32,197 bases of DNA from Caenispirillum bisanense (lineage in GTDB: Bacteria > Pseudomonadota > Alphaproteobacteria > Rhodospirillales > UBA2165): positions 1-32,197 of the forward strand of contig CAMDWJ010000044.1 of the NCBI GenBank assembly GCA_945877815.1, read 5' to 3'. A model generated the notes under the pieces. It saw only the letters and a list, made by a program, of their open reading frames with translations. It searched no databases and had not been told where the DNA came from. Below are positions 1 through 32,197 of this stretch, in pieces; the first letter of the stretch is position 1, and every line of letters begins with the position of its first letter. Both the position numbers and the translations under genes were made by a program.

Positions 1-1
1 A

Positions 2-3000
2 GCGGATGACCAGGGTGCGGCCTTTTTCCAGCTCGATCGCGACCTCGTCGCCGACATCCATTCCGTAGAAAAAGGCGCGCGTCGGCACCTTGCTGACGTC
101 GCTGTAGGTACGTCGGTGGTGGGCGTAATCGACAAAAACCTGCGGATACATGAGGTACGAGGCGAGTTCCGCATCGCTGATATGACGTCCGACCTTATGC
201 TCGGCCTCGATCTTGGCGGCCTTGAGATCGGTCGCCTTCATCACGGCGCCCGGTCGCTTGGTCAGCGCCTTGCCGCCCTTCAGGACCTTTTTCTGCAGCG
301 CCTTCGGAAAGCCGCCATGGGGCTGGCCGACATCGCCACGGAAAAAAGAAATGACGGATTCCGGGAAGGCGATTTCGCGCTCGGGGTCCTGGATCTCGGC
401 CGGAGTCAGATTGCCGGTGATCATCATGAGCGCGAGATCGCCGACCACCTTCGATGTCGGCGTAACCTTGATGACGTCGCCGAACATCTCGTTGACCTTG
501 GCGTAGGTATCGGCGACTTCGGGCCAACGATGGTTGATGCCCATAGCGCGCGCCTGCTGGCGCAGGTTGGTGTATTGGCCGCCCGGGATTTCGTGGCTGT
601 AGACCTCCGACGCGCCCGATTTGAAATCGGCTTCAAACGCGGTGTAGAGGGTGCGCACCTGTTCCCAATAGGTCGAGAGCTTGCGGATTGCGACCGGATC
701 GAGGCCGGTGTCGCGCGGGGTGTGGCGCAGCGCCTCGACAATGGCGCCGAGATTGGGTTGCGAGGTGAGCCCGCTCATGGCGTCGATGGCTGCATCGACC
801 GCATCCACGCCGGCATCGACGGCAGCCAAAACGCTGGCGGCCGAGGCGCCGCTGGTATCGTGCGTGTGGAAATGGACCGGCAGGCCGGTTTCTTCCTTCA
901 GCGCTTTGACCAATCGCCGGGCGGCTTCGGGTTTGCACAGCCCGGCCATGTCCTTGATGCCTATGATATGTGCGCCGGCATCGGTCAGTTCACGCCCGAG
1001 CTTCACGTAATACGCAAGATCGTATTTGGACCGTGCGGGATCGGCAATGTCGCCGGTATAGCAGATGGCGGCTTCGCACAGCTTGCCGGAATTCAGCACA
1101 GCATCCATGGCGACGCGCATGTTCTCGACCCAGTTGAGCGAATCGAAGATGCGGAACAGATCGATGCCGCCGCCGGCAGCTTCCTTTACGAAATACTTCA
1201 CGACATTGTCGGGATAATTCGTATAGCCGACGCCGTTGGACGCGCGCAGCAGCATTTGGGTGAGCAGGTTCGGCATCGCCTGGCGCAACTCGCTCAGGCG
1301 TTCCCACGGGCATTCGTGCAGGAAGCGCATGGCGACGTCGAAGGTCGCCCCGCCCCAGCATTCCATCGAGAACAGATCGGGCAGCCAATGGGCATAGGCG
1401 GGCGCGATATCGACGATGTCCTTGGACCGCACGCGCGTCGCCAGCAGCGATTGATGCGCGTCGCGCATGGTCGTGTCGGTGACCAGAACGCGCTTCTGGG
1501 CGAGCATCCACTGCGCGAATTTCTCGGGCCCTAGCTTTTGCAGCGTTTGGCGCGTGCCGGGCGGAGGCGCTCCGGCAGGCAGGGCGGGCACGCGCGGATC
1601 GACCGCGTGGGGCGGCAGCTTCGTGCCCTTCACTTCGGGCTGGCCGTTGACCACGACGTTGCCGACGAATTCGAGAAGACGGGTCGCGCGGTCGCGCCGC
1701 ACCGTGAAGCGGAACAGTTCCGGCGTCTCGTCGATGAAGTTGGTGTTGTATTCGGCGTCGAGGAATTTCGGATGATTGATGACGGTTTCCAGGAACCGCA
1801 GATTGCTGGAGACGCCGCGGATGCGGAATTCGCGAAGCGCGCGATCCATGCGCGCGATCGATCTTTTGGCGTCGGGCGCCCACGAGGTCACTTTGACCAG
1901 CAATGAATCGTAATAGCGCGTGATCAGCGCGCCGCTGAAGGCGGTGCCGCCATCGAGCCGGATGCCGAAGCCGGCCGGACTGCGATACGAAGTAAGACGT
2001 CCGTAATCGGGTGTGAAATTCTTCTCCGGATCTTCGGTCGTAACCCGGCATTGGATGGCATGACCATAGAGGCGGATATCGCCCTGCAATGGCACGCCGC
2101 TTTCGGCCGAGCCGATGCGCGCCCCTTCGGCGATCCGGATCTGGGCTTGGACGAGATCGATGCCGGTCACCCATTCGGTGACGGTATGTTCGACCTGGAT
2201 GCGCGGATTCATTTCGATGAAATAGAATGCACCCGTATCGGCGTCCTGCAGGAACTCGACCGTGCCGGCATTGCGATAGCCGACCGTGCGGGCGATCTGC
2301 AATCCCATCTCGCACAGCTTGGCACGCTGGTCGTCGTCGAGGTACACGGCTGGTGCGCGTTCGATCACTTTTTGGTGGCGGCGCTGTACCGAACAATCGC
2401 GCTCCCACAGATGCACGATATTGCCGTGATGGTCGCCGAGCACCTGCACCTCGACATGACGCGCGCGCTTGACCAGTTTTTCCAGATAAACTTCGCCGTT
2501 GCCGAAGGCGGCCTGCGCCTCGCGCGCGGCAGCGCCCACATTGTCCATCAATTGCGCCTCGTCACCGACGACGCGCATGCCGCGCCCGCCGCCGCCCCAG
2601 GTTGCCTTGATCATGACCGGATAGCCGATCTCCTTGGCGAGCTTCTTGATCTTGCGTGCATCGTCGGGCAACGGCCCGGTCGCCGGCATGGTCGGAACCT
2701 TGGCTTGGGCGGCCAGCTCGCGCGCGGCGACCTTGCTGCCCATTTTGCGCATTGTGTCGGCGGGCGGGCCGACGAAGATCAGCCCCGCGGCTTCGCAGGC
2801 GTCGGGCAGTGCCGGATTTTCCGACAGGAAGCCGTAGCCCGGATGGATGGCCTCGGCGCCGGTCTCGCGCGCGATGCGGATGATGTCGGGGATATCGAGA
2901 TAGGCTTCGATCGGGCCCTTGCCGGCGCCGACCAGATAGCCTTCGTCAGCCTTGTAGCGGTGCAGCGAGAAGCGGTCCTCGTGCGAATGGATGGCGACGG

Positions 3001-3100
3001 TGGGAATGCCGAGTTCGGTGGCCGCCCGCATGATGCGGATGGCGATTTCGCTGCGGTTGGCGACGAGCAGCTTGCGGATTCTGCGGGGTCGGTCGGACAC
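2..3100 (-). CDS. pyc: Pyruvate carboxylase, 3' end beyond the window
   Basis: It carboxylates pyruvate to oxaloacetate with ATP, bicarbonate and biotin in the cytoplasm, an anaplerotic reaction. The visible 1033 residues read in order: an N-terminal biotin carboxylase domain (about 1-460, ATP-grasp loop GGGGRGMR at 169-176); a carboxyltransferase domain beginning near RDAHQSLLATR, with the lysine that becomes carboxylated at K716 in KDMAGL and the metal-binding HFHTHDTSG a little further on; and the start of the conserved carboxylase domain. The biotinyl domain, about the last 115 residues of a roughly 1150-residue family, lies off the left edge. The start is GTG at 3100: an in-frame TGA sits eight codons upstream with no better start between. 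The single-chain BC-CT order separates it from two-subunit acetyl-CoA or propionyl-CoA carboxylases. No other subunit gene is adjacent. Confidence 0.97.
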   Translation of the reverse strand, partial: MSDRPRRIRKLLVANRSEIAIRIMRAATELGIPTVAIHSHEDRFSLHRYKADEGYLVGAGKGPIEAYLDIPDIIRIARETGAEAIHPGYGFLSENPALPDACEAAGLIFVGPPADTMRKMGSKVAARELAAQAKVPTMPATGPLPDDARKIKKLAKEIGYPVMIKATWGGGGRGMRVVGDEAQLMDNVGAAAREAQAAFGNGEVYLEKLVKRARHVEVQVLGDHHGNIVHLWERDCSVQRRHQKVIERAPAVYLDDDQRAKLCEMGLQIARTVGYRNAGTVEFLQDADTGAFYFIEMNPRIQVEHTVTEWVTGIDLVQAQIRIAEGARIGSAESGVPLQGDIRLYGHAIQCRVTTEDPEKNFTPDYGRLTSYRSPAGFGIRLDGGTAFSGALITRYYDSLLVKVTSWAPDAKRSIARMDRALREFRIRGVSSNLRFLETVINHPKFLDAEYNTNFIDETPELFRFTVRRDRATRLLEFVGNVVVNGQPEVKGTKLPPHAVDPRVPALPAGAPPPGTRQTLQKLGPEKFAQWMLAQKRVLVTDTTMRDAHQSLLATRVRSKDIVDIAPAYAHWLPDLFSMECWGGATFDVAMRFLHECPWERLSELRQAMPNLLTQMLLRASNGVGYTNYPDNVVKYFVKEAAGGGIDLFRIFDSLNWVENMRVAMDAVLNSGKLCEAAICYTGDIADPARSKYDLAYYVKLGRELTDAGAHIIGIKDMAGLCKPEAARRLVKALKEETGLPVHFHTHDTSGASAASVLAAVDAGVDAVDAAIDAMSGLTSQPNLGAIVEALRHTPRDTGLDPVAIRKLSTYWEQVRTLYTAFEADFKSGASEVYSHEIPGGQYTNLRQQARAMGINHRWPEVADTYAKVNEMFGDVIKVTPTSKVVGDLALMMITGNLTPAEIQDPEREIAFPESVISFFRGDVGQPHGGFPKALQKKVLKGGKALTKRPGAVMKATDLKAAKIEAEHKVGRHISDAELASYLMYPQVFVDYAHHRRTYSDVSKVPTRAFFYGMDVGDEVAIELEKGRTLVIR

Positions 3101-3185
3101 GGGGTTTTCTGCAATGCGGAATCAGATAGGCTATTTGTATCAGGTCTTTGGAAGACTGACTAGGTCGATGACGCCGCCTTGTGAC

Positions 3186-4007
3186 CTATCCACCAATCGC
3201 CTCGTCCAAGAGTGCCCGGAAATCCGGGTAGGTGAACCAGCGTGTCGACCAATTGTGCAGCTCGTTCGGCAAAATGACGTCGCGGATAGGCACCTGTCGG
3301 TCCTTCAAGGCCTCATGCCATTTCTTGAGGAACTGCCATGAGGTGTTGTCATCCTTCTCACCGGTGATCGTCGCGACCCACGTATTCGCGGGAATGGTAG
3401 ATACGAAGTCGAGCGGCGATAGGCTGCGGAGCGCGATCGCTCTTTGCTTCGCACTTTGGCTTTTCTGCCGGGTCGCCAGATCGCAGGGGCAACTGAACAG
3501 GACAGCAGCATCGATTAGTCCCGGGCGGCGTCCGAGAAGAACGCCGGCGATGTTCGATCCGCGCGAATGCCCGATGACGACCAGGCGCGCCACGCGATGA
3601 TGCGCCTTCAGTTTCGCCAAAGCCGCACCGATATTGTCGATATTGTCCGGCGTCGCATTGTCGTTACGGCCATAGTTCGAACCGGTGGAAAGGCGGTTGC
3701 CATCGTCGAAATAGCCTTGGCGTATCAGAACCACTGCGGCGCGCCCGGCGCCTACGTAGTTGGGCGCAATCCGGCGAAAGGCATCCGACGGACCCCCGCT
3801 TGAAACGTCGCCATGCAGAAAGACGATCAACGTTCCGTTGGGGCGCAACTCGTCGGTGCCGAAACTCAAAAGAGCCAGACAATCGGACCCACCGGCGACC
3901 ACCGTAATATTGTCGGCTGAGTCGCACGTGACCGTTGATTGCGACATCGCCGGAGAAGAGGAAAAGCCCATCAGCAGACCGATGAGCAAGGAGGCGAATT
4001 GTTTCAT
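3186..4007 (-). CDS. Secreted alpha/beta hydrolase, esterase-like
   Basis: The protein has 273 residues. An N-terminal signal peptide (K2, hydrophobic ASLLIGLLMGF, likely cleaved near AMS-Q at 22-23) predicts export to the periplasm. The alpha/beta hydrolase fold shows the oxyanion strand LIVFLHGD (60-67), the nucleophile elbow GHSRG with Ser148, an acidic residue in GEKDD (D219 or D220) and the late histidine in ELHNW (His251), so a complete Ser-Asp-His triad is plausible. Cys28 and Cys43 could form a disulfide. The substrate cannot be read from the sequence. It is transcribed in the same direction as pyruvate carboxylase, 85 bases upstream of it, but nothing links the two functionally. The start ATG at 4007 precedes a well-formed signal peptide. 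Confidence 0.85.
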   Translation of the reverse strand: MKQFASLLIGLLMGFSSSPAMSQSTVTCDSADNITVVAGGSDCLALLSFGTDELRPNGTLIVFLHGDVSSGGPSDAFRRIAPNYVGAGRAAVVLIRQGYFDDGNRLSTGSNYGRNDNATPDNIDNIGAALAKLKAHHRVARLVVIGHSRGSNIAGVLLGRRPGLIDAAVLFSCPCDLATRQKSQSAKQRAIALRSLSPLDFVSTIPANTWVATITGEKDDNTSWQFLKKWHEALKDRQVPIRDVILPNELHNWSTRWFTYPDFRALLDEAIGG

Positions 4008-4202
4008 GATGTACCGATCATCTCGTTCCGAGGAAGGATACTCTCGTAATTATATCGATTATTTCGTTAACCCGCGATCAATGGACCGGTTGGATTGCGA
4101 ACCGTTTATACGTCGCAGGTCGGAATAAAATCGTCTGGCGGATTGCCTTCCGTGCCGATAAGCGATTGTATGAGGACAACGAAATTCAGGGGAGACAGGC
4201 TC

Positions 4203-5240
4203 ATGTCGGCCAAGAAAGCCAAAGCGAAAGCAAAACCGAAGGCCGCCGTTAAGGTCGAGCCGATCAAGGTGCATGCCATCCGCATCTACGAGACCGGCGG
4301 GCCGGAGGTGATGAAATTCGTCGAGGTCGAGGTGCCGGTTCCAGGTCCCGGTCAGGCGCGGGTCCGTCATACCGCCATCGGCGTGAACCTTGCCGACACT
4401 TATAACCGCAAGGGCGAGCATCATGGCACGCCTTTGCCGTCGGGCCTCGGGCTCGAAGCGGCCGGCGTGATCGAAGCGATCGGCCCTAAGGTAACAGGCT
4501 TCAAGATCGGTGACCGCGTCATCGGCTTGGGCGGCAACGACGCCTATTGCGAAGCGCGCCTCTATCCGATCAGCGGCCTCATTAAACTGCCGTCGTGGCT
4601 GGACGACCGCACTGCGGTTGCGGCGCTCTTGAAGGGCACGACCACTCAGTATCTGTTCAACGATGTGCGCAAGCTTAAGCGCGGCGACGTTGTGCTGTTC
4701 CATGCGGCCGCCGGCGGGGTGGGCCAGATCGCGGGCCAATGGGCGAAGGATATCGGGGCACGCATGATCGGCACGGTGAGCACGCCAGAAAAGGCGAAGA
4801 TCGCCAAGAAGTGCGGCTATACCCACATCATCGATATGTCGAAGCAGAACATCACCGAAGAAGTGATGAAACTGACCAACGGCCAGGGCGTCGACGTGAT
4901 TTACGATTCCAACGGCTTCGATACCTGGGGCGACACGCTCAAAAGCGTGAAGCGTCGCGGCATGGTGGTGACGTTCGGCTCGGCTTCGGGAGCACCGCCG
5001 GCCGTCGATCTGCACGCCAATGTCGGCCAGCGCTCGGTCTATTTCGTTCGCGCGACCTCGGTGAACTTCATGACCAGTCCGGAGATTCGCCGCCATGCTG
5101 CGGCGCAGCTTTTCAAGCGCATGAAGGCCGGCATCGTGAAGGTGAAGGTCAATCACGTCTATGCCCTGAAGGATGTTGCGCAGGCGCACCGCGATGTCGA
5201 GGCGCGCAAGACGACCGGTTCGATCATCCTCATTCCTTAA
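4203..5240 (+). CDS. Quinone oxidoreductase-like zinc-free MDR with Lys/Ala-rich N-terminus
   Basis: This is a 345-residue NADPH-dependent oxidoreductase of the medium-chain dehydrogenase/reductase superfamily, quinone reductase (zeta-crystallin) branch, probably a cytoplasmic one- or two-electron reductase of quinones or enones. The GroES-like domain covers about residues 20-140 (GLGLEAAGVIEAIG). The Rossmann half carries HAAAGGVGQIAGQWAK, the usual NADPH loop of this branch. Structural and catalytic zinc ligands of alcohol dehydrogenases are absent. The start is ATG 4203, 6 bases after a GGGGAGACAG ribosome-binding region; an upstream in-frame start would add non-family sequence. The first 16 or so residues (MSAKKAKAKAKPKAAVK) form a lysine/alanine extension that ordinary family members lack. 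It leads a tight run with the SDR (16-base gap) and a DUF3237 gene. The substrate is unknown. Confidence 0.9.
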   Translation: MSAKKAKAKAKPKAAVKVEPIKVHAIRIYETGGPEVMKFVEVEVPVPGPGQARVRHTAIGVNLADTYNRKGEHHGTPLPSGLGLEAAGVIEAIGPKVTGFKIGDRVIGLGGNDAYCEARLYPISGLIKLPSWLDDRTAVAALLKGTTTQYLFNDVRKLKRGDVVLFHAAAGGVGQIAGQWAKDIGARMIGTVSTPEKAKIAKKCGYTHIIDMSKQNITEEVMKLTNGQGVDVIYDSNGFDTWGDTLKSVKRRGMVVTFGSASGAPPAVDLHANVGQRSVYFVRATSVNFMTSPEIRRHAAAQLFKRMKAGIVKVKVNHVYALKDVAQAHRDVEARKTTGSIILIP

Positions 5241-5256
5241 TCTAAGGGAGGCTGCT

Positions 5257-6042
5257 ATGGAACTCGGTCTACGCGGCAAGCGCGCAATCGTTACCGGTGC
5301 ATCGCGCGGCATTGGCCGCGCCGTCGCCGAGGTGCTGGCCGAAGAAGGCTGCGATCTCGTCATTGCGGCGCGCGACGGCAAGATGCTCTCCGAACTTGCG
5401 CAGACATTGACCGACAAACACCGTGTCGAAGTGCGGCCCTTCGCTGCCGATCTCGGCGTCAGCGCGGAACAGTCGGCGCTGGTCGAGATGGCGGGCGACA
5501 TCGACATTTTGGTGAACAATGCAGGCGGCATTCCGTCCGGGGGAATCACGAAGATCGACGAAGCCACCTGGCGCAAGGGGTGGGAGCTGAAAGTTTTCGG
5601 CTATATCAACATCACACGCGCGGTCTATCCGAAGATGGTGGCGCGCGGCAGTGGCGTGATCGTCAATGTAATCGGCGAGGCCGGTGAATCGCCATTCGCC
5701 GATTATATCGCCGGCTGTTCGGGCAATGCCGCGCTGATCGCAATGAACAAAGCCCTCGGGCTTGCGAGCTTCAAGCGCGGCGTTCGCGTCGTCGCGGTCA
5801 ATCCGGCGGCGACACTCACCGACCGTATCGAAACGATCTGGCGCCGCCGCGCCGCCGCCGAGTTCGGCGATGCCGAGCAATGGCGGAGATACGGTGCCTC
5901 GCATCCTTTCGGCCGTCCCGCCGAAGCGCGCGAGGTCGCCGATGTCGTCGCTTTCGTCGCCTCCGACCGCGCATCGTATCTGAGCGGAATGGGCATCACT
6001 ATGGGAGCAACGCCCGTCTACAAAGCCAACGACGAAACCTGA
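5257..6042 (+). CDS. Short-chain dehydrogenase/reductase with non-canonical active site
   Basis: A 261-residue protein of classical SDR length. The cofactor loop TGASRGIG (13-20) and the structural motif NNAG (87-90) are intact, so NAD(P) binding is expected. The active site is unusual: Tyr150 is present, but the YxxxK lysine position is Cys154 (Y-I-A-G-C), and where the catalytic Ser normally sits (about 139-140) the sequence reads Ile-Gly in NVIGEAGE. Catalysis by the normal Ser-Tyr-Lys relay is therefore doubtful. From memory a subfamily with YIAGS/YIAGC exists, but I cannot check that here. The start is ATG 5257 behind AAGGGAG. The gene lies 16 bases after the quinone reductase-like gene and 26 before the DUF3237 gene, so the three are probably one operon. 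Confidence 0.9.
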   Translation: MELGLRGKRAIVTGASRGIGRAVAEVLAEEGCDLVIAARDGKMLSELAQTLTDKHRVEVRPFAADLGVSAEQSALVEMAGDIDILVNNAGGIPSGGITKIDEATWRKGWELKVFGYINITRAVYPKMVARGSGVIVNVIGEAGESPFADYIAGCSGNAALIAMNKALGLASFKRGVRVVAVNPAATLTDRIETIWRRRAAAEFGDAEQWRRYGASHPFGRPAEAREVADVVAFVASDRASYLSGMGITMGATPVYKANDET

Positions 6043-6068
6043 CTTCGGAAAACGAGGACGACGACGTT

Positions 6069-6521
6069 ATGCTCGAACTCGAACATCTGTTCGATGCCCA
6101 CGTGAGCTTGGCGCCGGCCATCGAGTTCGGCGACACGCCGGCCGGCCGGCGGCGCGTGATCGGCATTACGGGCGGAACGTTCGAAGGGGTGAAGCTCAAA
6201 GGCCGCATCCTCGATGGCGGGGCCGACTGGCAGGTGATCCGCGCCGACGGAACGGCGGAACTCGATACGCGCTATAACTTGGAAACCGACGACGGCGCGC
6301 TCATCTATATCCAGAACTGGGGCTATCGCCACGGACCGGCCGATGTGCTCGCGCGGCTGGGGCGCGGCGAGGCGGTGGACCCGAGCCTTTATTATTTCCG
6401 CACCGTGCCGACCTTCGAGACCTCGTCGGCCAAATATGCCTGGCTCAATAGAACGATTTGCGTCGGCACCGGCGCGCGCCTCGCCGATGCGGTCGAGCTG
6501 AAGGTTTACGAGGTCAAATAG
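6069..6521 (+). CDS. DUF3237 (UPF0311) family protein
   Basis: A 150-residue cytoplasmic protein whose full length matches the DUF3237 family, a small beta-barrel family of unknown reaction. Recognisable family stretches are GRRRVIGITGGTFEG near residues 27-42, the GGADWQVIRADGTAELDTRY segment, and PTFETSSAKYAWLNRTICVG near the C-terminus. No signal peptide or membrane segment is visible. It is the third gene of the run with a quinone reductase-like MDR and an SDR. Members of this family often sit beside oxidoreductases in degradation clusters, which suggests a role in handling an intermediate of the same pathway; that is inference only. The start ATG 6069 follows a GAGG stretch with slightly long spacing. 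Confidence 0.85.
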   Translation: MLELEHLFDAHVSLAPAIEFGDTPAGRRRVIGITGGTFEGVKLKGRILDGGADWQVIRADGTAELDTRYNLETDDGALIYIQNWGYRHGPADVLARLGRGEAVDPSLYYFRTVPTFETSSAKYAWLNRTICVGTGARLADAVELKVYEVK

Positions 6522-6555
6522 CCTCGCGTAGTCTGTGCGGCGGGGGGAGTGGGGC

Positions 6556-7800
6556 ATGTTGATCGTCCAAGGTATGTTCGGCGTGATCGTATTGACGGCT
6601 TTTGCCTGGGCGATCAGCGAAAATCGCCGGGCGCCGTTCTTGAAAACCGCATTGGCCGGTATCGCTTTGCAATTTGTGCTGGCGGTGTTTTTCCTGAAGG
6701 TGCCGATCTTCAAGGACGTCTTCTTCTGGCTGAATTCGATGGTCGGCGCGCTCATGAAGGCAACGCAGACCGGCACGGCTTTTGTCTTCGGCTATCTCGG
6801 CGGCGGACCCTTGCCGTTCGCGGAGAGTTTCCCCGGAGCGTCGTTCGTGCTCGCCTTCCAAGCACTTCCGCTCATCCTTGTTACCAGCGCATTGTCGGCT
6901 GTGCTGTTTCACTGGCGCGTTTTGCCGCTGATCGTGCGCGCCTTTGCCTGGGTCTTGCACCGCACGCTGAATGTCGGCGGTGCCGTCGGCGTCAGCACGG
7001 CGGCGAATGTCTTCGTCGGCCAGGTCGAAGCACCCTTGTTCGTTCGCCCCTACCTCGCTTCCCTGTCGCGTAGCGAGATGTTCATCGTGATGACCGGGGG
7101 CATGGCCTCCATCGCAGGCACCATGATGGCGCTTTATGCCTCGTTCCTCGCCGACGTCGTGCCTGATGCCATCGGTCACCTGCTGATCGCCTCGATCGTG
7201 AGCGCGCCTGCCGCGATCATGATCGCGCGCCTGATGGTTCCGGACGACGGCGGCGCCACGGGCGAAGATATGGCGATGGCCACGCAGGATCGCAGCACCG
7301 TGGATGCGATCACGCGCGGCACGCTCGAGGGTGCCGAGCTGCTCATCAATGTCATCGCGATGCTGCTGGTGCTGGTGGCGCTTGTCTCGCTCGTCAATAT
7401 GATCCTGGCGTTGCTGCCCGAAATCGCCGGCGCACCTTTGACGCTCGAACGCATGCTCGGCTGGATCATGGCACCTATCGTTTGGCTGATCGGCATTCCC
7501 TGGTCGGAGGCGCCGACGGCGGGCGCGCTCATGGGCACCAAAACCATCCTGAACGAGCTGCTGGCCTATCTGCAGATGCGCAACCTGCCGGCTGATGCTT
7601 TGTCGGAGCATTCGCGCCTGATCATGGTCTATGCCATGTGCGGCTTCGCCAATTTCGGCAGCCTCGGCATCATGATCGGCGGGCTATCCTCCATGGTGCC
7701 CGAACGGCGTCGTGAAATCGCCGAACTCGGCCTGAAATCCATCGTCGCCGGAACCTTGGCGACCCTGATGACCGGGGCGATCGTTGGGATTTTGACGTAG
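6556..7800 (+). CDS. Concentrative nucleoside transporter (NupC/CNT family)
   Basis: A 414-residue inner-membrane protein that imports nucleosides by ion symport. Hydrophobic helices run the full length. CNT signatures are visible: the N-terminal GIALQFVLAVFFLK region, the gate segment around GQVEAPLFVRPYL (Q-x-E in the first re-entrant loop), GGMASIAGTMMALYASF, and the C-terminal half GTKTILNELLAYLQM plus MCGFANFGSLGIMIGG (N-x-F-S-S-like substrate site, here NFGSLG). Length agrees with bacterial NupC. ATG 6556 is chosen over the GTG at 6535 because a GGGGGAGTGGGG stretch sits directly upstream and the protein then begins with its first helix. It follows the DUF3237 gene by 34 bases and may share its transcript, but no nucleoside-catabolic gene is near. 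Confidence 0.93.
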   Translation: MLIVQGMFGVIVLTAFAWAISENRRAPFLKTALAGIALQFVLAVFFLKVPIFKDVFFWLNSMVGALMKATQTGTAFVFGYLGGGPLPFAESFPGASFVLAFQALPLILVTSALSAVLFHWRVLPLIVRAFAWVLHRTLNVGGAVGVSTAANVFVGQVEAPLFVRPYLASLSRSEMFIVMTGGMASIAGTMMALYASFLADVVPDAIGHLLIASIVSAPAAIMIARLMVPDDGGATGEDMAMATQDRSTVDAITRGTLEGAELLINVIAMLLVLVALVSLVNMILALLPEIAGAPLTLERMLGWIMAPIVWLIGIPWSEAPTAGALMGTKTILNELLAYLQMRNLPADALSEHSRLIMVYAMCGFANFGSLGIMIGGLSSMVPERRREIAELGLKSIVAGTLATLMTGAIVGILT

Positions 7801-7831
7801 ACCCAGGTTAGGTCGGCAAAATTTGCCGGGG

Positions 7832-7846
7832 GTAACCGTTTCTTAA
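7832..7846 (+). promoter_or_regulatory. Candidate CtrA-binding box upstream of flgB
   Basis: The sequence GTAA-CCGTTTC-TTAA matches the alphaproteobacterial CtrA consensus TTAA-N7-TTAA at 7 of 8 fixed positions, including the typical CC after the first half. It ends 72 bases before the flgB start, a sensible promoter position. CtrA drives early flagellar genes in many alphaproteobacteria, and the kinase that activates CtrA (CckA) is the last gene of the same operon. No sigma-54 or sigma-28 promoter was recognised in the same gap. A 15-bp palindrome lies just upstream at 7814-7828. Confidence 0.5.
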
Positions 7847-7918
7847 GCCCGCCTCGGCATACTCCATCGCTAATGGGGACGTCACGATCCCCGCGTTCGA
7901 CGAAATGGTGATGGTGCG

Positions 7919-8353
7919 ATGGAACTGACCGATTTGCCCATGTTTGGGCTCGTGCGACGTCGCTTGGACTGGCTTAACCAGCGCCAGCAGGTGATCGCCC
8001 AGAACGTCGCGAATGCCGACACCCCGAAATACAATTCGCACGACCTCAAGGATTTCGACTTCCGCGCTGAATTGCGCCGGAACGGGAAGAAAAGCGCCGG
8101 CACAAAGCCGGTCAATATGAGTGTGACCGATCCCAAGCATATCGCGCGCGCCACCGGTAAGGGCGACGGGGATTTCAAGGTCTCCCAAGATCGACGGCCC
8201 TACGAAACCGCGCCCGATGGCAACCAAGTCGTGCTCGAAGAACAGATGGTCCGCATGAACGAGACCCAGGCCGATCACGGCACGATGACGCAGCTCTATC
8301 GCAAGCATATGGCGATGCTCAAATCGGTCGTGCGCTCGGGTGGCGGCGGTTAG
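7919..8353 (+). CDS. flgB: Flagellar basal-body rod protein FlgB
   Basis: A 144-residue component of the proximal rod, exported by the flagellar type III system into the periplasm. The N-terminal heptad region contains the rod-family signature QQVIAQNVANADTPKY (about residues 23-38), and the C-terminal helix (EEQMVRMNETQADHGTMTQLYRKHMAMLKSVV) pairs with it in the rod's coiled-coil. There is no signal peptide, as expected for a T3SS substrate. It is the first gene of the flgB-flgC-fliE-fliQ-fliR-flhB-cckA run, 23 bases ahead of flgC. The ATG at 7919 is preferred because the ATGs a few bases upstream are in another frame. Confidence 0.96.
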   Translation: MELTDLPMFGLVRRRLDWLNQRQQVIAQNVANADTPKYNSHDLKDFDFRAELRRNGKKSAGTKPVNMSVTDPKHIARATGKGDGDFKVSQDRRPYETAPDGNQVVLEEQMVRMNETQADHGTMTQLYRKHMAMLKSVVRSGGGG

Positions 8354-8376
8354 CGGATTCTGGATAGGTAGCGCTT

Positions 8377-8790
8377 ATGTCTGACGATCTCTTCACCTCA
8401 TTGAAACTGTCGGCGGCCGGAATGAAGGCGCAGGGAACTCGCTTGCGTGTCATTTCCGAAAATATCGCGAACGCGGATTCATTGCCGACCGAGCCCGGCA
8501 AGAATCCGTATCGGCGCAAGCATATCACCTTCAAGAATGCTCTCGATCGCAAGATCGGCTTGGAGACGATCAAGGTCGACAAGATCCGTCCCGACAAAGG
8601 GGAATTCACGCGCCGTTTCGAACCCGGCCATCCGGCGGCGGACGCGCAGGGATATGTACTGGCACCCAACGTCAATTCGTTGATCGAGATGATGGATATG
8701 CGCGAAGCGCAGCGCTCCTACGAAGCGAACCTGAGTGCCATCCGAACCTCGCGGACGATGATGCAGGGCACGATCGATATTCTGCGTTAA
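8377..8790 (+). CDS. flgC: Flagellar basal-body rod protein FlgC
   Basis: A 137-residue proximal rod protein, full length for the family. The N-terminal flg_bb_rod motif (LKLSAAGMKAQGTRLRVISENIANADS) and the C-terminal motif (NVNSLIEMMDMREAQRSYEANLSAIRTSRTMMQGTIDIL) are both intact. The GYV-APNVN-L-EM pattern is diagnostic of FlgC rather than FlgF or FlgG. It is exported without a signal peptide and assembles next to FlgB and FliE, whose genes flank it. Confidence 0.97.
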   Translation: MSDDLFTSLKLSAAGMKAQGTRLRVISENIANADSLPTEPGKNPYRRKHITFKNALDRKIGLETIKVDKIRPDKGEFTRRFEPGHPAADAQGYVLAPNVNSLIEMMDMREAQRSYEANLSAIRTSRTMMQGTIDILR

Positions 8791-8819
8791 GTCGGCGACA
8801 CGAATTTTAGGAGAAAATC

Positions 8820-9140
8820 ATGACGGTCGGCATGCCCAGCGCACTCAACGCCTATCGAGCGGCCCTCGAACGCATGACCGAGGGTGTCAGCGGCGGCGAT
8901 ACAGGCCCGAAGGCCACATCGGGCAAAGATTTTTCCTCGATGGTTCGCGGCATGGCCGAGAACGCGGTCAAGGTCGGTGAAACAGCCGAGAAGCAAACCA
9001 CGGCGGCGGCGGCGGGCAAGGCCGATCTCAATTCGGTGGTCATGGCGGTTTCCGAGGCTGAACTGACCTTGAACACGGTCGTTGCGGTACGCGACAAGGT
9101 TATCGAGGCCTATCGCGAAATATTGCGGATGCCGCTCTAG
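8820..9140 (+). CDS. fliE: Flagellar hook-basal body protein FliE
   Basis: A 106-residue protein, the normal FliE size. FliE joins the MS ring to the rod and is the first rod substrate exported. The conserved C-terminal half is clear: DLNSVVMAVSEAELTLNTVVAVRDKVIEAYREILRMPL. The middle is alanine/lysine-rich and variable, which is usual in this family. A good ribosome-binding site, TAGGAGA, lies six to seven bases before ATG 8820. It stands between flgC and fliQ in the operon. Confidence 0.95.
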   Translation: MTVGMPSALNAYRAALERMTEGVSGGDTGPKATSGKDFSSMVRGMAENAVKVGETAEKQTTAAAAGKADLNSVVMAVSEAELTLNTVVAVRDKVIEAYREILRMPL

Positions 9141-9153
9141 CCGGACACGTTCG

Positions 9154-9417
9154 ATGAATCAGGCCGACGTCCTCGAGATTTCGAGGGAGACATTTTTCGT
9201 CATCCTTCTGATGGGTGGGCCGATCATGGGGGCGGGGCTGGCGATCGGGCTTGTGATTGCGATCTTCCAGACCCTGACGTCGATTCAAGAAATGACCCTG
9301 ACGTTTGTTCCAAAAATCATCTTCATCTTCGGCGCGATCATTTTTTTCATGCCCTTCATGATGAATTCGATCATCGAGTTCACGCGGGTTCTGTTCGACC
9401 GCATCGCCGTCGGCTAA
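9154..9417 (+). CDS. fliQ: Flagellar export-gate protein FliQ
   Basis: An 87-residue inner-membrane protein with two long hydrophobic helices separated by the short loop around TLTSIQEMTLTFVPK, the family hallmark. FliQ forms part of the FliPQR export-gate helix at the base of the flagellar type III apparatus. Start ATG 9154 gives the standard N-terminus MNQADVLEISRETFFVILL; the upstream extension in this frame overlaps fliE and is not family-like. The Shine-Dalgarno is weak, so translation may be coupled to fliE, which ends 13 bases upstream. fliP is not in this operon and must lie elsewhere. Confidence 0.96.
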   Translation: MNQADVLEISRETFFVILLMGGPIMGAGLAIGLVIAIFQTLTSIQEMTLTFVPKIIFIFGAIIFFMPFMMNSIIEFTRVLFDRIAVG

Positions 9418-9422
9418 ACGGC

Positions 9423-10184
9423 ATGCTCCAGGAAATCCTCCAGACCAATATCTTCGCCTTTATGCTCGTATTCGCCCGCATCGGGACGGCATTCATGATC
9501 TTGCCGGGCTTCGCCAGCATTCAGGTTCCGATGCGGATGCGTCTTTCGCTGGCGTTGGCCGTCAGTTTCTTGGCGACGCCGGCCTTGATCGATCAGATGC
9601 CTCCGGTGCCGGGCGCTCCCATGATAATCTTCGGGCTGATCGGCGCCGAAGTCCTCGCGGGTGCGATCCTCGGAACGGTACCGTTGATCTTGCTTGCCTC
9701 GGTGCATGTCGCAGGCACCATCATCTCGTTCATCTCCGGCTTCGCGAGCGCATTGACCTGGGATCCCGTCGTACAAACGCAAAGCGCGATCATTTCAGGC
9801 TTTTTGGCGACGACGGCTCTCATGTTGATCTTCGTCACCGATATGCATCATATTTTCATTCGCGCGATGCTCGATAGTTACGAGCTGTTTCGTCCGGGTG
9901 TCCTGCCCAACGTCGGCGATACCACGCAAATGATGACCCGCATGGTCGGCGATACTTTTCTGCTCGGCGTTCAGATGTCGACGCCGTTCATTGTCATCAA
10001 TTTTGCCTACAATGTTGGTCTCGGAATCCTCACGCGTCTTGCGCCGCAAATTCCGATTTTCTTTGTGGCGATGCCGATCCAGCTGATCGCGTCTCTGGTT
10101 GTCATGATGATCACCACATCCGGGATCATGATCGCCGCGTTGACGCATATGGCCGAGGGCATGCGGCCCTTCGTGATTCCTTGA
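9423..10184 (+). CDS. fliR: Flagellar export-gate protein FliR
   Basis: A 253-residue polytopic inner-membrane protein, standard FliR length, completing the FliPQR gate with FliQ. Family features include the N-terminal FMLVFARIGTAFMILPGFAS, PMRMRLSLALAVSFLATP, GFASALTWDPVVQTQSAIISGFL and the C-terminal GLGILTRLAPQIPIFFVAMPIQL segment followed by the last helix. The start is five bases after the fliQ stop, so the two are probably translationally coupled. flhB follows after 17 bases. Confidence 0.97.
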   Translation: MLQEILQTNIFAFMLVFARIGTAFMILPGFASIQVPMRMRLSLALAVSFLATPALIDQMPPVPGAPMIIFGLIGAEVLAGAILGTVPLILLASVHVAGTIISFISGFASALTWDPVVQTQSAIISGFLATTALMLIFVTDMHHIFIRAMLDSYELFRPGVLPNVGDTTQMMTRMVGDTFLLGVQMSTPFIVINFAYNVGLGILTRLAPQIPIFFVAMPIQLIASLVVMMITTSGIMIAALTHMAEGMRPFVIP

Positions 10185-10201
10185 GCGCGGTGTGACGCAG
10201 C

Positions 10202-11353
10202 ATGGCTGACGAAGATCGCTCGTCTAAAACTGAAGAACCGACCGGAAAACGCCTTGCCGAGGCCAAACAGAAGGGCCAGGTCGCCAAGTCCATGGAAATC
10301 GGGCATTGGGCGACTTTGATCGCTGCGGCCGGATCAATCGTGGCCATCGCGCCGTGGATGATGCGCAAGGTCACCGTTCTCAGCGCCAACTTCATCAGCG
10401 ACGCTCATCTTTATCCGACGGATTTCGAACATCTTCATCTTCTGTTCTTGCACGTCTCTGGCGAGATGGCGTTGATTCTCGCGCCGATTTCGGTGCTGTT
10501 TTTCGTGGTTGCGCTGGTTTCGAGTTTCGCGCAAGTCGGCTGGACTTTTTCGTGGGAAAAAATCGAACCCAAATTCAGCGCGTTATCCATTTTCGCGGGC
10601 ATCAAGCGACTTGTCGGATTGCGCGCAGTTATGGAATTCATAAAGGGCGTGGTCAAGATCGGGGTCGTCGGCACGGCGTTCATGTTCGTCGCCATTCCCT
10701 ACTTGAAAGATATCGAGCTGATGCCGTTTTTCACGATCGATGCGATGCTCGCGCGATTGAACGATCTCACCTTGGTGTTCATTGTCGTGGCGGCCTCGAT
10801 CATGACTATTCTGGCTGCGGCCGACTTCGCCTATCAAAAATTCGATCATCATCAAAACATGATGATGACAAAGCAGGAAGTGAAGGACGAACATAAACAT
10901 TCGGAAGGCGATCCCGCCGTCAAACGGCGCATCGCCCAGGTGCGCATGGAGCGGGCACAGGCACGCATGATGTCGGCGGTTGCGAAGGCCGATGTCATCA
11001 TCACGAACCCAACGCACTATGCGGTGGCGCTTACCTACGACATGGATAACATGGCGGCACCGAAATTGGTCGGTAAGGGCGTCGACCATATCGCGAAGAA
11101 AATCCGCGAACTGGCCGAGGAGAACAAAATCCCCATCGTCGAGAATCCGCCGCTTGCCCGCGCTATCTATGCGTCGGTGGAAATCGATCAGGAAATTCCG
11201 CAGAAGTACTATCAGGCCGTTGCCGAAGTCATCAGCTATGTCTTCCGCCTCACCGGCCGTCTGGCCCGCCAGCCCGGCGAAAGATTGATCCCGCCCAAAC
11301 CCGATTGGTCGCTCGACCCCGAGCGTGAGGATAAAGGCCCGGCGGCGACGTGA
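10202..11353 (+). CDS. flhB: Flagellar export switch protein FlhB
   Basis: A 383-residue inner-membrane protein that switches export specificity from rod/hook to filament substrates. The N-terminal signature EDRSSKTEEPTGKRLAEAKQKGQV is followed by four membrane helices. The cytoplasmic domain carries the self-cleavage site Asn269-Pro270-Thr271-His272 inside VIITNPTHYAVAL, the same numbering as in enteric FlhB, and KGVDHIAKKIRELAEENKIPIVENPPLARAIY. Autoprocessing between Asn269 and Pro270 is expected from the family. The cckA start is 40 bases downstream. Confidence 0.98.
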   Translation: MADEDRSSKTEEPTGKRLAEAKQKGQVAKSMEIGHWATLIAAAGSIVAIAPWMMRKVTVLSANFISDAHLYPTDFEHLHLLFLHVSGEMALILAPISVLFFVVALVSSFAQVGWTFSWEKIEPKFSALSIFAGIKRLVGLRAVMEFIKGVVKIGVVGTAFMFVAIPYLKDIELMPFFTIDAMLARLNDLTLVFIVVAASIMTILAAADFAYQKFDHHQNMMMTKQEVKDEHKHSEGDPAVKRRIAQVRMERAQARMMSAVAKADVIITNPTHYAVALTYDMDNMAAPKLVGKGVDHIAKKIRELAEENKIPIVENPPLARAIYASVEIDQEIPQKYYQAVAEVISYVFRLTGRLARQPGERLIPPKPDWSLDPEREDKGPAAT

Positions 11354-11393
11354 CCAAATCGCGCTAACCCCCAAAACTTATTGAAGATTGGCG

Positions 11394-13961
11394 ATGGATG
11401 GCGCAAACATAGTTCCTGTGACAGAGCCGCCTTCCAAGACCGAAAATGCGGGAGCGCCGCCGATCCGGACCCGCAATAGTTCGGGGCCGGATTGGCCGCT
11501 GATCGCCCTTACATCCGCCGCTGCGGCGAGCGGGATTGCATGCGCCCTAGCGGCGCCTCTGCTTGTTATCGATGATGGCCCAGTCGCCCTGGCTTTTGGT
11601 ATTGCCGGGATGGGAATTCTCGCCCTCGGCGCATTCGGCTATGCGTCGTGGCGGCTCGGTCTCGTGATCGCGTTACGTTCGGCCCGTCGCACGATGGAAA
11701 ACGCCCTTGCGCGCTCGGACGATGCGCAATTCATCGCCGACCGCGATGGCCGGATCGTCGCCGACAATTCGGCCTGCCGTGCCCTGTTCGACAGTCTCAA
11801 GAAAGATCGGGTCGTTTCGGTCGGTAGCCTCGATATCCTGGGCGAACTGGTGGTCCCGGAGTCGGGTGCCGCATTTGAACGTTTGCGGGCTCGGGCCCTC
11901 GCCGCGACCGGTGACGGCGCGGAGATCGAGATGCGCTGCGAAAGCGCGCCGGTCCGCAGCTGGCGCTTTCGGTTCCGCCCCATGGACGGCGATGTCCGCC
12001 TTATGCTTTGGTCGGTCGAAGACCATACCGCTCAGCGTGCCGAGCAGCGTCGGCGCGCCGAAGAGGAAAGCTATCTCTCCGACTTGATGGACCGATTGCC
12101 CGTCGGCTTCTTCTCGGCGACCAACGACGGGGTCATGCGTTATGTCAATCGCACGCTCGCCGATTGGCTTGGCGTGGCATCCGGCACCGGCGACGGCCGC
12201 GTCCGGCGGTTCGCGGATTACGTGGTGCACGATCGCGGCGAGGTTAACATCGAATCCGATGCCAGCGGCATGCACGGCACCATCATGCTGACGGCGCGCG
12301 ACGGATCGCGCTTCCCGGTGTATCTGCTGCAATCGCAACGCGAAGACGAATCGGGTGCCTTTCTGTATAGCCGCTCGGTCGTGCTGCGCGAACCGTTCCT
12401 GCCCGTGCTCGACGACGGGGCTTCGTTGCTGCGGCGTATCCCGTGGCTGTTCTCCGAAGCGCCGGTCGGGATCGTGAAACTCAATCTTGCGGGCGATGTG
12501 GTCGATTGCAATCGCGCCTTCCTGAAATTGATGGGATTGCACCGCGACGGCGTCATCAATCGTCCGCTCGTCGAACGCATCGCCAAGGAAGATCGCTCCG
12601 ATACCGAGGCACAGCTGTCCAAGGTCGTCATGGGCATCGTTCCGGCGACCCTGATGGACGTGCGCATGCCGGTCAGCGGTCAGCGTGAACTTCAGGTTTC
12701 CCTATGCGTCAGCCGGATCACCGATACGGACGGCGATATCGCCGGCCTGGCGCTTCATGTGATCGATACGACCGAGCAGAAGAGTCTCGAGGTGCAGTTC
12801 AACCAGGCCCAGAAGATGCAGGCCGTGGGACAGCTCGCGGGCGGCGTCGCGCACGACTTCAACAATCTTCTGACGGCGATGATCGGCTTCTGCGATCTGT
12901 TGTTCATGCGCCATCCCGAGAGCGATCCGTCGTTCCACGACATCATGCAGATCAAGCAGAATGCGAACCGGGCCGCCAATCTCGTGCGCCAATTGCTCGC
13001 CTTCTCACGACGCCAGACATTGCAGCCGAAGATCTTTGCGATCGCCGATGCGCTGAACGACATGTCGAATCTGCTGCGGCGCCTGATCGGCGAGAATATC
13101 GCGCTCGATATCGTGCACGGCGAGGGTGTCGATCTCATCCGCACGGACCCTGGACAGTTCGATCAGGTGATCATCAATCTGGTGGTCAATGCGCGCGATG
13201 CCATGAAGGGCGGCGGCGCGATCACGATTTCAACCCAGCGGGTGCGCATTGAAAGTTCGATCCAGCGTGGCCATGAGGTGATGCACGCCGGAGATTATAT
13301 CTTGATCGAAGTTGTCGATACCGGGTCGGGCATCGCCAAGGAGGACATCCACCGCATCTTCGAGCCGTTCTTTTCGACCAAGGGCGTCGGCGAAGGCACG
13401 GGACTCGGCCTATCGACCGTCTACGGCATCGTGCGTCAATCCGAAGGTTACGTCTTCGTGGATTCGGCGCTTGGCCAGGGCACCACCTTCTCGATCTATC
13501 TGCCCGCGTTTTTCGTCGCCGAAGTCACGGCCTCCGGTGGCGAGTTGTCCCACGTCGGCCATATGCCGATGGTCGACGACCGCGATCTGACGGGCGAGGC
13601 GACTGTGCTGTTGGTCGAAGATGAAGATGCGGTGCGGCTGTTCGGCAGCCGCGCACTTCGCAATAAGGGGTATCGGGTGCTCGAAGCCAGCGACGGCGAA
13701 GAGGCGCTCGACGTCATCAACGAATATGGCGCGCCAATCGATCTCATCATCACCGATGTGATGATGCCGGGCATGGACGGGCACACGCTCGTCAAGCTCG
13801 TGCAGGCGGAACTGCCCAATATCAAAGTCATTCTCATGTCGGGTTATTCCGAGGACGCGATACCGGGTGGACTCAGCAACGATCCAACCCTGCATTTTCT
13901 GCCAAAGCCCTTCAGCCTCCAGGAACTGGCGGGCAAGGTGAAGGAAGTCATCGCGGGTTAA
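11394..13961 (+). CDS. cckA: Cell-cycle hybrid histidine kinase CckA
   Basis: An 855-residue membrane-bound hybrid sensor kinase which, through ChpT, phosphorylates CtrA and CpdR in alphaproteobacteria. Two membrane helices lie near residues 35-60 and 65-95. PAS-like regions follow (about 105-210, 230-330 and 350-460). The DHp helix carries the phosphoacceptor His487 in AGGVAHDFNNLLTAMIGF. The ATPase domain has its N box near NLVVNARDAMKGGG and G boxes VVDTGSGIAKEDI and GTGLGLSTVYGIV. The C-terminal receiver domain carries Asp788 in IITDVMMPGMDG and the conserved K of LPKPFSLQEL. Assignment to CckA rather than another hybrid kinase rests on the GGVAHDFNN-type DHp, domain order and the flhB-cckA neighbourhood. 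ATG 11394 is chosen over TTG 11388 because GAAGA lies seven bases before it. Confidence 0.93.
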   Translation: MDGANIVPVTEPPSKTENAGAPPIRTRNSSGPDWPLIALTSAAAASGIACALAAPLLVIDDGPVALAFGIAGMGILALGAFGYASWRLGLVIALRSARRTMENALARSDDAQFIADRDGRIVADNSACRALFDSLKKDRVVSVGSLDILGELVVPESGAAFERLRARALAATGDGAEIEMRCESAPVRSWRFRFRPMDGDVRLMLWSVEDHTAQRAEQRRRAEEESYLSDLMDRLPVGFFSATNDGVMRYVNRTLADWLGVASGTGDGRVRRFADYVVHDRGEVNIESDASGMHGTIMLTARDGSRFPVYLLQSQREDESGAFLYSRSVVLREPFLPVLDDGASLLRRIPWLFSEAPVGIVKLNLAGDVVDCNRAFLKLMGLHRDGVINRPLVERIAKEDRSDTEAQLSKVVMGIVPATLMDVRMPVSGQRELQVSLCVSRITDTDGDIAGLALHVIDTTEQKSLEVQFNQAQKMQAVGQLAGGVAHDFNNLLTAMIGFCDLLFMRHPESDPSFHDIMQIKQNANRAANLVRQLLAFSRRQTLQPKIFAIADALNDMSNLLRRLIGENIALDIVHGEGVDLIRTDPGQFDQVIINLVVNARDAMKGGGAITISTQRVRIESSIQRGHEVMHAGDYILIEVVDTGSGIAKEDIHRIFEPFFSTKGVGEGTGLGLSTVYGIVRQSEGYVFVDSALGQGTTFSIYLPAFFVAEVTASGGELSHVGHMPMVDDRDLTGEATVLLVEDEDAVRLFGSRALRNKGYRVLEASDGEEALDVINEYGAPIDLIITDVMMPGMDGHTLVKLVQAELPNIKVILMSGYSEDAIPGGLSNDPTLHFLPKPFSLQELAGKVKEVIAG

Positions 13962-13978
13962 CTCCCCGCGAGGGCACG

Positions 13979-14791
13979 ATGCCGACGATCATCTCCATAG
14001 CCGATCCCGCCGATCCCCGGATCGAAGCCTATCGCGATATCCGCGAGCGCGACCTCGTGCGGCGCGACGGCTTGTTCGTGGCCGAGGGCAAGGTCGTGCT
14101 GGCGATGTTGCTGGCCTCGAACATCTATCGCCCTGTGTCGCTTTTGATCGCCGAACGTCACCTCTCAGTGCTCGCGACGCTGCTTGCCGAAGTGCCAGAC
14201 GACGTTCCTGTCTATGCGGCGGCTCAGCCGGTGATCGATGGCATCGCCGGCTTTCCGCTTCATCGCGGCATTCTGGCGATTGGGCGCCGGATCGATGCGC
14301 CGAGTGCCGATGCGCTGCTCGGCCGCCTGCCGCCGCGTGCGGTCGTCCTGGTGCTCGCGGGCATCGCCAATCACGACAATATGGGCGGTATCTTCCGCAA
14401 TGCCGCGGCCTTCGGCGCGGCTGCGGTCCTGCTCGATGCCGATTGCTGCGATCCGCTCTATCGCAAGGCGATCCGCGTCTCCGTCGGAGCGGCGCTCGCG
14501 GTGCCGTTCGCCCGCCTTGCGCGGGGCGAGGATATGATCGGCTTGTTGGAGCGCTATTCTTTCGGATCGATCGCGCTCAGCCCCAGCGGAACGACCATGC
14601 TCGCCGATATCTTGCTGGGTCCGCGCACGGCTGTTTTGCTCGGCGCCGAAGGGCCGGGCCTCGCGCCCGAGCTGATGGCCCGCACGACCGGCGTGCGTAT
14701 TGCGATGGCGAACAATTTCGACTCGCTGAACGTCGCCACGACGAGTGGAATTGTGCTGCATCATCTTACGTCGTGGATCGGCCGCGGCTAA
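13979..14791 (+). CDS. SpoU/TrmH-family RNA 2'-O-methyltransferase
   Basis: A 270-residue SPOUT-class methyltransferase that should transfer a methyl group from S-adenosylmethionine to a ribose 2'-OH in rRNA or tRNA. The N-terminal substrate-binding part (about 1-110) includes RRDGLFVAEGKVVL. The knotted catalytic domain has all three family motifs: IANHDNMGGIFRNAAAFG (motif 1, with the catalytic Asn/Arg), LLGAEGPGL (motif 2) and IAMANNFDSLNVATTSGIVL (motif 3). RNA target and position cannot be told from sequence. It starts 17 bases after cckA and may be cotranscribed with the flagellar/cckA operon, though it has no evident role there. Confidence 0.93.
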   Translation: MPTIISIADPADPRIEAYRDIRERDLVRRDGLFVAEGKVVLAMLLASNIYRPVSLLIAERHLSVLATLLAEVPDDVPVYAAAQPVIDGIAGFPLHRGILAIGRRIDAPSADALLGRLPPRAVVLVLAGIANHDNMGGIFRNAAAFGAAAVLLDADCCDPLYRKAIRVSVGAALAVPFARLARGEDMIGLLERYSFGSIALSPSGTTMLADILLGPRTAVLLGAEGPGLAPELMARTTGVRIAMANNFDSLNVATTSGIVLHHLTSWIGRG

Positions 14792-14792
14792 C

Positions 14793-14819
14793 AAAAAAGG
14801 CCGCCCGAAGGCGGCCTTT
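14793..14819 (-). terminator. Rho-independent terminator of the minus-strand micro-gene
   Basis: A perfect 10-bp stem (arms 14796-14805 and 14810-14819). Read on the minus strand the loop is TTCG, an unusually stable tetraloop, and the stem leads straight into six Ts. On the plus strand only three Ts follow the stem, so the hairpin is built chiefly to stop leftward transcription; it may also stop the methyltransferase transcript coming the other way. Confidence 0.88.
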
Positions 14820-14858
14820 CCCGTGAGGGCCAGTCTCAGCCCAAATCTGTTTCGCTGC

Positions 14859-14936
14859 TCAAGCCGCCTCGTGAGGTAGCTCGAATGCCGTCGAAACTCT
14901 ATGGCCTGTAGACGGGGCCTTTATCTCACTCGACAT
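14859..14936 (-). CDS. 25-residue small protein, unrecognised, with extended Shine-Dalgarno
   Basis: The ORF encodes MSSEIKAPSTGHRV followed by STAFELPHEAA and a TGA stop. I recognise no family. It has no signal peptide, membrane segment or cysteine. Support for expression comes from its surroundings. The 15 bases directly before the ATG (14937-14951) are AAAGGAGGTGATCCA on the minus strand, complementary over at least 13 bases to the 3' end of 16S rRNA, with AGGAGG at ideal spacing. A TTCG-loop terminator with a T6 tail lies 40 bases after the stop. No gene follows before the terminator, so it is a free-standing unit, not a leader for a downstream gene. Alternatives are a regulatory RNA with a decoy Shine-Dalgarno, or a leader peptide whose downstream gene has been lost. 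Confidence 0.6.
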   Translation of the reverse strand: MSSEIKAPSTGHRVSTAFELPHEAA

Positions 14937-14951
14937 TGGATCACCTCCTTT
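14937..14951 (-). promoter_or_regulatory. Near-perfect extended ribosome-binding site
   Basis: On the minus strand this reads AAAGGAGGTGATCCA immediately before the ATG at 14936. The usual 16S rRNA 3' end contains TGGATCACCTCCTTT, so the pairing would be about 15 bases, far more than the 4-6 seen before the other genes here. Core AGGAGG is seven bases from the start codon. It decides the start of the 25-residue ORF. Confidence 0.75.
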
Positions 14952-14961
14952 CGGTTAAGTT

Positions 14962-15025
14962 GATGGGCAGGGGAATCATCGCACCGAATGCTTTGGCCCA
15001 CAATAGGTGGGCAGGCGGTGGGCAG
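14962..15025. repeat. Three GRTGGGCAG repeats in helical phase, plus hairpin
   Basis: Nine-base repeats GATGGGCAG (14962-14970), GGTGGGCAG (15006-15014) and GGTGGGCAG (15017-15025) start 44 and 11 bases apart, all multiples of 11. The middle copy also forms a hairpin with GCCCAC at 14996-15001 (loop AATAG, arm GTGGGC 15007-15012). They lie between the divergent micro-gene and the MetE-like gene, so an operator for a regulator of one or both is possible. This is a small repeat and could be chance. Confidence 0.35.
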
Positions 15026-15113
15026 AGAATGAATGGTCCGACCGCTTGAAAATGGCAGAAAGGTCGAGTAGGACGCGAGGTTCCCGGCGCAAGACTTCCC
15101 TGGAGGATACCCC

Positions 15114-16475
15114 GTGCACCGCAGCACCGATCGCATTTTGACCACCCATGTCGGCAGTTTGATTCGCCCGAAGGAGCTTTTGGACGAATTCTTGCTGCCC
15201 ATCCAGCGCGGCGATACCGTCGACGAGGTGGCGCACGAGGCCATGCTGCTGCGCACGGTCGCGGATGTCGTGAAACACCAAGCAGCGGCCGGCATCGACG
15301 TCGTCAGCGACGGCGAGTTCGGCAAGGCCTATAGCTGGTCTCAATATGTGCTCGACCGCCTGGCCGGCTTCACCAAGCGCACCGTGGCCGCCGGCGAGCA
15401 GGATCCGTTCGAGAAGGGCGCGGACCGCGCGCGTTTTCCCGAATTCTACGCCGAACTCGACGGCAAGGAGCGCACCCGGCGCAGCGTCGACGTGGTCTGC
15501 ACCGCGCCGATCAAATATACCGGCCATGCGGCGGTCCAGCGCGATATCGACAATCTCAAGGCGGCACTCAAGCACGCCAACGTGACCGAGGGCTTTTTGC
15601 CAGTGGCGGCCCCCGCCAGCGTGATTCCCGATCGTCGCAACGAATATTACAAGACCGACGAGGAGTTGGTGTACGCGATCGCGGACGCCATGCGCGAGGA
15701 ATACAAGGCGATCATCGATGCGGGCCTAATCGTGCAGATCGACGATGCGCGCGCCGCAGTCACCTACGACCGCATGGTGCCGCCCGGCACCTTCAAGGAT
15801 TTCCGCAAGTGGCTGACGCTCTACATGGATGCGCTCAATTACGCGATCAAGGGCCTGCCCGAAGAGAAGATCCGCTATCACGTCTGTTGGGGTTCGTGGC
15901 CTGGCCCGCACACCACTGACGTTCCCTTCAAGGATATCGCCGATCTGGTGCTCGGCATTAATTGCGGCGCCTATGTCCTGGAAATGGCGAACCCGCGCCA
16001 CGAGCATGAATGGAACGTCTGGCGCGACATCAAGATGCCGAAGAATCGCGTCCTTATCCCCGGCGTCATCAGTCATGCGACCAATATCGTCGAGCATCCC
16101 GAACTGGTGGCCGAGCGCATCGTGCGCGTCGCCCAGCTGGTCGGGCGTGAGAACGTGATCGCCGGCACCGATTGCGGTTTCGCCCAGGCGCCGACCGCCA
16201 AGCGCGTTCACGAGACAATCCAGTGGGCCAAGCTCGAAGCTTTGTCCGAGGGGGCGGCGCTCGCCAGCAAGCAGCTATGGGCCAAAGGCAAGGCCAAGGC
16301 GGCTAAGAAGGCCGTAAAGAAAAAGGCGGTCAAGAAAAACGCGAAAAAGCTCGCCAAGAAGGCCACCAAGAAAGTCGCGAAAAAAGCGGCCAAGAAGGTA
16401 ACGGCTAAAAAGAAGACACCCGCGAAAAAGAAAGTCGTCGCGAAGGCGAAGAAAAAGGCCTGGCGCCGCCGTTAA
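15114..16475 (+). CDS. MetE-like zinc methyltransferase with histone-H1-like tail
   Basis: A 453-residue protein. Residues 1-389 belong to the cobalamin-independent methionine synthase (MetE C-terminal) / vitamin-B12-independent thiol methyltransferase superfamily, a TIM barrel. The zinc ligands are all present: His256 and Cys258 (YHVCWGSW), Glu290 (LEMAN) and Cys354 (GTDCGF). The N-terminal TTHVGSLIRP and VSDGEFGK are also typical. It is the short single-barrel form, so the methyl donor and acceptor need not be those of MetE; homocysteine or another thiol is likely. Residues 390-453 are a separate tail with 30 lysines and only Ala, Val, Thr and a few others between them, ending WRRR, like histone H1 or bacterial AlgP/Hc1 tails. 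The start is GTG 15114, seven bases after GGAGG. It ends 13 bases from the convergent SulP gene. Confidence 0.88.
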   Translation: MHRSTDRILTTHVGSLIRPKELLDEFLLPIQRGDTVDEVAHEAMLLRTVADVVKHQAAAGIDVVSDGEFGKAYSWSQYVLDRLAGFTKRTVAAGEQDPFEKGADRARFPEFYAELDGKERTRRSVDVVCTAPIKYTGHAAVQRDIDNLKAALKHANVTEGFLPVAAPASVIPDRRNEYYKTDEELVYAIADAMREEYKAIIDAGLIVQIDDARAAVTYDRMVPPGTFKDFRKWLTLYMDALNYAIKGLPEEKIRYHVCWGSWPGPHTTDVPFKDIADLVLGINCGAYVLEMANPRHEHEWNVWRDIKMPKNRVLIPGVISHATNIVEHPELVAERIVRVAQLVGRENVIAGTDCGFAQAPTAKRVHETIQWAKLEALSEGAALASKQLWAKGKAKAAKKAVKKKAVKKNAKKLAKKATKKVAKKAAKKVTAKKKTPAKKKVVAKAKKKAWRRR

Positions 16476-16488
16476 AGCGGCCGCAGCC

Positions 16489-18750
16489 TTAGCGCTCGAC
16501 GGCGGCGGCGAGTAAGCGGTCCTTGTCGGCGAGCCGCGCGCTCAGCCGCCGTGCCATGAATTCATGGAAGTCGCCGCCGACATTGGGCGCGACTTTCCCG
16601 ATGCGATCGAGGATGTCGCGGGTCAGTCGATAGACCACGGCATCTTCGTCGGCGACGACGGTCGCCGAGCGCGCAAGCCCGAGATAGAAGCCAAGCTCGC
16701 CGACCATGGTTCCCGGACCCATCGTGCGCACTCGCATGGTCGCACCCGAGGCAAACGTTACCCGCACGGTGACGCGGCCGGATTCCAGGAAATAGAGATC
16801 GTCCGACTGTTCGCCCTGGGTTAGTACCGGAGCGCCCTTGGCGATTTCGCGGCGTTCGAGAAAGCCCACAAAATCGCGTGCCGTGGCGGCGTCGGCGAAT
16901 TCGCGCCCGAGCAGCGTGGCCAGCGGCTCGGGCGTCAATTGCGCGGGCCGCAGGCTCGCGAGAATACGCTCCTCGCACCATTCGAGGCCGTGATCCAAGG
17001 TATCGAACAGGCGAATGCCGCGCGCGCCATCGTCGTCGCTTGCGGCAAACAGCCCATCGCCTTTGATGCGACGGGCGAGACGGTCGGAGAACGACGTGAA
17101 CAGGATCGTGAATCCGATCCGGTCGGCCAACTGACGCAGCCGTTCGAAGCTGAAGGCGGCGGAACTGTCGATATCGTCGACGCCGCGGAAATCGAGCACG
17201 AGATAGCGGAACGCTTGCGGCTGACTGTCGCGCGCAAGGCGGATCTGGCGCAGCAGGGAATTCGCGGTGCCGAAGAATAGATAGCCTTGCAAATGCATGG
17301 TCAGCAATTGCCAGCCGTTGTCGTGCAGCCGCTTGCGGTCATCCTCCGCGCGTTCGACATTGCTTTCGGCGACCTCGCCGTTATAGCGCAAGCGCACGAC
17401 GGGAATACGGCTATAGCTCGCTGCGAAGCTGGCGCAGCCGGCGAGGAGCCCAGCGAAGACCGCAGTCACGAATCCGAATTTCACCGCGATGGCGACAATG
17501 CCGACGACGGTCAACCAGTCGATGATCGCAAGTTGACGGAGCGAGCGAACGATCCATTGGCGCATCATATCGAGGCCGAGATAAAGCAACAGCCCGCCCA
17601 GCATCGGTGTCGGCACGATCTCGACGATGAGAGCCCCTTTGAGCGAGACCGCGATCACCATCAGCCCGGCGGCGAAACCGGCGAAGCGCGTCTGCGCGCC
17701 TGCCTTGATCATGGCGAGAGAGCGGCTGACCGAGGTGTAGCCGACCATGCCGCCGGCAAGACCCGTCACCAAGGCCGCTAATCCGTGCCCGCGTAGATCG
17801 CGGTCGAGATCGGCGTCGCGCGCCATGGCGACTTCGAGCCCGCTGATATTCACCAGGATCGTTACGGCGGTCACCAGCATGATCGCGACGAGATCGCCCC
17901 AATGATCGAGCAAGACCATCCAATCGACTTCGGCCAGCCGATCTGGAGTCCATGGCATCGTCAAGGGCAGGGAGTCGGGCACCGACATCAGCCAGCCGTG
18001 CCCATGCAGTTGCGCCGTATCGAGGCCGACGATCCAAAAGGCGATGTGATGGGCGAGGATGCCGATCACGATCAAAACCGGTAGCGTCATGAAATGCTTG
18101 AACCGCGGCATGACGATGAAGAGTGTTGCCGTGACTGCCATGCTGGCGAGCAGGCGGGGCCACGGTTCGAATGCGCCGAGGGTGGCGAGGCTGGCGAAAT
18201 TGAGTGTGATGCCGCCGCCGACGCCGAGGCCGCCAGTGGCGACGAACCAACCCGTGGCGCCGAGGAAACCTGCCGTTACCGGGTAGGGAATGAAGCGCAC
18301 CGCCTGGCCGGCACGCGCGCTGCCGGGTACCACGAGGAAGATGCCGGTCAGGCAGGCGCTCAAGCTCAGCGCCGTCAGTACGGTGGCGAGCACGACGGAT
18401 GGTGCTGCATCGGCACCGAGATCGACCACGATGGTCGCGACGACGACCGCGAGCACCGCCGAGATATTCGCGTCCGTACCGGCGAGCGTGAAGGGTAGGG
18501 AACTCGCCAGCGATACGATCAGGGGCAGGATCGCCGTGGCGGTCAGGACCAAAACGAATCCTTAGGGGCGCAATCCCTCGACCGGACCTGAGAAGATCAA
18601 GGCGCCGTAGGACAGCGCATAGGTGATCGTCAGCAACGTCGCGACGAATGCGGCGGACAGATCGCCGGTCAATTGATGGGGCGATGGTAGGAGGCTGCTC
18701 ACCGTTATTTTTGGCGCGGGTATGGGAGCCTGATCCAAAATTTCCCCCAA
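16489..18750 (-). pseudogene. SulP-family anion transporter with STAS and cNMP domains, split by in-frame TAA
   Basis: Read through one stop codon this is a SulP/SLC26 anion transporter of about 753 residues. The first 62 codons end in ALSYGALIFSGPVEGLRP, then TAA (18564-18562), then the same frame continues GFVLVLTATAILPLIVSLASS, which is the family sequence expected next. So it is a single-codon nonsense change (an ancestral Tyr codon is likely), not a frameshift. The rest is intact: transport domain to about 17400, STAS domain (LLTMHLQGYLFFGTANS, VLDFRGVDDIDSSAAFSFERL), and a C-terminal cyclic-nucleotide-binding domain (GERSATV-type GELGFYLGLARSATV, with Arg kept). Start TTG 18750 follows GGAGG; GTG 18702 is an alternative. 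AAGGA beside the stop, six bases before TTG 18552, could allow reinitiation of a shortened protein. A sequencing or assembly error is equally possible. Confidence 0.8.
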
Positions 18751-19005
18751 TGAACCTCCGCGTTGACCGCGATAGGTTTCTGTCTTGTCTTTGGCGTAGC
18801 AGTTTCACGCGTCCGCTTCACGCGTCGTGTCGTAAGTGTAAACCGGTGTTTCCGGGCAGGCCGACATCAACAACAAATCTCGATAGATTTAAACGGATAC
18901 TGTAGAATTGAGAAAGCATTCGACAGGCAACCGGTTGAAACGTCTGTTTAGTCACAAAAACGTAATATTGGATGCCTGAAAATCAAATTTTGAGGTGAGA
19001 TAGGA

Positions 19006-19347
19006 ATGGAAATCGAACAAGAGAAGCTCCCGGACGGTGTAACGATCATTCGGCTTGCGGGGCGAATGGATTCTCAGGGTGCTTCGGATATCGATCTAAA
19101 ATTTACGGCTTACACCGTGCGCGATCGGGGGGCGGTCATCGTGGATATGTCCGCCGTCAGCTTCTTGGCCTCGATCGGAATTCGCACACTGATCCTCTCC
19201 GCGAAGGCCCTCCATGTGAGGGGCGGTAAGATCGCGTTGTTGAACCCGGACAGCGACGTGCGCAAGGTGCTCGAAATGGCCGGCGTGGACTCCCTCATCC
19301 CGGTTTGCGATTCGATGGAAAGCGCGCGATCGGCCGTTGTAGTGTGA
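19006..19347 (+). CDS. STAS-domain anti-sigma factor antagonist (SpoIIAA/RsbV type)
   Basis: A 113-residue single STAS domain. In partner switching the unphosphorylated antagonist binds the anti-sigma kinase and frees its target; phosphorylation releases it. The domain runs VTIIRLAGRMDSQGASDID, AVIVDMSAVSFLASIGIRTLI and GGKIALLNPDSDVRKVLEMAGVDSLIPV. The phosphoacceptor is predicted at Ser56 in FLASIGIR. ATG 19006 follows an AGGTGAGATAGGA stretch. The kinase gene starts five bases after its stop, and the phosphatase follows, giving all three members of the switch. An AT-rich 255-base region lies upstream, without a recognised promoter. Confidence 0.92.
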   Translation: MEIEQEKLPDGVTIIRLAGRMDSQGASDIDLKFTAYTVRDRGAVIVDMSAVSFLASIGIRTLILSAKALHVRGGKIALLNPDSDVRKVLEMAGVDSLIPVCDSMESARSAVVV

Positions 19348-19351
19348 CCAC

Positions 19352-19759
19352 GTGGCAGCGCTTGTTCTGGAAAACGATGTCGCGGAATTGCGCCGTATGA
19401 GCGATTGGTTGGCCGCCGAGGCGCAGGTGCTCGGCCTGTCCGATCGATTGGTCCACGATCTTGACCTATGCGCGAACGAGGCGGTCACGAACATAATTAG
19501 CTATGGCTGGGACGATGATCGTGATCACTCCATAGCTCTGTATATTGCGACACAAGGCGGTCGGGTGACACTGGAAATCGAGGATGACGGTCGAGCGTTC
19601 AATCCGTTGGAGCTGCCCGAGCGTGGGACCCCGAAGACGGTGCTCGAAGCGCCGGTTGGGGGCCTGGGCATAAAACTCATTCGCGAGATGATGCCAGGGT
19701 CGCGTTACGAACGTCGTGGCGGGCGAAACGTGCTTACTCTGTCTGCTGCGATTGGCTGA
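19352..19759 (+). CDS. Anti-sigma-type serine kinase (RsbW/SpoIIAB-like HATPase)
   Basis: A 135-residue GHKL ATPase of the HATPase_c_2 group that phosphorylates STAS antagonists. N box: LDLCANEAVTNIISYGW; G1 box: EIEDDGRAFNP; G2 box: GGLGIKLIREMM. The start is GTG 19352, four bases after the antagonist stop, so the two are likely coupled. Its regulated partner could be a sigma factor, but no sigma gene is present, and in many Gram-negative bacteria such switches control other outputs (biofilm, c-di-GMP, secretion). The downstream phosphatase frame overlaps or follows immediately. Confidence 0.92.
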   Translation: MAALVLENDVAELRRMSDWLAAEAQVLGLSDRLVHDLDLCANEAVTNIISYGWDDDRDHSIALYIATQGGRVTLEIEDDGRAFNPLELPERGTPKTVLEAPVGGLGIKLIREMMPGSRYERRGGRNVLTLSAAIG

Positions 19760-19829
19760 ATTGAGCGAGTTACCCCATAAGCGAAGGGCCCGCGGCGCCG
19801 ACCGGCGTTCACGGCGGGATGATACATTT

Positions 19830-21041
19830 ATGGGCCCGGAACGCCGCCAATCCGGAGACCCGCGTCGCCACGGCTACCTCTCGTATTCGCCGCTCTTCGA
19901 AGGTCTTTCGTACGACAGTGTCGAGGACGCGATTGAAGGATGCCAGATTCAGAATCTATCGACGGGAGAAGTCCTGCTCGACCCGACTCGTCTGAATAAG
20001 GCCATGTACCTGGTTCTTGCCGGGCACCTCGACGTCCACCTCGGCACCGAAAATTCCCAAGATACGATTCCGATCGGGCCCGGGGAAACGCTTGGCGAGA
20101 TGTCGATCATCGACGGGCAACCGGTCTCGGCGTTCGTCTCGGCGGGCGAGCCGTCGCAAGTCGTCATTGTTCCCGAGCAGGTGTTTTTGGAGAATTTCCT
20201 CCTCATTCCCGGATTCGCGCGCAACCTGGCACGGGTTCTGTCCGCTCGCATGCGCGAGAGCAACGATCGTGTTGTCGCGCGCTTGCGCGAGCGCCTTGCG
20301 CTCGAACATCTGCAAAAAGAACTTCAGATTGCGCGGGGTATTCAGGAAGGCATGCTTCCCGGGCGCGGGACGCTGTTTCCGGACCGGAGCGAAATCGATC
20401 TCCACGGTCTAATGGTCCCCGCACGCGATATTGGCGGCGATCTGTACGACGCGTTCTTCGTCTCGCCCGATCACCTCGCGCTGGCTGTCGGCGACGTTTC
20501 GGGCAAGGGAATTCCCGCGGCGCTCTTCATGGCGCGGGTCGTCGCCCAATTGCGATTGGTGGCGATGTGGGAGACGTCACCCGCTACCGTATTGACGCGG
20601 TTGAACCGGCTTTTGTGCGAACACAATGACGCGGGCATGTTCGTTACGTTGCTCTATTTTGTGCTCGATATACGAACCGGCCAATACCGCTACTCGAATG
20701 CCGGCCATAACCCTCCGGCCATCTTTTCGGGCGGCAACTGGCGCTACCAGGCCTTGCCGAAAGGGCTTGTCGCCGGGATCATGGGCGATGCCCCCTTTGC
20801 CGAGATGGACGGCTGTTTGGCGCCGGACGAAACGCTATTGCTCTACACCGACGGGGTAACCGAAGCGACCAATCGGGCCGAAAAGCTTTACGGCGAAGCG
20901 CGTCTTCTGGAGGTTCTTGGCTCGCCCGGCGACCCATCGACCGCAGCGCTTGTTGAGCGCGTGAAGAGGTCCGTGGAAATATTCGCGGATGGCGCGGCGC
21001 AATCGGACGATATTACAATGCTGGCCATTCGCCGCCGTTAA
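19830..21041 (+). CDS. PP2C-type phosphatase (RsbU/SpoIIE) with N-terminal cNMP-like domain
   Basis: A 403-residue regulator expected to dephosphorylate the STAS antagonist of the same operon. Residues 15-140 form a Crp-like cyclic-nucleotide-binding fold (SPLFEGLSYDSVEDAI, GETLGEMSIIDGQPVSAFV). The phosphate-binding Arg of true cAMP/cGMP sites is replaced (PVSA instead of PRSA), so another ligand or none is bound. A coiled-coil linker (ARLRERLALEHLQKELQIARGIQEGMLP) joins it to the PP2C/SpoIIE domain with metal-binding residues in ARDIGGDLYDAF, VGDVSGKGIPAALFMA, NAGHNPP, TDGVTEATN and QSDDITMLAI. The start is uncertain. ATG 19830 is given; TTG 19761, one base after the kinase stop, would add 23 residues rich in Arg pairs that resemble the sequence following ATG 19830. 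Confidence 0.9.
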   Translation: MGPERRQSGDPRRHGYLSYSPLFEGLSYDSVEDAIEGCQIQNLSTGEVLLDPTRLNKAMYLVLAGHLDVHLGTENSQDTIPIGPGETLGEMSIIDGQPVSAFVSAGEPSQVVIVPEQVFLENFLLIPGFARNLARVLSARMRESNDRVVARLRERLALEHLQKELQIARGIQEGMLPGRGTLFPDRSEIDLHGLMVPARDIGGDLYDAFFVSPDHLALAVGDVSGKGIPAALFMARVVAQLRLVAMWETSPATVLTRLNRLLCEHNDAGMFVTLLYFVLDIRTGQYRYSNAGHNPPAIFSGGNWRYQALPKGLVAGIMGDAPFAEMDGCLAPDETLLLYTDGVTEATNRAEKLYGEARLLEVLGSPGDPSTAALVERVKRSVEIFADGAAQSDDITMLAIRRR

Positions 21042-21055
21042 AGGAGGAAAGAGTC

Positions 21056-21439
21056 GTGACACTCGAACCTCTGCTCGCTGCATCCCCGGTCATACAGGTG
21101 CATGTGGCCACCGTGAGCGTTGCCTTCGTCCTCGGACTTGCGCAGTTTGCCGCGCCCAAGGGCGTCACGCTACATCGCATCATGGGTTGGAGTTGGGTCG
21201 GCGTGATGGTCGTGGCGGCCGTTTCGTCGTTCTGGATCAAGTCTTGGGGCCAATGGAGCGCGATCCATTTTCTGTCTGTGCTGGTGCTGATTATGTTGCC
21301 GGTCGGGGTTGCGTTCGCGCGGCGCGGACGGCTACGCGGGCACAAGATCACAATGATCTCGATCTTCGTCGGCGCGTTGGTGATCGCGGGGCTTTTCACC
21401 TTCATCCCCGGGCGGCTCATGCACGCCACCATCTTCTGA
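21056..21439 (+). CDS. DUF2306 family membrane protein
   Basis: A 127-residue inner-membrane protein with four predicted helices (about 12-32, 43-63, 70-88, 98-118). The pattern HVATVSVAFVLGLAQF, G-T-HR-MGW-WV, IHFLS and GHK-TM--I--GALVIAG-FTF-PGR matches the DUF2306 family, whose function is unknown. The conserved His residues (H16, H40, H70, H95) are spread over the helices and could bind metal or heme; that is inference. The start is GTG 21056, seven bases after a strong AAAGGAGGA. It lies 14 bases after the phosphatase gene and is probably cotranscribed with it. Confidence 0.85.
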   Translation: MTLEPLLAASPVIQVHVATVSVAFVLGLAQFAAPKGVTLHRIMGWSWVGVMVVAAVSSFWIKSWGQWSAIHFLSVLVLIMLPVGVAFARRGRLRGHKITMISIFVGALVIAGLFTFIPGRLMHATIF

Positions 21440-21466
21440 AATTCCAGCGGTGCGTCGTTCGGCCGT

Positions 21467-21640
21467 TCAGCTTTCCTCGCCTGGGGCATCATCCTTTGGG
21501 TGTTTAGGCCGGCGGCGATAGACGTCCTTTTCGGCCGGCACCACCTTCGGCTTGAAGAGGCCGCTTTCCTTGAGGGCGCGCGCATGCGGATTGCGCGGGC
21601 GGGATGGTGCCTTTTCGGTCGTTTTTGTTTTCTTGCCCAT
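21467..21640 (-). CDS. Small basic protein, tentatively ArfA-like ribosome-rescue factor
   Basis: A 57-residue, strongly basic ORF: MGKKTKTTEKAPSRPRNPHA, then ARALKESGLFKPKVVPAEKD, then VYRRRPKHPKDDAPGEES. The spacing of N-x2-A-x2-L, LF-x-x-KVV and Y-x-R/K-R-x-x-KH resembles the ArfA family (in E. coli: N-A-I-E-A-L, LFRQRV, Y-M-R-K-G-K-H), which recruits RF2 to stalled non-stop ribosomes. The match is by eye and short. The mRNA hairpin that makes enteric arfA a tmRNA target was not seen. ATG 21640 is used; GTG 21655 is possible. It is convergent with DUF2306 and divergent from the binding-protein gene. Confidence 0.5.
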   Translation of the reverse strand: MGKKTKTTEKAPSRPRNPHARALKESGLFKPKVVPAEKDVYRRRPKHPKDDAPGEES

Positions 21641-21703
21641 GGTCGCGTCGAACACTTAGACTTCTAATCAATTAAGAAACCAACGTCTGACAGGGAGACT
21701 AAC

Positions 21704-22720
21704 ATGCCCTACGTGCTTCGCGTATCCGCACTCGCGGCAGGGCTGTTGGCGCTGACAAGCGTCGCCGAGGTAAGAGCACAATCCAGCATCGATCTGATCA
21801 TCGGATCGGACGCGGGCGGCGGCTACGATATCTATGGGCGCACGGTCGCCCGCCATATCTCCAAATACCTGCCCGGTAATCCGACGATCGTGCCCCGCAA
21901 TATGCCGGGTGCGGGCGGCAATCGCGCGGCCGAATTCGCCTATAACCAGGCGCCCAAAGACGGCTCGGCTTTCGCGATTATCTTTCCGGGTTCGGTGATG
22001 ACGCCGCTGGTGGATCCGAGCAGTGGCCTCAAATTCGATCCGGCGAAATTCAACTATATCGGCACGGCGGCAAAAGAGACGCGCGTTTGCGCCTTTCGCA
22101 AGGAAGCCAAGGCTAAGACATTCGCCGATGCGATGAAGGAGGAAACCATCATCGCTGCCTCGGCCGAGGGTGGCTCGACTGCCGATTATGCCCTGCTCAC
22201 CAACGATGTGCTCGGCACCAAGTTCAAGATCGTGCGCGGCTACAAAGGTACCCGCGAGATGCTGCTCGCGGTCGAACGCGGCGAAGCGGATGGGCTGTGC
22301 GGTTATGCCTATTCGAGTCTTAAGACGCAGAAGCCCGAATGGAGCGACGGCACACAGATCAACATCGTCGTGCAGTTCGGCATCGACGCCGATCGGGATC
22401 TCGACAAGATGAAGGTGCCGTCGATCTTCACCTTCACCAAGACCGAAGCCGACAGGCAGGTCTTTGAACTTCTCGTCGGTCAGCAGGAATTCGGCCGGCC
22501 CTTCGTCATGCCGCCGGGCGTGCCGGCCGACAAGCTGAAGAACATGCGCGACGCCTTTGCCAAGATCTTCTCCGATCCCGAGTTCATCGAGGAAGGCAAG
22601 AAGCAGAAACTCGATATCGGCTACGGTTCGGGCGAGGAGGTGCAGAAGCTCGTCACTCGGCTCTATGCGACGCCTAAACCGGTCGTGGATCGCATGGTCA
22701 AGGCGATGGCGGCGAAGTAA
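21704..22720 (+). CDS. TctC-type tripartite tricarboxylate transporter binding protein
   Basis: A 338-residue periplasmic binding protein of the Bug/TctC family (TTT transporters for carboxylates). The signal peptide occupies about the first 25 residues (LRVSALAAGLLALTSVAEVRAQ). Family segments: IIGSDAGGGYDIYGRTVARHISKYLPGNPTIVPRNMPGAGG, the DGSAFAII and GSTADYALLT ligand-loop region, and GYKGTREMLLAVERGEADGLCGY. A GGGAGA ribosome-binding site precedes ATG 21704. It faces the TctA-TctB fusion tail to tail, 13 bases apart, while a second binding protein is encoded in line with that fusion. The ligand is unknown. Confidence 0.93.
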   Translation: MPYVLRVSALAAGLLALTSVAEVRAQSSIDLIIGSDAGGGYDIYGRTVARHISKYLPGNPTIVPRNMPGAGGNRAAEFAYNQAPKDGSAFAIIFPGSVMTPLVDPSSGLKFDPAKFNYIGTAAKETRVCAFRKEAKAKTFADAMKEETIIAASAEGGSTADYALLTNDVLGTKFKIVRGYKGTREMLLAVERGEADGLCGYAYSSLKTQKPEWSDGTQINIVVQFGIDADRDLDKMKVPSIFTFTKTEADRQVFELLVGQQEFGRPFVMPPGVPADKLKNMRDAFAKIFSDPEFIEEGKKQKLDIGYGSGEEVQKLVTRLYATPKPVVDRMVKAMAAK

Positions 22721-22743
22721 CGCCGTTATTCGCTCACAAGCGA
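22712..22743. other. Overlapping hairpins between convergent transport genes
   Basis: A stem GCGAA-g-TAAC / GTTA-TTCGC (22712-22733, loop GCC, one bulged G) spans both stop codons. A second stem TCGCT/AGCGA with loop CACA (22730-22743) shares part of it, so only one can form. Neither has a T tract, so I do not call a classical terminator. A bidirectional end structure is plausible. Confidence 0.3.
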
Positions 22744-24782
22744 GCTGAAATCCAGCTCCACATGATCGGCTCAGGCCAGAATACGCCCATGTAATAATCG
22801 AGCATGCCGTAGGCCATGAGAGCGACGCAGGCCGCCGAGATCGGTGCGGCGATCCAACGGGTTCGCCCCTCGCACATCACGAAGGGGAAGAGCGCCGCAT
22901 ATAGGATGGACGTATAAAGCAGCCCGATCGTCATCGTTCCGATCGCGAACAGGACAATCGAGATTGCGATCACGCCGGCGGTCTTGGCGGCACCGGGCGT
23001 TTCCAAGCTACGCAAGCCAATGTCCATGATTTCGCCGGTGACCGACCGCCGCATGAAGAGAAGGTGAAACAGAATAAGGCCGATTACCGGGATGCCGACG
23101 AGCAGGGGCATGAAGCGTGCGCGCGGCGCCCAGTTGAAGGCTTCCCACATCATCCAACCGACAACCAGCAGAACGGCGAGCGCGAACCAATGTTCGAGAC
23201 GCCATGAGCCGCTGAAACGCCGCGCGGCCGAGCGCGGTTGAGGCGAGGTCTGGCTCCGGCTTTCGGCTGTGACCGCCGCTTCCGCCGCTTCGGCGGCGGC
23301 CTTGATTGCAGCCATCTTGCGCTCGGACCGAACGAGGGCATAGATCGTAACCGCACTGAGGACAAGCAGTATGACGGTGATCGGCCGCGTGAGCAGGTCC
23401 AACGGTCCATAAGCCGATATGGCGCTTTGCAGATTGCGCTCGATGATGGCGCCCAGGATGAACCCCAGGATCAACGGTGGGCGTGGCCATTGGAAGGCCT
23501 TCATGGCGAGCCCTATTGGGGTGAAGATCATCAGGATCAGCACGCCGAATCCGCTGGTCGATTCCTGGAACGCAGACAGGAACGAGATCGGGATGATGAT
23601 GGCGCCGATCACTGCATAGGGGATCAGGGTCACCTTGGCCAGTTGCGCCGTCAGCACGAGGCCGAGCATGGTGATGAGCAGGTTTCCGATGCCGAAACTG
23701 ACGGCCAGCATGATGGTGATGTCGGCATAACGGCCCAACATCTGCGGGCCGGGCGCGATCCCGTAAGCGAGCATGGCGGCCAGCACAAACACCCAGGCAA
23801 GTCCGCCCGGTACGCCGAAGGCCAGCGTAGGGATGGCCTGACCGCCTTCCTTCGAATTGTTGGCCGACTCGGCGAAAATGACGCCGTCCAGCGAGCCTTT
23901 GCCGAACTGGCTCTTGTCCTTGGAGAGGCTCACGCCGACGGCGTAGGACAACCAATCGATGACCGCACTGCCGATGCCGGGGACCGCGCCGAAAAAGACG
24001 CCGAGCAGCGAATGGCGGATGGTGATCCGCCAGCGCTTGAGCCCATCGACCGCGCCGCGCATCACCTCGCGCACCGAAATCGTACTGTCCTTGGGAGCCA
24101 TCGGCTGCTTGGTCGCGCAAAGATCGAGCACTTCAGGCAGGGCGAAGATGCCGAGCGTGACCGCGATGATCGGCAAGCCCTCGACCAGATCGAGGGTATC
24201 GAAGGTGTAACGCTCGGTCGCCGTGCCGAAATGCGTGCCGACCGTGCCAAGCAGAATGCCGAGCAAGCCGGCGGCCAGTCCCTTCAACATAGCGCCGCGG
24301 CTCAGAACCGACACCATGGCAACGCCGAACAGCGCCATCGCGGCTATCTCGGAGAAGCTGAAATTAAGAATAAACGGTCGGATAATGGGGATAACGAGAA
24401 CCAGGACGACCGCGCCGACCACGCCGCCGACAGCCGAGACAGCGTAGACAGCGCCCAACGTATGCGCCGCGAGGCCGCGTTTGGCGAGCTGCGTGCCCTC
24501 GAAAAACGTCACCTGCGTGGCCGGTCCGGGATAACCCATCAGGATCGCCGGAATGGAATCCAGTGTGTTGGACACACCGGCGATGGTTGCCAGAAACACG
24601 ATGCCAACGAGAGGGTCTTGGATCGTGAAGACCACGAAGGGAATGGCGATGGCCATGACGATGGGCGTGCCGACACCGGGAATGAGACCGACGGCCGCTG
24701 AGACCAGGACGCCGCCAACGACCGCGCCCCAATAGCTCCACGTAGTCAGATGGGCGAGGCCCGCCATTATCGTTTCGAACAC
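22734..24782 (-). CDS. TctA-TctB fused membrane subunit of a TTT carboxylate transporter
   Basis: A 682-residue inner-membrane protein. Residues 1-500 are TctA (about 12 helices), with VGLIPGVGTPIVMAIAIPF and the second half-repeat GAVPGIGSAVIDWLSYAVG plus GIFAESANNSKEGGQAIPTLAFGVPGG. A charged alanine-rich linker (AAIKAAAEAAEAAVTAESRSQ) follows, then a TctB-like four-helix domain (about 525-682: LEHWFALAVLLVVGWMMW, LLFMRRSV, GVIAISIVLFAIGTMTIG, the last helix near the C-terminus). TctA and TctB are usually separate genes; here they are joined. Start GTG 24782 follows GGGGAGAT. It sits downstream of the second TctC gene and the Rieske oxygenase on the same strand, suggesting one catabolic operon. 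Confidence 0.92.
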   Translation of the reverse strand: MFETIMAGLAHLTTWSYWGAVVGGVLVSAAVGLIPGVGTPIVMAIAIPFVVFTIQDPLVGIVFLATIAGVSNTLDSIPAILMGYPGPATQVTFFEGTQLAKRGLAAHTLGAVYAVSAVGGVVGAVVLVLVIPIIRPFILNFSFSEIAAMALFGVAMVSVLSRGAMLKGLAAGLLGILLGTVGTHFGTATERYTFDTLDLVEGLPIIAVTLGIFALPEVLDLCATKQPMAPKDSTISVREVMRGAVDGLKRWRITIRHSLLGVFFGAVPGIGSAVIDWLSYAVGVSLSKDKSQFGKGSLDGVIFAESANNSKEGGQAIPTLAFGVPGGLAWVFVLAAMLAYGIAPGPQMLGRYADITIMLAVSFGIGNLLITMLGLVLTAQLAKVTLIPYAVIGAIIIPISFLSAFQESTSGFGVLILMIFTPIGLAMKAFQWPRPPLILGFILGAIIERNLQSAISAYGPLDLLTRPITVILLVLSAVTIYALVRSERKMAAIKAAAEAAEAAVTAESRSQTSPQPRSAARRFSGSWRLEHWFALAVLLVVGWMMWEAFNWAPRARFMPLLVGIPVIGLILFHLLFMRRSVTGEIMDIGLRSLETPGAAKTAGVIAISIVLFAIGTMTIGLLYTSILYAALFPFVMCEGRTRWIAAPISAACVALMAYGMLDYYMGVFWPEPIMWSWISARL

Positions 24783-24880
24783 CGATATCTCCCCTTGAAC
24801 GGCCGGATGTTCCGGTCGGCTATCTGTTTATTTCCGGGTAAGCCGAATAAGGCAGTCAAAATGCGGAAGGGAGCGCTGCT

Positions 24881-24928
24881 CGAGGGTCATTGCTCCGGCA
24901 GTTTCGTGTCTGCCTTGGCGTACCCTCG
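24881..24928 (-). other. Nested hairpin between tctC2 and tctAB
   Basis: Outer arms CGAGGGT (24881-24887) and ACCCTCG (24922-24928) enclose inner arms GGCAG (24897-24901) and CTGCC (24910-24914). The 185-base gap also holds CGGCCGGA/TCCGGTCG around 24798-24816, just before the tctAB ribosome-binding site. There is no T tract. Intercistronic structures like this often stabilise the upstream message for an abundant binding protein relative to its membrane subunit; here that is inference. Confidence 0.4.
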
Positions 24929-24967
24929 GGCCCGATCCCAAGTCCTCAGTTTCGATTGTTCTCGATC

Positions 24968-26104
24968 CTAGAAACGTTCCTGGGCCCAGGTGATCCATTC
25001 TTTGAACTTCTCGACGTTAGCGGCGTAGCCCGCGACAACCGCATCGAGTTCTTTTTCGATTTCGGCGCCGTGGGTGTGGTTCACGGGCTCGCCCATCAAT
25101 TCTTCGAGCTTCGAACGGAACGCTTTGTCGGCGATAACGTCTTCATAGGACTTGCGAAGCACGTCCATGATGTGGTCCGGCGTTCCCGGCGGGGCCATCC
25201 AGACTTTTCCGTATTGCGTGTCGGCCTTCGTCATGATCTCGAACTGCTTCTTCTTTTCGGGATCCTTGATCAGATCGAGCGCATACGGCGTATCGGCCGG
25301 CATCGGAATTTCTTTGTTCGGTACGAGCTTGATTTCGGTCGGCCCGGTCAGGGCGAAGACGCGCACCGTCCCGTCCTTGAGCCAGTCCGGCCGGATGGTT
25401 GGCAGCGAGTACCAGACCGTGCCGCCGCCACCCGGAAGGTATCCGTCGATGTCGCCGCGTTCGAGGGCGATCAGGTTGTCCGATGTGCCGCTGAGGCCCG
25501 GAATAAACTTGACGGGAAAGTTGAGCCATTTGGAAAGTGCCGCGATGCGCATGGCATAGGCCGTATCGGGACCGCGCGATCCGATACGCATCACGGTCTT
25601 GCCGTTGACCGCATCCGTCAGGGTTTTGTAGGGAAAGTTCTTGGCCGCGAACAGCGTGCTGCTCGATGCGGTGTGCGTCCCCACGATGCGGTTTTCTTCG
25701 ATCTTGAACTTGGCCTGGGCGTTGGTGAATTGCGACACCACGTTCGATCCGGCCGTCATCTCCAGCGTCAAACCATCGGGTGGGCTCGCATGAAGTCGGT
25801 TCGCCGCCGTGATATCGGGCGTGATGTTGGTGACCGTCATGCGCGGTTTGCCGGGGATATGGTCGCCCCAATGGGCCGCGAAATGACGCGCCTGAATATC
25901 CGTTCCGCCGCCGGCGGCGAAACCGACGATTACGCGGATGGTCTTGCCGGCGAAATATTTGGCGGCGTCGAAATCCTTCGGCGCTGCTTGCGCGATCTGC
26001 TCTTCGACGGGGTTTACGGTCGGCCTATCGGTTGCACCTGCGGACGCCACCGATACGACCATCGACGCGACGCCAATGGCTATAACGCTCTGTAATTTTT
26101 TCAT
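24968..26104 (-). CDS. Second TctC-like periplasmic binding protein
   Basis: A 378-residue secreted binding protein. The signal peptide is MKKLQSVIAIGVASMVVSVASAGA, then a 25-residue acidic spacer before the fold. Family segments: IRVIVGFAAGGGTDIQARHFAAHWGDHIPGKP, NITPDITAANRLHASPPDG, GTSDNLIALERGDIDGYLPGGG and MAPPGTPDHIMDVLRKSYEDVI. It is diverged from the first binding protein at 21.7 kb: GGGTDIQAR replaces GGGYDIYGR, and the N-terminal spacer is longer, so a different ligand is likely. It lies between the Rieske oxygenase (38 bases upstream) and the TctA-TctB gene on the same strand and is therefore probably the cognate receptor. Confidence 0.9.
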   Translation of the reverse strand: MKKLQSVIAIGVASMVVSVASAGATDRPTVNPVEEQIAQAAPKDFDAAKYFAGKTIRVIVGFAAGGGTDIQARHFAAHWGDHIPGKPRMTVTNITPDITAANRLHASPPDGLTLEMTAGSNVVSQFTNAQAKFKIEENRIVGTHTASSSTLFAAKNFPYKTLTDAVNGKTVMRIGSRGPDTAYAMRIAALSKWLNFPVKFIPGLSGTSDNLIALERGDIDGYLPGGGGTVWYSLPTIRPDWLKDGTVRVFALTGPTEIKLVPNKEIPMPADTPYALDLIKDPEKKKQFEIMTKADTQYGKVWMAPPGTPDHIMDVLRKSYEDVIADKAFRSKLEELMGEPVNHTHGAEIEKELDAVVAGYAANVEKFKEWITWAQERF

Positions 26105-26142
26105 GAAGCCTCTCCATGTCCGTCTCTTTTTTTGTGTGTCCC

Positions 26143-27309
26143 TTAGACGGGCTCTTTGACCGGGATCGTCTTGGCGACGTGACCGGTCGGGTAGGTCATA
26201 TTAATGCTTTTCTCCAAATTCGTGTCGATAATCCGCTCGTCGCGGAACACGCCCAGCGGATCTTCGCCGCGCTGGACGCGCTCGATCTCCTCGAACATCA
26301 TTTTGCGCAGGAGTGCCACACCCTTGTCGGAGGCGCCGAGATGCTCCTGGGTTCGGTCGGCAATGACGCCTTGCGTCTCCCACATCACCACATCTTCCGA
26401 CAGCGGCCAGCCGTGGCGCGGCAGATTGTCGAATTTCGCGACCGGATGGATCGCATCCGGAGGATCCTTGAACGGAGCGAGATATTCGACTTGGATTTCG
26501 TCGGTCGGCGCGCCCTTCTTGAAATCGAACGTCCAATGATTGGTATGCTCGTCGTCGATTGGCGTGCGCATCCAAATCGCCGAACGCGTGCGTAGCCATA
26601 GCGGAAATATCATCGGATGTTCGTCGGTCGTTCCGCCGTGATAGGTGCGCTTTTTCATGATCCCGTAGTCGGTTGCGTAATAGTCGCTCGCGAGCACGTC
26701 GTCGATATAGCCGCGTGTCGAATCGAGCGGCTTGAATTTGGCCTCCGGCGGTTCCTGATGGAGCAATTGAAGATGCGTCGAATCGACGCTGTTTTCGGCC
26801 GATACGAACCAATTGCAGTCGAGCCTCGGATACTGCGTGATCTTGAAGCGGCCGTCTCGGCGCATGAAAATATCGTATTTCGGCAGGACCGGGGCCGGCA
26901 GCGGTCCCATATAGGTCCAATAGAAACCGACGAATTTCTGCACGGGATAAGTGCGTGCTTTCACGGTATTTTTGATGTGGTCATTTTGCTCGGCGGGCGT
27001 TTCTAGAATGTCGCCTGCGCAATTCATCAACCAGCCGTGATAGGCGCACGCGATGCCGCGCTTCTCGACCCGGCCGTAGAGCAGCGATGCATTACGATGC
27101 GGACAGCGGTCGGCGATCAGGCCGACATTGCCGCTTTTATCCATGAACAGCACCAGGTCTTCGCCAAGGATGCGGACGTGTTTGGTCGGCGCCTCGTGCG
27201 AAAGTTCGCGCGCGATGCAGACGGGATGCCAGTAGCGGCGCAATAGTTCGCCGCCCGGCGTGCCTTTTCCGACCTGAGTGAGCGTGCGATTTTGTTCCAC
27301 GGTCAGCAT
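26143..27309 (-). CDS. Rieske [2Fe-2S] ring-hydroxylating oxygenase, phthalate 4,5-dioxygenase type
   Basis: A 388-residue cytoplasmic oxygenase alpha subunit that should add O2 to an aromatic acid or demethylate an aryl ether, using electrons from a reductase. The Rieske cluster ligands are Cys69-x-His71 (RCPHRNASLLYGR) and Cys88-x2-His91 (CAYHGW). The mononuclear iron site has Asp176, His179 and His184 in NSVDSTHLQLLH. It belongs by eye to the large group-I family with phthalate 4,5-dioxygenase and vanillate demethylase (TVEQNRTLTQVGKGTPGGELLRRYWHPV at the start). No beta subunit, ferredoxin or reductase gene is in the window. ATG 27309 follows AGGAGG. It heads a minus-strand operon with tctC and tctAB, and its promoter region is shared with the divergent dehydrogenase. 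Confidence 0.93.
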   Translation of the reverse strand: MLTVEQNRTLTQVGKGTPGGELLRRYWHPVCIARELSHEAPTKHVRILGEDLVLFMDKSGNVGLIADRCPHRNASLLYGRVEKRGIACAYHGWLMNCAGDILETPAEQNDHIKNTVKARTYPVQKFVGFYWTYMGPLPAPVLPKYDIFMRRDGRFKITQYPRLDCNWFVSAENSVDSTHLQLLHQEPPEAKFKPLDSTRGYIDDVLASDYYATDYGIMKKRTYHGGTTDEHPMIFPLWLRTRSAIWMRTPIDDEHTNHWTFDFKKGAPTDEIQVEYLAPFKDPPDAIHPVAKFDNLPRHGWPLSEDVVMWETQGVIADRTQEHLGASDKGVALLRKMMFEEIERVQRGEDPLGVFRDERIIDTNLEKSINMTYPTGHVAKTIPVKEPV

Positions 27310-27330
27310 GCAAGCCTCCTATCGTCTTTT

Positions 27331-27423
27331 CTTATCGTCCGGATATACTAGGTACAAAGACCCGCTTGCGCCACAACAAATAATCTATGATCCTATCAAA
27401 CAATATAAATCATATACGATAAG
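27331..27423. repeat. Inverted CTTATCGT / ACGATAAG repeats in a divergent promoter region
   Basis: CTTATCGT at 27331-27338 and its exact complement ACGATAAG at 27416-27423 lie on either side of an AT-rich core between the Rieske oxygenase and the Gfo/Idh/MocA gene. A further TATCGTC at 27320-27326 precedes the left copy. Spacing of 85 bases, one near each start codon, suits one regulator controlling both directions, perhaps the nearby GntR protein. No footprint-quality palindrome was found. Confidence 0.4.
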
Positions 27424-27464
27424 GCCAGCTTCGTTAACGCTAGCCGCTAAGACAGGGATGGAAA

Positions 27465-28634
27465 ATGACGGTATCGCCGCGCAGCGGCCCGTTGAGAATG
27501 GGGATTGTCGGTCTCGGCAATGCCGCGCGCATGATCCTGCCCAACGCCAAGGCGAGCGCCGACGTCGTTCTGGTTGCGGCCTGCGACGTGCGGGATGAGG
27601 TGCGCAGTCGCTTCAGCGAAACCCACAATCTAGCCGCCTACGAAACGGTCGAGGAACTCGCGCGGAGCGATCTCGATGTCATTTGGGTGGCAACCCCCAA
27701 TCAATTCCATGTGGGCCATGTCGTCGTCGCGGCAGAAGCGGGCAAGCATGTCGTGTGCGAGAAGCCGATGGCGCTGACCCTGGCGGACTGCGACCGCATG
27801 ATCGCTGCGGCGGCGGCCAACAATGTCAAATTCATGCTCGGCCATTCCAAACTGATGCAGGCGCCGATCCGTAAGATGCGCGAGGTGTTGGACAGCGGTG
27901 TGCTCGGCAAGGTCATCCAGATTTCCACCTGGAACTACAACGATTGGCTTCAGCGCCCACGTCTGGCGGCCGAGGTCGATACGGATCAGGGCGGCGGGAT
28001 CTGTTACCGGCAAGCGCCGCATCAGGTCGATATCGTGCGCTACCTCGCCGGATGCCGGGCGCAGTCGATCCGGGCCGTCGCCAACCGCGCCGATCCGAAT
28101 TTTCCGACCGAGGGCAATTTCAGCGCGCTTCTGGTTTTCGAAGGCGGTCTTGCTGCGAATCTCGCCTACAACGCCTATGGCTTCTTCGATGTGACGGAAT
28201 TTACCTGGAACATCGGCGAAGGCGGTGAAGTGCGTACGCCGATCAGCGAATCCGTGCCGCGTGCGCGTCTTAAGGGGCCGGTCGAACCGGGCGCGCAATA
28301 TAATCGCCAGCAAGGCTCGGGGAATAAGACGGAGCGGCATCAGCCGTTCTACGGCCTGACGATCGTTTCGTGCGAACGCGGCGTCCTTCGCCAGTCGCCC
28401 GACGGTCTATTTCTCTACGACGAGACGGGGAGTCGCGAAGTGCCGTGCGACACCGATCCGCCGATCTTGCGAGATTTTGCCGAACTGAGATCCTCCATCG
28501 CGGAAGACCGCGCACCGTTTCCCGACGGTCACTGGGGCAAGGCGACCGTTGAGGTGTGTCTTGCCCTGCTTGAAAGCTCCAAACGCTCGCAAGAGATACC
28601 GCTGTTGTTTCAGCATCGCGATTTGGAGCGATGA
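27465..28634 (+). CDS. Gfo/Idh/MocA family dehydrogenase, dihydrodiol dehydrogenase-like
   Basis: A 389-residue NAD(P)-dependent oxidoreductase. The N-terminal Rossmann loop is GIVGLGNAARMI (13-24), followed by the family motif CEKPMALT near residue 100. The C-terminal alpha/beta domain has DQGGGICYRQAPHQVDIVRYLAG, in which the Tyr/His pair provides the catalytic base region. Beside a Rieske oxygenase this recalls cis-phthalate dihydrodiol dehydrogenase (Pht4), which belongs to the same family; the precise substrate cannot be read. ATG 27465 is used, with GGGATGGA upstream. It reads divergently from the oxygenase (155-base gap) and ends four bases before the convergent GntR gene. Confidence 0.9.
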   Translation: MTVSPRSGPLRMGIVGLGNAARMILPNAKASADVVLVAACDVRDEVRSRFSETHNLAAYETVEELARSDLDVIWVATPNQFHVGHVVVAAEAGKHVVCEKPMALTLADCDRMIAAAAANNVKFMLGHSKLMQAPIRKMREVLDSGVLGKVIQISTWNYNDWLQRPRLAAEVDTDQGGGICYRQAPHQVDIVRYLAGCRAQSIRAVANRADPNFPTEGNFSALLVFEGGLAANLAYNAYGFFDVTEFTWNIGEGGEVRTPISESVPRARLKGPVEPGAQYNRQQGSGNKTERHQPFYGLTIVSCERGVLRQSPDGLFLYDETGSREVPCDTDPPILRDFAELRSSIAEDRAPFPDGHWGKATVEVCLALLESSKRSQEIPLLFQHRDLER

Positions 28635-28638
28635 GCGC

Positions 28639-29379
28639 CTATTTCGGCAATCGCGTTCCGGTGCGCCGCCGCGGCGCTTTCGCCGCTGGACTTGACTCCC
28701 CTCCGTCGATACTGGCGTGCCGCTTTACGACGGTTTGTGCCAATCGTTCGTTGAGAACGGTGATGATCTGGACCGCCCGATCCGCATCGCGGGCGATCGC
28801 CGCATCGACCAAGGAGCGGTGCATAGATTCCGGCTCGTTAGTTTCGATCTTCGATTTCAGGACCATCGAGAGAAAGCGGTTGCACTCCTGATGCAGTCGC
28901 ACCGCGAAATCGACCAGCCAGCGCGATCCGCATCCGGAGATAAGCGCGACGTAGAAGTCCAAAAGGCGCGCGGCGAAATCCGGATTGAGCTTGAATTCCC
29001 GATCACTGATCGACCACGGTGTTTTCGTCAGGCGATAGTACGCGACGATGACTCGCTCCTCCCAGTCGCTGCCGCCGTTTTCGATCGCTTCGCGCAGGAG
29101 AAAGGCGTCGTATTTCGTCCGCGCGCTGTAGAGTTCCAACAGCTCGCTTTCGGTGAGATCGGCGACGGAAAATCCACGCAGGTCGCGCGAGGTGACGAGG
29201 CCTTCGGATACCAGTCGGTTCAACGCCTCGCGCACCGGGGTTGCCCCCGCGTCGAAGCGCTCGCGAACGGCATCGATGCCAAGTTTCTGTCCCGGAATCA
29301 ATTCACCGCTGAGAATGGCTTCGCGCAGACGCGTATAGACCATCGTCGCGGCGGTTTGGGTTATTTTGTTCTTTTGCAT
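28639..29379 (-). CDS. GntR-family regulator with FCD ligand domain
   Basis: A 246-residue transcription factor. The winged helix occupies residues 10-75 (YTRLREAILSGELIPGQKLGIDAVRERFDAGATPVREALNRLVSEGLV). The all-alpha FCD effector domain follows (LTESELLELYSARTKYDAFLLREAIENG, then DAAIARDADRAVQIITVLNERL near the end), including His residues able to hold a metal plus carboxylate ligand. FCD regulators usually sense organic or aromatic acids, which fits the neighbouring transporter and oxygenase. The last 25 residues are basic. ATG 29379 gives the usual family N-terminus; an in-frame start at 29457 would add 26 residues of non-family sequence. Divergent from the amidohydrolase by 130 bases. 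Confidence 0.92.
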   Translation of the reverse strand: MQKNKITQTAATMVYTRLREAILSGELIPGQKLGIDAVRERFDAGATPVREALNRLVSEGLVTSRDLRGFSVADLTESELLELYSARTKYDAFLLREAIENGGSDWEERVIVAYYRLTKTPWSISDREFKLNPDFAARLLDFYVALISGCGSRWLVDFAVRLHQECNRFLSMVLKSKIETNEPESMHRSLVDAAIARDADRAVQIITVLNERLAQTVVKRHASIDGGESSPAAKAPRRRTGTRLPK

Positions 29380-29509
29380 GGATACGCTTGATGAATACCC
29401 TGGTTTGAGCTTTTCATTTATCAGATCGTGCAACTGAACTCGAACGAATATCGGCACGTCAAGCTAGGGTAATCGATGCCTTAGAAAAACAGCGGGTTGG
29501 AGAATGCGA

Positions 29510-30679
29510 ATGGCGAGAGACTACAAGTGCGTTTCCGGGGACACCCACCTTGAAATCCCCAACGAACGCTGGACGCATCGTGTCGACAAGAAATACCGCG
29601 ACCGTGCGCCCAAAACGATCCGCCTGCCGGACGGCGGCGACGCCGTCGTGTATGAAGATCTGCCACCCCGCCAGAATACTTTTGACATATACGGCGGTCA
29701 GGGACGCGACGGTGAGAAGTGGTATCCGGCCGATCAGAAGTACGAGACCTGCCCGGGCACCGGCTCGCCGGCCCAGCGCATCAAGGAGCAGGACGTGGAC
29801 GGCATCGATGCCGAGATCATGTTTCCTGCCGTCGTCGCCGGCCCGTCGACCTGGCTGCAGACGAAAGACCACGGGCTGCAGAAGGCGGTGATCCGCGGCT
29901 GGAACGACTGGTTCGCCGAGGAATATCTGTCGGATTCGTCCGCCAAGGGCCGCATCTTCGGCGTCGGCTGCATCACCGCGACGAACATCGAGGATTCGCT
30001 GGCCGAACTGCAGCATTGCAAGAAGCTCGGCTTCACCGCGATCCAGCTTACCAATTACCCGAACGGCACGGGCATCCCGAAGGCGGAGGACGACCGCTTC
30101 TGGGCTATGGCGCTCGATCTCGATATGCCGGTCACGATCCACTTCGCGATCGAGGACACGGATATGAGCTTTAATGGCAAGCTGCTCGATTATCCGAAGC
30201 ACGAGAAGAATCTGCGCACCGACCTCGCAGGTCAGTTGACGCGTTTCGCGCGCAATGGAGCTTTCAATGCCGTGCAATTGCTCCTGACGGGCGTGTTCGA
30301 GCGCTTCCCGAAGTTACGTATCTTCATGGCCGAGAATTCGATCGGCTGGATTCCAAACTTCATGGAGGTGGCCGACGCGCGCTACGCCCGCCACATCGGT
30401 TGGGCCGAGCGTTACGATGGTGTGAAGCCCTTGCCGGGCAAACCCAGCGAGCTGATCAACGAGTATTTCTACTGGGGTTTCCAGCGCGACCGCGCGGGTA
30501 TCGACAATCGGCACCATCTGAACGTCGAGCGTTTGATCTGGGCGAACGACTTCCCGCATCAGGAATCGGATTGGCCCGAATCCTACAAGGTTCTGGAGAA
30601 CAACTTTTCGGGCGTTCCGGCGGACGAAGTGCGCAAAATGACGGTCGATAACGCTGTCCGGTTCTTCAATTTGCCGTAA
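29510..30679 (+). CDS. Amidohydrolase-2 family metal-dependent hydrolase/decarboxylase
   Basis: A 389-residue TIM-barrel enzyme of the family that includes gamma-resorcylate, 5-carboxyvanillate and ACMS decarboxylases and some hydrolases. Metal-site candidates are Asp11-x-His13 (SGDTHLEI), His211 (TIHFAIED), Glu275 (FMAENSIGW) and Asp347 (WANDFPHQESDW). The sequence DFPHQESDWPES is typical of the decarboxylase-like branch. In a cluster with a Rieske oxygenase and a dihydrodiol-type dehydrogenase, it could take the decarboxylation or ring-product hydrolysis step. ATG 29510 is seven bases after TTGGAG; ATG 29504 would be only one base away from it. A strong hairpin follows at 30718. Confidence 0.9.
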   Translation: MARDYKCVSGDTHLEIPNERWTHRVDKKYRDRAPKTIRLPDGGDAVVYEDLPPRQNTFDIYGGQGRDGEKWYPADQKYETCPGTGSPAQRIKEQDVDGIDAEIMFPAVVAGPSTWLQTKDHGLQKAVIRGWNDWFAEEYLSDSSAKGRIFGVGCITATNIEDSLAELQHCKKLGFTAIQLTNYPNGTGIPKAEDDRFWAMALDLDMPVTIHFAIEDTDMSFNGKLLDYPKHEKNLRTDLAGQLTRFARNGAFNAVQLLLTGVFERFPKLRIFMAENSIGWIPNFMEVADARYARHIGWAERYDGVKPLPGKPSELINEYFYWGFQRDRAGIDNRHHLNVERLIWANDFPHQESDWPESYKVLENNFSGVPADEVRKMTVDNAVRFFNLP

Positions 30680-30717
30680 CCGCTGAAAAGGCCCGGAATC
30701 GGCGGGGTTGGCATTTT

Positions 30718-30758
30718 GGGCGGCGATGCGCGTGACAGCGGGTCGCCGCCCGTTTCTT
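30718..30758 (+). terminator. Rho-independent-type terminator after the amidohydrolase gene
   Basis: A 9-bp stem GGGCGGCGA / TCGCCGCCC (30718-30726 and 30743-30751) with a 16-base loop and a T-rich tail GTTTCTT. It lies 38 bases after the amidohydrolase stop and directly before the regulatory site of the next gene. Confidence 0.65.
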
Positions 30759-30797
30759 GATACGGGTCAAGGAGCCGGCGCCTCTGGGGGCTAGAAT
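30757..30797 (+). promoter_or_regulatory. Candidate FNR/FixK-dependent class II promoter
   Basis: TTGAT-ACGG-GTCAA at 30757-30770 is an anaerobox matching TTGAT-N4-ATCAA at 9 of 10 positions and the FixK/FnrN form of alphaproteobacteria. The -10 candidate TAGAAT (30792-30797, five of six bases) puts the transcript start near 30804, so the box centre falls about 41 bases upstream. That is the classic class II activator position. It precedes the ferritin-like gene at 30833. Confidence 0.6.
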
Positions 30798-30832
30798 TCC
30801 GACATTCACGGACCGGTATATGGAGCGCCCTC

Positions 30833-31339
30833 TTGGACACACAGATCGAAGCCTTGGTGATGAACTTAGGCTTTAAGCCGCGTGAAGACGAGATTTCCGC
30901 CATCGAAAAGCTGACGGCGTCGCTCGAAAATCATGTGACGGAGGAAAGCAAATTCCTCAAGGTCTACGGCGAGGCAATCGCGAAACACGATTCATCGCTG
31001 GTTCAATTCATTTTGAAGCTCATCCTGGCGGACGAAGAGACGCATCACAGCGTGCTGCGCCGGGTGGTGGCCGCGCTGAATGCGGATTTAATTTGGCGCA
31101 AGGACGGCAATCAAATGCCGACGCTCGGCGCGATGGATACGGTGGAGAAAAAACGGCTTCGCGACCTCACGGACGAATTCATCGCCGAAGAGAAACACGG
31201 CATCGCCCAATCCAAGTCGCTGATGAAGATGAGCGAGAATTGTTACGGCGGTCTTTTGACCATGTTGCTGGGCACGATGGTCCACGATTCGCAAAAGCAT
31301 ATAACCATGCTCCGCTTCATCCGCAGACAATTGAAATGA
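30833..31339 (+). CDS. Ferritin-like four-helix protein, putative diiron
   Basis: A 168-residue, all-helical cytoplasmic protein. Four helices each offer metal ligands in the order expected for the ferritin/rubrerythrin fold: E37/E38 (HVTEESKF), E68-E69 with H71-H72 (LADEETHHSVL), E119-E120 with H122 (IAEEKHGIAQ) and D152 with H156 (VHDSQKHITML). The last helix ends in basic residues. It may oxidise and hold iron or scavenge peroxide; the exact family was not recognised, and a hemerythrin-like reading is possible. TTG 30833 is the start because GGAG lies seven bases upstream; ATG 30860 is an alternative. A candidate FNR/FixK box and -10 element sit in front, suggesting induction at low oxygen. 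Confidence 0.75.
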   Translation: MDTQIEALVMNLGFKPREDEISAIEKLTASLENHVTEESKFLKVYGEAIAKHDSSLVQFILKLILADEETHHSVLRRVVAALNADLIWRKDGNQMPTLGAMDTVEKKRLRDLTDEFIAEEKHGIAQSKSLMKMSENCYGGLLTMLLGTMVHDSQKHITMLRFIRRQLK

Positions 31340-31434
31340 GTTGTACGGGTCGAACGGCGCTCCACGACCGGTAATTTGGGCCCAAGACCGCGTTACGGGC
31401 GGCCCCGGAGGGGCGATTCGACGCCGGGCTACTC

Positions 31435-31463
31435 CCGCCGTAGCTGGCGGTTTGCTGTTTTTT
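31435..31463 (+). terminator. Possible terminator between the ferritin-like gene and recA
   Basis: CCGCC (31435-31439) pairs with GGCGG (31446-31450), extended by a G-T pair, and is followed by TTTGCTGTTTTTT. The stem is short, so strength is uncertain. A second small hairpin, GCCCC-GGA-GGGGC, lies about 30 bases upstream. Confidence 0.45.
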
Positions 31464-31467
31464 ACGT

Positions 31468-31482
31468 GAACATAATTGGAAC
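31468..31482 (+). promoter_or_regulatory. LexA (SOS) box of recA
   Basis: GAAC-ATAATTG-GAAC, which on the minus strand is GTTC-CAATTAT-GTTC, the exact alphaproteobacterial SOS box GTTC-N7-GTTC. It lies 120 bases before recA. TTGGAA (31477-31482) and TAAAAT (19-base spacer) could be a promoter overlapped by the box, so LexA binding would block it. Confidence 0.8.
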
Positions 31483-31602
31483 TTGGATCGAAAAACAATT
31501 TAAAATCAACGCCTTAAAAATTTCCCTTGCATATGAGAACAAAATAGGTACATTGGCCTTAATTGCACCATCATGACGCCTGTGAAATAAGGGGATCCTC
31601 CA

Positions 31603-32197
31603 ATGGCAGAAGCGGCGCTCCGTCTCGTGAACAACGACAATGACCGTTCCAAAGCCCTAGACGCCGCGCTCGGCCAGATCGAGCGGAATTTCGGCAAGGG
31701 CTCGATTATGAAGCTGGGCCAGCAGACGGCACTCGAAATCGAGGCCATCTCGACCGGCTCGCTGGGGCTCGATATCGCGCTCGGTATCGGCGGCTTCCCG
31801 CGCGGCCGTGTCATCGAAATCTATGGGCCGGAAAGCTCGGGCAAGACGACCTTGGCCCTGCATGCGGTCGCCGAGGCCCAGAAGGCCGGCGGTACCTGCG
31901 CCTTCGTCGATGCCGAACATGCGCTCGATCCGTCCTATGCCCGCAAATTAGGCGTCAATCTCGACGATCTTTTGATCTCGCAGCCCGATGCCGGCGAACA
32001 AGCCCTCGAAATCGCCGATACGCTGGTGCGTTCCGGCGCGGTCGACGTGCTGGTGATCGATAGCGTCGCCGCCTTGGTTCCGCGCGCCGAACTCGAAGGC
32101 GAGATGGGCGACACCCATGTCGGCCTGCAGGCCCGCCTGATGAGCCAGGCGCTACGCAAGCTGACCTCCTCGGTCGCCAAATCCAACTGCTTGATCA
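31603..32197 (+). CDS. recA: Recombinase RecA, 3' end beyond the window
   Basis: The first 198 residues of RecA, the DNA strand-exchange protein and co-protease for LexA. The N-terminal helix ([23 protein letters not shown]) begins near residue 17. Walker A GPESSGKT is at 75-82, the catalytic Glu105 lies in [10 protein letters not shown], Walker B is VLVIDS (149-154), and loop-1 sequence is [31 protein letters not shown]. About 150-160 residues are missing at the right edge. ATG 31603 follows an AAGGGGA site. The consensus SOS box upstream indicates LexA control. Confidence 0.98.

Follow-up and report, generated by a model that had tools for sequence, protein, structure and literature searches.

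A CC2171-kind small RNA of Caenispirillum bisanense whose conserved function may be ribosome loading

Introduction

What is selected when a start codon directly adjoins a complement of the 16S rRNA 3' tail, the frame thus opened closes after 25 codons, and a terminator ends the unit with no regulated gene behind it on the same strand: a peptide, an RNA, or the passage of ribosomes itself? This question is raised by the minus strand around positions 14793 to 15003 of the window, by which we mean the whole stretch of 32,197 nucleotides of Caenispirillum bisanense DNA that was analyzed. The explanation that we prefer, and to which we would give an even chance, is that the element is a translated, structured small RNA (sRNA), the conserved function of which would be ribosome loading.

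A free-standing element complementary to the 16S rRNA tail

On the minus strand, positions 14952–14937 read GAAAGGAGGTGATCCA, a perfect 16-nt complement of the 3' tail of the 16S rRNA of the same genome (...GGCTGGATCACCTCCTTTC, read on contig C50 of G000), the gene of which sits on a different contig from the element. Within it, AAAGGAGGTGATCCA occupies positions 14951–14937, and the ATG at 14936 lies directly 3'. The ORF that follows (14936–14859, stop included) counts 25 codons from ATG to TGA and would encode the peptide MSSEIKAPSTGHRVSTAFELPHEAA. About 39 nt after its stop stands an intrinsic terminator (14822–14793), made of a 10-bp stem AAAGGCCGCC-TTCG-GGCGGCCTTT followed by a T run, the helix of which is also paired in relatives. 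An earlier, sequence-only reading of this DNA had announced a near-perfect 15-base Shine–Dalgarno (SD) sequence abutting an ATG, a 25-codon ORF, and a terminator with a TTCG loop and six Ts; its coordinates were right, the match to the 16S rRNA is in fact one base longer and perfect, and the terminator holds as to stem, loop and spacing, although three of its six Ts belong to the stem.

The same reading had also claimed that complementarity of this length is seen nowhere else in the window and that the element is not an ordinary leader, and both statements are upheld. Indeed, a search allowing three mismatches found no second such docking string in the window: the two other matches both carry three mismatches, when shuffled windows give 0.5 matches on average and at least three in 4 of 100 shuffles. 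At the genome scale, the core GGAGGTGATC occurs 10 times, and is preceded by AAA only at the element and in the 16S gene. As for the leader, no regulated gene lies downstream on the same strand; since a convergent SpoU methylase gene (13979–14791, plus strand) is found past the terminator, which can also serve that gene, a leader or an attenuator was rejected. The plus strand resembles the 16S 3' end across 16 nt, but an antisense artefact of a 16S gene was likewise rejected, as the 16S gene of the genome is on another contig and no Rfam family reaches its own cut-off in the window, so that there is no RF00177 match past the tail. The plasmid collection yielded no similar DNA.

Upstream, a putative promoter is formed by a −35 box TTGTGG (14998–15003, minus strand) and, 17 nt further, a −10 box GATGAT (14975–14980), which is a weak match to TATAAT. 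In the Rhizobiales-like group of relatives defined below, a sigma-70-like promoter is seen at about the expected distance, TTG being the commonest triplet at about the distance of the window's −35 box and −10-like hexamers peaking at about the same place as GATGAT; the signal is weak in the window's own group and was not seen in Sphingomonadales. Transcription probably starts around the short leader ATCAACTTAACC (14953–14964), an AACAAC-type sequence that is conserved in relatives and close to which the Rfam model discussed in the next section begins. With regard to expression, a relative of the element, MH_s33 of Mesorhizobium huakuii, figures as a 215-nt entry in a table row that we take to describe an RNA-seq transcript (PMC5596092), and two Caulobacter ncRNAs once thought non-coding are reported to be translated, in a text that, as cited here, does not give their names (Schrader 2014, PMC4117421).

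Kinship with RF01867 (CC2171) and distribution

A permissive Rfam search matched the element end to end (1–159) with RF01867, the Caulobacter sRNA CC2171, at 33 bits (E = 1.1e-5), which is below the curated gathering cut-off of 75 bits. The reverse comparison used a covariance model, R1, built from 18 window-type loci: the window copy, a further 16 belonging to the same order, and a single locus of the class outside that order (L062). Because R1 matches all 13 loci that score above the RF01867 cut-off (L033–L045; 31.9–54.5 bits), the element is treated here as a member of that family by homology, not by Rfam's own score. The RF01867 consensus has its leader and its 16S-complementary stretch in common with the element and carries a GUG at the place of the window's ATG; it also shares a closing helix between the start of the ORF and the bases preceding the terminator, followed by the terminator itself, although in the window this helix (H1) is only 5 bp long. 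Rfam types RF01867 as an sRNA gene, and we saw neither an ORF nor a 16S match stated there.

The family is widespread in the class and mostly single-copy. In a sample of 385 genomes of the class, 85 have an RF01867 match at E ≤ 0.001 (13 matches over the cut-off), with 92 matches in all and thus mostly one per genome; of the 14 named genomes that served as controls, Caulobacter vibrioides alone gave a match. Within the window's order, 21 of 297 genomes contain the pattern GAAAGGAGGTGATNNNATG, each a single time, when a reversed control pattern never occurs, and 20 of these 21 loci open a short frame of 21–32 codons (one, L019, lies near a contig end), the remaining locus (L032) starting an ordinary ORF of 230 codons. 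The exact pattern is present in 10 of the 24 genomes of the window's family; divergence and incomplete genomes may explain part of this patchy occurrence in family and order. A strict-pattern scan of named genomes returned at least 120 loci, and the 80 titles listed include Sphingomonadales, Rhizobiales, Brevundimonas, Azospirillum and Acetobacteraceae; we take all 80 to be Alphaproteobacteria, except two titled "Proteobacteria bacterium". Across the phylum, R1 reaches E ≤ 0.001 in 202 of 398 genomes; most of its matches under about 30 bits, however, cover no more than a bare terminator or a short stretch.

Clustering of the ORFs that flank the loci yielded no neighboring gene common to different orders: the largest cluster gathers 32 Sphingomonadales-type loci and may not consist of real genes, and the others count at most 8 loci. 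At L033, L035 and L040, the sequence past the terminator resembles by eye the start (DADACPVKAE) of what is presumably a DUF188/YaiI-type protein.

Complementarity to the 16S tail within and beyond the class

Measured against the tail of the window genome and with G-U pairs allowed, the run complementary to 16S rRNA spans 16, 15 and 14 nt in 23, 5 and 2, respectively, of the 30 loci found with RF01867, a set that is not wholly unselected for this trait, as the model includes the docking stretch and all 30 passed a loose SD expression at extraction. Some relatives carry GGTGGTCC, which retains pairing with the 16S tail through G-U. When the RNAs are folded in isolation, the SD core is unpaired only about one third of the time (0.35, 0.33 and 0.27 on average by group), and the isolated fold is thus predicted to leave the docking site less than fully open; in the RNAalifold consensus, the core has no partner beyond a 3-bp GGA/TCC helix. 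A candidate internal anti-SD, TGGATCCTCGCCTC, is present in the Rhizobiales-like ORF.

Long SD pairing close to a start codon has been described for the extended SD sites of Staphylococcus aureus, where, according to the text cited, it is a general feature of the mRNAs of that species (PMC13009471). The element differs in that the long pattern matches once per genome having it, and does so on a free-standing, structured RNA.

Outside the class, the R1 matches above 30 bits, among those listed, are G688 (42 bits), G917 (37 bits) and G695 (35.9 bits), the last of which is without the docking sequence and looks like a chance match. G688 and G917, two genomes of one family, carry TAAGGAGGTGATCATATG, an 18-codon ORF and a terminator. 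The 16S tail of G917 reads CCTCCTTAC, and its look-alike carries TAAGGAGGTGATC; the docking sequence there thus follows the 16S end of its own lineage (GGATCACCTCCTTACT), a tail that differs from the type of the window genome. This comparison draws on tails read for G000, G835 and G917, 16S genes having been found in 4 of the 14 genomes asked. Because the predicted folds of G688 and G917 do not clearly show the rod described below, their elements may be homologues or look-alikes arisen by parallel invention. The pattern TAAGGAGGTGATCNNRTG is found in 2 of 229 genomes of the class of G688 and G917, G688 itself included, and no look-alike of this kind was found in the E. coli genomes. The loci of G688 (L237), G917 (L238) and a further genome, G1248 (L244), all present a free-standing TAAGGAGGTGATC followed by ATG, an ORF of 11–18 codons and a terminator-like hairpin, with a docking sequence that matches the other 16S tail type; the peptides of G688 and G917 both contain AMSEGR.

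A reading frame kept as such, with little sign of a selected peptide

To follow the ORF in relatives, 172 loci were extracted, and those that were distinct and extended 120 nt or more past the start were kept in three groups: window-type (27), Rhizobiales-like (81) and Sphingomonadales-type (58). The first in-frame stop falls at codons 14–33 in 26 of 27, 81 of 81 and 55 of 58 of these loci, against 4 and 1, 18 and 26, and 18 and 37 loci, respectively, in the other two frames; a single reading frame is thus maintained. The ORF mostly spans 18–26 codons, with a length that varies by group: 20–26 codons in 79 of 81 Rhizobiales-like loci, 18 in 49 of 58 Sphingomonadales-type loci and 26 in 16 of 27 window-type loci. 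Stop codons interchange. In Sphingomonadales, 49 of 58 loci have a stop at codon 19 (24 TAA, 22 TGA, 3 TAG), a count reached in none of 2,000 column shuffles (mean 40.8, maximum 46), which ignore relatedness. Three of the four loci that miss the 14–33-codon range belong to Azospirillum (L107, L133, L144), where the same docking sequence opens a frame of 57–59 codons with, by eye, a signal-peptide-like start, possibly a protein grown out of the mini-ORF.

The peptide itself gives a different picture. From codon 7 onward, pN/pS is 1.05 in the Rhizobiales-like group (15 independent close pairs) and 1.60 in Sphingomonadales (19 pairs), hence no clear synonymous bias in close pairs; in the other frames, it is 0.84 and 0.76 (group R), 1.04 and 0.55 (group S), and 1.25 and 0.68 (group F). 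A value of 0.44 for group F (6 pairs) was set aside, because that group also held the Azospirillum loci with longer ORFs; recounted without them, five close pairs of the window's order differ at codon positions 1, 2 and 3 in 12, 9 and 16 cases, which is only a slight third-position excess (16 of 37). Neither Pfam (searched with one peptide) nor NCBIfam (three peptides) gave a family match. The ORF thus appears to be kept as an ORF, not visibly as a protein sequence. A weak protein constraint may still act, since these bases are under structural constraint as well, which itself reduces synonymous change.

These results do not bear out the highly translated small protein proposed from sequence, and a conserved micro-protein was rejected. 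The absence of synonymous bias, which that proposal had itself named as a ground for refutation, largely holds against the protein, but the frame is kept. Nor is its suggested likeness to ClpXP degrons supported: the C-terminal HEAA is replaced by RETA, RSHA, RGHA, FATG or FCHN in relatives, and the degron was rejected.

A covarying rod around the ORF

Folded individually, most of the window-type loci shown, like many of the other loci, form a rod in which the opening codons are paired with the stretch that immediately precedes the terminator, and the remainder of the ORF with the 3' portion; the terminator hairpin stands alongside; among the folds listed, L061, L111 and L151 are some of those that fold otherwise. 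In the window, folds and covariation place helix H1 between GTGAG (14925–14929, minus strand; ORF codons 3–4) and CTCAC (14823–14827), which adjoins the terminator (14793–14822), and helix P2 between GGCC at 14916–14919 and GGCC at 14828–14831. A hairpin within the ORF, GAG-CTAC-CTC (14873–14882), covaries in relatives, although its bases are paired in a somewhat different way in the lowest-energy fold of the window's copy. The consensus structure was set by hand; RNAalifold, applied to the MAFFT alignment, did not recover H1, the 3' strand of which sits two columns out of register in a few sequences.

Across the 18 window-type sequences, this consensus is paired in 90.7% of cells against 77.7% after shuffling, with 67 double-changed cells against 22.4 and a covariation of 0.472 against 0.227 (0.087–0.226 in slid controls), none of these values being reached in 500 shuffles, which ignore relatedness; further pair types (40 vs 36.8; 53 of 500 shuffles) are not significant. 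Most of this covariation comes from the terminator, the helix of which is paired in 98.0% of cells, and from the intra-ORF hairpin; P2 is paired in 77.8%, and in H1 one pair of four shows double changes (4 cells). A broader set of 73 matches from 70 loci, 8 of them from the strict-pattern scan, gives a covariation of 0.384 against 0.144 (0 of 500 shuffles; slid controls at most 0.124), three of the matches being bare terminators on the other strand. There, H1 pairs switch among AU, GC and UA (e.g., GC in 29 and UA in 27 matches at one pair), in an alignment that was itself fitted to the model. True strand pairs are also more stable than between-lineage swaps in groups F (−13.0 vs −9.6 to −10.5), R (−16.9 vs −9.6 to −14.9) and S (−17.8 vs −9.8 and −10.8); within Sphingomonadales, where the strands hardly vary, swapped and native strands pair equally well. 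Beyond the stop, loci of this order (e.g., L081, L123, L159) also carry another conserved block, GGGGGTATCCTCCCCC plus GGTCTCCCGGGCTGGAGCT, which the model used here does not explain.

Ribosome loading as a proposed function, and its rivals

Sequence comparison thus supports the family assignment, the 16S match, the maintenance of the ORF, the lack of clear peptide selection and the covarying fold. Taken together, these features would make the element this genome's version of an alphaproteobacterial sRNA of the CC2171 kind that is widespread and mostly single-copy, and that could work as follows. A housekeeping-type promoter would yield an RNA of about 170 nt, the 5' leader of which would pair with the entire single-stranded 16S 3' tail and load 30S subunits at near-maximal affinity on a very short ORF embedded in the rod. 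Since start and stop codons are kept, ribosomes would load, read some 18–26 codons and leave, the short ORF ending the encounter quickly; with no clear selection on the amino acids, the selected product would be the RNA together with its ribosome traffic. Because the docking site adjoins the start codon and H1 begins a few bases after it, a 30S subunit positioned at the start codon, or else the first ribosome to elongate, would have to meet the rod and open H1. Most likely, the RNA would either be switched by free 30S between a folded and a ribosome-opened state or titrate 30S, the quick stop releasing each ribosome. Transcription and translation at this locus, the switch or titration and the process that it regulates are what we infer from these features. 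The sequence-only reading had offered, beside its small protein, a dual-function RNA and an RNA that occupies ribosomes: the covarying structure, the long 16S match and the retained start and stop agree with the former and fit the latter best.

The nearest rivals keep the RNA and recast the role of translation. In one, which we consider unlikely, the RNA would be purely non-coding and its 5' tail would pair with 16S rRNA as a decoy, a chaperone of 16S end maturation or a 30S sponge, the ORF being incidental. A 16S match exceeding what initiation usually needs, the covariation, the lack of clear peptide selection and, in one case outside the class (G917), a docking sequence that follows the lineage's 16S tail would all suit it, but an incidental ORF would hardly have its start codon bordering the match, its first stops concentrated at codons 14–33 in frame 0 and its stop codons interchanging. 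In the other, about as unlikely in our judgment, rod and loops would bind mRNA targets and translation of the mini-ORF would switch this activity. The covarying rod with its loops is compatible with such a dual function, for which rnTrpL of Sinorhizobium, likewise an sRNA with a very short ORF in an alphaproteobacterium, offers a precedent (PMC10117765), yet no conserved unpaired seed was seen besides the SD region. The rnTrpL RNA, in the text cited, is leaderless, corresponds to the tryptophan attenuator and has a functional peptide (PMC10117765), whereas the element has a very long SD, no downstream gene on the same strand and an unconserved peptide. The Sinorhizobium SEP1 peptide, with its 23 aa and a pI of 4.18, was dropped as a match.

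A functional micro-protein, either fast-evolving or of which only the length or start matters, deserves little credence: the ORF is maintained, an N-terminal Met/Val-Ser is frequent across groups and the slight third-position excess in the window's order points the same way, but the two pN/pS values, the absence of a match to Pfam or NCBIfam for the peptides given and the dissimilarity of peptides between groups weigh against it. A leader or attenuator, a stray 16S fragment or a chance string is a very remote prospect, since the plus-strand resemblance to the 16S end over 16 nt is set against the convergent gene beyond the terminator, the lack of an RNA family at its cut-off in the window, relatives across the whole class and an expectation of 0.5 weak chance matches in the window.

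If we return to ribosome loading, a more specific version of it can be formulated, which is possible but rather doubtful: an RNA that gauges or titrates free 30S through a full complement of the 16S tail, a sequence-free tiny ORF and a conserved rod opened by ribosomes, with similar, tail-matched RNAs outside the class. If true, such a 30S-gauging RNA would be the ribosome-side counterpart of 6S RNA, and its ORF would be conserved for being read, not for its product. RF01867 is filed as a small RNA, under a name rarely met in the literature searched; with full 16S-tail complementarity and a sequence-free mini-ORF as its most constant features, this orphan sRNA would become a ribosome-linked regulator testable in model organisms such as Caulobacter. 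For RF01867/CC2171, the literature searched yielded no account of either the ORF or the 16S match, and the sequence strings of the element retrieved no paper with a relevant title; prior notice is possible in Landt 2008, the original Caulobacter sRNA paper, or in supplementary material.

Elsewhere in the window, the gene at 15114–16475 (plus strand) encodes a methionine-synthase-like protein (PF01717) with a long lysine- and alanine-rich, histone-H1-like C-terminal tail (AKKAVKKKAVKK...), and the one at 16489–18552 (minus strand) a sulfate permease that combines STAS and cyclic-nucleotide-binding domains on a single chain.
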